Origin: Burkholderiales bacterium
GTDB lineage: Bacteria; Pseudomonadota; Gammaproteobacteria; Burkholderiales; Burkholderiaceae_E
Length of the DNA stretch: 64,000 bases
Direction of reading: 5' to 3'
Assembly: GCA_026399875.1 (NCBI GenBank)
Contig: JAPLQF010000019.1
Coordinates: 111,172-175,171 of the forward strand
The position numbers and the translations under genes are program-made. Positions 1 to 64,000 of the stretch are shown in pieces (within the stretch, counting starts at the first letter, position 1; every line of letters starts with the position of its first letter). A model generated the notes under the pieces. The model was not told the origin of the DNA, did not search any database, and saw only the letters and a program-made list of their open reading frames with translations.

Positions 1-771
1 CCGCTCGAAATCGAGCAGGCCGAACTCATGCAAGGGCAACTGCTGGCCGAAGAGCCGCAAAGAGTGCTGTCGCAGGCGGCACAATTGCTTTCGAGTCTGT
101 CGCACTTTGCAGGTGTCGTCATGACGCCACGGCGCAGCGCGAGCTTTCGGCAGCTCGAGTTCATGCGCCTGTCAGACCGCCGCGTCCTGATGATCATCGT
201 CACCCCCGAGGGCGACGTCCAGAATCGCATCATGCATGTCGAGCGCGACTACACGCCGACCGAGCTCATCGAAGCATCGAACTACATCAATCAGAATTTT
301 GCCGGCCTCGAGTTCAGCGCCATCCTCCAGCGCCTCAAGGGCGAGCTGCTGAGTCTGCGCGACGACATCACCACGCTGCTCCACAAAGCGGTTTCGGCTG
401 GCAGCCAGGCGGCGACCGAGCAGGCCGAAACCGTGATGATCAGCGGTGAGCGCAATCTTGTGGCGGTCCATGAGCTCTCCGACAACCTCGATCGGCTGCG
501 TCAGCTCTTCGGCCTCTTCGAACAGAAAACCGGTCTGATTCAGCTCTTCGATGCTGGCAGTCATGCCGAGGGCGTGCAGATCTTCATCGGCGGCGAGTCG
601 CAACTCGTGCCGATGGACCAGCTGTCGGTGGTGGTCGCTCCCTATGAGGCCGACGGCAAGATCGTCGGCACTCTGGGTGTCATCGGCCCCACCCGGATGG
701 CTTACGACCGGGTGATCCAGATCGTCGACATCACCGCGCGGCTGGTGACCAGCGCCCTGAGCCACGGCTGA
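1..771 (+). CDS. hrcA: heat-inducible transcription repressor HrcA, 3' part
   Basis: The frame is open from the first base, so the N-terminal winged-helix domain lies outside the window. What remains is the dimerisation and GAF-like part, including the HrcA-type stretch [11 protein letters not shown] and the C-terminal segment [20 protein letters not shown]. HrcA represses chaperone genes by binding CIRCE operators and is kept active by GroEL. It sits upstream of hemH, grpE and dnaK, as is common in Burkholderiales. I found no CIRCE inverted repeat (TTAGCACTC-N9-GAGTGCTAA) before grpE or dnaK here, so its targets probably lie elsewhere, such as groESL. Identification is confident; only the length is incomplete. 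Confidence 0.95.
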
Positions 772-812
772 TTCGCGCCGCAGCGTCATGTCCGCTCAAG
801 GAAAGACAGCCC

Positions 813-1871
813 GTGGCATCGGTTGAATTCGAGGGCATCGAGCAGGCCTACCACCACAGTCGCGTCATTCACGGCATCGATCTGGTGGTCGATGATCGCA
901 ATTTCTGCGTGATCACCGGGCCGCAAGCCTGCGGCAAATCAACCCTCCTCAAGCTGGTCGCCGGGCTCGAGTCACCGAGCGCCGGGCGCGTCACGATCGA
1001 TCGGAAGCTGCCCGATCATCGCAGGCTCGCTCGACGCGGCGTCGCCATGGTGCTGCCCGCCGACAGCCTTTTCGGGCATCTGAGCGCTGGCGAAAACATT
1101 GCATTCGGCGTCAGGGCGGCGGCGCGCCCTGCCAGCGAGACCGATCAGCGTGTCCGCGAGGCCGCTCGACTGCTGGGCATCGAGCCCTTCCTGAGCCGAC
1201 GGGTGCGCAACCTGTCCGATGACCATCGTTTGCGAACTTCCATTGCCCGTGCGCTTGCCTGCGAGCCGCAGATCTGTCTTTTCGATGATCCGCTGAGCAG
1301 CCTCGACCGGCTGCTGCAGGCGCAGTTACGGGAGGAAATCCGGCGTCTGCACCGAAAGCTGGGCATCACCTCGATCTACACGACGCGTGACCCGCTCGAA
1401 GCCATGGCGCTGGCCGATCAGCTGGTCGTCATGGGGGCCGGTTGGGTCGCGCAGTCATCGTCTCCCCTGCAGGTCTACGATCGCCCGGCCAACACCTATG
1501 TCGCAAATTACATCGGCAAACCGGCGATGAACATGCTTCGCGGCATCTGGCTGCAGGGCGGCGTCCTGGTCGGAGATGCCCGGGTGCCGGTGCGCAGGCC
1601 GGTCAGCGCTCACGACAATCAGCCGGTGCTGCTCGGAATCCGCCCCCAGCATTTCAGCCTGTCCGGTGCGAGCCCGCTTGCGGCCCGGCTCAGTGCCCTC
1701 GAGTTCACCGGTGCGCAAACCACGATCCGTTGTTTCATCGGGGATCAGCCCCTGATCGTGGTGCTCAACGAACGGGTGTCTTTCGAGTCCGGGGCGATCG
1801 TCCGGCTGACGCCGGAGTTCGACTTGCTGCATGTCTTCGATCTGGCGTCCGGCGACAGCCTGATGCGCTGA
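813..1871 (+). CDS. MalK/UgpC-like ABC ATPase with degenerate catalytic motifs
   Basis: A 352-residue protein with the architecture of sugar-importer ATPases: a nucleotide-binding domain (about 1-230) and a C-terminal OB/TOBE-like domain (about 240-350). The start is GTG with AGGAAAG upstream. Walker A is good (GPQACGKST, 36-44) and the D-loop LSSLD (161-165) is kept. The rest is broken: the Q-loop glutamine is Pro82, the signature LSGGQ reads LSDDH (134-138), the catalytic glutamate after Walker B is Asp159, and the switch histidine is Arg192. By number these match MalK positions Q82, E159 and H192. No permease or binding protein lies nearby. The frame is intact, so it looks like a maintained non-hydrolysing or regulatory ATPase rather than a transporter subunit. 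Confidence 0.85.
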   Translation: MASVEFEGIEQAYHHSRVIHGIDLVVDDRNFCVITGPQACGKSTLLKLVAGLESPSAGRVTIDRKLPDHRRLARRGVAMVLPADSLFGHLSAGENIAFGVRAAARPASETDQRVREAARLLGIEPFLSRRVRNLSDDHRLRTSIARALACEPQICLFDDPLSSLDRLLQAQLREEIRRLHRKLGITSIYTTRDPLEAMALADQLVVMGAGWVAQSSSPLQVYDRPANTYVANYIGKPAMNMLRGIWLQGGVLVGDARVPVRRPVSAHDNQPVLLGIRPQHFSLSGASPLAARLSALEFTGAQTTIRCFIGDQPLIVVLNERVSFESGAIVRLTPEFDLLHVFDLASGDSLMR

Positions 1872-1922
1872 GGCGGTGTCTTCGCGGGGCCGATCCTGGG
1901 CCGACCTTGGTAGACTGCGCGA

Positions 1923-3032
1923 ATGGAACGCTTCAGCAGTCCCGGCTCATTTGACCATGCGAGTCCTCCTCGCACAGCCGTCCTCCTCGTTCAGTTGGGA
2001 ACGCCGACCGCGCCCACTGCGGCGGCGCTGCGCCCATTTCTGAGGCAGTTTCTCGGCGACCCGCGGGTGGTCGAAATCCCTCGCCTGATCTGGTGGCCGA
2101 TCCTGCACGGCATCATTCTCAATACCCGGCCTGCCAAGTCGGCGCACAAGTACGCCAGTGTCTGGATGGACGAGGGTTCACCGCTGATGGTGCATTCGGT
2201 GCGCCAGACCGACCTGCTGCGTCAAAAGCTTGCTGAGCGTGGTCATGATGTCGAACTGGTCCTGGCGATGCGTTATGGCGAACCTTCGATCGCCAGCGTT
2301 CTTGAGTCCCTGCGCGAGCGAAACATGACTCGGTTGCTGGTAGTGCCGATGTATCCGCAATATGCCGGTTCGACCAGTGCAACCGTCTTCGACGAAGCCG
2401 GCCGAGTGCTGCAAGGATGGCGAAACCTGCCCGAGATGCGCTGGGTTAGAAATTTTCATGACGATTCCGGCTACATCGAGGCCCTTGCCGCAAAAGTTCG
2501 TGAGGCCTGGGACCTCGATGGTCGCGGCGAGCGGTTGGTAATGAGCTTTCACGGAGTGCCCCGCCGGACCCTCGAATTGGGCGACCCCTACCACTGCGAG
2601 TGCCTGGTGACCGCTCGCCTCCTGGCCCAGCGACTGGGTCTCAGTCGCGATCAGTGGGTGGTCACGTTCCAGTCGCGCTTTGGCAAAGCGCAATGGCTTC
2701 AGCCCTATACCGAACCCACCCTTGAAGCACTGGCCCGCGAGGGCGTTCGTGAGGTCGATGTGATTTGCCCGGGTTTCGTGGTCGATTGCCTCGAAACGCT
2801 CGAAGAGATTTCGATCGAAGCGAAGTCTGCCTTTCTCAAGGCGGGCGGTCACACATTCCGCTATATCCCGTGCCTGAACGAAGCGCCGGTTTTCATCGAT
2901 GCGCTCGCCTCGCTGGTCGAATCGCATCTTGCAGGATGGCCGACCTCGGCGCAGGTCGTCAGTCAGGCGGTGCAGGACGGTACATTGAGCGAGCGTCGCG
3001 CCCGTGCCCTGGCACTTGGCGCTCTGAGTTGA
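1923..3032 (+). CDS. hemH: ferrochelatase
   Basis: A 369-residue protohaem ferro-lyase that inserts ferrous iron into protoporphyrin IX, the last step of haem synthesis. Family features are the N-terminal VLLVQLGTPTAPT, the SFHGVPRR segment with the metal-site histidine, the signature TFQSRFGKAQWLQPYTEPT, and CPGFVVDCLETLEEI with the conserved acidic residue. The 18 or so residues before the conserved core are a normal betaproteobacterial extension. The other tetrapyrrole gene here is hemL, about 5 kb downstream. No strong ribosome binding site is visible before the ATG. The gene converges on the BON-LysM gene, with a strong hairpin between them. Confidence 0.97.
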   Translation: MERFSSPGSFDHASPPRTAVLLVQLGTPTAPTAAALRPFLRQFLGDPRVVEIPRLIWWPILHGIILNTRPAKSAHKYASVWMDEGSPLMVHSVRQTDLLRQKLAERGHDVELVLAMRYGEPSIASVLESLRERNMTRLLVVPMYPQYAGSTSATVFDEAGRVLQGWRNLPEMRWVRNFHDDSGYIEALAAKVREAWDLDGRGERLVMSFHGVPRRTLELGDPYHCECLVTARLLAQRLGLSRDQWVVTFQSRFGKAQWLQPYTEPTLEALAREGVREVDVICPGFVVDCLETLEEISIEAKSAFLKAGGHTFRYIPCLNEAPVFIDALASLVESHLAGWPTSAQVVSQAVQDGTLSERRARALALGALS

Positions 3033-3036
3033 CCGA

Positions 3037-3074
3037 CCCTGTCGACGCACGCAGCGCAATGCGCGTCGGCAGGG
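3037..3074. terminator. bidirectional hairpin between hemH and the BON-LysM gene
   Basis: The arms CCCTGTCGACGC (3037-3048) and GCGTCGGCAGGG (3063-3074) form a 12-pair stem with one G-U pair. Three further pairs form inside the loop (GCA 3051-3053 with TGC 3060-3062). It starts five bases after the hemH stop and lies between converging genes. Only TTT follows on the plus strand, so it is a weak intrinsic terminator or a processing stop. Confidence 0.6.
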
Positions 3075-3101
3075 CGGTTTCAATCGGGACGGCAGCCGGG
3101 A

Positions 3102-3605
3102 TCAGGCCTTGGGCGGAATCCGCAGGTTCTGGCCGGGGTAGATCTTGTCGGGGTGCGAGAGCATCGGCTTGTTGGCTTCGAAGATCTGCATGTAGGCATT
3201 GCCGTTGCCGTAGAACTGCTGGGCGATTTTCGACAGCGAGTCCCCGCTCTTGACGGTGTAATACTGCGATTCGTCAACCGGCACTTCGACCGACAACTGA
3301 TCGTTGACTGAGGCGACGCCAGCCACATTGCCGCAGCACAGGATGATCTTTTCGCGAGTTGCCTGGTCCGGGGCAATGCCGCGAACCGTGACCGTGCTGC
3401 TGCCTGCGTCGTAGTCGACCAGCAGTCCGGTGGCATCCAGGTTCATCGAGCGAATGTAGGTTTCGATGGCCTTGGCGGCGGCATCGTTGGCGGCAGCGAC
3501 TTTTTCGGGGCTCGGATCCTTGGCGGCAGCCTGCTGCGCGGCCTGAGCCTCGCCCTTGCCGAAAAGCTTTTCACCCGCATCCTTGAAGAAAGACAGCAGA
3601 CCCAT
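3102..3605 (-). CDS. kbp: BON and LysM domain protein, Kbp/YgaU type
   Basis: A 167-residue protein. The start at 3605 was chosen because AAGGAG lies eight bases upstream and the N-terminus MGLLSFFKDAGEKLFG matches this family; an upstream in-frame start has no support. An Ala-rich linker (about 20-50) leads to a BON domain (about 50-110, with LDATGLLVDYDAGSSTVTVRG) and a C-terminal LysM domain (about 115-165, YTVKSGDSLSKIAQQFYGNG). The E. coli homologue YgaU/Kbp is a cytoplasmic potassium-binding protein induced by osmotic stress, and there is no signal peptide here either. The role in potassium sensing is inferred from family membership. Confidence 0.88.
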   Translation of the reverse strand: MGLLSFFKDAGEKLFGKGEAQAAQQAAAKDPSPEKVAAANDAAAKAIETYIRSMNLDATGLLVDYDAGSSTVTVRGIAPDQATREKIILCCGNVAGVASVNDQLSVEVPVDESQYYTVKSGDSLSKIAQQFYGNGNAYMQIFEANKPMLSHPDKIYPGQNLRIPPKA

Positions 3606-3696
3606 TTTGAATGCTCCTTGATGGTTTGTGAGTAGTACGCTTTGAAGCTCGACGAGCCCAAACCGCACCGGATCTTACCCGCTGAATGCGTGGGCA

Positions 3697-3724
3697 CTTG
3701 AATTCCCGACTTTCAACCCAAGGT
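3697..3724 (+). promoter_or_regulatory. candidate sigma-32 promoter of grpE-dnaK-dnaJ
   Basis: CTTGAA at 3697-3702 matches the heat-shock -35 element. After a 14-base spacer comes CCCAAGGT (3717-3724), which shares five of eight positions with the -10 consensus CCCCATNT. It lies about 65 bases before the grpE start. The 12-mer CACTTGAATTCC that includes this -35 recurs at the same position upstream of clpB (54380-54391). Confidence 0.5.
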
Positions 3725-3790
3725 CTTGTCGGACCTTTCGTTTCAATCCCTGACTGTCCAACGCAAGTCACTGATCAAAAAGACATATCG

Positions 3791-4339
3791 ATGACTGAAC
3801 CCACCCCCGATTCTTCCGGTCTGCCAGGCACGGCCGGCTCAAGCTCACCCGATCCGGCTTCCGGCGCACCCGAAGCCGACGATTCCCTGCAGGCCCAGCT
3901 CATCGAGGCGCAGGCAAAAGCCGCCGAATACATGGACATGGCGCTGCGCTCGCGGGCTGATGTCGAAAACCTGCGCAAACGTGCTCAAGCCGATGTGGCG
4001 GCGGCCCACAAATTCGCCATCGAGGGCTTCGCCGAGAGCTTGCTGCCTGTTCGCGACAGTCTCGAGATGGCACTCAAGGTTGATTCCCCGTCGATTGAGA
4101 GTTTGCGTGAAGGCGTCGAAGCCACACTGCGGCTGATGTCGGTCGCCTTCGAGCGTCACAAGCTGATCGCCATTGATCCGCTTGGTGAAAAGTTCGATCC
4201 CAACCGTCATCAGGCGATCTCGATGGTCCCGGCCCCCGATGTGCCGGCCAATCATGTGGTCGCCGTGCTCCAGAAGGGGTTTCTGATCAATGACCGCGTG
4301 CTGCGCCCCGCTATGGTGGCGGTCAGCAGCGGCACTTGA
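3791..4339 (+). CDS. grpE: nucleotide exchange factor GrpE
   Basis: A 182-residue GrpE: an acidic, Pro/Ser-rich N-terminus (1-35), a long helix with the typical [20 protein letters not shown] segment, and the C-terminal beta domain ending in [20 protein letters not shown]. GrpE releases ADP from DnaK. The ATG at 3791 was chosen over an in-frame start at 3686 because homologues begin close to the acidic segment and because a candidate promoter lies in between. The ribosome binding site is weak (CAAAAAGAC). It is followed after 61 bases by dnaK. Confidence 0.96.
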
Positions 4340-4400
4340 TTTCACTGTCCCGACACCAACGTATCAGCCAGTCATTCAACTTTTCAACAGGATCAGAAAA

Positions 4401-6329
4401 ATGGGCAAGATCATCGGAATCGACCTCGGCACGACGAACTCATGCGTGGCGGTCATGGAGGGCGGCCAGCCCAAAGTTATTGAGAACGCCGAGGGCGCCC
4501 GCACGACGCCTTCGATCATCGCCTACATGGAAGACGGCGAGGTGCTGGTCGGCGCGCCGGCCAAGCGGCAGGCGGTCACCAATCCGCGCAATACCCTTTA
4601 CGCGGTCAAGCGGCTGATCGGACGCAAATTCCAGGAAAAGGAAGTCCAGAAGGACATCTCCCTGATGCCCTACACGATTGCCAAGGCTGACAACGGTGAC
4701 GCCTGGGTACAGGTGCGCGACAAGAAGATTGCGCCGCCGCAGGTGTCGGCCGAGGTGCTTCGGAAGATGAAAAAGACCGCCGAGGACTATCTTGGCGAGG
4801 AAGTGACCGAGGCGGTGATCACCGTTCCGGCCTATTTCAACGATGCCCAGCGCCAGGCAACCAAGGACGCCGGTCGAATCGCCGGGCTCGATGTCAAGCG
4901 CATCATCAATGAGCCAACGGCCGCGGCACTCGCCTTCGGTCTGGATAAAGGCGCCGGCAAAGACCGCAAGATCGCGGTCTATGACCTGGGCGGCGGCACC
5001 TTCGACGTCTCGATCATCGAGATTGCCGACGTCGACGGCGAGATGCAATTCGAGGTGCTCTCGACCAACGGCGACACTTTTCTCGGTGGCGAGGACTTCG
5101 ACCAGCGGATCATCGATCACCTGATCGCCGAGTTCAAGAAAGAATCAGGCATTGACCTGGGCAAGGACGTGCTCGCACTCCAGCGCCTTAAGGATTCGGC
5201 CGAGAAAGCCAAGATCGAGCTCTCCTCGGCTCAGCAGACCGAGATCAACCTGCCCTATATCACCGCCGATGCGAGTGGCCCCAAACACCTCAATCTGAAG
5301 CTCACGCGGGCGAAGTTCGAGGCGTTGGTCGACGAACTGGTCGAAAAAACCATGGAGCCTTGCCGCATTGCGATCAAGGATGCCGGTGTCAAGGTGTCCG
5401 AGATCGATGACGTCATTCTGGTGGGTGGCATGACCCGCATGCCCAAAGTGCAGGAGCAGGTCAAAACCTTCTTCGGCAAAGAGCCGCGCAAGGATGTCAA
5501 TCCTGATGAAGCTGTCGCAGTGGGCGCGGCAGTCCAGGGCTCGGTGCTTTCGGGTGAGCGCAAGGATGTGCTGCTGCTTGACGTCACGCCGCTGTCGCTC
5601 GGCATCGAGACGTTGGGTGGTTTCATGACCAAGATGATCACGAAGAACACCACCATCCCGACCAAGTTCTCGCAGACCTTCTCGACGGCTGACGACAATC
5701 AGCCGGCGGTCACGATCAAAGTGTTCCAGGGCGAGCGTGAAATGGCCGCCGGCAACAAGTTGCTGGGCGAGTTCAATCTCGAGGGCATTCCGCCGGCTCC
5801 CCGTGGCATGCCTCAGATCGAGGTGACCTTCGATACCGATGCCAACGGCATTCTTCATGTCTCAGCCAAGGACAAGGCCAGCGGCAAGGAAAACAAGATC
5901 ACCATCAAGGCGAATTCCGGTCTGACCGAGGCCGAGATTCAGCGCATGGTGAAAGATGCCGAGGCCAATGCCGAGGACGATCACAAGCGCCGTGAACTGG
6001 TCGAATCGCGCAATCAGACCGAGGCCCTGATTCACACGGTTGGCAAGTCGCTTGCCGAGCACGGCGACAAGCTGTCTGCCGATGAAAAGGGCACGATCGA
6101 CGCCGCAATCAAGACCGCGCAGGAAGCGATCCTGACCGAAGACAAGGAGCAGATCGAAGCGGCGTCGGCGGCATTGATGACTGCATCCCAAAAGCTTGGT
6201 GAGAAGGCTTATGCCGAGCAGCAGGCGGGGGCAGCACCCGCGGGTGCAGAGGCTTCGGCTGCAAAGGGGTCGACCCGAGATGAAGATGTGGTCGACGCTG
6301 AGTTCAAGGAGGTCAAGCGCGACGCTTGA
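4401..6329 (+). CDS. dnaK: chaperone DnaK (Hsp70)
   Basis: A 642-residue Hsp70 of normal length. The ATPase domain has the phosphate-1 motif [18 protein letters not shown] at the N-terminus, [11 protein letters not shown] near residue 195 and the adenosine motif [11 protein letters not shown] near 340. The substrate-binding domain and helical lid end in an acidic [13 protein letters not shown] tail, the usual GrpE/DnaJ-contacting bacterial terminus. The ATG at 4401 gives the canonical [10 protein letters not shown] start. It is probably transcribed with grpE and dnaJ from the candidate heat-shock promoter before grpE. Confidence 0.99.
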
Positions 6330-6380
6330 GCCTCGGGTCAGGTGTGGTTCACAGCACGCGGGTGCGGGGCAGGCAGGTCA

Positions 6381-6397
6381 ACCGGGGCAAACCCGGT
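6381..6397 (+). other. hairpin in the dnaK-dnaJ spacer
   Basis: ACCGGG (6381-6386) and CCCGGT (6392-6397) form a perfect six-pair stem around GCAAA, in the 127-base spacer between dnaK and dnaJ. There is no T tract. It is followed by CATAATCT, a weak -10-like string. It could stabilise the dnaK message end or lower dnaJ expression; neither can be shown from sequence. Confidence 0.35.
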
Positions 6398-6456
6398 CAT
6401 AATCTGCGGCGCCTCGCGCCCGCGTGGCTCATTTTCGGCGATCAATGGATTAAGCA

Positions 6457-7578
6457 ATGGCGAAGCGTGATTACTACGACATCCTTGGTTTGGCCAAGGA
6501 CGCATCAGACGACGACATCAAGAAGGCCTATCGCAAGCTCGCCATGAAGTTCCATCCGGACCGCAATCCGGATAACAAGGAATCCGAGGAGAAATTCAAG
6601 GAGGCGAAAGAGGCCTACGAGATGCTTTCCGACAGCGCCAAGCGACAGGCCTATGACCGCTTCGGTCATGCCGGTGTCGACCCCAATGCAGGGGGCGGGC
6701 AGGGCGGCCAGGGCTTTGGCGGATTCGGCGATGTGTTCGGCGATATCTTCGGCGATATCTTCGGCGCTCAGCAGGGCGGCCGGGGTCAGCGCAACAGTGT
6801 TTACCGTGGCGCGGACCTGCGATATGCCATGGATATCACGCTCGAGCAGGCTGCGGCAGGCTTCGAGACCGAGATCCGAGTGCCCTCGTGGGATGCCTGC
6901 GAGACCTGCAGCGGCAGCGGCGCCAAGCCGGGCACCAAGCCCCAGACCTGTCGCACCTGCAACGGGCAGGGCGCGGTGCGGGTACAGCAGGGTTTCTTTT
7001 CCATCCAGCAGACCTGCCCGGCCTGCCACGGCAGCGGTAAGACCGTGTCCGACCCCTGCGAGCCCTGCGAAGGCGCTGGCCGGATCAAGCGGACCCGGAC
7101 ACTGCAGGTGAAGGTGCCGGCCGGCATCGACGATGGCATGCGGATTCGTTCAGCGGGCAATGGCGAGCCTGGCATCAACGGTGGCCCATCGGGTGATCTC
7201 TATGTCGAGATTCATACCAAGGAGCATGCGGTCTTCAAGCGCGACGGCGACGATCTTCACTGCCAGGTAGCGGCGACCGTGACCACTGCTGCGCTTGGTG
7301 GCACGGTTCAGGTGCCCACGCTCGCGGGTGATGCCGAAATCGAGTTGCCGGAAGGCACCCAGACAGGCAAGACCTTTCGCCTGAGAGGCAAGGGCATCAA
7401 GGGTGTTCGTTCGAGCTATCCGGGTGATCTCTATGTGCACCTGGTCGTCGAGACGCCGATCAGGCTCACCGAAAAGCAGCGGACCCTGCTGCGCGAACTC
7501 GATGCGACGCTGAAGGATGAGCGACACAGCCCGCAGACCCGGTCCTGGAAAGACAAGGTCAAGGAATTCTTCCAGTAG
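6457..7578 (+). CDS. dnaJ: co-chaperone DnaJ (Hsp40)
   Basis: A 373-residue type I Hsp40. The J domain (1-70) contains the HPD triad in [10 protein letters not shown]. The Gly/Phe-rich stretch (about 75-120) includes a near-duplicated [14 protein letters not shown]. Four zinc-binding CxxCxGxG repeats follow: [24 protein letters not shown] and CEPCEGAG (about 145-215). The C-terminal substrate-binding domains complete the protein. It stimulates DnaK ATP hydrolysis and delivers unfolded clients. It is the last chaperone gene of the grpE-dnaK-dnaJ cluster. Confidence 0.98.
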
Positions 7579-7596
7579 CCTCTCTAAGGAAAACCC

Positions 7597-8028
7597 GTGT
7601 CCGGATATGCTGTTTCGCAGCCATTTCACCTTGCCTTCCCGGTCGATGACCTGCAGGCGGCGCGCGCCTTCTACGGCGGCCTGCTTGGTTGCCCCGAAGG
7701 CCGCAGTTCACCCGACTGGATCGACTTCGACCTCTACGGTCACCAGATCGTCGCGCACCTGTCGCCCGACCAGGCTGGCCACCGGGCAACCAACGCGGTC
7801 GACGGCGACAACGTGCCGGTGCGTCACTTCGGCGTCGTGCTGGGCATGCAGGACTGGACCGCGTTGGCCGACAAACTGCGTGCTGCAGCGGTCAAGTTCA
7901 TCATCGAGCCGCATGTGCGCTTCAAGGGTGAAGTCGGCGAGCAGGCGACCATGTTCTTTCTCGATCCGTCCGGTAATGCAATCGAGTTCAAGGCATTTGC
8001 CGATCCGTCGCGGCTTTTTGCCAAATAA
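7597..8028 (+). CDS. VOC (glyoxalase/dioxygenase) family protein
   Basis: A 143-residue single vicinal-oxygen-chelate domain. It starts with GTG, preceded by TAAGGA at a good distance, 18 bases after dnaJ. The first module has [23 protein letters not shown] with the usual N-terminal metal-ligand histidine. A second histidine lies in [10 protein letters not shown], and [14 protein letters not shown] supplies the C-terminal glutamate. The metal site therefore looks intact. VOC proteins catalyse many reactions (glyoxalase, extradiol dioxygenase, thiol transfer) and the substrate cannot be told. The position between dnaJ and hemL gives no metabolic clue. Confidence 0.85.
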
Positions 8029-8095
8029 TCGCAGCGCCTGATCCGGGCGCTCTTTCAATATCGCGCCGGCACAGACTCGGCCAGAAGGGGACGTT

Positions 8096-9385
8096 ATGGT
8101 CAGCAAAACCGGCAGCAATCAGCAGGAATTCGACCGCGCTCAAAAGGTGCTGGTGGGCGGAGTCAATTCGGCGGTCAGGGCATTTCGGGCAGTTGGCGGT
8201 ACGCCGCGCTTCATTGCCCGTTCAGAAGGCGCCTACCTCTGGGATGTCGAAGGCAATCGCTATGTCGATTACCTCGGTTCATGGGGGCCGATGATCGTCG
8301 GTCATTCGCATCCGCTGGTACTCGAGCGGGTTCGCGATGCCGCCGGCCGCGGCCTGTCCTATGGCGCCCCCAATGTCATGGAGACCGAGCTCGCCGAGCG
8401 CATCTGCAGCCTGTTTTCGCATGTCGAGCGGGTGCGCTTCACCAGTTCGGGCACCGAGGCCGCGATGTCGGCTCTGCGACTGGCCAGAGGCTTCACCGGC
8501 CGCACCAAGATCCTGAAATTTGAAGGGTGCTATCACGGCACGGCCGACAGCCTGCTGGTCAAGGCCGGAAGCGGCGCACTCGCCTTCGGGCAGCCGAGTT
8601 CGGCGGGTGTGCCCGAGGATCTCGCCCGGCACACGCTGGTGGCCCAGTTCAACGACCTGGCCAGCGTCAAGGCGCTCTTCGATGCGCATCCGGGGCAGAT
8701 TGCCTGCGTGATGATCGAGCCGGCTGCCGGCAACATGAATCTGATCCTGCCGCAGAAGGGCTTTCTTGAAGGATTGCGTGCGCTGTGCAGCGCCGACGGT
8801 TCGTTGCTGATCTTCGATGAGGTCATGACCGGTTTTCGCGTGGCGCTCGGCGGCATGCAGCAGGTCAGCGGCGTGGTCCCCGACATGACCGCCTTCGGCA
8901 AAGTGATCGGCGGCGGTATGCCGGTCGGTGCGATTGGTGGTCCTGCGGCGGTCATGGAGATGATGGCGCCGCTGGGGCCGGTCTATCAGGCTGGCACGCT
9001 GTCGGGCAACCCGATTGCGATGGCCGCGGGTCTGGCGACCCTCGAGCTGATATCGGTCCCCGGTTTTTACGACCCGGTGGTGGCACGACTTGGGCGCCTG
9101 ATTGCCGGGCTGCGCGAGGCGGCGCAGGCTGCCGGCGTGCCTTTCAGCGCTCAGCAACTCGGAACGATGGCCGGCATCTACATGATGCCGAAGGTGCCGC
9201 AAAGCTTTGCCGAGGTGATGACCCAGGATGTCGAGCGCTTCAAGCGTTTCTACCATCGCATGCTTGAAGCGGGCGTCTATTTCCCGCCTTCTCCGGTCGA
9301 GGCCTTCTTCTTCTCGTCGGTTCATGGTGATGCCGAGGTCGACTTCACCCTCGAGCAGGCCAGGATCGCCTTCAGGGATCTCTGA
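8096..9385 (+). CDS. hemL: glutamate-1-semialdehyde 2,1-aminomutase
   Basis: A 429-residue PLP enzyme that converts glutamate-1-semialdehyde to 5-aminolevulinate in the C5 route of haem synthesis. Diagnostic segments are the N-terminal [15 protein letters not shown], the cofactor region [17 protein letters not shown], the aspartate in [13 protein letters not shown], and the PLP-binding lysine in [19 protein letters not shown]-type substrate-site segments and the C-terminal [12 protein letters not shown] are also present. Length is normal. GGGGAC-like sequence precedes the ATG. With hemH it makes this a haem-related neighbourhood. Confidence 0.98.
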
Positions 9386-9392
9386 GCGGGGC

Positions 9393-10079
9393 TCAGTGAA
9401 TCGTCGGGCGCCCGCGGCGGGCGCGGCGCCCGCGAAAGAGGGTCTGCATGACCCTCGTTGTGCCGACGTTGACCATGTCCTGCCCGATCACATGGGCTTC
9501 GCCTTCGACGATATCAAGCGTGACATCGGTGCCGACGGCGAGCAGACCGCGGTAGGCGCGCATGCCGTAGACGGTTGGCACGACGCTGTCGAACTCGCCA
9601 TGCATCAGGTGAATCACGCTCGACACCCGCTCATCGGGGGCGATGGGGCGCATCAGCCTCGCGCCATAGGCGGCAACGATAGACATGCTGGTTGGCTGCA
9701 GGCGTGCACATTCCAGGGCCACTGTGGCGCCCTGCCCATGGCCAATCAGCACGGTCTGCTGTGGACCGATACCGATCTGGTCCTGAAGCGCGGCGATGCG
9801 GGTGAGGATGAGCTCGCAGGCGGCTTGCAGCCGCTGAGTGCTCTGTCCATCGACGTCGCTGGGATCGAACCAGTCTGTGTGCCTGCCGAGGTGACGCAGG
9901 CCCTGCAGCACGATGCCGGTGGCGCCCGGAAACTTCAATTGCCAGGCGATCGCCACCGGCGCGAAGGCTTCCGGCGAGGAGCCGGCCGGGTGCATGAAGA
10001 TCAGCAGGCGAGGTGGCGCCTTCGGTGATATCGGCGGCAGTTCCAGCCAGAGCTGTTCGGTTTCAGGGGCGTTGGACAT
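9393..10079 (-). CDS. YpfH-like serine esterase homologue, nucleophile replaced by Gly
   Basis: A 228-residue alpha/beta hydrolase of the phospholipase/carboxylesterase type. The fold landmarks are present: an HPAG oxyanion segment near 30, Asp164 in HGEFDSVVP and His196 in EGEAHVIGQ. The nucleophile elbow, however, reads GHGQGA (113-118) where GHSQGA is expected, so the catalytic serine is Gly115. The codon is an unambiguous GGG on the coding strand. The C-terminus is Arg-rich. It converges on hemL; a small hairpin (CTGAGC-GGG-GCTCAG, 9382-9396) carries both stop codons. It is probably catalytically dead or repurposed, unless the base is an assembly error. Confidence 0.8.
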   Translation of the reverse strand: MSNAPETEQLWLELPPISPKAPPRLLIFMHPAGSSPEAFAPVAIAWQLKFPGATGIVLQGLRHLGRHTDWFDPSDVDGQSTQRLQAACELILTRIAALQDQIGIGPQQTVLIGHGQGATVALECARLQPTSMSIVAAYGARLMRPIAPDERVSSVIHLMHGEFDSVVPTVYGMRAYRGLLAVGTDVTLDIVEGEAHVIGQDMVNVGTTRVMQTLFRGRRARRGRPTIH

Positions 10080-10123
10080 GGGGGACCGAAAGTGAAGTGC
10101 GAGCGGATGCCGAGCCGAACAGG

Positions 10124-12043
10124 CTAGCGAAAACGGGACTCATCGGGTTTGGTCAGCGCGACAACGCCGCCTTCGCCCACCCGTTCGACGACGCGTCGGC
10201 CGAGGTCGTTGTTGGCCTCGACCGCAGCGAGCGCTTCGCGCGGCGTCAATGCCGCGCCATCGAGCTTGAACTGGGGCTTGTCCAGCAAGGCATCCGGCAG
10301 GCTTGCGCAAAAGGCCCGCAGGCGGTTCGCCACATCGGCGTCGGTGTCGCCCCACTGGTCGACCAGTGGCGGTTTGAGCGTCTTGCCTGCTGCATTGGTA
10401 GGCAGCGCCTGCGTAAAGACGATGTATTCGGGCACCTCATAGGGTGCCAGATGCGCAGCACAGTGCGCCCGGATCTCCTGCGCACTCACCGACTGGCCCG
10501 GTTTGAGCACCAGCACCGCCTTCAGTCGCTCTGAAAAGAGATGGTCGGGCACGCCAACGACCGCTGCGCGCAGCACCGCCGGATGCAGGTAGAGCTTGTT
10601 CTCGACCTCGATGCAATAGACGTTCTGGCCGCCGCGCACCACCATGTCCTTCTTGCGGTCGAGCAGCCAGAGGTAGCCTTCTTCGTCGATCCGGGCCCAG
10701 TCGCCCGACAGCACGAAGCCGTCGCGACGGAAGACTTCAGCGGTCTTGGCGGGCTCGTCCCAGTAGCCGGCGTTGGTCTGCTGCCCCCGGTAGGCCACTT
10801 CGCCGATCTGATTCGGCTCGGTCAATTCATGGCCCTGGTCGTCGAAGATCGCGATGTCGGTGTTCGGGGTGGCCAGCCCGCAACTGGTGATCTTGCGAAT
10901 CGCATCTTCGGTGGGCAAGGCAAAGCCCAATGCAGTGCTCTCCGAGACACTGCCGCCATTGACCATTGCCACCGGTGAAAAACACCGGTGCAGCTGGTTG
11001 ATGTAGGTCTCGGATGCGGCATGGCCACCGAAAAGGATTTTTTTCAACGACGAGCAATCATGCTGGGCGAACTCGGGGTGATTCATCATCATCCAAAGCA
11101 TGATCGGTGCCGCCACCGTCCAGGTGGCGCGCTCGGTTTCGATCAGCCTGATCGCGTCGAGCGGCGCGAAGGCCCGCATGATCACGCACTTGCCACCGGT
11201 CATCAGCGCCGGCATGAAGTCGGTATAGACCGCGGTGTTGTGATAGAGCGGTGGCATGCAGATGTTGATGTCATCAACGCTCAGCCCCTTGGCGGCATGG
11301 ATGATGTTCTGCGCGCAGCCCAGCGCATTGATGTGCATGGCCATCGTTCCCTTGGGGACGCCGGTGGTGCCCGAGGTAAACGAGATCGCGCACAGGTCCC
11401 ATTCGTCGATCGCGGTGTACACCGGTGCCTCGACTCCTTCGCGGTTGAGTTCGGCAAAGGCCAGCGTCTGCGGCGGGACGTCCCCCTCGGTCATGAACAC
11501 CTGCCTGACACTCGACAACTGGCTGCGCACCGAGGCGAGTTTGTCCTGCCAGAGGTCAGGTGACACGACGATGCCTTTTGCGCTGACCTTGTTGATCTGT
11601 GCGGCCAGGCCATCGGCGGTCAGGCCGAGGTTCACCGGCACCGCGATTCCGCCCAGCGACACGATCGCCAGATAGCTGATGACGTATTGCGGGCAGCCCA
11701 GCGTGAGCAGGCAAAGCCGGTCGCCCTTTTCGAAGCCGAAGTCACGCCGCAGCCTTGCTGCCACCCGCTGCACCTGCTCGCCCACCTGGCCCCAGGTCAG
11801 GCGCTGCCCACCAGGATGAAACACATAGGCCTCGCGATCGGGATAGCGCGCCACGTTGTCTGCAAGCAGCTCGACGATATTGGCCGCGCGCTCGGTGTAG
11901 ACCCAGATGTCGGAGCCTTCCCAGGCGATGCCTCGACCTCGCGGCGCACTGATTCGCTCGACCTGCCGGCCCAGCTCCGGGTAGACCTCCCGCCAGGACT
12001 TGCACGTGCCGCGGGTAGGTCCCTGAATGTCCCATGCGCTCAT
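10124..12043 (-). CDS. AMP-forming acyl-CoA synthetase / aryl-AMP ligase
   Basis: A 639-residue member of the ANL superfamily. It shows the P-loop-like SFTSGTTGVPKGT (about 220-232), LYHNTAVYTDF, the A5-like region GGSVSESTALGFALP, the A7 segment LSGDWARIDEEGYLWLLDR, the hinge with MVVRGGQNVYCIEVE, and the C-terminal acyl-adenylating lysine in NAAGKTLKPPL. The organisation is closest to EntE-like aryl-acid and medium-chain ligases. There is an extra C-terminal stretch of about 90 residues (about 550-639) beyond the usual end. The substrate is unknown. The gene stands alone, 50 bases upstream of DUF1841 on the same strand. Confidence 0.88.
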   Translation of the reverse strand: MSAWDIQGPTRGTCKSWREVYPELGRQVERISAPRGRGIAWEGSDIWVYTERAANIVELLADNVARYPDREAYVFHPGGQRLTWGQVGEQVQRVAARLRRDFGFEKGDRLCLLTLGCPQYVISYLAIVSLGGIAVPVNLGLTADGLAAQINKVSAKGIVVSPDLWQDKLASVRSQLSSVRQVFMTEGDVPPQTLAFAELNREGVEAPVYTAIDEWDLCAISFTSGTTGVPKGTMAMHINALGCAQNIIHAAKGLSVDDINICMPPLYHNTAVYTDFMPALMTGGKCVIMRAFAPLDAIRLIETERATWTVAAPIMLWMMMNHPEFAQHDCSSLKKILFGGHAASETYINQLHRCFSPVAMVNGGSVSESTALGFALPTEDAIRKITSCGLATPNTDIAIFDDQGHELTEPNQIGEVAYRGQQTNAGYWDEPAKTAEVFRRDGFVLSGDWARIDEEGYLWLLDRKKDMVVRGGQNVYCIEVENKLYLHPAVLRAAVVGVPDHLFSERLKAVLVLKPGQSVSAQEIRAHCAAHLAPYEVPEYIVFTQALPTNAAGKTLKPPLVDQWGDTDADVANRLRAFCASLPDALLDKPQFKLDGAALTPREALAAVEANNDLGRRVVERVGEGGVVALTKPDESRFR

Positions 12044-12093
12044 GGGTGGCTCCTGTCAGAAAAGCGATTCTCTATCAGCCCGGCCACGTCCGC

Positions 12094-12519
12094 TCACACC
12101 GACCTCAGTACCCGGTCCAGATAAAGCTCGTTGGATGGCGGTGTGCCGTTGCGCTGGGCTTCCCAGAGCGTTTCGGCCAGCGCGTCGATCACGCGATGCG
12201 CTGCGTCGTGTTCGTCGCCGGTGGCGCGCAGCAAGGCTTGCCAGGCGGCCCGGATGCCGGGAGGCTGGTCGATCTGAAGCTGCTCGGTGACCGACAGATG
12301 CATGCTCAGATGCAGGAAGGGGTTGGCGCCTGGCCCGTCGGCGCTGAAGTCGGTGCTCAGTGCGGTCTGCTGATCACTGAGGAGCGCGTGATATTCCGGA
12401 TGACGGGCGATCCAGTCGATGGCGATCGCCTCGATCGGCGTGATCGGCTGGGCGGCCTTCTGTTTGTGCCAGGCTTCGCAAAAGAAGCGTCGGACTTCGT
12501 CACGGCTCGGATTGAACAT
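12094..12519 (-). CDS. DUF1841 family protein
   Basis: A 141-residue protein of a betaproteobacterial and gammaproteobacterial family without known function. It begins MFNPSRDEVRRFF and carries the family landmark HPEYHALL and the conserved NPFLHLSMHLSVTEQLQID. The start at 12519 was chosen because it matches the family N-terminus; it overlaps the end of nth by 20 bases. Position directly after nth is the usual one in Burkholderiales, suggesting co-expression. No membrane segment or signal peptide is visible. Confidence 0.88.
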   Translation of the reverse strand: MFNPSRDEVRRFFCEAWHKQKAAQPITPIEAIAIDWIARHPEYHALLSDQQTALSTDFSADGPGANPFLHLSMHLSVTEQLQIDQPPGIRAAWQALLRATGDEHDAAHRVIDALAETLWEAQRNGTPPSNELYLDRVLRSV

Positions 12520-13198
12520 GTCGCTTTCGTCGTGGGGCGGCCGGCGCTGCGCCAGCCGCGCCGGGAGCCGTTGTCTTGGGTTTGTAGGGGCACAGGTCGG
12601 CCACCGGGCATCGCCAGCATTCGGGCTTGCGCGCTTTGCAGACATAGCGCCCATGCAGGATCAGCCAATGATGGGCATCGATCAGGAAGGGCGCGGGGAT
12701 GGCCTTGAGCAGACCCTGTTCGACCGCAAGCGGTGTCTTGCCGGTGGCCAGTTTCAGTCGGTTCGCAACCCGGAAGATATGCGTATCGACCGCCATGGTC
12801 GCCTCGCCGAAGGCGGTATTGAGCACGACATTGGCGGTTTTGCGCCCGACGCCGGGCAGGGCCTCGAGCGCGTCGCGCTCGCGCGGCACCTCGCCCTGGT
12901 GAAGCTCGAGCAGCATCGTGCAGGTCTCGATCAGGTGGCGGGCTTTCGAGTGATACAGACCGATGGTCCGGATGTGGGCTTCGAGTCCGTCGACACCGAG
13001 CGCCGCGATGTCGGCTGGCGTGCGGGCCACCGCAAAGAGCTTGCGGGCGGCGATATTCACGCTGCGATCTGTGGCCTGTGCCGACAGCAGCACCGCCACC
13101 AGCAGTTCAAAGGGTGTTGAAAATTCGAGCTCGGTGGTGGGCGTCGGATTGGCTGCCCGAAACCGCGTGAAGAGTTCAAGGCGATCGGCGAGCTTCAT
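12500..13198 (-). CDS. nth: endonuclease III
   Basis: A 232-residue DNA glycosylase/AP lyase that removes oxidised pyrimidines in base excision repair. The helix-hairpin-helix LPGVGRKTANVVL contains the catalytic lysine, the essential aspartate follows in VDTHIFRVANR, and the C-terminal cluster motif is C-x6-C-x2-C-x5-C (CKARKPECWRCPVADLC), which binds a [4Fe-4S] cluster. A basic, Ala/Pro-rich tail of about 25 residues extends beyond the usual end. Its ATG overlaps the rnfB-like stop by four bases and its 3' end overlaps DUF1841, so the three form one translationally coupled unit. Confidence 0.97.
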   Translation of the reverse strand: MKLADRLELFTRFRAANPTPTTELEFSTPFELLVAVLLSAQATDRSVNIAARKLFAVARTPADIAALGVDGLEAHIRTIGLYHSKARHLIETCTMLLELHQGEVPRERDALEALPGVGRKTANVVLNTAFGEATMAVDTHIFRVANRLKLATGKTPLAVEQGLLKAIPAPFLIDAHHWLILHGRYVCKARKPECWRCPVADLCPYKPKTTAPGAAGAAPAAPRRKRHVQSEP

Positions 13199-13944
13199 GT
13201 CGGAGGGTTCAGTCGAGCGCGTGCGCGGGCGACAGCGGCCTCGATCATCACGCGCTTGCGCTCGGCACCGGTCTGTGGCGCGGGGGCGTCGGCAGCGGGC
13301 TTTGCCGATGTCATTGATGAGGAGATGGATGGGGAGCTTGACAGCGGGGTGGACGACGGGACGGATGTCCTGGCGCCAGCGCCGTGCTCAGCGAGCCGCG
13401 AGCGCTCCGAGCGCGCCAGTCGCGCCAGTCTTGCGTCACGCCGGATCAAGCGCTCACGCGCGGCGTCGGCGTCCTTGCGTGTCCACCCGACGAGTGCGGC
13501 CGGCGGCTCGATCATCTCGATACAGTCGACCGGGCAGGGTGGCAGGCAAAGCGCGCAACCGGTGCAAAGCTCGGCGATGATCGCGTGCAGCCGCTTCGGG
13601 CCGCCTGCAATCGCATCCACCGGACAAGCCCTGATGCAATGCGTGCAGCCAATGCACAGGTCGGCCACGATGCGGGCGATTTTGCGCGGCGCCTCGACGC
13701 CGCAGGAGGCATCGAGCGGCACAAGCGCCCGGCCCGTGACAGCCGACAGCAGGACAATGCCGGCTGCGCCACCCGGCGGACAGCGATTGATCGGCGCCTG
13801 CTGGTCGACGATCGCCTCGGCATAGGGTTTGCACCCTGTGAATCCGCATTGCGTGCACTGGGTCTGGGGCAACAGGCGATCGACCTGTCTGACCCGTTCG
13901 TCGCGATCAGTCTGATTCGGGGCGCTTGGGTCTGGGTCGGGCAC
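13195..13944 (-). CDS. rnfB: RnfB-like iron-sulfur protein (orphan)
   Basis: A 249-residue protein with an Fe4S4 domain (QCTQCGFTGCKPYAEAI with a fourth Cys in INRCPPGG) and two ferredoxin motifs, CIGCTHCIRACPVDAI and CTGCALCLPPCPVDCIEM. It lacks the N-terminal membrane helix of true RnfB, and no other rnf genes are nearby. After the ferredoxin part comes an Arg/Ala-rich segment and a Ser/Pro low-complexity stretch (about residues 190-215). It is coupled to nth by a four-base overlap. A role in supplying electrons or clusters, perhaps to Nth, is speculation; the orphan rnfB-nth pair is common in Burkholderiales. Confidence 0.85.
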   Translation of the reverse strand: MPDPDPSAPNQTDRDERVRQVDRLLPQTQCTQCGFTGCKPYAEAIVDQQAPINRCPPGGAAGIVLLSAVTGRALVPLDASCGVEAPRKIARIVADLCIGCTHCIRACPVDAIAGGPKRLHAIIAELCTGCALCLPPCPVDCIEMIEPPAALVGWTRKDADAARERLIRRDARLARLARSERSRLAEHGAGARTSVPSSTPLSSSPSISSSMTSAKPAADAPAPQTGAERKRVMIEAAVARARARLNPPT

Positions 13945-13973
13945 CGGGCTCAGCGCTTGGTGGCTTGAAAGGC

Positions 13974-15221
13974 TCAGGCGTGCTCTCTGATGAAATCGCT
14001 GATCTGGGGCCGCACCAGCGTGCGCCAGCGCCGGCCGCTGAAGATGCCGTAATGACCGGCCCCTTCAACGATGGTCTGGCGCTTCATGTGTCCCGGCAGC
14101 TTGCTGCACAGTTCGAGGGCTGCGCTGGTCTGACCGATACCCGAGATATCGTCGAGTTCGCCTTCGATGGTAAAGAGGGCCACCTTCGTGATGTCTTCGG
14201 GTGCGACCGTCATCATGCGTCCCTCGAAGGGCACCTTCCAGATGCCTCGCGCCAGCCGATGCTCCTGGAAAACTGCCTTGATGGTGTCGAGGTAGTACTC
14301 GGCGGGCAGGTCGAGTACCGCGTTGTATTCATCGTAGAAAGCGCGATGAGTGTCGGCGTCTTCGTCGGCGCCGCGCACCAGATTGTTGTAGAACTCGCGG
14401 TGCGATTCGGTATGCCGATCGGGGTTCATCGCCACGAAGCCTGCATGCTGCAGGAATCCCGGATAGACCAGTCGGCCGACGCCCGCATGGCGACCCGGCA
14501 CACGATAGATCACATTGCGCTCGAACCAGCTGTATGGTTTTTCGGTGGCGAGGTTGTTGACCGAAGTCGGGCTGCGACGGGTATCGATCGGCCCGCCCAT
14601 CATGGTCATCGTGCGGGCCTGCTTCGGGTCGTTCAGGCTGGCCATCATCGAGACCGCAGCCAGCACAGGCACGGTCGGCTGGCATACCGACACCAGATGC
14701 ACCTTCGGGCCGAGATGACGAATGAACTCGATGGCATAGCCGATATAGTCGTGCAGATGGAAAGGACCCTTCGAGAGGGACACCTGCCTGGCGTCGATCC
14801 AGTCGGTCACATAGACATCGTGATGCGGCAGCAGCGCCCTGACGGTGTCGCGCAGCAGCGTGGCATGGTGGCCAGACAGGGGCGCAAAGACCAGTACGGT
14901 CGGGTCGGCCGGCCGGCGCGCGGCAGATTTCGGAAACTGTCTGGCAAAGTGAATCAGTCTGCAAAAGGGCTTGTCGATCTCGACCTGCTCGAGCACCGGT
15001 ACCGTCACGCCGTCGATGTCGGTCGAATCCAGCCCCCACTTCGGCTTGTCGTACTCCTTGCCCAAACGGTGCATCAGCTCGAATCCGGCTGCCACCCGCG
15101 GGGCAAACGGCATATAGGCATACGGGCTGTAAGGATGGCTGTAGAGCTTGCCAAGGGTCTGGGCCCAACTCGACAGAGGGTTCAACATAGCTCGTTGAGC
15201 TTCTCGCAGGTGATAGAGCAC
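13974..15221 (-). CDS. phaZ: intracellular polyhydroxyalkanoate depolymerase
   Basis: A 415-residue cytoplasmic PHB/PHA depolymerase of the Ralstonia PhaZ1 type, which mobilises storage polyester. The nucleophile region is VSVCQPTVPVLAAVS, with cysteine in place of serine as in that family. The C-terminal IEGELDDISGIGQT and EGAGHYGIFSGRRW supply the Asp and His. The GTG at 15221 was chosen because it gives the family N-terminus MLYHLREAQRA and has GGAG eight bases upstream; a TTG seven codons earlier is the alternative. No signal peptide. No phasin or synthase genes are nearby. Confidence 0.93.
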   Translation of the reverse strand: MLYHLREAQRAMLNPLSSWAQTLGKLYSHPYSPYAYMPFAPRVAAGFELMHRLGKEYDKPKWGLDSTDIDGVTVPVLEQVEIDKPFCRLIHFARQFPKSAARRPADPTVLVFAPLSGHHATLLRDTVRALLPHHDVYVTDWIDARQVSLSKGPFHLHDYIGYAIEFIRHLGPKVHLVSVCQPTVPVLAAVSMMASLNDPKQARTMTMMGGPIDTRRSPTSVNNLATEKPYSWFERNVIYRVPGRHAGVGRLVYPGFLQHAGFVAMNPDRHTESHREFYNNLVRGADEDADTHRAFYDEYNAVLDLPAEYYLDTIKAVFQEHRLARGIWKVPFEGRMMTVAPEDITKVALFTIEGELDDISGIGQTSAALELCSKLPGHMKRQTIVEGAGHYGIFSGRRWRTLVRPQISDFIREHA

Positions 15222-15396
15222 GCGATTTACTCCGATTGACAAAAGACGTGAATGAGCATTGTCCTTGGCTGACTGCTGCGATGCAAACTGAGCAGGCGTT
15301 CGATGACGCCGGACGGACGACTCGCGCCGTCGGGAGGTGCCAAAACCCGATCGATATCAGCCGGATAGTTGCCCCGATGATCGGTCGGGTGCCTGC

Positions 15397-18300
15397 TCAG
15401 GCGTCCTTCAGGGCCTCTTTGCAGCGTTCGACCCAGCGATGCGTCAGTTTTTCCTGCAGCGAGTTTTGTCCCAGCCTTTGCGCAAGCCCATCAAAATCGA
15501 CCGCATCCAGTGGCTGATCCTGATTGAAGCAGGAGAAGACGTAGCTGCGGATACCGGTGAGCGGGTCGATCTGCAATTGCAGGCATTGCGCGCAGATCTC
15601 CTTCATCATGCACTGCATCGGTGAATTGATCGAACCGATCGCGGTATGCGAGGGGTTCAGAAACGGCGCCAGTTCGTGATGTCGGGCACGGGTCACCGCA
15701 GCCATCATCCGGTCGGATCCGATCACGATAAGCCGATCGACCTCCTGCAACCTGATCGGTCGATCGGCGTCACCGATGGTGTCTGCAGGTGCCTGCAGGC
15801 GCGCACCCTGGGCCCAGGCCTGCATGGCCTGAACGATATTGCCCACGAAGGCACGGTCCTGAGGTCGCGTGGGGACGAAACCGGGGGCCTCATCACAGCA
15901 CCAGACAACGACATCGGCGGCCTGCTCGATCTGTGCCACCTTGAACCGGTCGGCGGTCTTCTTGTAGCCCGCGAAATAGAGCACCCTCGAGCCGCTCGCC
16001 CGCAGCGCCGCGCCGATCGAAAAGAGCACCGCGTTGCCCAGCCCCCCGCCGGCCAGCAGTACGGTCTGTCCACCGACGATCTCGGTCGGCGATCCGGTCG
16101 GGCCCATCATCACGACCGGTTCATCGCGCTGCAGCGTTTCGCACAGATCGGACGAACCGCCCATTTCGAGCACGATCGTCGAGACCAGGCCCTTTTCCCT
16201 GTCGACCCAGGCACCGGTCATTGCCAGACCTTCCATCGCAAGCAGGGTCGACTCTGCGTTCGGACGTTCGACCCGGGTGGCATGCGATGAAAAGTTCTGC
16301 AACCGATAGAACTGGCCCGGCATGAAGCGGCGTGCGGCCATTGGCGCATGAATGACCACCTCCACGATGTCAGGCGCCAGCCGCTCGACGCGCGCCACGC
16401 GGGCTCTCAGGAGTGCATTGAGACGCGTCGAAAAGTCGGCGGGCGATTCGCGGCTTGCCGGCTCGCGTTCGGCCAGAACCCGCGAGACCACCGGATAGCC
16501 TTGACGGGCCGACGCCATCGCCTTGACCACATTGCCGGCGTAGCTCGGATGCACATCGCCGAAACACGAGATCCATCGCTCGCCGGGTCTGCCGGCCATC
16601 AGCACGCGGGCGGCGGCCGGTTTGGGGTTGCCGCGCTCAGGCACGACCGGCTGGCCCGATTCGTCGAGCGAACGGAAGTAGCGCCCATCGAGGACGACAT
16701 GCTCGCCGTCTTCGCGCGCCAGGACGGTATTAGGCTGCGTACCGGCGGCGATGATGACTGTTCGTGCCGCCAACTCGATGTTGTGGTCGTCGCGCCATTG
16801 GCCCTGGGCATCGCGACGCTGGCGGCTGAAGGTAATCGAGCGCACCGCAGAATCAGCATCGACGTCGATGCGTCGCGGCGCCAGGCACTCTGCAAAGCGC
16901 AGGCCTTCTTCAAGCGCCCGGTTCAATTCTTCGTGATTGAGCGTATAGGCCGGACTGTCGATCAGCCGGCGCCGATAAGCAACCGTCACGCCGCCCCATG
17001 ACTGCAGCAACTCGACCAGGCGTGCCGCGCGTGCCTGACCGCGTGCTTCCTCGCGCTCGGCCCTCAGCGCTCTGGCATGCGCGATGAATTCATCGGCCAG
17101 CGCGTTTTCGTCAGCGCGCCATCCGGCACGTACCGCCGCCTCGCCGATGTCGGCAACCAGCGTCTCGTGGCGAGCGAGAAATCGGTCGACCTGACTCACG
17201 TAATAAGCCAGCGCCTCGGTCGCGGTATCAATCGCGGTCAAACCGCCGCCGATCACGACTGCGGGCAGCCGCAACTGCATGTTGGCGATCGAATCGGCTT
17301 GCGCGGCACCGGTGAGTTGCAGGGCCATCAGGAAGTCGCTTGCGGTTCTCACGCCGCGAGCCAGGCCATTGGGAATATCGAGGGTGGTCGGTTTGCCGGC
17401 TCCGATCGCCAGCGCGATATGGTCAAAGCCCAGCTGCCAGGCATCGTCCACGCCCAGTGTGCCGCCAAAGCGCACACCGCCGATCAGCGTGAACTGATCG
17501 CGCCGCTCCAGCAGCAATCGCACGATTTTCAGGAAGTTCTTGTCCCAGCGGACCGTGATGCCGTATTCGGCCACGCCGCCGAAGCCCGATATCGTGCGTG
17601 AATCGAGGGCTTCGTGAAGCGAATCGATTTCGCGCACCGGCGCAAACGGCACGCGGGCGCCGTGCGGATCGACGCCTGACAGCGACGGCTCGAGCGGTTC
17701 GATTTTCAGACCATCGATCGCCACGACAGTGTGCCCGTCGTTCATCAGATGGTGAGCCAGCGTGAACCCCGCCGGGCCGGTGCCGACCACCAGCACCTTG
17801 CGGCCACTGGCCGGTGCCGGCAGCGGCCGGCGCAGATTGAGCGGGTTCCAGCGCGACAGCAGCGAATAGATCTCCAGTCCCCAGGGCAATTCGAGCACAT
17901 CCTTGAGCGTGCGGGTTTCGGCCTGGGGAATGTCGACCGGCGTCTGCGCCTGATAGATGCAGGCCTTCATGCAGTCGTTGCAGATGCGATGTCCGGTGGC
18001 TGCGACCATCGGATTGTCAATCATCATCATTGCCAGCGCCGAGATCGCCAACCCCGAGCGCTTGAGTGTATGAAACTCCGAGATCCGCTCCTCGAGCGGG
18101 CATCCGGACAGGGCATTGCCGAAAGCATCGCGCCGCCAGGGGCCCTTCGCCTCATCGGCCGGCGTCTGACGCAGTCCTGTCGAGCAGGAGTCGGTGCCCT
18201 GCTTGTGGCACAGAAGGCAGTAGTGGGACTCGTCGAGCGCGCCGGCCAGGCCGGTGCCGGTATCGGTCAGCGCAAACGGCGCGCGATCGTGATCGAGCCT

Positions 18301-19029
18301 TCGCCGGATCTGATCGGGCCGGATGATCGTGATGCTCACGCCGTCGTTTTCGTGGCGGACGGTGTCCTTGAGCAGATCGAGCGGATCGATGTTCGAAGGA
18401 TGCCGAAACAGCACACCGTGTCCGTGGCGCTTGCGCCCCGCATCGGTGGTGACCGCCCAGGCGCTGTAAAGGCGGGCGATTTCGAGCCGATCTGAATGGG
18501 TTGATGCATCGGTCTGCCAGCGCAGCACTGCCCGCGCAAAGGCGAGTTCGTCGAAATCGGCGAGATCGTCGGTCTGGATAATGGTCGGGTCGCGATCGGC
18601 CGAATCGCTTGCGATCGCCTGGCGCAAAATCGTGCGCGCAGCATCGGCATCAAATCCGACCAGCGCCTGCGCCGTGACCCCAAGGAGCGCCTGGCGTTTG
18701 ACGAATTTCCATTTGACCCGATACAGCGGATCGAGCCGGGTGTGCGCCACCCTCAGCAGCTCGACAGATTCGGCAATGCCGAAAAGCCGTGCAATGAAGG
18801 CATCGAGATGGGCGCTGACCTCGATCAGCAGGGCGGCTTCGGCGCGTGACTCGATTGCGTCGGGTGCCTGGCGTGCATCGGCATAGCGCTGTCCCAGCCC
18901 GGGGTTGGCCCGCTTCAGGGATTCGAGCCATCGGTCGTCGAGGCGTTTCAGACCGTCGCGCTGATGCAGATCCTCGAAGCTCAGGCCGAAATCGAGGATC
19001 AGGCCGTCCATTCGGCCGTCAGAGGTCAC
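15397..19029 (-). CDS. fused GltD-like/PyrK-like flavin oxidoreductase (NfnB-NfnA type)
   Basis: A 1210-residue polypeptide. Residues 1-265 are a helical region I do not recognise. Residues 271-357 carry seven cysteines (271, 274, 282, 310, 350, 353, 357) in a GltD/NfnB-like iron-sulfur arrangement. Then come two Rossmann motifs (VGTGPAGF, 416-423; [10 protein letters not shown], 592-601) separated by an alpha-helical insertion (about 605-715). A PyrK/NfnA module begins near 875 ([21 protein letters not shown], 991-1001) and ends in Cys1140, 1146, 1149 and 1167, a PyrK-type [2Fe-2S] site. The start GTG overlaps the fdxA stop (GTGA). It probably exchanges electrons between ferredoxin and NAD(P)H; bifurcation is inferred from NfnAB only. 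Confidence 0.85.
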
Positions 19030-19349
19030 TTTTCAAGGTACTGCAGCTTGTCCTTCACGTCCTTCCAGTTGTCGGCATCAGCCGGCTGGGGCTTGGCGCG
19101 GGTGATGCTCGGCCAGTTCCGGGAGAGCTCGATATTGAGCTTGATGAAGTGCAGCTGATCGGCCGGGACGTCTTCCTCGGCCTTGATTGCTTCGACCGGG
19201 CATTCGGGGATGCAGACCGCGCAATCGATGCATTCATCAGGGTCAATGACCAGCATGTTCGGCCCTTCGCGAAAGCAGTCGACCGGGCAGACATCGACGC
19301 AGTCGGTGTATTTGCAGCGAATGCAGGACTCGGTGACGATATGGGTCAT
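19026..19349 (-). CDS. fdxA: 7Fe ferredoxin FdxA
   Basis: A 107-residue ferredoxin with the N-terminal motif [18 protein letters not shown] and the second motif [16 protein letters not shown], the pattern of the [3Fe-4S][4Fe-4S] family. The C-terminal extension [14 protein letters not shown] is typical of betaproteobacterial FdxA. Its stop is overlapped by the GTG of the large flavoprotein gene, so the two are translationally coupled, and FdxA is the likely redox partner of that enzyme. It is transcribed away from the liv operon. Confidence 0.96.
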
Positions 19350-19426
19350 AAGGATCTGAAGAAAATGGAAGCGGGGAGGAAAGGCTTGCCTGCCTGCGGC
19401 AGACTGTTCTAGAGCGATATTAGCGT

Positions 19427-19487
19427 GGGTTACCGTCGGGTCAAAGCCACGGTCACCCGATTGCCCCGTTCTCGAGCGGGGGCAATC
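19427..19487 (+). promoter_or_regulatory. two adjacent hairpins in the liv operon leader
   Basis: Hairpin 1 pairs GGGTTACCGT (19427-19436) with ACGGTCACCC (19449-19458), nine of ten pairs, loop 12. Hairpin 2 starts at the very next base and pairs GATTGCCCC (19459-19467) with GGGGCAATC (19479-19487), nine of nine, loop 11. TTTATCTT follows. The block lies 66 bases before the start of the binding protein. It resembles an attenuator or ligand-responsive leader; it could also be two operator dyads. The loops lack the ACGR of guanidine-II riboswitches. Confidence 0.5.
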
Positions 19488-19553
19488 TTTATCTTGTCAG
19501 GCCGACTTCATCGACAATGGCAATTCATGATCCCACAGCGGCGGAAGAATCGA

Positions 19554-20726
19554 ATGAAGATCAAACAGGCTTTTTCAACCCGATCAGGTCGGATGCAGCA
19601 GCTCGCAAGCGCTGTCCTGACGCCGGCGCTGATGTTCTCGCTGAGCTTGGCAGTCGCTCCGGCGACCGCTCAGATCCGGATCGGCGAGCTCAACAGTTAC
19701 AAGTCGCAGCCGGCGTTTCTCGAACCCTACAAAAAGGGCTGGGAGATGGCGCTCGAGGAAATCAATGCGAGCGGTGGCTTGCTTGGCCAGAAGGTCGAGG
19801 TGATTTCACGCGATGACAATGCCAATCCTGGCGATGCGGTGCGAGTCGCAGAGGAACTTGTCTCGCGCGAGCGTGCGGTGGTGCTCTTTGGCACCTTTCT
19901 TTCGAACATCGGTCTGGGCGTGGGTGATTTTGCCAGGCAGCGCAAAGTGCTGTTTCTGGCGGCAGAGCCGCTCACCGACAAGATCACCTGGCAAAACGGC
20001 AATCGCTACACCTTCCGCTTGCGGCCATCGACCTACATGCAGTCCTCGATGCTCGTGCCTGAAGCGGTCAAGCTGAAAAAGAAGCGCTGGGCAATCGTCT
20101 ATCCGAACTATGAGTACGGGCAGTCGGCGGCAGCGACCTTCAAGGAGCTGATGAAAAAGGCCCAGCCCGATGTCGAGTTCGTCGCCGAGCAGGCGCCGGC
20201 GCTCGGTCGAATCGACGCCGGTGCCGTGGCACAGGCACTGCTCGATGCGCGTCCCGATGCGATTTTCAATGTCACCTTCGGCACCGACCTCGCCCGTCTG
20301 GTGCGCGAGGGGCAAACCCGTGGGCTCTTCAAGGATCGACCGGTGGTCTCACTGCTGTCGGGCGAGCCTGAATACCTCGATCCGCTTCGCGATGAGGCGC
20401 CGGAAGGCTGGCTGGTGACCGGCTATCCCTGGTACGGCATCGACACGCCGGAGCACAAGTCCTTCTTCATCGCGTATCACAAGAAGTACAACGACTATCC
20501 GCGCCTGGGTTCGGTGGTCGGCCGCGGGCTGCAGGTCAACAGCCCCTTCGGTCGCTTCACCTATCGCGCAATCGATCACCAGGCCACGATGGGCGCCTAT
20601 GTGGGCACGACCGCCGTCAACCTCGGTCGGGGCGTGATGAAGGACTTTCGCTATATCGATGGCGCGACGGTGCTGCCGTCGGATGCCGAGGTTCGCAAGT
20701 TGCGGCCTGCCGAAGCGATGCAGTAG
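19554..20726 (+). CDS. periplasmic branched-chain amino acid-type substrate-binding protein
   Basis: A 390-residue Leu/Ile/Val-type solute receptor. The start at 19554 gives a basic n-region, a hydrophobic core (about 20-33) and a signal peptidase site after APATA (about residue 37). The mature protein begins IRIGELNSYKSQPAFLEPYKKG and has the family segments GWEMALEEINASGGLLGQKVEVISRDDNANP and VLFGTFLSNIGLGV. GGAAG precedes the ATG. It is the first gene of an operon with a fused permease and two ATPases. The ligand cannot be read from sequence: amino acids, amides, urea and aromatic acids are all possible in this family. Confidence 0.92.
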   Translation: MKIKQAFSTRSGRMQQLASAVLTPALMFSLSLAVAPATAQIRIGELNSYKSQPAFLEPYKKGWEMALEEINASGGLLGQKVEVISRDDNANPGDAVRVAEELVSRERAVVLFGTFLSNIGLGVGDFARQRKVLFLAAEPLTDKITWQNGNRYTFRLRPSTYMQSSMLVPEAVKLKKKRWAIVYPNYEYGQSAAATFKELMKKAQPDVEFVAEQAPALGRIDAGAVAQALLDARPDAIFNVTFGTDLARLVREGQTRGLFKDRPVVSLLSGEPEYLDPLRDEAPEGWLVTGYPWYGIDTPEHKSFFIAYHKKYNDYPRLGSVVGRGLQVNSPFGRFTYRAIDHQATMGAYVGTTAVNLGRGVMKDFRYIDGATVLPSDAEVRKLRPAEAMQ

Positions 20727-20753
20727 GTCGGGTTCAACTGAGGCTCGGACGCG

Positions 20754-20990
20754 GTGCCTGGGGTCAGCAGTCATTGGGGTGAGCGGTCTGTTTTGTCAGC
20801 CTTTTTTCTGACAACGGTGATGTTGAACGGGCTTGCGGCAGCCGAAGCCGGCTTCGTCGATCCGCAGGCGCCCGCGCCGCCCGATCGGCCTGTCGCCGCC
20901 GTGCCGCCGACGCCAATTCCGGTGCCGGGTACCGTCAGCCTGCTTCTGGTCGCGCTCGGTTTCATTGCTCTGAAGCAGGTGCTGAGTTGA
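20754..20990 (+). CDS. small secreted or membrane protein in the liv operon
   Basis: An open frame of up to 78 codons between the binding protein and the permease, with two hydrophobic stretches. The first (VLSAFFLTTVMLNGLAAAEA) looks like a signal peptide. A Pro-rich middle follows, then PVPGTVSLLLVALGFIALKQ near the C-terminus, which resembles the Pro-plus-helix layout of PEP-CTERM sorting tails but has no Arg cluster. The start is uncertain: GTG 20754, TTG 20793 (GGGGTGAG upstream) or ATG 20820. Its stop overlaps the TTG start of the permease, which supports translation. I do not recognise a family. Confidence 0.55.
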   Translation: MPGVSSHWGERSVLSAFFLTTVMLNGLAAAEAGFVDPQAPAPPDRPVAAVPPTPIPVPGTVSLLLVALGFIALKQVLS

Positions 20991-22921
20991 CGCTGCAAAC
21001 CCTTGCGGTTGCGCTGATCAATGGGCTGGCGAGTGCGTCGACCCTCTTCATGGTGGCGGCCGGCCTGTCGCTGATCTTCGGTGTGAGCCGGATCGTCAAT
21101 TTCGCGCATGGCTCGCTCTACATGATCGGCATCTATCTGGCCTACACCCTGATCGGGTATTTCGGGGCGGACAGCGGTCTCGGTTTCTGGGCGGGGGTGG
21201 CCTGCGCCGCGCTGCTGAGTGCGGTGATTGGTGCGCTGATCGAGGTGCTGGTGCTCAGGCGGGTCTATCGCGCCCCCGAGCTGTTTCAGCTGCTGGCCAC
21301 CTTTGCAGTGGCATTGATCGTCCGTGATGTCGTGCTCTGGTGCTGGGGTCCCGAGGACCTGTTCGGGCCGAAGGCCCCGGGGCTCAAGGGTGCCTACGAT
21401 TTTCTGGGCGCCAGGCTGCCAGTCTATGACCTGCTGCTGGTGGTGATCGGCCCTGCGGTGTTGCTGGCCCTGTGGCTGCTGCTGAAACGGACCCGTTTTG
21501 GCGTGCTGATTCGCGCGGCCACGCAGGATCGCGAGATGGTGGCAGCACTCGGTGTGAGCGAAGCATGGTTGTTCACCGGCGTGTTCGCGCTCGGCTCGAT
21601 GCTGGCCGGTCTGGGCGGCGCACTGCAGATTCCTCGGGAGCCCGCCAATCTCGGGATGGATCTCATCACGATCGGTGAGGCCTTCGTGGTGGTGGTGGTG
21701 GGCGGCATGGGCAGCATCCCGGGCGCGTATCTGGCCGCCTTGCTGATCGCCGAGATCAAGGCTGTCTGTTATGCGATCGGCACGGTCTCGATCGGCGAGT
21801 GGTCGATTTCTTTTTCGAAGCTGACGCTGGTGGTCGAATTTCTGGTGATGGCGCTGGTACTGGTGCTGAGGCCCTGGGGCCTGCTCGGCAAGCCGGCTGC
21901 CGAGCCACGTGGCGCCGCCCCACCGGAACTTGCGCTGCGAGCCTCAACGCCAGCCGTGCGCTATGCCTGGATCGGGCTGATTGTGGTGCTCGCGGGTGTA
22001 CCGCTGGTGGCCGGCGCCTTTCCCTATCTGCCGGTGCTTGGCATCGACATCCTGATCGCCGTGCTGTTTGCCGCCAGCCTGCATTTCATCATGGGGCCTG
22101 GTGGCATGCACTCCTTCGGTCATGCGGCCTATTTCGGTCTGGGTGCTTACGGTGCCGCGCTCGGCCTCAAGACCCTTGGCTTGCCGATGACTGCCGCACT
22201 GGTCTGTGGGCCGGTTCTTGCGCTGGCAGCAGCGCTGCTGTTCGGCTGGTTCGCGGTGCGACTGTCGGGTGTATACCTGGCCATGCTGACACTGGCCTTT
22301 GCCCAGATTGTATGGGCGCTGGTCTTTCAGTGGGATGAGGTGACCGGCGGCAGCAACGGCATGGTCGGCATCTGGCCGCCGGCCTGGCTCGCCTCGCGCA
22401 GCGTCTATTACCTGCTGACGCTTGCGATTGTCGTCGCCTCAGTGCTGGTGCTGCGGCGGGTCCTGCTGTCGCCTTTCGGGTATGCGATGCGGGCGGGTCG
22501 CGATTCGCCGCTGCGGGCCGAGGCGCTGGGCATGTCGGTGGCAAGGGTGCGCTGGGCGGGCTTTGCAGTCGCCGGATTTTTTGGCGGGGTGGCCGGTGCG
22601 CTCCATGCCTTTGCAAAAGGCGCGATTTCGCCTGAGACCATCGGGGTCAACCATTCGATCAATGGCCTGGTCATGGTGCTGCTGGGTGGCATCCAGACAC
22701 TTGCCGGGCCGGTGGTCGGGGCGGTCGCTTTCACCTGGCTGCAGGACGTGATCATCCGCTCGACCGATTACTGGCGCGCTGTACTCGGTGTGGTCATCCT
22801 GGCGCTGGTGCTGGCATTTCCGCAGGGGCTGGCCGGTGCGCTGGGCCCGCTTGTCGAGCGAATCCTCAGGCGTCCGGCCACCGCAAGGTCGACCACCGCC
22901 GGCAAAGGGCCGGTTGCATGA
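20987..22921 (+). CDS. fused LivH-LivM branched-chain amino acid-type permease
   Basis: A 644-residue inner-membrane protein joining both permease subunits. The LivH half (about 1-300) has AAGLSLIFGVSRIVNFAHGSLYMIG and the C-terminal VVGGMGSIPGAYLAALLIAEIK. A polar, Ala/Pro-rich linker (about 303-322) leads to the LivM half (about 323-630), with MGPGGMHSFGHAAYFGLGAYGAA, a cytoplasmic EAA-like loop, and LLGGIQTLAGPVVGA. The start is TTG overlapping the small gene's stop. Fusion fixes the stoichiometry of the two subunits. It pairs with the downstream LivG and LivF. Confidence 0.95.
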   Translation: MTLQTLAVALINGLASASTLFMVAAGLSLIFGVSRIVNFAHGSLYMIGIYLAYTLIGYFGADSGLGFWAGVACAALLSAVIGALIEVLVLRRVYRAPELFQLLATFAVALIVRDVVLWCWGPEDLFGPKAPGLKGAYDFLGARLPVYDLLLVVIGPAVLLALWLLLKRTRFGVLIRAATQDREMVAALGVSEAWLFTGVFALGSMLAGLGGALQIPREPANLGMDLITIGEAFVVVVVGGMGSIPGAYLAALLIAEIKAVCYAIGTVSIGEWSISFSKLTLVVEFLVMALVLVLRPWGLLGKPAAEPRGAAPPELALRASTPAVRYAWIGLIVVLAGVPLVAGAFPYLPVLGIDILIAVLFAASLHFIMGPGGMHSFGHAAYFGLGAYGAALGLKTLGLPMTAALVCGPVLALAAALLFGWFAVRLSGVYLAMLTLAFAQIVWALVFQWDEVTGGSNGMVGIWPPAWLASRSVYYLLTLAIVVASVLVLRRVLLSPFGYAMRAGRDSPLRAEALGMSVARVRWAGFAVAGFFGGVAGALHAFAKGAISPETIGVNHSINGLVMVLLGGIQTLAGPVVGAVAFTWLQDVIIRSTDYWRAVLGVVILALVLAFPQGLAGALGPLVERILRRPATARSTTAGKGPVA

Positions 22922-23733
22922 ACGCCGTCGACCATCGTTTGCAAGCGGCCGGCTCCAAGCTGCTGCAGGTGAACGGGCTCAGCAAATCCTTCGGCGGCGT
23001 CAAGGCGCTCGACACGGTGAGCTTTGATCTCGCCGGCGGTGAACTGCTGGCGCTGATCGGACCCAACGGGGCAGGCAAGTCGACCTGTTTCAACTGCATC
23101 AACGGTCAGTTGCGCCCGGATGCGGGGTCGGTGCGACTGGCAGGCCGCGACATGACCGGTCGCCTGCCGCGCGAGATCTGGCGGCTGGGCGTCGGGCGAA
23201 CCTTCCAGATTGCCGCGACCTGGTCATCGATGACGGTCGCTGAAAACGTGCAGCTGGCGGTGCTCTCGCACCAGGGGCGACTGCGGCAGTGGTGGGGGCG
23301 GGCCGCCGACATGGCGCGTCAGCCGGCGCTTGAGCTGCTTGATTCGGTCGGCCTGGCCGATCTGGCCGATACGCCCTGCGCCACGCTGGCTTATGGCGAT
23401 ATCAAGCGGGTCGAGCTCGCCATGGCCCTGTCCAACCAGCCTCGCCTGCTGCTGATGGATGAGCCGACTGCGGGCATGGCGCCGCGTGAACGCAATGAGC
23501 TGGCCGCCCTGGTCAAGCGGCTGGTTCGCGAGCGCGACATCGGCGTGCTGTTTACCGAGCACAGCATGGATGTGGTGTTTGCACACGCCGATCGGATCAT
23601 CGTCCTGGCCCGTGGGCAGCTGATTGCGGCCGGTTCGCCCGATGAAGTCCGCGCCGATGAGCGGGTGCGCGAAGCCTATTTCGGCAACAGCGTTGACAAC
23701 AGCGTCGGCACCGATATGCCGCAGGAAGGCTGA
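22918..23733 (+). CDS. livG: ABC transporter ATPase, LivG type
   Basis: A 271-residue ATPase. Walker A is GPNGAGKST (about 47-55), the signature is ATLAYGDIKRVELAMAL, Walker B is RLLLMDEPTAGMAP, and the switch histidine is in FTEHSMDVVF. LAYGD in place of LSGGQ is usual in LivG. The ATG overlaps the end of the permease by four bases. It works with LivF on the fused permease. Confidence 0.95.
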   Translation: MNAVDHRLQAAGSKLLQVNGLSKSFGGVKALDTVSFDLAGGELLALIGPNGAGKSTCFNCINGQLRPDAGSVRLAGRDMTGRLPREIWRLGVGRTFQIAATWSSMTVAENVQLAVLSHQGRLRQWWGRAADMARQPALELLDSVGLADLADTPCATLAYGDIKRVELAMALSNQPRLLLMDEPTAGMAPRERNELAALVKRLVRERDIGVLFTEHSMDVVFAHADRIIVLARGQLIAAGSPDEVRADERVREAYFGNSVDNSVGTDMPQEG

Positions 23734-23734
23734 G

Positions 23735-24448
23735 ATGCCGGCGCCCCTGCTGCATGTCGAAAGTCTGTGCGCCTGGTACGATCAGGCGCAGATCCTGTTT
23801 GATGTTGCCCTCGACGTCGGGCCGGGTGAGGTGGTTGCGCTTATGGGCCGCAACGGCGCCGGCAAATCGACCACGATGAAGGCGATTATCGGCCTCGCAC
23901 AGCGACGCAGTGGCATCGTCACCTTCGACGGTCAGGACATCTCGACGCTCGTGCCGCACCGGATCGCCCGTCTCGGGTTGGGCTGGGTGCCCGAAGACCG
24001 TCGGATCTTCACCGATCTGCCGGTGCTCGAAAACCTCGAAGTCGGACGGCGTGCGCCTCGCGCGGGCGTGCCGAGCTGGTCGCCCGAGACACTTTTTGCG
24101 CTCTTCCCCAATCTGGCGGCCATGCCTGATCGCCTTGGGGCCCGCATGAGCGGTGGCGAGCAGCAGATGCTTACGGTGGCCCGCACGCTCATGGGCAATC
24201 CGCGGCTGGTGCTGCTCGATGAGCCCTCCGAAGGCGTGGCACCGCTGATCGTCGAGCAGATGGCGAGGTCGATCAACGAGATGAAGCGTCATGGACTGTC
24301 GGTGCTGCTGTCCGAACAGAATTTGCGCTTTGCACAAGCGGTCTGCGACCGTGTCTATGTGCTCGAAAAGGGACAAGTCAGGTTTGCCGGGTCGATGCTC
24401 GAGCTCGATCGGGATGTTGCAGTGCGGCGTGATCTGCTTGGCCTGTGA
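23735..24448 (+). CDS. livF: ABC transporter ATPase, LivF type
   Basis: A 237-residue ATPase with Walker A GRNGAGKST, the Q-loop region LGWVPEDRRIFTDLPVLENL, signature MSGGEQQMLTVARTL, Walker B LVLLDEPSEGVAP and the switch region LLSEQNLRFA, where Gln occupies the His position as in other LivF proteins. The ATG at 23735 follows the livG stop by one base, with AGGAAGG upstream. It is the last gene of the transport operon; a T-rich run follows without a clear stem. Confidence 0.95.
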   Translation: MPAPLLHVESLCAWYDQAQILFDVALDVGPGEVVALMGRNGAGKSTTMKAIIGLAQRRSGIVTFDGQDISTLVPHRIARLGLGWVPEDRRIFTDLPVLENLEVGRRAPRAGVPSWSPETLFALFPNLAAMPDRLGARMSGGEQQMLTVARTLMGNPRLVLLDEPSEGVAPLIVEQMARSINEMKRHGLSVLLSEQNLRFAQAVCDRVYVLEKGQVRFAGSMLELDRDVAVRRDLLGL

Positions 24449-24518
24449 GGCGTTTTTTGGGCTTCGCTCTGCCGTCTGAGCCGCTCGGTGCGAAGGTGGC
24501 AAAGGTACAATCCGACTG

Positions 24519-25700
24519 ATGATCGTCACCTCGCTCCTCGACACCGACCTCTACAAGTTCACGATGATGCAGGTGGTTCTGCATCATTTCCCGGGCGCAC
24601 AGGTCGAATACCGGTTCAAATGCCGCACGCCCGGCGTCAGGCTGGCGCCTTACGTCGAGCAGATCCGACGCGAAATTCACCACCTCTGCACGCTGCGCTT
24701 CACCGAGCCCGAACTGGACTATCTGCGCACGCTTCGTTTCATCAAGAGCGATTTCGTCGATTTTCTGGCGCTCTTTCACATGAGCGAAAAGTACATCACG
24801 GTCGATGCCGCGCCCTCGGGAAATGGCGAGATCGAGATCACCGTGAAGGGCCCCTGGCTGCACACCATTCTCTTTGAAGTGCCGGTGCTCGCTATCGTCA
24901 ACGAGGTCTACTTCCGAAATACCCAGCCCGACCCCGACTATGGTGAAGGCCATCGCCGGCTGGTCAACAAGATCGGTCTGATCCGCGACGATCCGGCGCT
25001 TGCAGCACTCAGGGTGGCCGACTACGGCACAAGGCGGCGCTTCTCACGCACCTGGCATGAGGAGGTGATCATCGGTCTGCGTGACCGGCTGGGCGACAAT
25101 TTTGCCGGCACCTCCAATGTCTGGTACGCGATGCGCCACAACATTCTGCCGCTGGGCACGATGGCGCATGAATATCTGCAGGCCTGCCAGGCGCTCGGTC
25201 CGCGGCTGCGCGACTCCCAGACCTTCGGCTTCGAGATGTGGGCGCGTGAGTATCGTGGCGATCTGGGCATTGCGCTGTCGGATGTCTACGGCATCGATGC
25301 GTTTTTGCGAGACTTCGACCTGTATTTCTGCAAGCTCTTCGATGGCGCCCGTCACGATTCGGGCGATCCCTTCGATTGGGGCGAGCGAATCATTGCCCAC
25401 TACGAGGCGAATCGCGTCGATCCGCGTACCAAGACCCTGGTGTTTTCCGACAGCCTGAACGTGCCGCTGGCCATTTCGCTGTATCAGCGCTTCGAGCATC
25501 GGGCCAAGCTTGCCTTCGGTATCGGCACCAATCTCACCAACGACCTTGGGATTTCGCCCTTGCAGATCGTGATCAAGATGGTCCGCTGCAACGGTCAGCC
25601 GGTTGCCAAGCTGTCTGACGCGCCCGAAAAGACCATGTGCGACGACAAGGCCTATCTGGCCTATCTTCGTCAGGTTTTCGAGTTGCCACCTGCCGACTGA
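24519..25700 (+). CDS. pncB: nicotinate phosphoribosyltransferase
   Basis: A 393-residue NAD-salvage enzyme that makes nicotinate mononucleotide from nicotinate and PRPP with ATP. Family motifs are [20 protein letters not shown] at the N-terminus, [25 protein letters not shown] followed by GTMAHEYLQ (active-site His), [14 protein letters not shown], and the PRPP-site [10 protein letters not shown]. Length matches the proteobacterial PncB. It lies seven bases before lutC, so the two are probably co-transcribed, which is an unexpected pairing. Confidence 0.97.
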
Positions 25701-25707
25701 GTCTGCC

Positions 25708-26400
25708 ATGACCCTCGATACTTCGACCGCGCGCCGGCACATCCTCGACCGCATCCGCCGTGCCCAGGGCAGGGGCGGCGAGCCGCTGGCAAGCGAGCGC
25801 GAAGCGGTGACCGACGCTCTGGCCCGTCATACGCCCGGTCCGTTGCCGACCGTTGGCCCCGACCGGGTCGCTCATTTCGAAGCGCAGGCGCACCGCATGT
25901 CGAGCACGACCGAGCGCGTGGCGACGCTGGCGCAGGTGCCTGCCGCGATCGCCGGCTATCTCGATGCCCTGGGTCTGGCGCGCAAGGCGGTCTGCTGGAA
26001 TACCTTTGCCGGGCTCGACTGGGCGGGTGCGGGCATTGACGTGCAGCCGCGCCGCCCGCAGGGTGATGATCTGGTCGGCATCAGCGGTGCCTTCGTCGCG
26101 GTGGCCGAGACCGGCACGCTGATGATGCTGTCCGGCCCCGATACCCCGGCCTCGATGCATCTGCTGCCCGAGACGCATGTTGCCATCGTCAGCGCCGACC
26201 GGATCGTTGCGCATTACGAAGAAGGATTCGCCCTGATCCGCGCCGAGCGCGGTCAGTTGCCGCGGGCCACCAACCTGGTATCGGGTCCGTCCCGAACCGG
26301 TGATATCGAGCAGACCATCGTGCTGGGCGCGCACGGCCCTTACCGGGTCCATATCGTCATCGTAGGCGACGCACCGCCTGGCACCGGGTCGGTGTCATGA
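25708..26400 (+). CDS. lutC: LutC/YkgG (LUD domain) protein, orphan
   Basis: A 230-residue protein of the LUD family. It shows the family landmarks GISGAFVAVAETGTLMM, the PASMHLLPETHVAIV segment, and GPSRTGDIEQTIVLGAHGPYRVHIVIV at the C-terminus. In most bacteria LutC works with the iron-sulfur proteins LutA and LutB in L-lactate oxidation. Neither is adjacent here. The ATG at 25708 lies seven bases after pncB, and the stop overlaps the next gene (ATGA), pointing to a pncB-lutC-dehydrogenase operon. Confidence 0.9.
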   Translation: MTLDTSTARRHILDRIRRAQGRGGEPLASEREAVTDALARHTPGPLPTVGPDRVAHFEAQAHRMSSTTERVATLAQVPAAIAGYLDALGLARKAVCWNTFAGLDWAGAGIDVQPRRPQGDDLVGISGAFVAVAETGTLMMLSGPDTPASMHLLPETHVAIVSADRIVAHYEEGFALIRAERGQLPRATNLVSGPSRTGDIEQTIVLGAHGPYRVHIVIVGDAPPGTGSVS

Positions 26401-27374
26401 AACCGAGGCTGCTGGTCACCCGAAAAGTCTTTCCCGAGGTCATCGAGGCGCTGTCGGCGGTTTTCGATGTCGACCACAACCTCGCTGATGACGCCTGGAC
26501 GCCGGAGGAACTTCGCCGTCGTGCCGGCGTGTGTCGTGCGCTCTATGTCGTGGCGAGCGATCGCGTCGATGCCGCCTTGCTCGACGCCTGTCCTGCACTG
26601 GTGATGATCGCGACCGGTTCGGTCGGCTATAACCACATCGACCTGGATGCCTGCAGCGCCCGCGGCGTGCTGGTCACCAATACGCCCGATGTCCTGACCG
26701 AAGCGACCGCCGATATGGGCTGGGCGCTGCTGATGGCTGCTGCGCGGCGCATTTGCGTGTCCGAGCGCTGGCTGCGCGCCGGCCACTGGGATCGCTGGGC
26801 CTGGGACCAGTTTCTGGGTGCCGATGTCCATGGCAGCACCCTTGGCATCCTCGGCATGGGTCGGATCGGATCGGCGATTGCAAGGCGCGCTGCAGGCTTT
26901 TCGATGCGAGTCATTTATTGCAATCGCAGCGAGGCGCCGGGTGCGGCAGCGCTCGGGGCTTCCCGTGTAACGCTTGATGAGCTGCTGGCGCAGGCCGACC
27001 ACCTCTTGCTGGTGCTGCCCTATTCGGCGGCGACTCACCACATCATCGGTGAGCGCGAACTCGCCCTGATGAAGCCGACTGCGACGCTGGTCAATATCGC
27101 TCGCGGCGGCATTGTTGACGATGCCGCGCTCGCTGCAGCGCTCGCCGGGCATCGCATTGCTGCCGCCGGTCTCGATGTCTATGAGAATGAACCGGCGCTG
27201 AATCAGGCATTGCTCGAGGCGCCCAATATCGTGCTCACGCCGCATATCGGCAGCGGGACACGCTCGTCACGGCTGGGGATGGCGATGCTGGCGGCCCGCA
27301 ACCTGCTTGCAATCGAAGCCGGTGAGCCTGCCTTGACGCCGCTCAACGCAGGCGCGCTGAAAGCATCGCGCTGA
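26397..27374 (+). CDS. D-isomer 2-hydroxyacid dehydrogenase, glyoxylate/hydroxypyruvate reductase type
   Basis: A 325-residue NAD(P)-dependent dehydrogenase. The nucleotide fold has GILGMGRIGSAIARRAAGF (about 145-163) followed by CNRSEAP; the Arg after the second strand favours NADPH. The catalytic trio is visible: Arg in NIARGGIVDD, Glu in VYENEPALN and His in TPHIGSGT. It overlaps lutC by four bases. Reduction of glyoxylate or hydroxypyruvate, or oxidation of a D-2-hydroxyacid, is likely from family; its exact substrate is unknown. Confidence 0.9.
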   Translation: MKPRLLVTRKVFPEVIEALSAVFDVDHNLADDAWTPEELRRRAGVCRALYVVASDRVDAALLDACPALVMIATGSVGYNHIDLDACSARGVLVTNTPDVLTEATADMGWALLMAAARRICVSERWLRAGHWDRWAWDQFLGADVHGSTLGILGMGRIGSAIARRAAGFSMRVIYCNRSEAPGAAALGASRVTLDELLAQADHLLLVLPYSAATHHIIGERELALMKPTATLVNIARGGIVDDAALAAALAGHRIAAAGLDVYENEPALNQALLEAPNIVLTPHIGSGTRSSRLGMAMLAARNLLAIEAGEPALTPLNAGALKASR

Positions 27375-27417
27375 CGGCGGCGACCGGCCGGCGTCAGGCT
27401 GGCGTCAGGCTGTCAGC

Positions 27418-28359
27418 TCAGGTGTTCAGATGATGCAGCGGCGCGCCGGCCCGTGGCCACTGCACCGAGACCAGCTTGCCGGTCGTGGACAGCGTGATGA
27501 AGGCGGTCTTGAGCTCGGGTCCGCCGAAGCAGATGTTGGTGGTGTAGATGTCGGGCAGCGACACCAGTTCGATGTCCTTGCCATCGGGCGAGATCACGGT
27601 AATGCCGCCCTCAAAGAGCGAGGCAACGCAGACATTGCCATTGGCCTCGATCGCAAGCGAATCAAACAGTCGATAGGTCGACATCGATGCCAGCAGGCTG
27701 CCGCCGTTGGGCGACGGGAAGGGCGCTTTGGCAATGGTTCCCGGGCCGCTGACTTCGAAGCGCCAGACCCGCCCGGTATGGGTTTCGGCGACGTAGAGCA
27801 GCTTGCCGTCGGGCGACAGGCCGATGCCATTGGGGGTGAGCATCGGGTACACCACCTCGCTGATGCCTGATCCATCGGCCTTCGCGTAATAGATGCCACC
27901 CCGATCGAGATCGCGGTCACGCGACTTGCCCAGATCGGTGAACCAGAAGCCACCGTGCCCGTCGAAGACCAGATCGTTCGGTCCCTTGAGCGGGCCGTTC
28001 GGCCCGTGGGTATAGAGCACCTCGACGCGTCCGGTGGCGAGGTCGACCCGCTCGATGCGCCCACCGCTGTAGTCATGCGCCTGGTGGCCTGGGCGCAGCC
28101 CGCCCGAGCGCATGGTCGACCAGACGAAGCCGCCGTTGTTGCAAAGATAGACCTTGCCATCGGGGCCCATGGCGGCGCCGTTGGGGCCGCCGCCGGTCTG
28201 CGCGATCACCTCGATCTCGCCCCTGGGTGTGACCCGGGTCAGGGTGCCGCGTTCGATCTCGACCAGCAGGATGTCGCCGTTGGGCATGGCGATCGGGCCC
28301 TCCGGAAAGCGAAGTCCGCTGGCGATTTCGGTGAAGGCAGGCGTGCTCTGTTTTGTCAT
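27418..28359 (-). CDS. SMP-30/gluconolactonase-like protein
   Basis: A 313-residue six-bladed propeller of the SMP-30/lactonase family. Typical segments are LRFPEGPIAMPNGDILLVEI (metal-ligand Glu), GGGPNGAAMGPDGKVYLCNNGG, KGPNDLVFDGHGGFWFTDLG (Asn/Asp ligands), and LTPNGIGLSPDGKLLYVAET. Such enzymes open sugar lactones or similar esters. It is the last gene of a minus-strand operon with a SAF-domain dehydrogenase, a PhyH dioxygenase and a GntR regulator. No signal peptide, so it is cytoplasmic. Substrate unknown. Confidence 0.88.
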   Translation of the reverse strand: MTKQSTPAFTEIASGLRFPEGPIAMPNGDILLVEIERGTLTRVTPRGEIEVIAQTGGGPNGAAMGPDGKVYLCNNGGFVWSTMRSGGLRPGHQAHDYSGGRIERVDLATGRVEVLYTHGPNGPLKGPNDLVFDGHGGFWFTDLGKSRDRDLDRGGIYYAKADGSGISEVVYPMLTPNGIGLSPDGKLLYVAETHTGRVWRFEVSGPGTIAKAPFPSPNGGSLLASMSTYRLFDSLAIEANGNVCVASLFEGGITVISPDGKDIELVSLPDIYTTNICFGGPELKTAFITLSTTGKLVSVQWPRAGAPLHHLNT

Positions 28360-29705
28360 GGTCTCGGTTCCTTGAAAGCTTTTTCCATCTCGCGGCGAAA
28401 GATCACCGCCGGGTCGTTCGCATTGAACACCACGTCCTGCCAGCGCACGGCCGTGCCGGCAGGCACCGCACGCTTGAGCTTGACCCCATGCGCCAGTCCG
28501 AGCGGCAGTCCGCCGGCGGCCAGCGAGTCGGTGGCCGGCATGAGTTTGCCGTAGACCGTGAAGCCGCCTTCGCCATCGAGTACTTCGCCGGCCTTCAGGT
28601 GGCGTTTGGCGGTGGCCACCACATCGCCTCGCCAGCCATCGGCCGCACCGGTCGGTTCGCCGCGCAGACCGACCGATGCCACCGAGATGCCGAGCTCAAG
28701 GCCGATGAGGTGATAGGGCTTGTACATCGCCGAGAAATTGCCGCTCGAGTCGGTCAGCAGACCGTATTCGCGAAAGCACCGTCGCACATAGTCGCTGTCG
28801 GCGCTGAAGGTGACATAGACACCCCAGCGCAGGTCCCTGAACACCGACCGGCTGTCGCGCTCGAGGCTGGAGATCACTTCGACCTGGCCGCGGTGATGCA
28901 GCAGCCCGCCGTCAGTGGCCGGGCGCAGCAGATGCGCCAGATCATCCACACCGCAGGCAGGAAACGCCAGGCCGTCAGGCGCGGGTGTCAGGCCAGTGGC
29001 ATTGGCGACAGCCGCCATCTCGATCGCCGATTTCGTGCCATCGAGAAACGAGTTGAACATCTGCGCATTCATGCCGCCGATACGCGCATCCTCGGCGCTG
29101 ATGCCGTAGTGCTGCCAGACGGTGTCCGGTGTGGAGGCGTGATAGGCCGGCAAATACTTCGTCCCCTTGCCGGCGGCGATCACTTCGAAGCCCGCGGTAC
29201 GGGCCCAGTCGACCATTTCGCAGATCAGCGCAGGCTGGTCACCATAGGCGAGTGAGTAGACGATGCCAGCTTCACGCGCCTTGCGTGCGAGCAGCGGGCC
29301 GGCCAGGGCGTCGGCCTCGACGTTGACCATGACGATGTGCTTGCCCTGGGTGCAGCAGGCCAGCACATGGGCGATACCGGCCGAGGGGCTGCCGGTGGCG
29401 TCGATCACGATTTCGATCTCGGGTGCGGCGATCAGTGCCATGGCATCGTCGCAAAGATGGGTGCTGCCCTGGCGTGCGGCCTGCGCGAAGCTTCGGGCCG
29501 ACAGCGCGTCGGCAGGCCAGCCGGTATGCAGCAAGGCTTTGCGGGCGCGCTTGGGTGACAGGTCGGCAACCGCGACCAGATGGATGCCCGGTGTGCGCCG
29601 CGCTTGCGAGAGGTACATCGATCCGAATTTTCCGGCGCCGATCAGTCCCACCCGAAGGGGACGCGAATCAGCGGCGCGCTGCAGCAGCAGTCGGTGCAGG
29701 TTCAT
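28356..29705 (-). CDS. NAD(P)-binding oxidoreductase with C-terminal SAF domain
   Basis: A 449-residue protein. The N-terminus is a homoserine-dehydrogenase/MocA-like Rossmann fold (VGLIGAGKFGSMYLSQA, about 18-34, then AVADLSPKRARKAL). The central part contains VIDATGSPSAGIAHVL and AYGDQPALICEMVDWARTAGFEVIAAGKGTKY. A SAF-like C-terminal module (about 365-445, LKAGEVLDGEGGFTVYGKL) is followed by LPLGLAHGVKLKRAVPAGT. The ATG at 29705 was chosen because the upstream extension is unsupported. Its stop overlaps the SMP-30 start by four bases. This architecture is frequent in Burkholderiales catabolic operons, but the reaction is not known to me. Confidence 0.82.
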   Translation of the reverse strand: MNLHRLLLQRAADSRPLRVGLIGAGKFGSMYLSQARRTPGIHLVAVADLSPKRARKALLHTGWPADALSARSFAQAARQGSTHLCDDAMALIAAPEIEIVIDATGSPSAGIAHVLACCTQGKHIVMVNVEADALAGPLLARKAREAGIVYSLAYGDQPALICEMVDWARTAGFEVIAAGKGTKYLPAYHASTPDTVWQHYGISAEDARIGGMNAQMFNSFLDGTKSAIEMAAVANATGLTPAPDGLAFPACGVDDLAHLLRPATDGGLLHHRGQVEVISSLERDSRSVFRDLRWGVYVTFSADSDYVRRCFREYGLLTDSSGNFSAMYKPYHLIGLELGISVASVGLRGEPTGAADGWRGDVVATAKRHLKAGEVLDGEGGFTVYGKLMPATDSLAAGGLPLGLAHGVKLKRAVPAGTAVRWQDVVFNANDPAVIFRREMEKAFKEPRP

Positions 29706-29718
29706 CTTGCGCAGCCTT

Positions 29719-30534
29719 TCAGGCGGGCTGCGCAAGCGGCAGCGAGTCAATCCGGACGGAGGGGTTGGTCAGGCAATCGTCGGCCAGCGATTCGATCGGG
29801 GTGAAGTCGCGATGGGCGATCCAGTCGGGTCGTGAAAACTTGCGAATGTGGTTCGAGACCACGCACAGGCTGAGGTAGACAATGGTCCGGTTCCAGGGCG
29901 ACATATTCGACGGCGACCCATGAACCAGGCATGAATGGAAGATCATCATCGAACCGGCAGGGCCTTTGGGCGCGACGATGCCGCCACGATCGACCAGCTG
30001 CGTGATGGTCTTGTTGTCGATCGTCCAGAGCGGGTAGCTGGTGGTCGACAGATCGTGGCTGGCAGAGATGGCGCCCTGCTTGTGTGAGCCCGGTATGAAG
30101 AGCAGCGGACCATTGAACTCGTTGACCTCATCGAGAAACACCGCGACATTCATCGCGCGGGCATCGGGCATGTCGTCATCGGCTTTCCAGGTGCCATAGT
30201 CCTGGTGCCACTGCCAGACGTCGCCGTCGAAGGCCTGCTTGCCGTTGACCTTGAACTGGTGCATGTAGACCGGCTCGCCGAAGATCTGTGTGACCGGGTC
30301 GATCATCCGGGGATGGCGTCCGAGCTTGGCGAAGGCCTGGTTCATCAGATGGGCGGCAAACACCGTGCGAACAGCGTCCGACCCTTTTTCGCGAATCACC
30401 TCCTGGCGCTGCTGGCGATAGAGCGCCGGCACTTCGGCCAGCAGCACAGCCATTTCTTCGCGGCTGAAAAGCGAATCAAAGAAAAGATAGCCGTCCCGGT
30501 CAAAGGATTCGAGTTGGGCTGGGGTCAGTTTCAC
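29719..30534 (-). CDS. phytanoyl-CoA dioxygenase (PhyH) family protein
   Basis: A 271-residue Fe(II)/2-oxoglutarate-dependent oxygenase. The iron site reads H-x-D in WQWHQDYGTW, with the distal His in FHSCLVHGSPSNMS and the 2-oxoglutarate Arg in SPWNRTIVYLSL. The N-terminus LTPAQLESFDRDGYLFFDSLF is classic for PhyH. The GTG at 30534 was chosen because GGAG lies upstream and it overlaps the gntR stop (GTGA); a long upstream open frame only shadows gntR. It likely hydroxylates a substrate of the same unknown pathway as the SMP-30 and SAF proteins. Confidence 0.9.
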   Translation of the reverse strand: MKLTPAQLESFDRDGYLFFDSLFSREEMAVLLAEVPALYRQQRQEVIREKGSDAVRTVFAAHLMNQAFAKLGRHPRMIDPVTQIFGEPVYMHQFKVNGKQAFDGDVWQWHQDYGTWKADDDMPDARAMNVAVFLDEVNEFNGPLLFIPGSHKQGAISASHDLSTTSYPLWTIDNKTITQLVDRGGIVAPKGPAGSMMIFHSCLVHGSPSNMSPWNRTIVYLSLCVVSNHIRKFSRPDWIAHRDFTPIESLADDCLTNPSVRIDSLPLAQPA

Positions 30535-31268
30535 AGTCGTCTCCGGTGAATGTGTTGGGTCGTCGCCGAGGGCGACGGCGCTTTTTCGAAAAGATGTCGC
30601 AGGATAATCTGGGCCGATGCTTCGCAATGCTCGCGAGCGAGTCGCTCGGCCATGCGGGCCTCGCCTCTGACCACCGCGCTGAGAATCGCCTGATGCTCCG
30701 CCCAGACGGTGCGAACCGACACCGGCTGACCAAGGTGAATGCCCATCGCCCTGCGGGTATGGAGCCAATGGATGCGGGCGGTGTCGGTCAGCAGCGGATT
30801 ATGCGCGGCCTCGTAAATGAAACGATGAAAGGCGAGGTCGGCATCGATCATGGCAAGCGTCGTGCCCGCGCGGGAACTCGCTCTGCCGGCGCGAATCAGC
30901 GCCATGCCGGGTTCGCGCAGTTCGGGGCGCGGCCGGTAGGCTGCCGAACGCGCGGCGAGTGCGTCGAGTGCCCCCCTCACCAGATACAGATGCTGCACGA
31001 AGGCGGGGGTGAGCGCCTGGACCTCGACGCCGCGTCGTCCGGGCTCATCCTTGATCAGCCCCTCGCGCTTGAGCAGAAGCAGGGCCTGCAGGATTGGCTG
31101 GCGCGAGACGCCCAGCCGGTCGGCCAGTGACTCCTGGGTATGACGCTCGCCCGGCGCAAGTTCGCCGCAGACGATCGCGTCGAGCAGCGCTTCATAGGTG
31201 CGCTCGACCAGATCGGGTGTGGCATGAAGCACCATGAGCCGGGATGCGTTCGGCGCGGCTGGCGGCAA
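30531..31268 (-). CDS. GntR family regulator, FCD (FadR-like) subgroup
   Basis: A 245-residue regulator. The winged helix (about 18-85) has ALLDAIVCGELAPGERHTQESLADRLGVSRQPILQALLLLKREGLI. The all-helical FCD effector domain (about 95-225) includes the metal-ligand type positions in DADLAFHRFIYEAAHNPLL and the His in WAEHQAIL. It is first in the operon and overlaps phyH by four bases. A perfect 14-bp palindrome 28 bases before its start is a likely operator, so it probably represses itself and the pathway genes until an acid intermediate binds. Confidence 0.92.
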   Translation of the reverse strand: MPPAAPNASRLMVLHATPDLVERTYEALLDAIVCGELAPGERHTQESLADRLGVSRQPILQALLLLKREGLIKDEPGRRGVEVQALTPAFVQHLYLVRGALDALAARSAAYRPRPELREPGMALIRAGRASSRAGTTLAMIDADLAFHRFIYEAAHNPLLTDTARIHWLHTRRAMGIHLGQPVSVRTVWAEHQAILSAVVRGEARMAERLAREHCEASAQIILRHLFEKAPSPSATTQHIHRRRL

Positions 31269-31295
31269 GACGGGTCTCCTGAAATCTGATCGCTT

Positions 31296-31309
31296 TTCTG
31301 TATACAGAA
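31296..31309. promoter_or_regulatory. perfect palindrome, probable GntR operator
   Basis: TTCTGTATACAGAA is a perfect 14-bp palindrome 28 bases upstream of the gntR start. FadR-subfamily regulators commonly bind short dyads with a TGTATACA-like core, so this is likely the operator of the adjacent regulator. It also lies about 75 bases upstream of the divergent AAA+ gene and could influence it. Confidence 0.65.
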
Positions 31310-31382
31310 CACACTAATCGGAGTCGGCCGCGCGGTCAATTCCCGCGTTAGCATGAGTTTTGGCCCGACCCGGAGCGCGACC

Positions 31383-33728
31383 ATGACCACTGTGATGCTT
31401 CCTTTCGATGACGAGCCTGTCCTCCACTCGCCAGGGCTTGCGCATGCGAGCCCGCTCGATCTGATGTGCGCCCGATTCGCACTTCGTGCCGTGCTCAGCC
31501 TGGGGCCGCGATTCAATCTGCGTCGCGACATCAACAACATCGTGACACTCACCGGCCGCTGGTTGGTCTGGCCGCGCGCCACCTTCGTCAAGCTGCAGAC
31601 CTATGTGGCGCGTCGCTGTCATGAAGCGCCGGCCTGGGCCGGCGCAGCCGATCTCTCGCCGGAAGAGTTCATGGCGCGATACGGCAACTGGAACGGGCTC
31701 TATGACGACAGTTCCATCCACTACTACATCGATGAGTTCGTCAAGATTCATGGCAAGGATCTGCTGGGCGTCTTTCAGCTCAGTGCCGGCGAGTACGACA
31801 GGCGGCTTGCCAAGCAGCCGATCCGTCTGACCGCCAATATCGACATGCTCAGCAAGGTGCTGGGCCTGGGCGAGTGCGAGCGCGCCATCCTTCTGCATGC
31901 GTCGCTGTGCAAGTATCAGCGCGACCTGCGTCCGGTTCTGGTCGACTGCAAGGCGACCAGCGCCCAGGAGGCCTACAGCATGCTGGCCCAGATTCTGGGC
32001 TTGAACGCGGCCGAGACCGCGCTCGCCTTGCGTGCCGGTGCCCGGCTCGAATCGCTCGGGCTGGTCGAAACCTCGATCGCCGAACATTCGATCACCGATC
32101 TCGGTGATCTGATGCGGGTCTCCGAAAAGCTGCTGGCAGTCCTGACTGCAGACTATCCGAGCGAGACGGCGATGATGGCCGCCTTTACCCGCCCGGCCGG
32201 GCCGACGGCGCTGGCGATGGATGATTTTCCACATGTCGGCGACGATGCCCGCTATCTGATTGCGCTGCTGCAGGCTGCGGTTCGCGATCATGAGAAGGGT
32301 GTCAACGTGCTGCTCTATGGGCCGCCGGGCACCGGCAAGACCGAGTTCGCCAAGCTGGTTGCGCAGCTCGCCGGCTGCGAGCTTTATGAGGTCGACTGCC
32401 TCGATCGCGAAGGCAACAGCCTGTCCGGCAAGGAGCGCTACCGTTCGCTGCAGGTGTCTCAGGCCTTCTTGCGAGGCCGCCAGAATGCGGCACTGCTCTT
32501 TGACGAGGTCGAGGATGTGTTTCCCCCGATCAGCGAGCCGGTGCTCAATATCTTTGGCTCCGAAGAAGCGCGCGGCTCCGCGGTCAATGGCAAGGCGTGG
32601 GTCAATCAGACGCTCGAGCAGAATCCGGTGCCGGCGATATGGGTCTCCAATTCGATCAACCAGATCGATCCGGCCTATCGAAGGCGATTCCAGTTTCACC
32701 TGGAGCTGGCCAATCCGCCTCAGCGAGTCCGCGAGAACATTGCCCGCAAGCATCTGTCAGAGCTCGGCGTGTCTGATGAGTTCGTGGCGAAAGTGGCGGC
32801 GCGAAAGCAGGTCACCCCGGCTCAGATTCAGTCAGCGGCACGCTTTGCCCGTCTGACTCGCGGTGCGGTCGAGGATTCGGTCGAGGCCCTGATCGAGCGC
32901 CAGCTCGAACGCGCCGACAAGGCGCTCGGCCAGCAGGACGGCGAGACCGACATCCGCATCTCGCCGACCCGTTACGATCTGAGTCTGCTTAATGTCGAGA
33001 CTCGCCATCCGATTGTGAAAGTCATCGCCGCGCTGCGTGAAAGGCCGCGGGCGACACTGTGCTTCTACGGCCTGCCCGGCACCGGCAAGACCGCGTTGGG
33101 CGAGGAGATCGCCCGCAGCATCGGTCGTCCGCTGATGATCAAGCGGGCCTCCGACCTGATGAGCAAGTATGTCGGCGAGACCGAGCAGCAGATGGCACGC
33201 ATGTTCAAGGAGGCGCAGCGCGAGCAGGCGGTGCTGCTGCTCGATGAGGCTGACTCCTTCCTGCAGAACCGGCAGACCGCCGTGCGCAATTACGAGGTGA
33301 GCGAAGTCAACGAGATGCTGCAGGGCATGGAGCGATTCGATGGCATCTTCATCTGCACCACCAATCTTTTCGATCGCATCGACGAAGCCGCGCTGCGGCG
33401 CTTTTCCTTCAAGTTGCGTTTCCTGCCCCTGACCGGGCCGCAGCGTCTGCGCATGTTTGCCACCGAGGCGCTCGGCTGGATACCGGATGCGTCACTCACC
33501 GATGCGGCCGCCCTCGACAGCGAGGCGGCCCTGCGGGTGGACGCATCGCTGGCGCAGCGTCTGGGCCGGCTGGAACTGCTTGCGCCCGGTGATTTTGCGG
33601 TCGTCAAGCGGCAGGCTCTGCTGCTGGGCGAATCGCCATCGCCTGAGGAGTTTCTCGATCAGCTCGAACGCGAGCATCGGGCCAAGCCCGATGTGAAGTT
33701 CAGCAAGCCGGTCGGATTCCTGCGCTAG
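31383..33728 (+). CDS. orphan tandem AAA+ ATPase
   Basis: A 781-residue cytoplasmic protein. The first 260 or so residues are a helical domain I do not recognise. AAA module 1 has Walker A GPPGTGKTEFAKL (about 313-325), Walker B AALLFDEVED (about 370) and sensor/arginine region INQIDPAYRRRFQFHLEL. Module 2 has Walker A GLPGTGKTALGEE (about 563), Walker B VLLLDEADSFLQNR (about 617) and ALRRFSFKLRFLPL. It belongs to the broad SpoVK/CDC48-like group. The ATG at 31383 has GGAG eight bases upstream. No substrate protein or protease is adjacent. The role is unknown. Confidence 0.85.
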   Translation: MTTVMLPFDDEPVLHSPGLAHASPLDLMCARFALRAVLSLGPRFNLRRDINNIVTLTGRWLVWPRATFVKLQTYVARRCHEAPAWAGAADLSPEEFMARYGNWNGLYDDSSIHYYIDEFVKIHGKDLLGVFQLSAGEYDRRLAKQPIRLTANIDMLSKVLGLGECERAILLHASLCKYQRDLRPVLVDCKATSAQEAYSMLAQILGLNAAETALALRAGARLESLGLVETSIAEHSITDLGDLMRVSEKLLAVLTADYPSETAMMAAFTRPAGPTALAMDDFPHVGDDARYLIALLQAAVRDHEKGVNVLLYGPPGTGKTEFAKLVAQLAGCELYEVDCLDREGNSLSGKERYRSLQVSQAFLRGRQNAALLFDEVEDVFPPISEPVLNIFGSEEARGSAVNGKAWVNQTLEQNPVPAIWVSNSINQIDPAYRRRFQFHLELANPPQRVRENIARKHLSELGVSDEFVAKVAARKQVTPAQIQSAARFARLTRGAVEDSVEALIERQLERADKALGQQDGETDIRISPTRYDLSLLNVETRHPIVKVIAALRERPRATLCFYGLPGTGKTALGEEIARSIGRPLMIKRASDLMSKYVGETEQQMARMFKEAQREQAVLLLDEADSFLQNRQTAVRNYEVSEVNEMLQGMERFDGIFICTTNLFDRIDEAALRRFSFKLRFLPLTGPQRLRMFATEALGWIPDASLTDAAALDSEAALRVDASLAQRLGRLELLAPGDFAVVKRQALLLGESPSPEEFLDQLEREHRAKPDVKFSKPVGFLR

Positions 33729-33768
33729 TGGGGCGCCAGTGCGGGGGCAGTGTCACCTCATCGCCGCG

Positions 33769-34716
33769 TCATGCGCCAGCGGCCGTGGCGCCCGATGCGC
33801 CGGCTCTGGCCAGCGCTGCGATCACCGCCTCGCCCACGGCGCGGTCGTAGACCAGACCGACATGGCCCAGGCCTTCGAAATCGATCGTCGTGGCGCCCGG
33901 CAGGGTCTGGTCCCCCTGGGGTGCCACAATATTGTCCTGCCAGGTCCGGATGACCGAAAAGCGCTGGAGCCGTTCGGGAGGTTCATCGGCGGCAAGCTGT
34001 TGCAGCCATTGGCTGTTGCGACGCATCTGGCCGACATTCGTGCCGCGGGCGAATCGGGCATGCACCGTTCCCCGATGTGGCGTGCCAAGGGTCACCACTG
34101 ACGCAACGCCGGCATCACCGTGACGCCGAAGGTAAGCGCGTGCCACCAGCCCGCCCATGCTGTGGCAAACCAGCGCCACCTGCGCAGCGCCTGTCCGCTG
34201 GCGCAGGTCGGCGACGGCTTTGTCGACCTGCGGCAAATAGTCCTCGATCGATGAGTGAATCGGCTCCAGGTTTAGCGCCGCGGTTGCGTGGCCGGCGGCG
34301 GCCAGTCGTCTGGCCAGCGGCAGCCACAACGCCCGATTGCAGAAAAAGCCGTGTATCAGCAGAACCGGCAACCTGGCAGGCTCAGATCGGTCATCGGCCG
34401 AAGCGAGCGGGTGCCGATGCAGCAGTGGCTGGGCAATGCTGAAGGTACGCAGCGAAGCGAGGGTTTCGAGCACCCAGGCTCGCAACCAGAGCCACGATCC
34501 TTTGAGCGGGCCGGCATGCGGGCGCTGCGCACGAACCGCCCAGGCCAGCAAAAAATCGAGTCCGAGCACGAAGGCATGAATCGACAGCGGCACCGCAGCG
34601 CCGGCCAGTGCCGCCAGCGGGACGGGAACTTCACCGGAATTCGCCAGCCAGGCCGCCAACAGCAGTGCCAGCAGCATCTGTCCGATCAGCATCGCGCGTT
34701 GGATTCGAGCGATCAT
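33769..34716 (-). CDS. membrane-anchored alpha/beta hydrolase (lipase-like)
   Basis: A 315-residue protein. The ATG at 34716 gives an N-terminus with two hydrophobic helices (about 8-25 and 30-60), so the enzyme is probably anchored in the inner membrane. The hydrolase part starts at PVLLIHGFFCNRALW (about 110). The nucleophile elbow is ALVCHSMGGLVARAYL, and TLGTPHRGT after it is typical of triacylglycerol lipases and PGAP1-like esterases. A C-terminal histidine is in GLGHVGLVYD. It diverges from the FFLEELY-type gene. Confidence 0.85.
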   Translation of the reverse strand: MIARIQRAMLIGQMLLALLLAAWLANSGEVPVPLAALAGAAVPLSIHAFVLGLDFLLAWAVRAQRPHAGPLKGSWLWLRAWVLETLASLRTFSIAQPLLHRHPLASADDRSEPARLPVLLIHGFFCNRALWLPLARRLAAAGHATAALNLEPIHSSIEDYLPQVDKAVADLRQRTGAAQVALVCHSMGGLVARAYLRRHGDAGVASVVTLGTPHRGTVHARFARGTNVGQMRRNSQWLQQLAADEPPERLQRFSVIRTWQDNIVAPQGDQTLPGATTIDFEGLGHVGLVYDRAVGEAVIAALARAGASGATAAGA

Positions 34717-34777
34717 TGGCGAGTTCTGAACGATGCGGCCATCATCGGCTGATTCTAGGCGACTTGCGAGCCACACC

Positions 34778-35506
34778 ATGGATGATGCTGTTCGACTTCG
34801 ATTTGCCGCGACCGAGGTGGCTGGACTGCGAGCGCTGGAGGGTGCGGATGCCACGCTGCGCCTGCGTCGCGACGATTTGCGGCTGTGGCAGGCGCAGCGC
34901 CTGGCGGCAACGCATGCCGATCTGCTGGCGCAGCCCCGCTATGCCGAGGCGACGCGATTCTTCCTGGATGAACTCTATGGCGCGAAGGATTTTTCACAGC
35001 GCGATGCCGAATTGGCCAAGGTGATTCCGACGCTGGTGCGCTTTTTGCCGCGAACCGCACTCGCAACGATTGCCGATGCGATCGAGCTCGATGCCCTGTC
35101 CGAGCGTCTCGACCTGGCGGTTTGCCGTGTGATCGAGGCTGATCCGGCCAATCGTGGCCGGCCGATCGATACCGCGATGTTTGCATTTGCCTATGTGCGC
35201 GCGGGTTCGCGAACCGACCGCGAGCGCCAGATCGAGCTGGTTGATCACATCGGCAGGACGCTCGATTCGCTGATGCGCCATCCGATGATCGGAACCTTGC
35301 TGGGTGCGATGAGCCGGCCGGCGAAACTGGCTGGCCTGGGTGCGATGCAGGCATTCCTGGAGAGTGGGTTCCGGACTTTTTCCGCAATGCGCGGGGCCGA
35401 TGCCTTTCTGTCACTGGTCTGCTCGCGCGAAACCGAGGTGATGCGCCGACTCTATGACGGCGACCCTGATCCCTTCCGGCCTGCCGGGCCACGAGCGGCA
35501 AGCTGA
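34778..35506 (+). CDS. FFLEELY-motif protein of unknown function
   Basis: A 242-residue, largely helical protein. Residues 48-55 read FFLDELYG, close to the motif that names the uncharacterised FFLEELY family in proteobacteria. The neighbourhood of the motif (KDFSQRDAELAKVIPTLVRFLP) also fits that family. No catalytic or metal-binding pattern and no membrane helix is visible. The ATG at 34778 is the best start; it diverges from the lipase gene across 61 bases. Confidence 0.7.
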   Translation: MDDAVRLRFAATEVAGLRALEGADATLRLRRDDLRLWQAQRLAATHADLLAQPRYAEATRFFLDELYGAKDFSQRDAELAKVIPTLVRFLPRTALATIADAIELDALSERLDLAVCRVIEADPANRGRPIDTAMFAFAYVRAGSRTDRERQIELVDHIGRTLDSLMRHPMIGTLLGAMSRPAKLAGLGAMQAFLESGFRTFSAMRGADAFLSLVCSRETEVMRRLYDGDPDPFRPAGPRAAS

Positions 35507-35595
35507 CGCGCCAGGCGATGCAATCCGCGGTGTCGCTGGACAATCGGTGCAATTCAAGGTTATTCTTAGCGGTTCCTCGCCGCACGGACCCGATC

Positions 35596-35749
35596 CCGCC
35601 ACCAATCTGGCGGTATCACCCCGACACGAGCCGGCGGCCGGCTGAATGGGCAGTCAGGGCATTGCGATCAGGTTTTTCTGATCTGCATGCTTGAGTTCCC
35701 TTCCGGTCGACTCAGAGGAAACAGCCAATCAAATTCCAATAAGGGGAAT
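35596..35749 (+). promoter_or_regulatory. structured leader of rpsF-priB-rpsR-rplI
   Basis: The 245-base gap before rpsF holds four small hairpins: CCGCCA/TGGCGG (35596-35613), GATCAG/CTGATC (35666-35683), TTGAGT/ACTCAG (35691-35715) with CCG at 35703-35705 in its loop, and ATTCC/GGAAT (35733-35749), which buries the AAGGGG ribosome binding site. Autoregulatory S6:S18-binding leaders with a CCG element precede rpsF in many bacteria. The third hairpin is a candidate, but I cannot confirm the fold. No clear promoter is visible. Confidence 0.35.
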
Positions 35750-35751
35750 CA

Positions 35752-36135
35752 ATGCGTCATTACGAAGTGGTATTCATCGTCCACCCCGATCAGAGCGAGC
35801 AGGTGCCCGCCATGATCGAGCGGTACAAGACGCTGGTCGAAGGCCAGCAGGGCAAGATGCATCGGATCGAAGACTGGGGTCGCCTGCAGTTGGCCTATCC
35901 GATCCAGAAGGTTGCCAAAGCCCATTACGCGCTGATGAACATCGAATGCGACCAGAAAGTCCTCGGTGAGCTCGAGCACGCGTTTCGGTTCAACGACGCT
36001 GTGCTTCGCCATCTGGTGGTCCTGATGCCCAAAGCCGAAACCGGTGCGTCCCCGATGCTGCGCCGGATCCAGAAGGAAGAGTCGCGCAAGACCGTGGTCG
36101 GCGCACCTGAAGGGCAGGTCGGCAACTTCGCTTGA
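35752..36135 (+). CDS. rpsF: 30S ribosomal protein S6
   Basis: A 127-residue bS6. It begins [25 protein letters not shown] and has the conserved [21 protein letters not shown] and [11 protein letters not shown] segments. The last 25 or so residues form the usual flexible tail. The ribosome binding site AAGGGG lies five bases before the ATG and is part of a small hairpin. It is first in the rpsF-priB-rpsR-rplI unit. Confidence 0.98.
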
Positions 36136-36470
36136 ACCGGGTTCGTCTGATCGCGACGCTGATCGAGCGCGAAGCCATCCGATATACCCCAGCTGGTGTT
36201 CCGATCGTTGCGCTGAAACTCGCGCATCAGTCGGTCCAGGCCGAAGCCGGGGTAGATCGGAGTGTCGAGTTCGAGATGTCGGCTTTCGCGGCAGACCGCA
36301 TCGCTCTCCGGCTCGATCGTGTGCCTCTCGGCTCCTCGCTTCGCCTCGACGGCTTTCTGGCCGCGCGGCGACGAAACGCCAAGGCACTCGTGCTGCACCT
36401 GACCGAATTTGAATTGAACATTTCTGCCGAGCAACCGACGTTGACCGGCACTACTGAAAAGGACTGTTGA
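36132..36470 (+). CDS. priB: primosomal replication protein PriB
   Basis: A 112-residue single-stranded DNA-binding OB-fold protein of the replication restart primosome. It has [33 protein letters not shown], typical of PriB/SSB-like N-termini, and [18 protein letters not shown]. The start is TTG inside the rpsF stop (TTGA), so its translation is coupled to rpsF. The rpsF-priB-rpsR order is characteristic of beta- and gammaproteobacteria. Confidence 0.94.
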
Positions 36471-36471
36471 C

Positions 36472-36747
36472 ATGGCATTCATGCGCCGAGGCAGCAAAGA
36501 CAAGAAGCCCAAGCGGCCTGCACAAAGCGCGCTTTTCAAGCGCAAGCGCTTTTGCCGCTTCACCGCCGAGAAGATCGAGTGGATCGACCACAAAGACGTC
36601 GATATGCTCAAGGACTTCATCAACGAGAACGGCAAGATCATGCCGGCTCGTCTGACTGGCACCAAAGCCCGCTACCAGCGCCAGTTGTCGGTTGCGATCA
36701 ATCGCGCCCGCTTCCTTGCGCTGCTGCCCTACACCGACAACCACTGA
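36472..36747 (+). CDS. rpsR: 30S ribosomal protein S18
   Basis: A 91-residue bS18. The core has [50 protein letters not shown], followed by the basic [19 protein letters not shown]. The ATG follows the priB stop by one base. It pairs with S6 on the small-subunit platform. Confidence 0.98.
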
Positions 36748-36761
36748 CCTGAGGATCGACC

Positions 36762-37214
36762 ATGCAGATCATCCTGCTCGAAAAAGTCGTCAACCTCGGC
36801 ACCCTGGGCGATGTGGTCCGGGTCAAAGACGGTTACGCCCGCAACTTCCTGATTCCCAAAGGCAAGGCGCGTCGCGCCACCGAGGCAACGATCAAGGAAT
36901 TCGAGGCGCGTCGCGCCGAACTCGAGAAAGTCCAGGCCGACAAGCTTGCGCAGGCGCAGGCAGTCGGTGCCAAGCTCGAAGGCATCAGCCTGCCGATCAG
37001 TCAGAAGGCGGGTGTGGACGGGCGGCTGTTCGGTTCGGTGACGAATATGGACATTGCCGCCGCGCTCGGCAAGCACGGTTTCGTCGCGGTCGAAAAAGCC
37101 ATGGTGCGTCTGCCCAATGGTCCGCTCAAGATCATCGGCGATCATGATGTCAGCGTCGCGCTGCATCCGGACGTCGTGGTGGCGATCAAGGTCGCGGTCA
37201 GCCCCGAGGTCTGA
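36762..37214 (+). CDS. rplI: 50S ribosomal protein L9
   Basis: A 150-residue bL9 with the N-terminal rRNA-binding domain [36 protein letters not shown], a connecting helix and a C-terminal domain containing [27 protein letters not shown] precedes the ATG. It closes the ribosomal unit and is followed by a strong terminator. Confidence 0.98.
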
Positions 37215-37236
37215 TCGGCCTCGATGGTGTGAGGCT

Positions 37237-37268
37237 CCCGCCCGGCGTGTTCGGGCGGGCACTTTTTT
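37237..37268 (+). terminator. intrinsic terminator after rplI
   Basis: CCCGCCCG (37237-37244) pairs perfectly with CGGGCGGG (37252-37259) around a seven-base loop, and CAC plus six T follows (37263-37268). It is a textbook Rho-independent terminator, 22 bases after the rplI stop and 30 bases before dnaB. Confidence 0.9.
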
Positions 37269-37298
37269 CGATCATTCATCGGCAGGTACCATCGACCC

Positions 37299-38717
37299 AT
37301 GTCAGGCTTGCCGATTCCCGATTCCGCTGGTTCTGTGGCCCCGCCCCAGAGTGCAGACGCAGAAATTGCCGCGCTGCGCGTGCCGCCGCACTCGGTCGAG
37401 GCCGAACAGTCGGTGCTCGGCGCGGTGCTGCTCGACAACACCGCCTGGGAAAAAATCGGCGATGTCGTGCGCGAGCCCGACTTCTACCGGCATGACCATC
37501 GCCTGATCTGGCAGCACCTGGCGCGCCTGCTCGAGCGCAATCAGCCGGCTGACGTGCTCACGCTTCAGGATGCGCTCAAATCCACCGGCAAGCTCGAGGA
37601 AGCCGGCGGTCTGTCCTATCTCAACGCTCTGGCCAGCGGCACGCCGTCAGCGGCCAACGTCAGGCGCTATGCCGAGATCGTGCGTGATCGCGCGATTTTG
37701 CGCCGCCTGATTTCGGTCTCCGACGAAATCGCCACCACCGCGCTCAATCCGCAGGGGCGCGACACCCGCCAGATCCTCGACGAAGCCGAATCCCGGATGT
37801 TTCAGATCTCCGAGGACGGCTCGCGCGGTCGGGTGGGTTTCCAGGATCTGCAGTCGGTTCTCGCCCAGGTGGTCGAGCGGGTCGACGATCTCTACAACCG
37901 CGAGAATCCCAACGACATCACCGGTGTGCCGACCGGGTTTACCGATCTCGATCGCATGACCTCGGGCATGCAGCCGGGCGATCTCATCATCATTGCGGCG
38001 CGTCCTTCGGTCGGCAAAACCGCCTTTGCGCTCAATATGGCCGAGCATGTGGCGATCAGCCAGGGCATGCCGGTGGCGGTCTTCTCGATGGAGATGGGCG
38101 CGACCCAGCTCGCCATGCGTCTGGTGTGCTCGGTCGGCCGGATCGACCAGCAGCGGCTGCGCACCGGTCGTCTCACCGAGGACGACTGGCCGCGTCTGAC
38201 CAGCGCCATCCAGAAAATGCAGGATGCCAATCTCTTCATCGACGAGACGCCGGCGCTCAATCCGCTCGAGCTGCGGGCCCGTGCACGCCGTCTGGCTCGT
38301 CAGTACGGCAAGCTCGGTCTGATCATGGTCGACTACCTGCAGCTGATGAGCGGCACCGGGTCGTCGGGTGAGAATCGCGCCACCGAGGTGGCCGAGATCT
38401 CTCGCTCGCTCAAGGCGCTGGCCAAGGAGCTCAATGTGCCGGTGATTGCGCTGTCGCAGCTGTCGCGCGAAGTCGAAAAGCGCAACGACAAGAAGCCGAT
38501 CATGAGCGACCTGCGCGAGTCGGGCGCGATCGAGCAGGATGCCGATGTCATTCTCTTCATCCACCGAGAAGATCGCTACGACCCCGACTCGCCTAACAAG
38601 GGGATGGCCGAAATCATCATCGGCAAGCAGCGTAACGGTCCGATCGGCTCGGTGACGCTGACCTTCCTCGGTCAGTACACCAAGTTCGAGAATTTCGCGC
38701 CGGCCAATCCCTACTGA
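37299..38717 (+). CDS. dnaB: replicative DNA helicase DnaB
   Basis: A 472-residue hexameric helicase. A short N-terminal extension leads to the primase-interacting domain (RVPPHSVEAEQSVLGAVLLDN). The RecA-like domain has Walker A ARPSVGKTAFALNMAEH (about 230), the H2-type VFSMEMGATQLAMRL, Walker B LIMVDYLQLMSG, and the C-terminal SGAIEQDADVILFIHRED and GKQRNGPIGSV segments. No intein is present. It follows the rplI terminator and so has its own transcription start. Confidence 0.98.
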   Translation: MSGLPIPDSAGSVAPPQSADAEIAALRVPPHSVEAEQSVLGAVLLDNTAWEKIGDVVREPDFYRHDHRLIWQHLARLLERNQPADVLTLQDALKSTGKLEEAGGLSYLNALASGTPSAANVRRYAEIVRDRAILRRLISVSDEIATTALNPQGRDTRQILDEAESRMFQISEDGSRGRVGFQDLQSVLAQVVERVDDLYNRENPNDITGVPTGFTDLDRMTSGMQPGDLIIIAARPSVGKTAFALNMAEHVAISQGMPVAVFSMEMGATQLAMRLVCSVGRIDQQRLRTGRLTEDDWPRLTSAIQKMQDANLFIDETPALNPLELRARARRLARQYGKLGLIMVDYLQLMSGTGSSGENRATEVAEISRSLKALAKELNVPVIALSQLSREVEKRNDKKPIMSDLRESGAIEQDADVILFIHREDRYDPDSPNKGMAEIIIGKQRNGPIGSVTLTFLGQYTKFENFAPANPY

Positions 38718-38798
38718 TTTTCCGCTGCCGGCCCAACTCGACCCTCGTCTGGACGACAATCGACTCTGGTCAGCGGCGCTGCCGTCGGGAGGATCAAC

Positions 38799-39968
38799 AT
38801 GGACCGTAAGACGCAGGCGGGGCACACCGCCTGGATGCAGCGCGACGATGTGCTGATCCGTCTGCAGCGCAGTGTCGGGCTCGCGTCCTCGGACGGACTG
38901 GGTACGGTGCGGCGGGCGATCTTCTGGGCGCTCCTCGGATGGGGGCCGGTCGCTGCGTGGGCGGTTCTGACCGGGCGGGTGCATGCACCCGACGGCGAGT
39001 CGCTCCTTGCGCATTTCGGCGTGACCGCCCGGCTCCTCCTTGCGGTGCCGATCATGGTGGTCGCCGAGGCGGTTCTGGCCGGATCGGTGATCAGACTGGG
39101 CCGGGAATCCGCAGCCAGCGGCGTGTTGCACGCCGATCCAGTCCGGCTGCGTGAGGTGGTCGATGGACTGTGCCGGCTGCGCGACCGCGTGCATCCGTGG
39201 GCGGTGGCTGCTGGTATTGCACTTGGCTGGCTGCTGGGCTGGCACGAGACGGTCGCCGCACAAGCCTCGCACGCGCTGGCATGGGCCGGCGAAGACGGAC
39301 GATCCGGTTTCGGGGTGCGCTGGTATCTGTGGGTAGCACTGCCGATCTTCCTGTCTTTTGTGGCGACCTGGCTCTGGCGCGTTGTGCTGCTCGGCATCGC
39401 GCTTTACCAGCTTGCTCACTCGGGCCTGCGGCTGGTGCCGACGCATCCCGATCGGGCTGGCGGTCTCGGTTTCGCAACTTCCCTGATGGTCGGATTCGGC
39501 GTGACGGCGTTCGGGCTGTCTGCGGTGATCGCGGCCGGCTGGGCCCACGATGTCACCTGGCATGGCGTCCGTGTTGATGCCTTGCGTGCCGATATGGCAG
39601 CGGCGGTCGGTCTGCTGACAGCGATTTTCGTGGCACCGCTTGCTGTGCTGCTTGGGCCGATGAGTCGGGCCAAGCGGCGTGCGCGCCTTGATTATGGTGC
39701 GCTCGTCGCGCGCCACGGCGATGCGGTGCACCGACGCTGGATCGAGGGTGCCGCGGTCGATGATCCGCTGCTCGACGCACCCGAGATTGGCTCGGCTGCC
39801 GACGCTGCCACGCTTTACGAGGCGGTCGGCCGCATGCGGCTGGTGCCGCTGGGCCTGCCGGCATTGCTATCGGTGCTGGTGCCCGCGGCCTTGCCGATGC
39901 TGGCGGTGCTGGCCATCGAAGTGCCGATCGGTCAGATGCTGCGCACCCTCGCGAAAGCGCTGGTCTGA
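38799..39968 (+). CDS. multi-pass membrane protein of unknown function
   Basis: A 389-residue protein. A soluble start with GHTAWMQRDDVLIRLQRSVGL precedes about seven to eight hydrophobic helices, among them AIFWALLGWGPVAAWAVL, LLLAVPIMVVAEAVL, WYLWVALPIFLSFVATWLW and LLSVLVPAALPMLAVLAIEV. Between them are conserved-looking polar signatures such as HPDRAGGLGF. Comparable proteins are annotated only as hypothetical membrane proteins in proteobacteria. It stands alone between dnaB and the converging phoH gene. Confidence 0.7.
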   Translation: MDRKTQAGHTAWMQRDDVLIRLQRSVGLASSDGLGTVRRAIFWALLGWGPVAAWAVLTGRVHAPDGESLLAHFGVTARLLLAVPIMVVAEAVLAGSVIRLGRESAASGVLHADPVRLREVVDGLCRLRDRVHPWAVAAGIALGWLLGWHETVAAQASHALAWAGEDGRSGFGVRWYLWVALPIFLSFVATWLWRVVLLGIALYQLAHSGLRLVPTHPDRAGGLGFATSLMVGFGVTAFGLSAVIAAGWAHDVTWHGVRVDALRADMAAAVGLLTAIFVAPLAVLLGPMSRAKRRARLDYGALVARHGDAVHRRWIEGAAVDDPLLDAPEIGSAADAATLYEAVGRMRLVPLGLPALLSVLVPAALPMLAVLAIEVPIGQMLRTLAKALV

Positions 39969-40004
39969 TCTCGCGATAGAGCCGGCAGTTGCCGGTGCGC
40001 GATC
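39967..40004. terminator. hairpin between converging genes
   Basis: A nested dyad: GATCtCGCG (39967-39975) pairs with CGCGATC (39998-40004), enclosing CCGGC/GCCGG (39982-39995) with an AGTT tetraloop. It begins one base before the membrane-protein stop and lies before the phoH stop on the other strand, so it can serve both genes. There is no T tract on either strand. Confidence 0.45.
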
Positions 40005-40034
40005 TGGCGGAGCCGCCCCGCGGGCTCGGGTCGG

Positions 40035-41918
40035 CTAGAGAGCATCGGCCGCAAAATCGGCCAGCCGCGAACGCTCGCCGCGCTGCAGGGTGATGTGCCC
40101 GGCATGCGCCCAGCCCTTGAAGCGGTCGACCACATAGGTCAGGCCCGACGAGCCTTCAGTGAGATAGGGCGTATCGATCTGCGCGATGTTGCCCAGGCAG
40201 ATCACCTTGGTCCCGGGGCCGGCGCGGGTGACCAGGGTCTTCATCTGCTTGGGCGTGAGGTTCTGAGCCTCATCGATGATCAGAAACTTGTTGATGAAGG
40301 TGCGCCCCCGCATGAAGGACATCGACTTCACCTTGATGCGCGAACGAATCAGATCGGTCGCGGCAGCACGGCCCCATTCGCCGCCCGAGCCGCTGCCCTG
40401 ATTGAGTACCTCGAGGTTGTCCTCGAGCGCGCCCATCCAGGGCTGCATCTTTTCTTCTTCGGTGCCGGGCAGATAGCCGATGTCTTCGCCGACCGGTACG
40501 GTGGCGCGGGTCACGATGATTTCGGAGTAGCGCTTGTGTTCGAGTGTCTGTGCAAGACCGGTCGCCAGGGCCAGCAGCGTCTTGCCGGTGCCTGCCTGCC
40601 CGAGCAGGGTCACGAAATCGATCTCCGGATTCATCAGCAGATTGAGCGCGAAATTCTGTTCCCGGTTGCGGGCGGTCAGGCCCCAGACCGCATGCTTGGG
40701 ATGGCCATAGTCGCGCAGAGTCTGGAGTACCGCGGTCTTGCCATTGAGTTCCTTGACCTGAGCGGCCAGCGGCATGTCGCCGTCGATATAGACGAACTGA
40801 TTGAGCATGAAGCTCGCGACTGCCGGCCCGCTGATGCGATAGAAGTTGTAGCCGCCCTGCTGCCACGATTCCATGCCCTTGCTGTGGCGTTCCCAGAAGT
40901 CGGCGGCAAGAGCGAGGGTGCCGCCATAGAGCAGATCGAGGTCATCGATGACCTGATCATTGTGATAGTCCTCGGCACGCAGGCCGAGCGCGCGGGCCTT
41001 GATCCGCATGTTGATGTCCTTGGACACCAGCACGACCTGTCGGTCAGCGAACTTGCGCTGCAGGGCTTGCACCACGCCGAGAATCTGGTTGTCGGCCTTG
41101 CCGGCCGCCAGAGTCTCGGGAAGAGAGGTTTCGAGCGCCTGAGTCTGCAGAAAAAGGCGCCCGATCGCATCGCGGTTGCCCAATTTGTCGAGCGAGATGC
41201 CCTGCTCGATCCCCTCGTCCACATCGCCTACCAGACCGTCGAGTGAGCGGCTCACCTGGCGGGCATTGCGAGCGACCTCGGACATGCCCTTCTTGTTGTT
41301 GTCGAGTTCTTCGAGCGTCACGATCGGCAGAAAGATGTCGTGTTCCTCGAAGCGGAACAGGCTCGACGGATCGTGCAGAAGAACGTTGGTGTCGAGCACG
41401 AAAAGCTTGATCGCATCGGGTGCGAGCGTCGCACGAGACCGTTCGGTGCGGCCGCCGCGAGCTGGCCTTGGCGTAGGCGACGCCGTCGGCACAGCAACGG
41501 TCGGGACATCGCTGCGCTCGAGGCGTGCGCCACCGGGCTGTGCTGAGCCAGCCCGGGCAGTGCGCGCCGGACGCGCAGACGACGCGTTGTCGGCCGCTCG
41601 TGCCGACGTAATCGGAATCGGGGCCTGGCTAAGGGTTTCGAGCGGGAGGGGTGGGTTCACAACCGGGATGATTGCCGGTGTCATCGCCGTTGCAGCCGAT
41701 GGCGCAGTCATGGCCGCATTGTCGGCCTGAGCGCCAGCCGGCGAGGCCTGCAGCAGCGCCGCCTTTCGGCTCGGGCCGAGCGTCGAGACCTTCGACACGC
41801 CCGCCTGAGGCAGTGCGTCGGGTGCAGCGCGAGCTTTGGTGCGCGTGGCACGGGCCAGCGGCGCGGTGTCGAGATCGAGCAGGGTGGCTGGCTTGGTGGG
41901 CAACTTGGGCAGCGGCAT
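40035..41918 (-). CDS. PIN-PhoH fusion ATPase/RNase-like protein with long disordered N-terminus
   Basis: A 627-residue protein. Residues 1-170 are low complexity (Ala, Pro, Thr, Arg). A PIN domain follows (about 171-310: LFVLDTNVLLHDPSS, LDNNKKG, VVLVSKDINMRIKA), with the acidic residues expected of a nuclease. Then comes a PhoH ATPase domain (about 380-627) with Walker A GQAGTGKTLLALATG, PLTPGEE-like PGTEEEKMQPWMG and FLIIDEAQNLTPKQMKTLVTRAGPGTK. Similar PIN-PhoH proteins act on RNA. The N-terminal extension is much longer than in most homologues I know. Confidence 0.9.
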   Translation of the reverse strand: MPLPKLPTKPATLLDLDTAPLARATRTKARAAPDALPQAGVSKVSTLGPSRKAALLQASPAGAQADNAAMTAPSAATAMTPAIIPVVNPPLPLETLSQAPIPITSARAADNASSARPARTARAGSAQPGGARLERSDVPTVAVPTASPTPRPARGGRTERSRATLAPDAIKLFVLDTNVLLHDPSSLFRFEEHDIFLPIVTLEELDNNKKGMSEVARNARQVSRSLDGLVGDVDEGIEQGISLDKLGNRDAIGRLFLQTQALETSLPETLAAGKADNQILGVVQALQRKFADRQVVLVSKDINMRIKARALGLRAEDYHNDQVIDDLDLLYGGTLALAADFWERHSKGMESWQQGGYNFYRISGPAVASFMLNQFVYIDGDMPLAAQVKELNGKTAVLQTLRDYGHPKHAVWGLTARNREQNFALNLLMNPEIDFVTLLGQAGTGKTLLALATGLAQTLEHKRYSEIIVTRATVPVGEDIGYLPGTEEEKMQPWMGALEDNLEVLNQGSGSGGEWGRAAATDLIRSRIKVKSMSFMRGRTFINKFLIIDEAQNLTPKQMKTLVTRAGPGTKVICLGNIAQIDTPYLTEGSSGLTYVVDRFKGWAHAGHITLQRGERSRLADFAADAL

Positions 41919-41968
41919 GTTGTGGTTTCGGCCTTATCGGGATCGATGCGCGGCGGGGCCGGGCAGGT

Positions 41969-42430
41969 TCAGAGTGATTCGATGTAGCGCAGCACCTCGG
42001 CCACATGGCCGGGAACCTTCACGCCACGCCATTCGCGCAGCAGCGTGCCATCGGCACCGATCACAAAGGTCGATCGCTCGATACCGCGAACCTGCTTGCC
42101 GTACATGTTCTTCATCTTCATCACACCGAAGCGCTCGCAGACCGCTTCGTCAGGGTCGCTGATCAGCTCGAAGGGAAAGGCCATCTTGGTCTTGAAGTTC
42201 TCGTGTGATTTCAGGCTGTCGCGCGAGATGCCGAAGACGACGCTGTTGGCCCGGGTGAAGCCGGCGATTGCATCGCGAAAGTCGCTACCCTGGGTGGTGC
42301 AGCCCGGCGTGCTGTCTTTTGGATAGAAATAGAGCACCACGACCTTGCCGGCCTGGGCGGCGAGACTGAAAGGCTGACCAGTGGCTGCAGCGCTGAAATC
42401 GCCCACTTTTTTGCCGAGATTGACCGACAC
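41969..42430 (-). CDS. bcp: thiol peroxidase / peroxiredoxin Bcp
   Basis: A 153-residue PrxQ-type peroxiredoxin that reduces hydroperoxides. The peroxidatic cysteine is in YPKDSTPGCTTQGSDFRD (Cys44). The position five residues on, Cys in two-cysteine BCP, is Ser49, so the classic intramolecular partner is missing. Another Cys occurs in EAVCERFGV. The enzyme may therefore act as a one-cysteine type or use that distal Cys. It lies 50 bases upstream of phoH on the same strand. Confidence 0.95.
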   Translation of the reverse strand: MSVNLGKKVGDFSAAATGQPFSLAAQAGKVVVLYFYPKDSTPGCTTQGSDFRDAIAGFTRANSVVFGISRDSLKSHENFKTKMAFPFELISDPDEAVCERFGVMKMKNMYGKQVRGIERSTFVIGADGTLLREWRGVKVPGHVAEVLRYIESL

Positions 42431-42564
42431 GTTATTCGCCTTTTGCAGAGGGATCGATCGACGATAGCACAGGCCATTGACTGCCGATCGAGCCTCTGGT
42501 CGAGTCAGGCACAGCGCAGGGATTGCGGCTGACCCGGTCGCAGTTTCTGAGTCGATCGACTGTT

Positions 42565-42936
42565 TCAGACCGGCAGCAGCGCCGCCAGCACCTTGCGACC
42601 TTCTGTCATGAGAATGTTGTAGGTGCGACAGGCGGCGCCGGTATCCATCGACTCAACGCCGATCCGTCTGGCGATCAGCGCGGCGGTAAGCCTCGGATGG
42701 GCAAAGCGTTGCCGTGCCCCGGTCCCCAGCAGCACGACTTCCGGCTCGGCTGCCAGCACAGCGTCAAAATGCGAGGCCACGAGATCTTCAAATCGTGCCG
42801 GCGCCCAGGCCGAAAACGGCTTCTCGGGCATCAGCAGCAGGGCATGCTCGATGCGCTGCGCATTGACCTCGATGAAGCCGGGGCCGTAGGCCGTGATGGT
42901 GTTCAGGACCGATGGTCGGTTCGGATGGAGTTTCAT
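42565..42936 (-). CDS. DUF498 / Mth938-domain protein
   Basis: A 123-residue small protein of the Xcc1710/Mth938-like group: [35 protein letters not shown], then [13 protein letters not shown] and the C-terminal [29 protein letters not shown], the family signature. Function unknown; human homologues take part in respiratory complex assembly. The ATG at 42936 matches homologue N-termini; a TTG five codons earlier is less likely. It diverges from alaC. Confidence 0.9.
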
Positions 42937-42948
42937 TTTCTGATTAGG

Positions 42949-42976
42949 CAAATACGCTACATTAGCGGTTTATCAA
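42949..42976 (-). promoter_or_regulatory. candidate sigma-70 promoter for the DUF498 gene
   Basis: Read on the minus strand, TTGATA (42971-42976) and TATTTG (42949-42954) are 16 bases apart. This is the only AT-rich stretch between the divergent genes. The start codon at 42936 would lie close to the predicted transcription start, giving a very short leader. Confidence 0.4.
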
Positions 42977-43023
42977 CGAGCAGTGCGGTCTCTCTGATTG
43001 CCGGCGCTCGAGCAGGAATCCCC

Positions 43024-44232
43024 ATGAGCGCAGAGCGCGATTTCTCCCGCATACGTCGGCTTCCTCCCTACGTCTTCAATATCACGGCCGAGCTCAAGAT
43101 GGCCGCCAGACGTCGTGGCGAAGACATCATTGATATGAGCATGGGCAACCCGGACGGCCCCACGCCCCAGCATATCGTCGACAAGCTGGTCGAAGCCTCG
43201 ACCCGGCAGGATACCCATGGCTATTCGGTCTCCAAGGGCATCCCGCGCCTGCGGCGTGCGATCACCGACTGGTACCAGCGCCGATATGCGGTCGAACTCG
43301 ATCCCGACTCCGAGGCGATCGTGACCATCGGCTCCAAGGAAGGCCTGGCGCATCTGATGCTTGCCACCCTCGATCGCGGCGATACCGTGCTGGTGCCCAA
43401 CCCGAGCTACCCGATCCACATCTACGGTGCAGTCATTGCCGGTGCTGATATCCGCTCGGTGCGCATGACCCCGGGCATCGACTTCTTCGACGAGCTCGAG
43501 CGCGCGATCAGAGAGTCCTTCCCCAAGCCCAAGATGATGATCCTGGGCTTTCCGAGCAATCCGACCGCCCAGTGCGTCGATCTCGACTTTTTCGAGCGGG
43601 TGGTCGCGCTTGCCCGCCAGCACGACATTCTGGTGGTCCACGACCTCGCTTATGCCGACATCACCTTCGATGGCTACAAGGCGCCCTCGATCATGCAGGT
43701 GCCGGGTGCCCGCGATGTCGCGGTCGAGTTCTTCACCATGAGCAAGAGCTACAACATGGCCGGTTGGCGAATCGGCTTCATGGTCGGCAACAAGGACCTT
43801 GTGCATGCGCTGGCGCGCATCAAGAGCTATCACGACTACGGCACCTTCACCCCGATCCAGGTCGCGTCCATCGCTGCGCTCGATGGCCCTCAGGACTGCG
43901 TCGAGGAAATCCGCCTCACCTATCAGAGCCGCCGCGACGTGCTGGCCAAGGGTCTGCTCGAGGCCGGCTGGGATGTCGAGATTCCCAAGGCCTCGATGTA
44001 TATCTGGGCCGAGATCCCCGAGCCCTATCGGGCTGCCGGTTCGCTCGAGTTTGCCAAGCGGATGCTGGCCGATGCCAAGGTCGCGGTATCGCCCGGCATC
44101 GGTTTTGGCGATTACGGCGACAGTCATGTGCGTTTTGCACTCATTGAAAACGAGCAGCGTATCCGCCAGGCGGTGCGTGGCATCAAGGAGATGTTCCGCA
44201 AGGACGGCCTGATGCCCAAGGCTGCTGCCTGA
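43024..44232 (+). CDS. alaC: class I aminotransferase, glutamate-pyruvate type (AlaC)
   Basis: A 402-residue PLP enzyme, fold type I. It has [16 protein letters not shown] at the N-terminus, the cofactor-stacking [11 protein letters not shown] segment, [25 protein letters not shown] (PLP-ring Asp) and [13 protein letters not shown], with the Schiff-base lysine in SKSYN. The ATG at 43024 gives the canonical start. Ten bases before hom, it forms the usual betaproteobacterial alaC-hom-thrC unit and probably makes alanine or a related amino acid. Confidence 0.93.
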
Positions 44233-44241
44233 GGAGTGGTG

Positions 44242-45609
44242 ATGACGGTTTCTTCGGGCGGGGCAAGCTCTTTCGGCGCCTCCAGGCTGGGTCCGGTGCA
44301 TGTGGGCCTGCTGGGCATCGGCACGGTCGGTGCCGGTACCTTCAACGTGCTGTCGCGCAATCAGCATGAAATCACCCGGCGTGCCGGGCGCGGCATCGAG
44401 ATTGCAGCGGTGGCCGACCTCGACACCGCGAGGGCGCGCAGCCTGATTGGCGAGGGTGCGACGGATGCGGTCCGGGTCACCGACGACGCCTTCTCGGTGG
44501 TTCGCGATCCGACGATCGATGTGGTGGTCGAGCTGATCGGCGGCTACGGCATCGCCCTGAAGCTGGTCCTGGAAGCGATCGCTCACGGCAAGCATGTGGT
44601 GACCGCCAACAAGGCGCTGCTGGCCGTCCATGGCAACGAGATCTTTGCGGCCGCGCGCGAAAAGGGTGTGATGGTTGCTTTCGAGGCGGCGGTCGCAGGC
44701 GGCATTCCGATCATCAAGGCGCTGCGCGAGGGGCTGACCGCCAATCGCATCGACTGGATTGCCGGGATCATCAACGGGACGACCAATTTCATCCTGTCGG
44801 AGATGCGCGACAAAGGTTCGTCCTTCGAGGCTGTTCTGAAAGAGGCCCAGCAACTGGGCTATGCCGAGGCCGATCCCACGTTCGACATCGAAGGCATCGA
44901 TGCGGCCCACAAAGTCACCATCATGTCGGCGATTGCCTTCGGCATTCCGGTGCAGTTCGAGCGCGCTCATGTCGAGGGCATCTCCTCGCTGCAGGCCACT
45001 GACATCCGTTATGCCGAACAACTCGGCTATCGCATCAAGCTGCTGGGCATCACACGTCGGCGCGAGCATGGCATCGAGCTGCGCGTGCATCCCACGCTCA
45101 TTCCGGCGCGCCGTCTGATCGCCAATGTCGAAGGCGCCATGAACGCGGTCTGGGTCAAGGGTGATGCGGTGGGGCACACCATGTATTACGGCAAAGGCGC
45201 CGGTGCCGAGCCAACCGCCAGCGCGGTCATTGCCGATCTGGTCGATGTGACCCGCACACTCACCGTCGATCCGGGCAATCGCGTGCCGCATCTGGCCTTT
45301 CAGCCCGATGCGATGGCCGATCTGCCCATTTTGCCGATCAGCGAGGTCGAGAGCGCCTACTACCTGCGTCTGCGGGTGGCTGATGAACCGGGTGTGCTGG
45401 CCGATATCACCCGGATCCTGGCCGATGCCCAGATCTCGATTGATGCCGTGCTGCAGCGTGAGCCGGGCGAGGGCGAACATCAGACCGACATCATCCTGCT
45501 CACGCATGTGACCGTCGAAAAGCAATGCGATCAGGCGATCGCCCGCATCGAGGCCTTGTCGACCGTGGTGTCCAAGGCCACCCGGATCCGCCTCGAAGAC
45601 CTCAACTGA
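44242..45609 (+). CDS. hom: homoserine dehydrogenase
   Basis: A 455-residue three-domain enzyme that reduces aspartate semialdehyde to homoserine. The Rossmann part has VGLLGIGTVGAGTFNVL, the catalytic and substrate regions VTANKALLAVHG and AGIINGTTNFILSEM, and AEADPTFDIEGIDAAHK. A C-terminal ACT domain (about 375-450: YYLRLRVADEPGVLADITRIL) suggests feedback control by threonine. ATG 44242 follows two in-frame GTG codons; it was chosen because GGAGTG lies just upstream. Confidence 0.97.
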   Translation: MTVSSGGASSFGASRLGPVHVGLLGIGTVGAGTFNVLSRNQHEITRRAGRGIEIAAVADLDTARARSLIGEGATDAVRVTDDAFSVVRDPTIDVVVELIGGYGIALKLVLEAIAHGKHVVTANKALLAVHGNEIFAAAREKGVMVAFEAAVAGGIPIIKALREGLTANRIDWIAGIINGTTNFILSEMRDKGSSFEAVLKEAQQLGYAEADPTFDIEGIDAAHKVTIMSAIAFGIPVQFERAHVEGISSLQATDIRYAEQLGYRIKLLGITRRREHGIELRVHPTLIPARRLIANVEGAMNAVWVKGDAVGHTMYYGKGAGAEPTASAVIADLVDVTRTLTVDPGNRVPHLAFQPDAMADLPILPISEVESAYYLRLRVADEPGVLADITRILADAQISIDAVLQREPGEGEHQTDIILLTHVTVEKQCDQAIARIEALSTVVSKATRIRLEDLN

Positions 45610-47018
45610 TGCGCTATTTCTCGACTCGTGGCGGCATGCCCGCTCAGCGCTTCAGCGACATCCTGCTGGGCGGCCTGGCACCAGACGGCGGCCTGGTGGT
45701 GCCCGAGCGTTATCCGCTGATCGATGCGGCAACGCTCGAGCGCTGGCGAGCATTGCCTTACGCCGATCTCGCCTTCGTGCTGCTGCGTCTGTACTGCGAC
45801 GATATTCCCGACGCCGATCTGCACGAGCTGGTTCGCCGCACCTATACCCCGCAGGTTTTCGGCACAGCCGAGATCGTGCCTCTGCGAACGCTCGAACCCG
45901 ATCTGCATCTGCTACGGCTGTCCAATGGCCCGACCCTGGCCTTCAAGGATGTCGCGATGCAGCTGCTCGGCAATCTCTTTGAGTATGTGCTTGCGCGCGA
46001 TGGGCGGGCGCTCAACATTCTGGGTGCCACCTCGGGTGATACCGGCAGCGCGGCCGAATACGCCATGCGCGGGCGCAAGGGCATCCGTGTGTTCATGCTC
46101 TCGCCAGATGGGCGCATGAGCCCGTTTCAGGCCGCGCAGATGTTTTCGCTTCGCGATGACAACATCTTCAACATCGCGGTCGACGGCGTTTTCGATGACT
46201 GTCAGGACATGGTCAAAGCGGTTTCCAACGATCTGTCCTTCAAGTCGCGCCATGCCATCGGGACGGTCAATTCGATCAACTGGGGCCGCATCATTGCCCA
46301 GGTGGTCTACTACTTCAAAGCCTGGTTTGCCGTCACCCGCGACGCACCGCAGCCGGTGTCTTTCACCGTGCCAAGCGGTAATTTCGGCAATGTCCTGGCC
46401 GGGCATATTGCGCGGCGCATGGGCCTGCCGATCCGGCGCCTGGTGGTCGCGACCAATGAGAATGACGTGCTCGACGAATTCTTCCGGACCGGCATCTATC
46501 GTCCGCGACGCACCGCCGATACTTTTCAGACCAGCAGCCCGTCGATGGACATCTCCAAAGCCTCCAATTTCGAGCGCTTTGTCTGGGACCTGGTCGATCG
46601 CGACGGCGCGCGCGTGGCAGCACTGTGGCGCGAGGTCGATGAGCGCGGCGCATTCGATCTGGCCAGCACCGGCGAATTCGCCCGCATCGCCGACTTCGGC
46701 TTTGTCTCGGGATCCAGCAGTCATGCGCGTCGCATCAGCACGATCCGTGAGGTCGAGCGCCGATATGGCGAGGTGGTCGATCCGCATACCGCAGACGGCC
46801 TGGCGGTGGCGCAGGCCTGGCGTGAGCCCGGTGTGCCGATGATCTGCCTCGAGACCGCCCTGCCGGCCAAGTTTGCGCAGATCATCGTCGAGGCACTCGG
46901 CCATGGTCCGAGGCGTCCTGGGGCCTACGACGGTATCGAGGAGGCTGCCCAGCGCTTTACGCGCATGCCCGCCGATGTCGGCATGCTCAAGCAGTACATC
47001 GCGGCACGCGTGACCTGA
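45609..47018 (+). CDS. thrC: threonine synthase
   Basis: A 469-residue PLP enzyme of the ThrC class with the N-terminal MRYFSTRGGMPAQRFSDILLGGLAPDGGL typical of E. coli- and yeast-like synthases. The Schiff-base lysine is in PTLAFKDVAMQLLG, the phosphate-binding loop is LGATSGDTGSAAEYA, and NSINWGRIIAQVVYYF and FTVPSGNFGNVLAGHIA are conserved. The start overlaps the hom stop by one base (TGATG), so hom and thrC are coupled. Confidence 0.98.
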   Translation: MRYFSTRGGMPAQRFSDILLGGLAPDGGLVVPERYPLIDAATLERWRALPYADLAFVLLRLYCDDIPDADLHELVRRTYTPQVFGTAEIVPLRTLEPDLHLLRLSNGPTLAFKDVAMQLLGNLFEYVLARDGRALNILGATSGDTGSAAEYAMRGRKGIRVFMLSPDGRMSPFQAAQMFSLRDDNIFNIAVDGVFDDCQDMVKAVSNDLSFKSRHAIGTVNSINWGRIIAQVVYYFKAWFAVTRDAPQPVSFTVPSGNFGNVLAGHIARRMGLPIRRLVVATNENDVLDEFFRTGIYRPRRTADTFQTSSPSMDISKASNFERFVWDLVDRDGARVAALWREVDERGAFDLASTGEFARIADFGFVSGSSSHARRISTIREVERRYGEVVDPHTADGLAVAQAWREPGVPMICLETALPAKFAQIIVEALGHGPRRPGAYDGIEEAAQRFTRMPADVGMLKQYIAARVT

Positions 47019-47021
47019 GCA

Positions 47022-47537
47022 ATGCGCGCCTTCGGGTTCGCCGGTTTCTCGGGCGCAGGCAAGACCACGCTCATCGAATGTCTGATTCCGCGGCTGGTGG
47101 CGGCTGGTCTGCGTGTGTCGCTGATCAAGCATGCCCATCATCGCTTCGATATCGACAAGCCCGGCAAGGACTCCTGGCGTCATCGTGAAGCCGGCGCCAG
47201 TGAGGTGCTGATCGCCTCCGATCAGCGCTGGGCCCTCATGCATGAATTGCGCGGCGAGCCTGAGCCCGATCTGGGGGCGCTCATGCAGCACTTGTCGCCC
47301 TGCGATCTGGTGCTGATCGAGGGCTACAAGCGGGCGAGTATTCCCAAGCTTGAAGTTCATCGGCCCGAACTGGGCAAGCCGCTGCTGTCGCCCCAGGACC
47401 CGGATATCGTGGCATTGGCGAGCGATGTGCAGATCGATTCCGCACTGCCCCAGTTCAGGCTCAGCGACTATGATGCCATCACAGCCTTCGTGATCCGCGA
47501 GGCCACTTCGCAGAGCCGGTATCCCCTTCAGTCATGA
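47022..47537 (+). CDS. mobB: molybdopterin-guanine dinucleotide biosynthesis adapter MobB
   Basis: A 171-residue GTP-binding protein with the P-loop GFSGAGKTTLIE at the N-terminus, KHAHHRFDIDKPGKDSWRHREAGA and a second nucleotide segment LVLIEGYKRASIPKLEVHR. It assists MobA in adding GMP to molybdopterin. It starts three bases after thrC and overlaps moeA by four bases, so it links the amino acid genes to the molybdenum cofactor genes. Confidence 0.96.
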   Translation: MRAFGFAGFSGAGKTTLIECLIPRLVAAGLRVSLIKHAHHRFDIDKPGKDSWRHREAGASEVLIASDQRWALMHELRGEPEPDLGALMQHLSPCDLVLIEGYKRASIPKLEVHRPELGKPLLSPQDPDIVALASDVQIDSALPQFRLSDYDAITAFVIREATSQSRYPLQS

Positions 47538-48763
47538 ACCGTCCCGCATTGCTCGACTTCGATGAGGCGAGGCGCCAGCTCCTCGAACTGGCCCAGCCGC
47601 TGGCGCTGCGCGAGGGCGATTTCGAGGATTTGCCGACGAACGACGCCCTCGACCGGGTGCTCGCGCGGGATCAGGTCTCAACGCTCGACGTCCCGCCGAT
47701 GGACAACTCGCAGATGGACGGCTACGCGGTGCGCGCCGCCGATCTGGTTGCCGGTCAGCCAATGGCGGTCTCCCAGCGCATTGCCGCGGGGGAGGTTGCC
47801 GCGCCGCTTGCAGCCGGTACCGCTGCCCGGATTTTCACTGGTGCGATGGTGCCGGCAGGCGCTGATGCGGTGATCATGCAGGAGCAGGCGGTGCTCGACG
47901 GTGGGCAGGTTCGCTTCGACATCCTGCCGGCGGCCGGCGACTGGATCCGCCGCACAGGCGAAGACATTCGCCGCGACAGTGTCGTGCTCACCGCCGGGAC
48001 CCGGCTCACGCCGCAGGCGCTCGGGCTTGCCGCCTCGGTCGGACTGGCAATGTTGCCGGTGCGCCCGAGACTGCGGGTCGCGTGTTTTTTCACCGGCGAC
48101 GAGCTCGCGATGCCTGGCGAGACGCTTGCACCGGGCGCGATCTACAACTCCAATCGATTCGTGCTGGTGGCGCTGCTGCGCAGGCTCGGTTGCGATGTCA
48201 CCGATCTCGGAATCGTGCCCGATTCGCTCGACGCCACCCGCAGCGCGCTGCGCGAGGCGGCTCGCCGCTGCGATCTGATCGTCACCTCAGGCGGCATGTC
48301 GGTCGGTGAGGAGGATCATGTGCGCCCGGCGCTTGAGGCCGAAGGGTCGCTGCGCACCTGGCAGATCGCGATCAAACCCGGCAAGCCGCTCGCCTGGGGC
48401 GCGGTGCGTCGCGCCGACGGCGGCTCTGCCCATTTCATCGGCCTGCCCGGCAACCCGGTCTCAAGCTTCGTCACTTTTCTGCTCTTCGTGAGGCCCTTCA
48501 TCCTGCGACTGCAGGGGGCCACCGACCGCCTGCCCAGGCCAATCGCAGTTCGTGCCGATTTCGACTGGCCCAAACCCGATCGGCGCCGAGAGTTCCTGCG
48601 GGTGCGCTTCAATCAGGCCGGTGGACTCGATCTCTTTGCGAATCAGGGCTCGGGCGTGCTGACCTCGACGGTCTGGGCCGACGGCCTGATCGACAATCCG
48701 CCGCTGCAGGCGATCCGCCGCGGTGATCTGGTGGCTTTTCTGCCGATGGAGGGCCTGCTGTGA
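47534..48763 (+). CDS. moeA: molybdopterin molybdenumtransferase MoeA
   Basis: A 409-residue enzyme that inserts molybdate into adenylated molybdopterin. Typical segments are the linker DVPPMDNSQMDGYAVRA, RIFTGAMVPAGADAVIMQE, the MogA-like domain with FTGDELAMPGETLAPGAIYNSNRF and the catalytic region TSGGMSVGEEDHV, and the FIGLPGNPVSSFVTF signature. A C-terminal beta domain is present. It is coupled to mobB and moaD by four-base overlaps. Confidence 0.97.
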   Translation: MNRPALLDFDEARRQLLELAQPLALREGDFEDLPTNDALDRVLARDQVSTLDVPPMDNSQMDGYAVRAADLVAGQPMAVSQRIAAGEVAAPLAAGTAARIFTGAMVPAGADAVIMQEQAVLDGGQVRFDILPAAGDWIRRTGEDIRRDSVVLTAGTRLTPQALGLAASVGLAMLPVRPRLRVACFFTGDELAMPGETLAPGAIYNSNRFVLVALLRRLGCDVTDLGIVPDSLDATRSALREAARRCDLIVTSGGMSVGEEDHVRPALEAEGSLRTWQIAIKPGKPLAWGAVRRADGGSAHFIGLPGNPVSSFVTFLLFVRPFILRLQGATDRLPRPIAVRADFDWPKPDRRREFLRVRFNQAGGLDLFANQGSGVLTSTVWADGLIDNPPLQAIRRGDLVAFLPMEGLL

Positions 48764-49017
48764 AGGTGGCTGTCCTTTACTTCGCGAGCCTGCGCGAAAC
48801 CCTGGGCCTGGGGCGCGAGCAGCTCGATCTGCCGGGGTCGGTTGCAACCGCAGCCGACTTGCGCGCGCATCTTTGTGCCCGAGGGGGTGTCTGGGCGAAG
48901 GCCCTGGCCGAGGGGGCTGCGGTGCGGGTGGCCATCGATCAAACGGTGGCCTTGCCTGAAACGCTGCTGCACGAGGGCGCCGAAGTCGCCTTCTTTCCGC
49001 CGGTGACCGGCGGCTGA
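48760..49017 (+). CDS. moaD: molybdopterin synthase small subunit MoaD
   Basis: An 85-residue ubiquitin-like sulfur carrier. It has YFASLRETLGLGREQLDLP and ends FFPPVTGG; the C-terminal Gly-Gly is the thiocarboxylate site. The GTG start overlaps the moeA stop (GTGA). It works with MoaE, 20 bases downstream. Confidence 0.96.
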   Translation: MKVAVLYFASLRETLGLGREQLDLPGSVATAADLRAHLCARGGVWAKALAEGAAVRVAIDQTVALPETLLHEGAEVAFFPPVTGG

Positions 49018-49037
49018 TCGGCTGACAACGGCCCGCT

Positions 49038-49496
49038 ATGCCTGTCCGCATCCAGACCGAAGACTTCGATCTGAGCACCGAGATTGCGGCCTTGCGTGCA
49101 GGGCGTGCCGGCGTCGGTGCGGTAGTGAGCTTCGTCGGCACGGTGCGCGACATCAATCAGGGCACTGGCGTATCGTCGCTCACGCTCGAGCACTATCCGG
49201 GCATGACCGACAAGTCGCTGCAGGAAATCGTCGCTCAGGCGAAATCGCGCTGGCAGCTTGACGAGGTGCTGGTGATCCATCGTGTCGGCCCGCTGCTTCC
49301 CCTTGAGCAGATCGTTCTGGTGGCGGTGAGTTCTGCCCACCGAGGCGAGGCATTCGAAGCCTGCGAGTTCGTGATGGACTGGCTCAAGACCCGGGCGCCC
49401 TTCTGGAAGAAGGAAGCCACCCCGCAAGGCGAGCGATGGGTCGATGCGCGCGAGTCCGACGATGCGGCGGCGGCCCGCTGGGGACGGCCCGAGTGA
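49038..49496 (+). CDS. moaE: molybdopterin synthase large subunit MoaE
   Basis: A 152-residue catalytic subunit that converts precursor Z (cPMP) to molybdopterin. Conserved parts are GAVVSFVGTVRDINQGTGVSSLTLEHYPGMTDK, VIHRVGPLLPLEQIVLVAVSSAHRGEAFEACEFVMDWLKTRAPFWKKE, with the active-site lysines in WKKE. The stop overlaps the crcB start. Confidence 0.97.
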   Translation: MPVRIQTEDFDLSTEIAALRAGRAGVGAVVSFVGTVRDINQGTGVSSLTLEHYPGMTDKSLQEIVAQAKSRWQLDEVLVIHRVGPLLPLEQIVLVAVSSAHRGEAFEACEFVMDWLKTRAPFWKKEATPQGERWVDARESDDAAAARWGRPE

Positions 49497-49876
49497 ATCA
49501 GGCGATGGGGCCGATGGTCTGGCTGTCGATTGCCGCCGGTGCGGTGCTGGGCGCCTGGTCGCGCTGGCTGCTGGGTCTGCTCTTGAATCGTTCCGGCCAC
49601 CTCATGCCCTGGGGCACGCTGCTGGTCAATGTCGTCGGAGGGCTCGTCATCGGCATGGCGCTGGCGGTGTTCGAGCGGCGCCCCGACATGGCGGCAGCAT
49701 GGCGGCCGTTCCTGGTCACCGGCTTTCTCGGCGCACTCACCACCTTCTCGACATTTTCGGCCGAGTCGCTGCAGATGCTTCAGCGCGGCGCCTACGGTCA
49801 TGCAGTGCTGCACACCGTGACCCATCTGCTCGGCGCCCTGCTGGCGACCATTCTGGGCTGGCGTCTGATGCGATGA
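49493..49876 (+). CDS. crcB: fluoride ion channel CrcB/Fluc
   Basis: A 127-residue protein with four hydrophobic helices: WLSIAAGAVLGAWSRWLLGLLL, TLLVNVVGGLVIGMALAVFE, FLVTGFLGALTTFSTFSAES (with the Fluc signature TTFSTFS) and HLLGALLATILGWRLM. Fluc channels are dual-topology dimers that export fluoride. The GTG at 49493 overlaps the moaE stop (GTGA); ATG 49505 is an alternative. No fluoride riboswitch is visible because the gene lies inside an operon. Confidence 0.93.
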   Translation: MNQAMGPMVWLSIAAGAVLGAWSRWLLGLLLNRSGHLMPWGTLLVNVVGGLVIGMALAVFERRPDMAAAWRPFLVTGFLGALTTFSTFSAESLQMLQRGAYGHAVLHTVTHLLGALLATILGWRLMR

Positions 49877-49910
49877 AGACCATCAACAAGAAACGCAGGA
49901 GGAGAGCCCG

Positions 49911-50777
49911 ATGAAAGAGAGTCAATCCGAGTTCCTGGAGGTACGCGGCCTGAAGTATCACTGCCGGACCTGGGGCGATCGCAAGTCACCCCTGCTGGTG
50001 ATGCTGCATGGTTTCCAGGATGTGTCGGCCTCCTGGCAGTTCACCGTCGATGCCCTGCGTCGCGACTGGTTCGTGGTGGCCCCCGACTGGCGTGGCTATG
50101 GCCTGACCCAGTGGAGCGGATCGGACAGCTACTGGTTTGGTGACTATCTCGGCGATCTGGAGTTTCTGCTCGAGCATTACAGCCCGCAGCGTCCGGTTCG
50201 GATCGTGGCCCACAGCATGGGGGCGCATGTCACTGCTACCTACGCCGGTGTGCGGCCCGATCGTGTCAGCCATTTCATCAATGTTGATGGTTTCGGCCCG
50301 CCGGTTGCGCGCCAGGATCCGCCGCCGCGGCGCTTCACCAAGTGGCTCGCGCAACTGCACCACGACACCAGCCAGCGGCCCTATCTCGACTTCGATGAAT
50401 TCGCCTTGCGCATGCAGTCCGAAAACCCCCGGCTCACCGATGAGCGTGCCCGTTTTCTGGTGCAGCACTGGGGCGTCGCGCTTGAAGACGGCAGTGTTGC
50501 GCGTCGTGCCGATCCGGCTCACAAGCGCAACAGTCCGATGCCGCTGCCGGCCGACGATGCGATCGCCTGCTGGCAGCAGACCGAGGCGCAGGTGCTCTGG
50601 ATCGATGGCGAGGAGTCGGGCCTGATGGCGCGTCTGGCCTCGATGCCCGACGAGTTCGAGCGGCGCTCGCGTGCTTATCGGGGGCTGCGCATCGAGCATA
50701 TCGCGCAGGCCGGCCACAATATTCATCACGACCAGCCCGAGCGGCTCGCCGAGACCATCGAAAAATTCCTGCCCTGA
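49911..50777 (+). CDS. alpha/beta hydrolase
   Basis: A 288-residue single-domain hydrolase. It shows MLHGFQDVSASWQF (oxyanion region), APDWRGYGLTQW, the nucleophile elbow VAHSMGAHVTATYA (Ser about 104) and a C-terminal His in QAGHNIHHDQPERLAETIEKFL. AGGAGAG precedes the ATG. Relatives include epoxide hydrolases and esterases; the substrate cannot be assigned. It follows crcB by 34 bases. Confidence 0.87.
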   Translation: MKESQSEFLEVRGLKYHCRTWGDRKSPLLVMLHGFQDVSASWQFTVDALRRDWFVVAPDWRGYGLTQWSGSDSYWFGDYLGDLEFLLEHYSPQRPVRIVAHSMGAHVTATYAGVRPDRVSHFINVDGFGPPVARQDPPPRRFTKWLAQLHHDTSQRPYLDFDEFALRMQSENPRLTDERARFLVQHWGVALEDGSVARRADPAHKRNSPMPLPADDAIACWQQTEAQVLWIDGEESGLMARLASMPDEFERRSRAYRGLRIEHIAQAGHNIHHDQPERLAETIEKFLP

Positions 50778-50801
50778 TTCAGGCGGCTAATCGACCTGTC
50801 T

Positions 50802-51662
50802 TCAGCCGGTGGTGTCGGATTGTTTCAGCTGCGCGGCCCGTTGCGCCTCGCGGCGACCGATCCAGATGGTGGCCGCGATGATCACCAGGCCGCCGATCAG
50901 GGTCGTGCTGCTCGGGTAGTCGCCGAACACCAGCAGTCCCCAGAGCGTGGCCCAGATCAGGTCCAGAAACTTGGCCGACTGGGTGACCGAGATATCGGTC
51001 GAGACGAAGGAGCGGGTGAGGCAATAGTGGCCAGCGCTGCCGATCACGCCGGTGATCGCGAACATCAGCCACTGGGTGGGCGTCGGCCAGACCCAGACCA
51101 TCAGCGCAAAGGGCATGGTCAAGATCGAGACAGTGGTCCCCTGCCAGGCGACGATGACTTCCGGTCGGTCGTGCCGGGTCAGCATCTTCGTGAGCAGAAA
51201 CGACAGGGAAAACATCGGGGCCGAGGCCAGCATGATCACCGAGTACCAGTTGCCGCTGCCCGACAGCCTCGGGCCGACCACGATCAGTACCCCGACGAAG
51301 CCAATCAGCGCGGCCGCCCACCGCTCGGGCCGCATCTTTTCGCCGAGCAGATAGGCGGCACCGATCATGGTGAAGATCGGGCCGGTGTAGCCGATGGCGG
51401 TGGTGTCTGCGAGGGTCAGATGCGGCAGGGCGAAGAACCACAGCGACAGACCGATGCTGTGCACGATGCCTCGCCAGAACTGCCCGGAGATGCTGTTCGG
51501 AAGATAGCCGCGCCATCCCCGTCGCAGGATCAGCGGCAGCATGACCACCACCCCGAACAGATAGCGCAGGAATTGCGCCTCGAAGGGATGCATCTCCAGC
51601 GTGATCTGGCGCAGCAGGGTGTTGAGTACCGAGAAACTGAATCCCGCGGCGATCGCCCACAT
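50802..51662 (-). CDS. EamA/DMT family transporter
   Basis: A 286-residue inner-membrane protein with about ten hydrophobic helices arranged as two EamA repeats: WAIAAGFSFSVLNTLLRQ to WAAALIGFVGVLIVVGPRL, and SVIMLASAPMFSLSFLLTK to TTLIGGLVIIAATIWIGRR. Drug/metabolite transporters move amino acids, nucleotides or other small molecules. The start at 51662 is the first ATG; the frame stays open upstream to the acyl-CoA dehydrogenase stop, so a few more residues are possible. Confidence 0.88.
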   Translation of the reverse strand: MWAIAAGFSFSVLNTLLRQITLEMHPFEAQFLRYLFGVVVMLPLILRRGWRGYLPNSISGQFWRGIVHSIGLSLWFFALPHLTLADTTAIGYTGPIFTMIGAAYLLGEKMRPERWAAALIGFVGVLIVVGPRLSGSGNWYSVIMLASAPMFSLSFLLTKMLTRHDRPEVIVAWQGTTVSILTMPFALMVWVWPTPTQWLMFAITGVIGSAGHYCLTRSFVSTDISVTQSAKFLDLIWATLWGLLVFGDYPSSTTLIGGLVIIAATIWIGRREAQRAAQLKQSDTTG

Positions 51663-51715
51663 CAGGGCCTTGGTCGGTGCCGGCGCGGCTTTTAATCGCC
51701 TGATGAGTGCTGCAG

Positions 51716-52816
51716 TCAGATCCGCCCCTTGCCGAGGTCGAGATGCCCGCGCGACACATTCACTCTCAGGGTGTCGGTTTCGCCCTCGGCAAGCCTGAGG
51801 GTGCGCAATCGCCGGATAGCAGCTTCCAGCGGATGGCCCACGACCAGCGCCTCGCCGCCGACCAGCTGGACGGCCGAATCGGCGATTTTTCCTGCGACCT
51901 CGGTGGCAAAGACCTTGGACGCGATGCTTTCATTGACGGTGTCGTGGCCGGCATCGGTGAGTCGCGCGGTGCGATAGACCATCGATCGCGCCGCATAGGC
52001 GTCAATCCGCATTTCGCCATAGCGAAGACGGATGCGCTCCGAGTCGGCCGGCACACCGCCTCGACGCGGCCTTCGAAGTGATTCGGCCACCAGATCGATG
52101 ATCCAGGCGGCGGTGCCCACGCAGTCAGCGGCCAGGGCACGGCGAACCTCGCTGATTCGCGCCAGTGCGCGTGTGCGGCCCTGACCCGGCGCGCCAATCG
52201 CATGGTGCTTTGGCACCCGGACATCATCGAAGCGAAACGCCGCATGGTGGCTGCCATCGAGGGATTCGAAGCGCCGCTCGATACTGACGCCCGGGCGGTC
52301 GGTATCGATGATCACCATCGCCGGTCCTTCCCCATCGACCTCGACCAATGCAGCCAGAAACGAAGCATCAAGGCCGCCGGTGACATACGACTTGCGTCCG
52401 TTGATCACCAGCTCGTCGCCATCGACGCGGGCCCAGGTCGGGCGCGGCGCATCGGCGGGCTCGGTGAACGCGAATCCGGTGCGCTTGTCGCCGGCCAGCA
52501 GCGGCAGCAGGTGGGTGGTCCGCAAGGGCTCGCCCACGCCCTCGAGTACGCCGGCTTCCTCGCCGAAGAGCCCTCGCAGCGATCCGACGCCATGGCTTGC
52601 CAGGGTGTCGCGCACCACCAGCATCGTCAGCGCGGGCGTATCGCGGACTTGGGTCAGCGTGTAAATGCCGGCGGCCTGTGACGCGTCACGAACCCGCTGC
52701 GTGCGGACAGACGGGGCAAGCTGCGGGTCGTCGCGAAGCCCTGTGAGCGTGTCTCGCGCCAGCGTGGCAACACGATCTCGAAAGGCCTGGAGATCAGGCG
52801 AAAGAAATTCGGGCAT
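51716..52816 (-). CDS. acyl-CoA dehydrogenase family protein
   Basis: A 366-residue FAD-dependent dehydrogenase. FAFTEPADAPRPTWARVDGDELVINGRKSYVTGG is the flavin-binding middle segment, followed by FDDVRVPKHHAIG and EVRRALAADCVGTAAWIIDL. Near the C-terminus RTLRLAEGETDTLRV occupies the place of the catalytic YEGT-type loop, with a Glu but not the usual flanks. The substrate is unknown. It lies 33 bases after the ABM gene's stop, on the same strand. Confidence 0.88.
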   Translation of the reverse strand: MPEFLSPDLQAFRDRVATLARDTLTGLRDDPQLAPSVRTQRVRDASQAAGIYTLTQVRDTPALTMLVVRDTLASHGVGSLRGLFGEEAGVLEGVGEPLRTTHLLPLLAGDKRTGFAFTEPADAPRPTWARVDGDELVINGRKSYVTGGLDASFLAALVEVDGEGPAMVIIDTDRPGVSIERRFESLDGSHHAAFRFDDVRVPKHHAIGAPGQGRTRALARISEVRRALAADCVGTAAWIIDLVAESLRRPRRGGVPADSERIRLRYGEMRIDAYAARSMVYRTARLTDAGHDTVNESIASKVFATEVAGKIADSAVQLVGGEALVVGHPLEAAIRRLRTLRLAEGETDTLRVNVSRGHLDLGKGRI

Positions 52817-52849
52817 AGGAAGTCCTGCGCGCCAGGCGCAGGATCGTGG

Positions 52850-53140
52850 TCAGCCGAGTTCGACCATTCGCAGCACCGAGGGTGCGCCGTCCATGAAGGC
52901 GCCCATTGCGCGCCCAAGGGTCTTGAAATGCTCCATGCCGCGATGTGCCTTCATGGCCTCTTCGTCGGCATAACGCTCCATGAAGACGAAGGTGCTCGGT
53001 TCGTCGCCCTTGCTCAGGGTGTAGAGCAGGCAGCCCGGCTCGTTGGCGTTGACCGCTGCGACCAGCTGGAGCGCGACCGCCTGGAACTCGGCTTCCTGAC
53101 CCGGCTTGACCTTGATGGTGGCGACGATGCTCTGAACCAT
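52850..53140 (-). CDS. antibiotic biosynthesis monooxygenase (ABM/YgiN-like) protein
   Basis: A 96-residue dimeric ferredoxin-like fold protein: VQSIVATIKVKPGQEAEFQAVALQLVAAV, EPGCLLYTLSKGDEPSTFVFMERYADEEAMKAHRGMEHFKTLG. The conserved His and the Tyr of FMERYADEEA match the family. Such proteins act as quinol or small-molecule monooxygenases. GGAG lies eight bases before the ATG. It sits between an OYE-type enzyme and an acyl-CoA dehydrogenase on the same strand. Confidence 0.88.
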   Translation of the reverse strand: MVQSIVATIKVKPGQEAEFQAVALQLVAAVNANEPGCLLYTLSKGDEPSTFVFMERYADEEAMKAHRGMEHFKTLGRAMGAFMDGAPSVLRMVELG

Positions 53141-53215
53141 GGTTGTCTCCTGGTATTTGAATTTGTTGAGACCCGCAGTTTACATTGCGGCCTGCGGGTG
53201 CCTGTGCAGGGTTGA

Positions 53216-54382
53216 TCAGCGTGCGCCGAAAGTGATCGCGCCGAACACGTCCTTGAGCTCGCGCGGCTGCGACCGCCAGTACTGATGCGGCACCGTGACA
53301 TGGTGACCGAGAGCCGCCGCCGCATGCCAGGGCCAACGCGGGTTCCAGAGCAGTCCGCGGGCCAGCGCCACCAGGTCGGCCTGTCCCTCGGTCAGGATCG
53401 ATTCGGCCTGCTGCGCTTCGGTGATCAGACCAACCGCGATGACCGGCATGTCGACCTCGGCCCGCACGCGCTCGGCAAACGGCACCTGATAGCCCGGCCC
53501 CAGCGGAATTTTCTGCGTCGGCGACACGCCCCCGGACGAGACATCGAGCCAGTCGCAGCCGCGGGCCTGCAGCGCGCGCGCAAACACGACCGTCTGCTCG
53601 ATATCCCAGCCGCCCTCGACCCAGTCGGTGGCTGAGACCCGCACGCCAAGCGGCTTGTCGGCCGGCCAGACCGCCCGCATCGCCTCGAACACCTCGAGCG
53701 GAAAGCGCATCCGGTTCTCGAGACTGCCGCCCCACTGATCGGTCCGGTGGTTGGCAATCGGCGATAAAAACTCGTGCAGCAGATAGCCGTGTGCAACATG
53801 CAGTTCGACTGCGTCGATGCCCAGTCGCGCCGATCGGCGGGTGGCATCGACGAAGCGCTCCCGCAGGGCCGCAAGGCCGGCGGCATCGAGCGCGCGCGGC
53901 GGCGATTCGGTCGGCAGGTGCGGCACGTCCGACGGGCCCACCGGCTGCCAGCCGCCATCGGCCTGGGCGACCAGTTGCCCGCCCTCCCAGGGACGACCGC
54001 TCGAGGCTTTGCGACCGGCATGGCCGAGCTGAATGGCAATCGGCATCGAGGCGATCGGCCGGATCGCCCTCAGGACGCGCGCCAGAGCCGCCTCGGTGTC
54101 GTCATCCCACAGACCAAGGCAGCCGGCGGTGATGCGGCCGACCGGCTCGACCGCGGTTGCTTCGATCACCAGCAGTCCGGCTCCCGACATGGCCAATTGG
54201 CCGAGATGCGCCAGATGCCAGGGGGTCGCTCGCCCTTCATCGGCCGAGTACTGGCACATCGGCGCAATCACGATCCGGTTGGGAAGTTCGAGCGAGCGCA
54301 GCTTGAAGGGGGTAAAGAGCATCGGTCCGGTCTCAGCCGGTTTCGGTACGGAGAATTGAGCGCTTGCGGAAGTGTTCGTCAC
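53216..54382 (-). CDS. NADH:flavin oxidoreductase, Old Yellow Enzyme (YqjM-like)
   Basis: A 388-residue FMN barrel. Key segments are FTPFKLRSLELPNRIVIAPMCQYSADEG (YqjM-type Cys), AIQLGHAGRKAS, the substrate-binding His pair in AVELHVAHGYLLHEFLSP, NHRTDQWGGSLENRMRFPLEV and the phosphate-binding ADLVALARGLLWNPRW. The GTG at 54382 was chosen because AGGAA lies six bases upstream; ATG 54322 would remove 20 residues. It reduces alkenes of enals or enones in this family. Its start region overlaps the candidate clpB promoter. Confidence 0.92.
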   Translation of the reverse strand: MTNTSASAQFSVPKPAETGPMLFTPFKLRSLELPNRIVIAPMCQYSADEGRATPWHLAHLGQLAMSGAGLLVIEATAVEPVGRITAGCLGLWDDDTEAALARVLRAIRPIASMPIAIQLGHAGRKASSGRPWEGGQLVAQADGGWQPVGPSDVPHLPTESPPRALDAAGLAALRERFVDATRRSARLGIDAVELHVAHGYLLHEFLSPIANHRTDQWGGSLENRMRFPLEVFEAMRAVWPADKPLGVRVSATDWVEGGWDIEQTVVFARALQARGCDWLDVSSGGVSPTQKIPLGPGYQVPFAERVRAEVDMPVIAVGLITEAQQAESILTEGQADLVALARGLLWNPRWPWHAAAALGHHVTVPHQYWRSQPRELKDVFGAITFGAR

Positions 54383-54410
54383 TTGAATTCCTGATGAGAT
54401 AGCCACAGTT
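54382..54410 (+). promoter_or_regulatory. candidate sigma-32 promoter of clpB
   Basis: CTTGAA (54382-54387) is followed after 15 bases by CCACAGTT (54403-54410), with five of eight matches to the -10 consensus CCCCATNT. It lies 33 bases before the clpB start. The CACTTGAATTCC 12-mer is identical to that before grpE. The same bases carry the start codon and ribosome binding site of the divergent OYE gene. Confidence 0.45.
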
Positions 54411-54442
54411 ACGTCAGGGAAACATTTTATAGGCACCCGACG

Positions 54443-57046
54443 ATGAGACTCGACAAGCTTACGACCCAGTTCCAGCAGGTGCTGGCCGATGCTCAGAGCC
54501 TGGCCAATGCCAGCGACAATCAATATGTTGAGCCGCTGCACCTGCTGTCGGCCGTGCTGAGCCAGTCTGACGGCTCCGGGCGAGCCCTGCTCGAGCGGGC
54601 CGGTGTGCGGATTTCGGCGCTCAAGAGCGCTGTGGATGCCGGCATCAAGCGAATTGCCCAGGTCTCGGGCACTGGCGGCGATCTGCAGATCGGGCGCGAA
54701 ACGGTTGGTCTGCTGAACCTTGCCGAAAAGGAAGCCACACGCCGGGGCGACCAGTTCATCGCGACCGAGATGTTCCTGCTCGCTCTGACCGAGGACAAGG
54801 GCGATGCCGGACGAATCGCTCGCGACGCCGGCCTTGGGCGCAAGATGCTCGAGACCGCCATCGATGCGGTGCGCGGTGGCCAGACCGTGGGCAGCGCCGA
54901 GGCAGAAGGCCAGCGCGAGTCCCTCAAGAAATACACCATCGATCTGACCGAGCGGGCCCGAGCGGGCAAGCTCGACCCGGTCATCGGCCGAGACGATGAA
55001 ATTCGCCGCACCATCCAGATCCTGCAACGTCGCACCAAGAACAATCCGGTCCTGATCGGCGAGCCTGGCGTGGGCAAGACCGCGATCGTCGAGGGCCTGG
55101 CGCAGCGGATCGTCAATGGCGAGGTGCCCGATACCCTCAAGGACAAGCGGGTCCTGTCGCTCGACATGGCACTGCTGCTGGCCGGTGCGAAGTATCGCGG
55201 TGAGTTCGAAGAGCGGCTGAAGGCGGTGCTCAAGGAGATCGCGGCCGATGAAGGCCGTACCATCGTCTTCATCGACGAGCTCCACACCATGGTCGGTGCA
55301 GGCAAGGCCGATGGCGCGATGGATGCCGGCAATATGCTCAAGCCGGCCCTGTCGCGCGGCGAGCTTCACTGCGTCGGTGCGACCACGCTCGATGAATACC
55401 GCAAGTACATCGAAAAGGATGCCGCGCTCGAGCGGCGTTTCCAGAAGGTGCTGGTGGGTGAGCCGAGCGTGGAAGCCACGGTGGCGATCCTGCGTGGGCT
55501 GCAGGAGCGCTATGAGTTGCACCATGGCATCGAGATCACCGACCCGGCCATCGTTGCCGCCGCTGAACTCTCCAATCGCTACATCACCGACCGCTTCCTG
55601 CCGGACAAGGCTATCGACCTGATCGATGAGGCGGCAGCCCGCATCAAGATGGAGATCGATTCCAAACCCGAGGTCATGGACAAGCTCGACCGTCGCGTGA
55701 TTCAGCTCAAGATCGAGCGAGAGGCGGTCAAGCGCGAGACCGACGAGGCATCGCGCAAGCGCCTCGATCTGATCGAGCAGGAGATCCTCAAACTCGGCAA
55801 GGAATACGCCGATTTCGAAGAGATCCTTCGCGCCGAAAAGGCGGCTGTGCAGGGCAGCGCCGCCATCAAGACCGAAATCGAGAAGCTGCGCGCCCAGATG
55901 ACCGATCTGCAGCGCAAGGGGCAGTTCGACAAGGTTGCCGAGATCCAGTACGGCAAGCTGCCCGAGCTCGAAGGACGACTGGCGTCAGCCCATGCGGCAG
56001 AGCAGGGCGGTGGCAGCGAGCCGTCGCGCCCGCGGCTTTTGCGCACGCAAGTCGGTGCCGAAGAGATCGCCGAGGTGGTGTCCCGGGCTACCGGCATCCC
56101 GGTCTCGAAGATGATGCAGGGCGAGCGCGAAAAACTGCTGCACATGGAAGACAAGCTGCACGATCGTGTCGTGGGCCAGGACGAAGCCGTGCGGCTTGTC
56201 TCGGATGCGATTCGCCGTTCGCGCGCAGGGCTGGCCGACCCCAATCGTCCCTATGGATCCTTCCTCTTTCTGGGGCCGACCGGTGTGGGCAAGACCGAGT
56301 TGTGCAAGGCGCTCGCCTCCTTCCTGTTCGATGCCGAAGACCACATGATCCGCATCGATATGTCCGAGTTCATGGAAAAACACTCGGTCTCGCGGCTGAT
56401 CGGCGCCCCCCCGGGCTATGTCGGCTATGACGAGGGCGGCTATCTGACCGAGGCAGTGCGGCGCAATCCCTACAGCGTCGTGCTGTTTGACGAGGTCGAA
56501 AAGGCGCATCCCGATGTCTTCAATGTGCTGCTGCAGGTGCTCGATGACGGTCGCATGACCGACGGGCAGGGACGCACGGTCGATTTCAAGAACACCGTGA
56601 TCGTGATGACCTCAAACCTCGGCTCGCACGAGATCCAGCGCATGTCGATGGCCAAGGCCGAGCCCGAGGAAATCAAGGCGGCGGTGATGAATGAGGTCAA
56701 GCAGCATTTCCGGCCGGAGTTCATCAACCGGATCGACGAGATCGTGGTCTTCCACGCACTGGCTGCCGAGCATATCCGCTCGATTGCACGCATCCAGCTG
56801 CAGCGGCTTGAAAAGCGATTGGCTGAACGTGATCTGGTGCTGTCGGTCACCGATCGTGCGCTCGACGAGATTGCCAAGGTCGGCTTCGATCCGGTGTTTG
56901 GTGCGCGTCCGCTCAAGCGCGCGATCCAGCAGCAGCTCGAAAATCCGATCGCCAAGGCGATCCTGGAGGGCAGCTTCGCGCCCAAGGATGTGGTGCCGGT
57001 TGACTTTGTCGATGGCGCCTTCCGCTTTCGGCGCACGGTTCACTGA
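54443..57046 (+). CDS. clpB: disaggregase ClpB (Hsp100)
   Basis: An 867-residue AAA+ chaperone: N-domain (1-145), ATPase 1 with [17 protein letters not shown] (about 205) and [12 protein letters not shown], the coiled-coil M domain (about 405-525), and ATPase 2 with [17 protein letters not shown] (about 610) and [14 protein letters not shown]. The C-terminus ends [13 protein letters not shown]. It lacks the ClpP-binding IGL loop, as expected for ClpB. It acts with the DnaK/DnaJ/GrpE set also encoded in this window. Confidence 0.99.
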
Positions 57047-57143
57047 TTGACGATCGCAGCGGAGTCGCCCGATTCTGCTGCGATCGTCTGTGGCACAATC
57101 GCGCCCCCGCCGGCCAGGCGATGCGTGTGGACCTGTTGATTCA

Positions 57144-59492
57144 ATGAACGATTCATCGACTCCCGAGCAAATTGCTGCCGAGCGCCGTGTGCGGCGTCTG
57201 CTGAGCGCCGAACTTGCCGTGCAGCCCCGTCAGGTCGAGGCGGCGGTTGATCTGCTCGACGGCGGCGCGACCGTGCCCTTCATTGCCCGCTATCGCAAGG
57301 AAGCCACCGACGGTCTCGATGACACGCAGTTGCGCACGCTCGAGGAGCGGCTGATCTATCTGCGAGATCTTGAGTCCCGCCGTCTGGCGATTCTCGCCAG
57401 CATCAGTGAACAAGGTCAGATGACCGATCCTCTGCGACTGGCGATCGATGCGGCGGTGACCAAGCAGGCGCTCGAAGACCTCTATCTGCCCTTCAAGCCC
57501 CGGCGGCGAAGTCGCGCGCAGGCGGCGCGTGAGGCCGGACTCGAGCCGCTCGCCGATGCGCTGCTGGCTGATCCCGAAGGGGTCCCGCAGCAGGTCGCGC
57601 TGCCCTTTGTGAATCCCGAACTGGGCATTGCCGACACCAAAGCGGCGCTCGACGGTGCCCGCGACATCCTCACCGAACGCATTGCCGAACGCCCCGAGGT
57701 ACTTACCGCATTCAGGGCTTTCCTGTGGGACGAAGGAGTGATCGGCGCCAAACTGGTCGAAGGCAAATCGGCCGACGCCGAAAAATTTCGCGACTATTTC
57801 GACCATGCCGAGTCGATTGCAAGCACCCCATCGCATCGGGCGCTGGCGCTTTTTCGCGGCAGACAGCTGGGTGTTTTGTCATTGTCGCTTGGTCTGTCGC
57901 CCGAGCGCGAAGCCTTGCTCCCGCATCCCTGCGTGGCGAAGCTCGCGGGTCTGGTCGAGCTTGGGCGCGTGCTCAATGCCGACGCACTGCCGGCCGATCG
58001 ATGGCTCGCCGAGGTCCTGCGCTGGTGCTGGCGCGTCAAGCTGCATCTGCATTTCGAGACCGAGCTTTTTTCGAGGCTGCGCGAAGCCGCCGAGGCCGAG
58101 GCGATTCGCGTCTTTGCCGCGAACCTCAAGGATCTCCTGCTCGGTGCCCCGGCCGGACATCAGTCGGTCATGGGGCTCGATCCCGGTATTCGCACCGGCG
58201 TGAAAGTCGCGGTGGTCGACGCGACCGGCAAGCTCCTCGACACCGCCACCATCTATCCGCACGAACCGCGACGCGACTGGGACGGATCGATCGCCACACT
58301 CGCCGCACTGTCTGCCCGTCACGGTATCGGCTTGCTTGCGATCGGCAACGGCACCGCCTCGCGCGAGACCGATCGCCTGGTGAGCGATCTGCAGCGTCGT
58401 CATCCCGAACTCGGGCTGCGCAAGGCAACCGTCTCGGAGGCGGGCGCCTCGGTCTATTCGGCATCGGCCCTGGCCGCACGCGAATTCCCGGATCTCGATG
58501 TCAGTCTGCGCGGAGCGGTCTCGATTGCCCGGCGCCTTCAGGATCCCCTGGCCGAACTTGTCAAGATCGAGCCGAAGGCCATCGGTGTCGGTCAATACCA
58601 GCATGACGTCGATCAGCGGGCGCTGGCCAGAAGCCTGGATGCGGTGGTCGAGGATTGCGTCAACGCGGTGGGCGTCGACCTCAATACCGCCTCGATTCCC
58701 TTGCTGGCCAGAGTCTCGGGATTGGGGCCGGCAGTGGCAGAGCGCATCGTCGCGCATCGCGATGCCAATGGTCCTTTTCGCAACCGCGAGGCTTTGCGCG
58801 GTGTGCCACGGCTTGGCGACAAGACCTTCGAGCAATCGGCAGGCTTTTTGCGCGTGCTCGACGGCGACGATCCCCTCGATGCGTCGGCTGTGCATCCCGA
58901 GGCCTATGCGCTGGTGCACCGCATCCTGGCGCGAATCGGTCGTCCGGCAGCTGAGGTCATCGGTCAGCGCGGTGCGCTGAGCTCGCTTTCACCCGAGCCC
59001 TTTATCGATGAGCGCTTCGGCTTGCCGACGGTGCGCGACATTTTCAACGAACTCGAAAAGCCGGGGCGTGATCCTCGGGGTGACTTTGTCACAGCGAGCT
59101 TCAAGGAGGGGGTCGAGCGAGTCGCCGATCTGCAACCCGGGATGGTGCTCGAGGGGGTGGTCACCAATGTGGCCAATTTTGGCGCGTTCGTCGACATCGG
59201 CGTGCATCAGGATGGACTGGTGCATGTCTCGGCGCTCGCCGATCGTTTCGTGCGTGATCCTCGTGAAGTGGTCCGTGCCGGCCAACTGGTGAAGGTCAAG
59301 GTGCTCGAGATCGACCTGCCTCGCCAGCGGATCGCGCTGACGATGCGACTGGCTGACGAGCCAAAGGTGGCCGGCGCCCGTGATGTCACCGGCTCAGGTT
59401 CGGGTCCTGCCCGAGAGCCGGCAGTGAAACCGGCGGGCAGAGAGGGCAATACCGCGATGCAGGCAGCATTCGCCGCGCTGAAAAAGCGTTGA
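57144..59492 (+). CDS. tex: Tex-like transcription accessory protein
   Basis: A 782-residue nucleic acid-binding protein. It has the N-terminal helical part with [20 protein letters not shown], a YqgF/RNase H-like domain ([24 protein letters not shown], about 335-460), helix-hairpin-helix elements ([28 protein letters not shown], about 530-560) and a C-terminal S1 domain ([30 protein letters not shown], about 670-740). ATG 57144 was chosen over an upstream start because homologues begin here. The last 40 residues are variable and Gly/Ala-rich. Confidence 0.97.
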
Positions 59493-59513
59493 AGGACCGC
59501 GCTTCCCGAGTCT

Positions 59514-59547
59514 GATGAGCGACGCCGATGAGCGACGCCGATGAGCC
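59514..59547. repeat. 13-bp tandem repeat, about 2.6 copies
   Basis: GATGAGCGACGCC is repeated exactly at 59514-59526 and 59527-59539, with a partial third copy ending at 59547. It lies in the 62-base gap between tex and the convergent nucleotidase remnant. It is too small for a known element and may be a slippage product. Confidence 0.7.
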
Positions 59548-59554
59548 GAAAGCC

Positions 59555-60305
59555 TCAGTTCGCCTGGTTGGCCACGCCATGCACCACATGACCGGTCGGC
59601 CCTGCACCGGCGGCAGACTCGCAATGGCGCGTCTGGTCATCGAAAAAAAAGTCCGGCTCGAACGAGCGCAAGAACGGCCCTTTGTCGAGTCCACCCAGAA
59701 ACATCGCTTCATCGACCTCGACTCCCCAGGCCATCAGCGTGCGCACCGCGCGCTCGTGCGCCGGCGCGCTGCGAGCCCTCACCAGCGCCGGCTTCATCCG
59801 AAAACAGCACCGCATCGCCGTCAAAGGCAATTCGGACCTCATTCGGATGTGAGCCGCCCGCGCGTGCCGAGTCAGGATAGACCCGGGCTGCGACAAAGCC
59901 TGCCGCCAGCGCGCTGCGCACATCATCTTCATTGGCCGACAGAAACAGGTTGGCGCCCAGGGCGCTCAGGTAGGCATAGGGCGATCTGCCGCGTGTGAAC
60001 ACGCCGCGCTCGATCGCCAGGCCATGGTGCCTGGCCGATCGAAACACCCGCATGCCGCTTGCCGGATCATTTCGCGACAGGATGACCACTTCGACCCGAT
60101 GATGGTCGTCGGTGTTGAATCCGAGCAGTTTTCGCACCAGCGGCAGCGCGCAACCCGCTTGTGCCGGCACCTCGAGCCGCTCTAGCTGCAGCGCCATGTA
60201 AGCGCGGTCATCGCCGTGTTCGAAGAGATGATTCTCTTCTTCGAAGTCGAACAGCGCTCTCGATGAGATCGCGACGACCAGCTTGTCCTGCAAGGAAATC
60301 GGCAT
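59555..60305 (-). pseudogene. 5'-nucleotidase, internal deletion and frameshift
   Basis: The 5' part (to about 59790) encodes MPISLQDKLVVAISSRALFDFEE, VVILSRNDPASGMRVFRS and RIAFDGDAVLFSDEA, the Asp-containing motif of the cytosolic 5'-nucleotidase family. The 3' part, in another frame, encodes LVRARSAPAHERAVRTLMAWGVEVDEAMFLGGLDKGPFL and FFFDDQTRHC, the normal C-terminal half. Intact homologues have roughly 50-70 residues between these parts, which are absent here. The junction is near 59790-59795. The frame after FSDEA runs on without homology to a late stop. The gene is therefore broken, unless an assembly error caused the loss. Confidence 0.8.
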
Positions 60306-60413
60306 CGGTGTGGATTGCGTGGCGTGGGCCAAGTCGTGGCAGACAAGGGCAGCGTGGCCTGCACCTTCGTCGCATTCTGCTGATTCTACTGGCTCGGCAG
60401 TGACGCGAGCACC

Positions 60414-60434
60414 CGGAAGTGTGTTTTACTTCCG
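60414..60434. promoter_or_regulatory. inverted repeat in the leader of the decarboxylase gene
   Basis: CGGAAGT (60414-60420) and ACTTCCG (60428-60434) form a perfect seven-pair dyad around GTGTTTT. It lies 54 bases before the decarboxylase start, between the divergent nucleotidase remnant and this gene. It may be an operator or a leader hairpin. Confidence 0.4.
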
Positions 60435-60487
60435 CCCGATTGTCGTCGAGCGTGCGTGTTCGGCGCGCCCCTCGGAGAGTCCCTGCA

Positions 60488-62731
60488 ATGAAGTTCCGTT
60501 TCCCTGTGATCATCATCGATGAAGACTGGAAGTCCGAATCGGCCAGCGGCCTGGGCATTCGAGCACTCGCCAAGGCGATCGAAGATCAGGACATGGAAGT
60601 CGTCGGCGGCTTCACCTATGTCGACGTCAGTATGGTGGCCAATCAGGCCGCGCGTGCATCGGCCTTCATCGTCTCGATCGACGATGAAGAGATCAACGAA
60701 GAGGGGCCGGAGAGCAAGGCGATCGAGGATCTGCGCCGGTTCATTCGCGAGACCCGCAACCGCAACGCCGATATACCGATCTTCCTCTTTGGCGAAACCC
60801 GTACCTCGCAGCACATTCCGAACGAGATCCTCAAGGAGCTCCACGGATTCATCCATATGTTCGAGGACACGCCCGACTTCGTTGCGCGCTACATCATCCG
60901 CGAGGCGAACAAATACATGGGCTCGCTTGCGCCGCCCTTCTTCAAGGCGCTGGTTCATTACGCCAACGACGGCTCCTATTCCTGGCACTGCCCGGGTCAC
61001 TCGGGTGGCGTAGCCTTTCTCAAGAGCCCGGTCGGCCAGATGTTCCACCAGTTTTTCGGTGAAAACATGCTTCGCGCCGATGTCTGCAATGCGGTCGATG
61101 AACTCGGCCAACTGCTCGACCACACCGGGCCGGTCGCTGCAAGCGAGCGCAATGCCGCCCGCATCTTCAATGCCGATCATCTGTTTTTCGTCACCAACGG
61201 CACTTCGACCTCGAACAAGATCGTCTGGCACTCCGCGGTGGCCACCGATGACATCGTGCTGGTCGATCGCAACTGCCACAAGAGCGTGCTGCACGCGATC
61301 ATGATGACCGGCACCGTGCCGATCTTTCTGCAGCCGACCCGCAATCAGCTCGGCATCATCGGGCCGATACCCAAGCATGAGTTCAGCCCCGAGAGCATTC
61401 GCCGGAAAATCCTGGCCAATCCGCTGGTCAAGGACAAATCTGCCCGTCCGCAGGTCATGACGATCACCCAGTCGACCTACGATGGTGTGCTTTACAACGT
61501 CGAGACGATCAAGGAGTCGCTCGGCGACTTCGTTGAGAACCTTCACTTCGACGAAGCCTGGCTGCCTCACGCCACCTTCCATCCGCTGTATCACGAGATG
61601 CACGCGATCGGCGAAAACCGTCCGCGCTCCAAGTCGACGATGGTGTTTTCGACCCAGTCGACTCACAAGCTGCTGGCAGGACTTTCGCAGGCCTCGCAGA
61701 TCCTGGTGCAGGAGCCGCTCGATCACAAGCTCGACACTCACCGCTTTAACGAGTCCTACCTGATGCACACCTCAACCTCGCCGCAGTACGCGATCATCGC
61801 GTCCTGCGATGTCGCGGCGGCGATGATGGAGCAGCCGGGTGGTCGTGCACTGGTCGAAGAGTCGATCTCCGAGGCCCTCGACTTCCGGCGGGCGATGCGC
61901 AAGGTCGATGACGAGTTCGGCGACTCCTGGTGGTTCAGAGTCTGGGGCCCCAAATCGTTCGAACATGTCGGCGCTGGCCGCCGCGAAGACTGGATTCTCG
62001 GCCCGCGCGATGCATGGCACGGATTCGAGGGTGTCGAGACCGGCTTCAACATGCTGGACCCGATCAAGGCGACTCTGATCACGCCTGGTCTTGGCATGGA
62101 TGGAGGGTTTTCGCCCTGGGGAATTCCGGCTTCGCTGGTCACCAAGTATCTCTCCGAGCATGGCGTGGTCGTCGAGAAGACCGGACTCTATTCATTCTTT
62201 GTGATGTTCACGATCGGCATCACCAAAGGCCGCTGGAATACCCTGGTGACCGAACTGCAGCAGTTCAAGGCCGACTACGATGCCAACCAGCCGTTATGGC
62301 GTGTGATGCCCGAATTTGTCGCCAAGTTCCCGGCCTATGAGCGAGTCGGTCTGCGCGACCTTGCCCAGCAAATTCACGAGGAGTACCAACGTCACGATGT
62401 GGCCAGGGTCACGATGGACATGTACCTGTCGGTGATGGAGCCGGCGATGAAGCCGTCGGACGCTTTCGAATGCCTCGCGCATCGCAAGGTCGATCGCGTG
62501 CAAATCGATGAACTCGAAGGCCGGATCACCACGATGCTGGTCACGCCCTATCCGCCAGGTATCCCCCTGCTGATACCCGGGGAGCGATTCAACCGTACGA
62601 TCGTCGAATATCTGAAGTTCGTTCGTACCTTCAACGACCGCTTCCCAGGCTTTTCAACCGATGTTCACGGGCTGGTGGTTGAGACGAAAAATGGTGTCAG
62701 CAGCTATTTCGTCGACTGCGTCAGGAATTGA
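60488..62731 (+). CDS. PLP-dependent arginine/lysine/ornithine decarboxylase
   Basis: A 747-residue decarboxylase of the large AdiA/LdcI/SpeF type. A flavodoxin-like wing domain (about 1-150) precedes the catalytic core with YSWHCPGHSGGVAFLKSPVGQ, TNGTSTSNKIVWHS, DRNCHKSVLHAIMMTG, LHFDEAWLPHATFHP and the Schiff-base lysine in STQSTHKLLAGLSQAS. The C-terminal domain has FNRTIVEYLKFVRTFNDRFPGFSTDVHG. It removes CO2 from a basic amino acid for polyamine synthesis or acid resistance. Which amino acid is used I cannot say. The ATG at 60488 follows GGAGAG. Confidence 0.95.
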   Translation: MKFRFPVIIIDEDWKSESASGLGIRALAKAIEDQDMEVVGGFTYVDVSMVANQAARASAFIVSIDDEEINEEGPESKAIEDLRRFIRETRNRNADIPIFLFGETRTSQHIPNEILKELHGFIHMFEDTPDFVARYIIREANKYMGSLAPPFFKALVHYANDGSYSWHCPGHSGGVAFLKSPVGQMFHQFFGENMLRADVCNAVDELGQLLDHTGPVAASERNAARIFNADHLFFVTNGTSTSNKIVWHSAVATDDIVLVDRNCHKSVLHAIMMTGTVPIFLQPTRNQLGIIGPIPKHEFSPESIRRKILANPLVKDKSARPQVMTITQSTYDGVLYNVETIKESLGDFVENLHFDEAWLPHATFHPLYHEMHAIGENRPRSKSTMVFSTQSTHKLLAGLSQASQILVQEPLDHKLDTHRFNESYLMHTSTSPQYAIIASCDVAAAMMEQPGGRALVEESISEALDFRRAMRKVDDEFGDSWWFRVWGPKSFEHVGAGRREDWILGPRDAWHGFEGVETGFNMLDPIKATLITPGLGMDGGFSPWGIPASLVTKYLSEHGVVVEKTGLYSFFVMFTIGITKGRWNTLVTELQQFKADYDANQPLWRVMPEFVAKFPAYERVGLRDLAQQIHEEYQRHDVARVTMDMYLSVMEPAMKPSDAFECLAHRKVDRVQIDELEGRITTMLVTPYPPGIPLLIPGERFNRTIVEYLKFVRTFNDRFPGFSTDVHGLVVETKNGVSSYFVDCVRN

Positions 62732-62760
62732 TCGACGCCGCAGGGTCGATGCGGCCTCGA

Positions 62761-63270
62761 TCAGGGCGCAGCTTTGCTGTCGATGACCAGCCGGGTTCCT
62801 GCCAGCAGGTCGTGAAGTGTCTGTCGCTGCGGCGAGAAAGCCGCCCAGGCGAAAGACAGTGCCCACAGGAGCAGCCAGGCTGGGTGCAGTGAGTAAGCGA
62901 GAGTCGCCGGGACGAGCATCAGGATCCAGATGAGACCGCACCGCACGGCGGCTCGCGTGGCTGTCAGCGGACGACTCTTCATATCCACCAGTCGAACGGC
63001 GACGGTTTTCATCGGCAGGCTGCGTCGCCCGTCGCTCCAGAATCCGATGAAATAAGCTGAGATCACCAGGAACAGGAAGCCCTGGAAATACCACCGTGCA
63101 GGGCCTGCCTCGGCCCGGTACTGCCCGAGCGCCGAGTAGCCGTACGCGAAAAAGATCACGACGCCGACCAGAATGACGGCTTCATAGACGGCGCCCATGA
63201 AACGGCGCCACAGCCCGGCGGAAGGCATTTCTCCGACTGGCGAGCCGGTATCCTGATGACTTGCTTTCAA
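62761..63270 (-). CDS. RDD family membrane protein
   Basis: A 169-residue protein with three to four hydrophobic helices: LWRRFMGAVYEAVILVGVVIFFAYGY with the Arg of the RDD motif replaced by a G-A-V context, YFQGFLFLVISAYFIGFW, and WILMLVPATLAYSLHPAWLLLWALSFAWAAF. DGRRSLPMKTVAVRLVD and QRQTLHDLLAGTRLV are the conserved loops. It follows the DUF3106 gene by three bases, a pair often seen in betaproteobacteria. Function unknown. Confidence 0.88.
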   Translation of the reverse strand: MKASHQDTGSPVGEMPSAGLWRRFMGAVYEAVILVGVVIFFAYGYSALGQYRAEAGPARWYFQGFLFLVISAYFIGFWSDGRRSLPMKTVAVRLVDMKSRPLTATRAAVRCGLIWILMLVPATLAYSLHPAWLLLWALSFAWAAFSPQRQTLHDLLAGTRLVIDSKAAP

Positions 63271-63273
63271 GGC

Positions 63274-63996
63274 TCAGGGGCGTGCGCTCTTGCCGACAGT
63301 CGGGACGACTCCCGAAGCAGAGGCTGGTGATTTGTCTGTGCCGATCACAACCTGTCGACGCGGCAAGGGTTGTGCGGCAACCTTCGCCAATCCGGTCGAA
63401 GGTCCGGCGTAGCGCGCAGCGGTATTGCTGGTGCTGCCGGAATTGCCCAGGACATTTTTCTGGTCGCTGGTCAGTCCCTGATAGGTTTCCCATTTCGCGG
63501 CGACGCTCTCCCGTCCGGCCTGCTGCGCGAGTCGGTAATTGGCTCGGGCAACCTGTCGCTGGGCGGGGCTCAGTTCTGCCCACTCGGCGATTCGTTTTCT
63601 CACCCGTGCCTGTTCATCGGCAGTCATTTCGGGAAATCGGCGCGCGATATCGGCCCAGGCTCGCTTCTCGGTTGCCGGCAGTTCGTTCCATTGTGACTCG
63701 AACGGCTCAAGGACCTGCCTTTGGGCACGTGTCAGATCTTTCCAGAGCGGTTGGGCAAGCGGTATCGAAGAAGCGCGGGGAGGGGCAAGTCTGAGCGGTT
63801 CAGACCTGGGCGGAGACGGTGGGGGCGCTTCGACGGATACCGCAGGTGCGGTCGACTGGCCGGCCGTGTCTTCGGCTGCCGGTGAGCTCCCGGAAGATTC
63901 CGCGGGCGCGCCGGAGGCTTCCGGAGCGACCGCTGTCTGGGCATTCGCGCTCAACGCGAGCCCGGCGCTCACAATCGCCGATGCCAACAGCGCCAT
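63274..63996 (-). CDS. DUF3106 family protein, N-terminus possibly outside the window
   Basis: A protein of at least 240 residues. A hydrophobic start (ALLASAIVSAGLALSANAQ) looks like a signal peptide cut after NAQ or SANA. A Ser/Pro/Ala-rich linker (about 25-75) leads to the DUF3106 region, with repeated helical units LTRAQRQVLEPFESQWNELPATEKRAWADIARRFPEMTADEQARVRKRIAEWAELSPAQRQVARANY. The frame stays open to the window edge, so the true start may lie beyond it. It is probably periplasmic. Function unknown. Confidence 0.82.
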   Translation of the reverse strand: MALLASAIVSAGLALSANAQTAVAPEASGAPAESSGSSPAAEDTAGQSTAPAVSVEAPPPSPPRSEPLRLAPPRASSIPLAQPLWKDLTRAQRQVLEPFESQWNELPATEKRAWADIARRFPEMTADEQARVRKRIAEWAELSPAQRQVARANYRLAQQAGRESVAAKWETYQGLTSDQKNVLGNSGSTSNTAARYAGPSTGLAKVAAQPLPRRQVVIGTDKSPASASGVVPTVGKSARP

Positions 63997-64000
63997 TAAT

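Follow-up and report, generated by a model that had tools for sequence, protein, structure and literature searches.

Degenerate ABC sites have already been described within transporters, and so have orphan MalK-type ATPases that are active. According to PMC7658222, MsmX and MsmK are active MalK-type ATPases encoded by lone genes apart from permeases, and they serve several permeases that lack an ATPase of their own. PMC7544095 describes several ABC exporters that carry one degenerate site, ABCB11 among them, in which the catalytic Glu and further residues have been lost yet the site is under selection, and in which the degenerate site opposes a working site in the transporter. For Escherichia coli MalK, PMC3150292 reports that the regulatory domain (RD) makes the dimer more stable and is where MalT and EIIA-Glc bind, and that the tail of MalG contacts the Q-loop. 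In PMC7863352 the malK mutations for which weaker MalT inhibition is predicted map mostly in or just outside the MalT-interaction region of the RD.

The degenerate MalK/UgpC-type ATPase analysed here, probably once the ATPase subunit of a nutrient importer and found in five genomes (G000-G004) of uncultured Burkholderiales, resembles each of these systems only in part. Like MsmX and MsmK it is encoded by a lone gene; unlike those two, it has lost its catalytic motifs, and no clear ATPase-less permease of the MalG type was found in G000-G003 for it to serve. It shares with the ABCB11-type sites the loss of the catalytic Glu and of further residues under continued selection, but it stands alone, belongs to an importer family and, if it forms a homodimer, would have both sites degenerate. 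From E. coli MalK it differs in having no adjoining permease genes, in its changed catalytic residues and Q-loop stretch, and in having no known MalT partner. A search of the open-licence literature, judged by titles and the beginnings of abstracts, found no report of such a stand-alone MalK-family pseudo-ATPase.

The window (the whole stretch of DNA analysed, 64,000 nucleotides) opens inside hrcA, whose 3′ part occupies positions 1..771 of the forward strand (Pfam PF01628 HrcA, E 3.7e-65) and whose 5′ end lies outside. The ATPase gene follows on the same strand at 813..1871, with a GTG start, 352 codons for amino acids and no internal stop, and is in turn followed by hemH, encoding ferrochelatase (1923..3032, forward; PF00762 Ferrochelatase, E 1.1e-116). 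Between hrcA and hemH the window contains neither a permease nor a binding-protein ORF, so that Pfam and the ORF list agree with a preliminary description of this DNA, made from the sequence only, on the flanking genes, the absence of a permease partner and the unbroken reading frame. A putative Shine-Dalgarno-like site, AGGAAAGA, stands at 799..806 on the forward strand, 6 bases upstream of the GTG, and is found in all five clade genomes although much of the remaining gap sequence differs, which supports translation of the gene. Together with the spacing, this conserved site suggests that the degenerate ATPase is expressed from the hrcA operon; no sigma-70-like promoter was found in positions 1-3700 of the window. 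As a separate observation on the downstream gene, TGGTAGACT at positions 1908-1916, 6 bases ahead of the hemH start, is kept in the five degenerate-clade genomes and in G007; it resembles an extended -10 box, and hemH may have a promoter of its own.

The protein retains the overall architecture of its family, with ABC_tran (PF00005, 82.3 bits), OB_MalK (PF17912, 37.0 bits) and TOBE_2 (PF08402, 29.6 bits) all above the gathering thresholds, and its P-loop fold is predicted with high confidence. It falls below the NCBIfam cut-offs for both UgpC (NF008653, 306.3 vs 432) and MalK (NF008233, 237.4 vs 568). Upon inspection of the motifs, each of the four catalytic changes named in the preliminary description was confirmed in the ORF: the Q-loop Gln82 is Pro (1056..1058), within a rewritten stretch in which F81, Q82, Y84, A85, Y87 and P88 are all changed; the signature LSGGQ at residues 134-138 reads LSDDH (1212..1226); the catalytic Glu159 is Asp, next to a retained Walker B Asp158 (1284..1289); and the switch His192 is Arg (1386..1388), all on the forward strand. 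ABC motif residues are given their usual roles throughout, and the stretch from F81 to P88 is presumably where the coupling helices of the permeases dock, as in MalFGK2 structures. Walker A had been called intact; its core does persist (G36, G41, K42 and S43 of the P-loop GPQACGKS, 918..941, forward), but its fourth position, Gly39, is Ala in the window protein, and Ala, or Asp in P0004, among the clade members that cover the site. The D-loop Asp165 is kept, as had been described, and so is the signature Ser135. The C-terminal MalK-type RD (OB_MalK plus TOBE_2; residues 236-352, with the start at residue 236 a boundary set by us; 1518..1868, forward) is well predicted, with block-mean pLDDT of 84-98, and it too proved intact, as none of its 13 canonical near-invariant positions has changed.

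That last count comes from 116 positions that are near-invariant (at least 97%) in 41 canonical rows, of which 35 are changed in the degenerate clade, 69 kept and 12 mixed. The changes are concentrated in the NBD (35/103, vs 0/13 in the C-terminal domain), and within the whole set, motif positions have changed about as often as the rest (11/32 vs 24/84, Fisher P = 0.65). A selective loss of catalytic motifs alone is therefore unsupported: the motif losses that had been described are real, but they form part of a wider rewriting of conserved positions.

The degenerate clade comprises 10 known sequences, namely that of the window, those of four other genomes and five database proteins at 82-97% identity. 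The ten are not all independent, since P0002 is close to the G003 copy and P0001 to the window's, and some database proteins may share species with clade genomes; the genomes are MAGs, and the copies in G002 and G003 are cut by contig ends. Counting only the sites each sequence covers (the partial G003 copy does not reach Gly39), the clade has in common seven departures at the 14 motif sites, at Gly39, Gln82, Gly136, Gly137, Gln138, Glu159 and His192. By comparison, 40 of the 41 canonical tree rows have no motif departure and the other has one, and among 195 more distant listed proteins (114 + 81, with gaps left uncounted in the batch of 114), 193 have none and two have one. Two distant MalK-type proteins each carry one changed catalytic residue, His to Pro at residue 192 in P0010 and Glu to Asp at residue 159 in P0147 (window numbering), with otherwise normal motifs at the checked sites. 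Both protein searches scored about 8000 candidates each and covered the best 120 of 2796 and of 350 matches; among the matches listed were the five proteins at 82-97% and the window's own fragment, with all others listed at 46% or below, and the 48-49% orthologues described next were absent from both listings. A contig scan with a clade profile of two short peptide patterns returned four loci at 82-92%, everything else being at 35% or less; since those orthologues escaped it, the scan is not exhaustive.

Comparison of the hrcA-hemH slot across the 12 genomes of the genus, the window's included, together with the trees below, shows where this gene came from. The degenerate type occupies the slot in five of them (G000-G004); a contig end cuts it in G003, and it is spread over two contigs in G002, where HrcA has 99% identity to that of the window. 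In five others (G005, G006, G009, G010 and G011), an ATPase with canonical motifs and 48-49% identity to the window protein adjoins hrcA. The full order of hrcA, canonical ATPase, binding protein, two permeases and hemH is intact on one contig in G006, G009 and G011; G010 has the same order over two contigs, the second carrying it from the binding protein on, and in G008 the C-terminal end of the ATPase, the partners and hemH share one contig, with hrcA not found. The G009 copy (L038:6013-7071) matches the window protein in its locus after hrcA, its length, its C-terminal domain type and its orthology, and differs in its FQ, LSGGQ, DEP and THD motifs and in its operon with a binding protein (SBP_bac_8/SBP_bac_1) and two BPD_transp_1 permeases; the canonical slot orthologue also passes the NCBIfam UgpC cut-off (514.9 vs 432) while failing that for MalK (408.1).

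Some loci depart from these two arrangements. In G005 (L039:5593-9677, one assembly) the ATPase frame is intact and canonical, whereas the partner genes are broken: the binding protein is incomplete and has a stop, the first permease is a C-terminal piece and the second contains a stop, making this locus a possible intermediate. In G007, hrcA and hemH lie about 310 bases apart with no ATPase between them, and searches of that gap for operon remnants gave short, chance-level matches and nothing recognisable (best DNA match E 0.008, 18 bases adjoining hemH; best translated matches E 0.003, 15-18 residues, one adjoining hemH and two inside the gap). Among 20 HrcA loci from other genera of the family, drawn from the best 30 HrcA matches with 1.5-kb flanks, hemH lies within 1.5 kb of hrcA in 17 and an ATPase is present in none. 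One further genome of another genus, G049 (L099:570-3571), also has a MalK-type ATPase in the slot; it has normal motifs and stands alone, with no permeases found within the stretch covered. Taken with G005, this locus suggests that loss of the partners can precede loss of the motifs.

Phylogenetic trees agree with this gene order. The degenerate and canonical-slot ATPases group as a single clade, apart from the other 29 rows, with support of 100/99 for the whole protein, in a tree that left out three very long rows and four distant paralogues, and the corresponding split received 89/80 in the first tree of all 51 rows. The same clade appears at 98/94 with the RD only, where G009 is weakly placed as sister to the degenerate clade (86/46), and in a combined HrcA and HemH tree the neighbours of the degenerate clade are likewise G009 and, in addition, G007 (bootstrap 79). 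We conclude that the window protein is orthologous to the canonical importer ATPase of the same slot, as alignment and trees indicate. We also considered descent from a second importer in the window's genome (C3 locus, L002) and rejected it on the whole-protein and RD trees, which group the window clade with the slot orthologues; constraining the window clade and the C3-locus ATPases to one group yielded p-AU 0.0501, which is no formal rejection by that test alone. The stem of the degenerate clade is long, at 2.7 changes per site in the first ATPase tree vs 0.13 for HrcA and HemH, under models that differ, and at 0.58 in the RD tree vs 0.18 for the G009 branch, so the RD has itself changed.

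From the ATPase, RD and HrcA+HemH trees together with synteny, the simplest history is that the genus ancestor gained an importer operon in the slot, which would since have been erased in G007, while in the window's clade only its ATPase would remain, the binding-protein and permease genes having likely been lost. Because the orthologues in sister genomes are normal while close homologues share the losses, the motif losses are a derived state of one clade with a single origin. The preliminary description had regarded close homologues with normal LSGGQ, Glu and His as evidence against it, and the answer divides by distance: homologues at 82-97% are degenerate, whereas the syntenic orthologues at 48-49% have all three.

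The degenerate gene is under purifying selection. Pairwise dN/dS within the clade is 0.11-0.26, so the expectation that close homologues would share the changes and show values well below 1 was borne out. In a codon model whose stem-branch length ran to its bound, leaving no stem omega estimable, omega was 0.119 for the degenerate clade and 0.042 for the canonical clade, a 2.8-fold weaker constraint; setting omega to 1 for the degenerate clade was worse by 168.5 lnL, and equal omegas in both clades by 17.4. Pooled pairwise omega showed no difference (0.159 degenerate vs 0.166 canonical). Between G000 and G001, at similar dS, dN was 0.100 for the degenerate ATPase, 0.060 for HemH and 0.018 for HrcA. 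From the codon-model value and the excess of dN over HemH and HrcA, we conclude that constraint on the gene is clear but not tight.

These values bear on the idea of a decaying gene, an operon spacer or a sequencing artefact, whose frame would survive since a stop would harm hemH expression. Such an origin could account for a gene set between two conserved genes with short gaps, and the partner genes of G005 are visibly decaying; however, neutral drift is rejected by the 168.5 lnL, the same motif changes recur in five assemblies and five database clusters, the Shine-Dalgarno-like site is conserved, and G007 shows that the slot can be empty of an ATPase. We regard this explanation as scarcely tenable and reject it on the grounds of omega and the identical changes in five assemblies. 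A maintained pseudo-ATPase, as opposed to decay, is well supported by the low omega (0.12) and by the same changes throughout the clade, and this conserved loss under purifying selection, with loss of activity predicted, would class the protein as a pseudoenzyme.

Where the constraint falls within the protein is informative. Pooled omega is 0.169 for the NBD and 0.140 for the RD in degenerate copies, compared with 0.100 and 0.281 in canonical ones, so that the log ratio of RD to NBD omega, degenerate minus canonical, is -1.24 (95% bootstrap over codons -1.98 to -0.51). Identity between the window protein and G009 is 41/40/54% for three NBD regions and 54% for the RD, in contrast to 91/92/89% and 61% between G009 and G005, and 86/89/89% and 62% between G009 and G010. 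Constraint has thus shifted from the NBD towards the RD, with an NBD that appears rewritten and an RD that is much less changed. The P-loop half (residues 1-88) is the least constrained part, with omega of 0.27 vs 0.13 in canonical copies. The RecA-C part (residues 151-235, omega 0.10) is as constrained as the RD (0.14), and the NBD is for this reason more than a mere linker.

This distribution weighs on the proposal, made in the preliminary description, that the protein is a nucleotide sensor, in which the P-loop would bind ATP or ADP without hydrolysis and its occupancy would switch a binding partner. Retained G36, G41, Lys42, Ser43 and Asp158 in every covering copy, an A-loop Tyr at position 13 in all nine clade copies that cover it, and the confidently predicted P-loop fold are what such a sensor would need. 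Against it stand the Ala or Asp at P-loop Gly39, the two acids that LSDDH would place at the expected gamma-phosphate site, and the relaxation of the P-loop half, which argues against sensing as the main function. We consider the proposal unlikely.

Other importers in the clade genomes provide the setting for two further explanations. The binding protein and permeases missing from the slot have relatives in G000 (C3) and G001 (C176), at about 79-85% to the G009 proteins, in importers that own an ATPase with 64-65% identity to the G009 slot ATPase; in G002-G004, the best binding-protein match is 26% and no second permease was matched at E 1e-30. The binding-protein gene at G000 C3 (L049:8919-10224) is split into two overlapping frames and is a single piece in G001 (L087). 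Each of the 12 MalG-type permease matches in G000-G003 has another MalK-like ATPase on the same contig, while in the fragmented G004 three of four have none at E 1e-40. We therefore see no clear orphan permease awaiting the degenerate ATPase among the contigs of G000-G003.

A working multitask ATPase of the MsmX kind, powering permeases encoded elsewhere, has precedents in MsmX and MsmK (PMC7658222) and in the lone normal-motif ATPase of G049; it is very improbable here, given that the hydrolysis motifs are lost in the window protein and that none of the 12 MalG-type permeases in G000-G003 lacks a same-contig ATPase (in the fragmented G004, three of four lack one at the cut-off used). A regulatory half-subunit, in which the protein would contribute the degenerate site of a heterodimer with another MalK-type paralogue on a remaining importer, would parallel the exporters with one such site noted above (PMC7544095), and in each of the five clade genomes one or more additional MalK-type ATPases share a contig with a MalG-type permease (the motifs of these ATPases were checked for the copies in the tree set). 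We think it improbable, because the Q-loop stretch has been rewritten where the coupling helices of a permease would be expected to dock, each site of the heterodimer would be incomplete, and all 12 MalG-type permease matches in G000-G003 have another ATPase on their contig.

The reading that we favour, and to which we give an even chance, is that of an orphaned UgpC/MalK-like importer ATPase, kept by selection, that is predicted not to hydrolyse ATP and likely binds partners through its RD. The binding-protein and permease genes have likely gone from the slot, with the ATPase orthologue staying behind; the changes at the Q-loop Gln, the catalytic Glu and the switch His are predicted to abolish ATP hydrolysis, the two Asp residues in place of the signature glycines to prevent an ATP-closed dimer, and the rewritten Q-loop stretch would have removed permease docking. 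The protein would then dimerise through its RD and bind or hold a regulator or an enzyme, as E. coli MalK does with MalT and EIIA-Glc. We favour a MalK-fold binding protein because selection has preserved the fold together with the second RecA part and the RD, and because the RD of MalK binds MalT and EIIA-Glc. The P-loop Lys and Ser, Walker B Asp and D-loop Asp kept in every covering copy count against this reading, and since they are kept, nucleotide binding by the degenerate ATPase may still matter. Also against it are the tight constraint on RecA-C, the change that the RD itself has undergone, the weaker constraint than in the canonical clade by the codon model, and the excess of dN over HemH and HrcA.

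A regulatory function is plausible, given the type of the C-terminal domain, that of MalK, and the shift of constraint towards it. For the role in stress or haem control raised in the preliminary description, gene position is a weak hint, because sister genomes carry an importer operon in this slot and the position was probably inherited.

The genus thus displays, at one locus, an empty slot, a full operon, broken partners beside an intact ATPase, and a lone rewritten ATPase. More tentatively, and at somewhat less than an even chance, we suggest that these are steps, seen in sister genomes, by which an importer motor becomes a regulator, its NBD turning, once the permeases were lost, into a non-hydrolysing scaffold while its RD became the part that does the work. 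A MalK-family pseudo-ATPase that stands alone under selection and a canonical orthologue in the same slot of sister genomes amount to a before-and-after pair, which makes it possible to test which part of MalK does the non-transport work and how an enzyme subunit could turn into a regulator after its complex has been lost.
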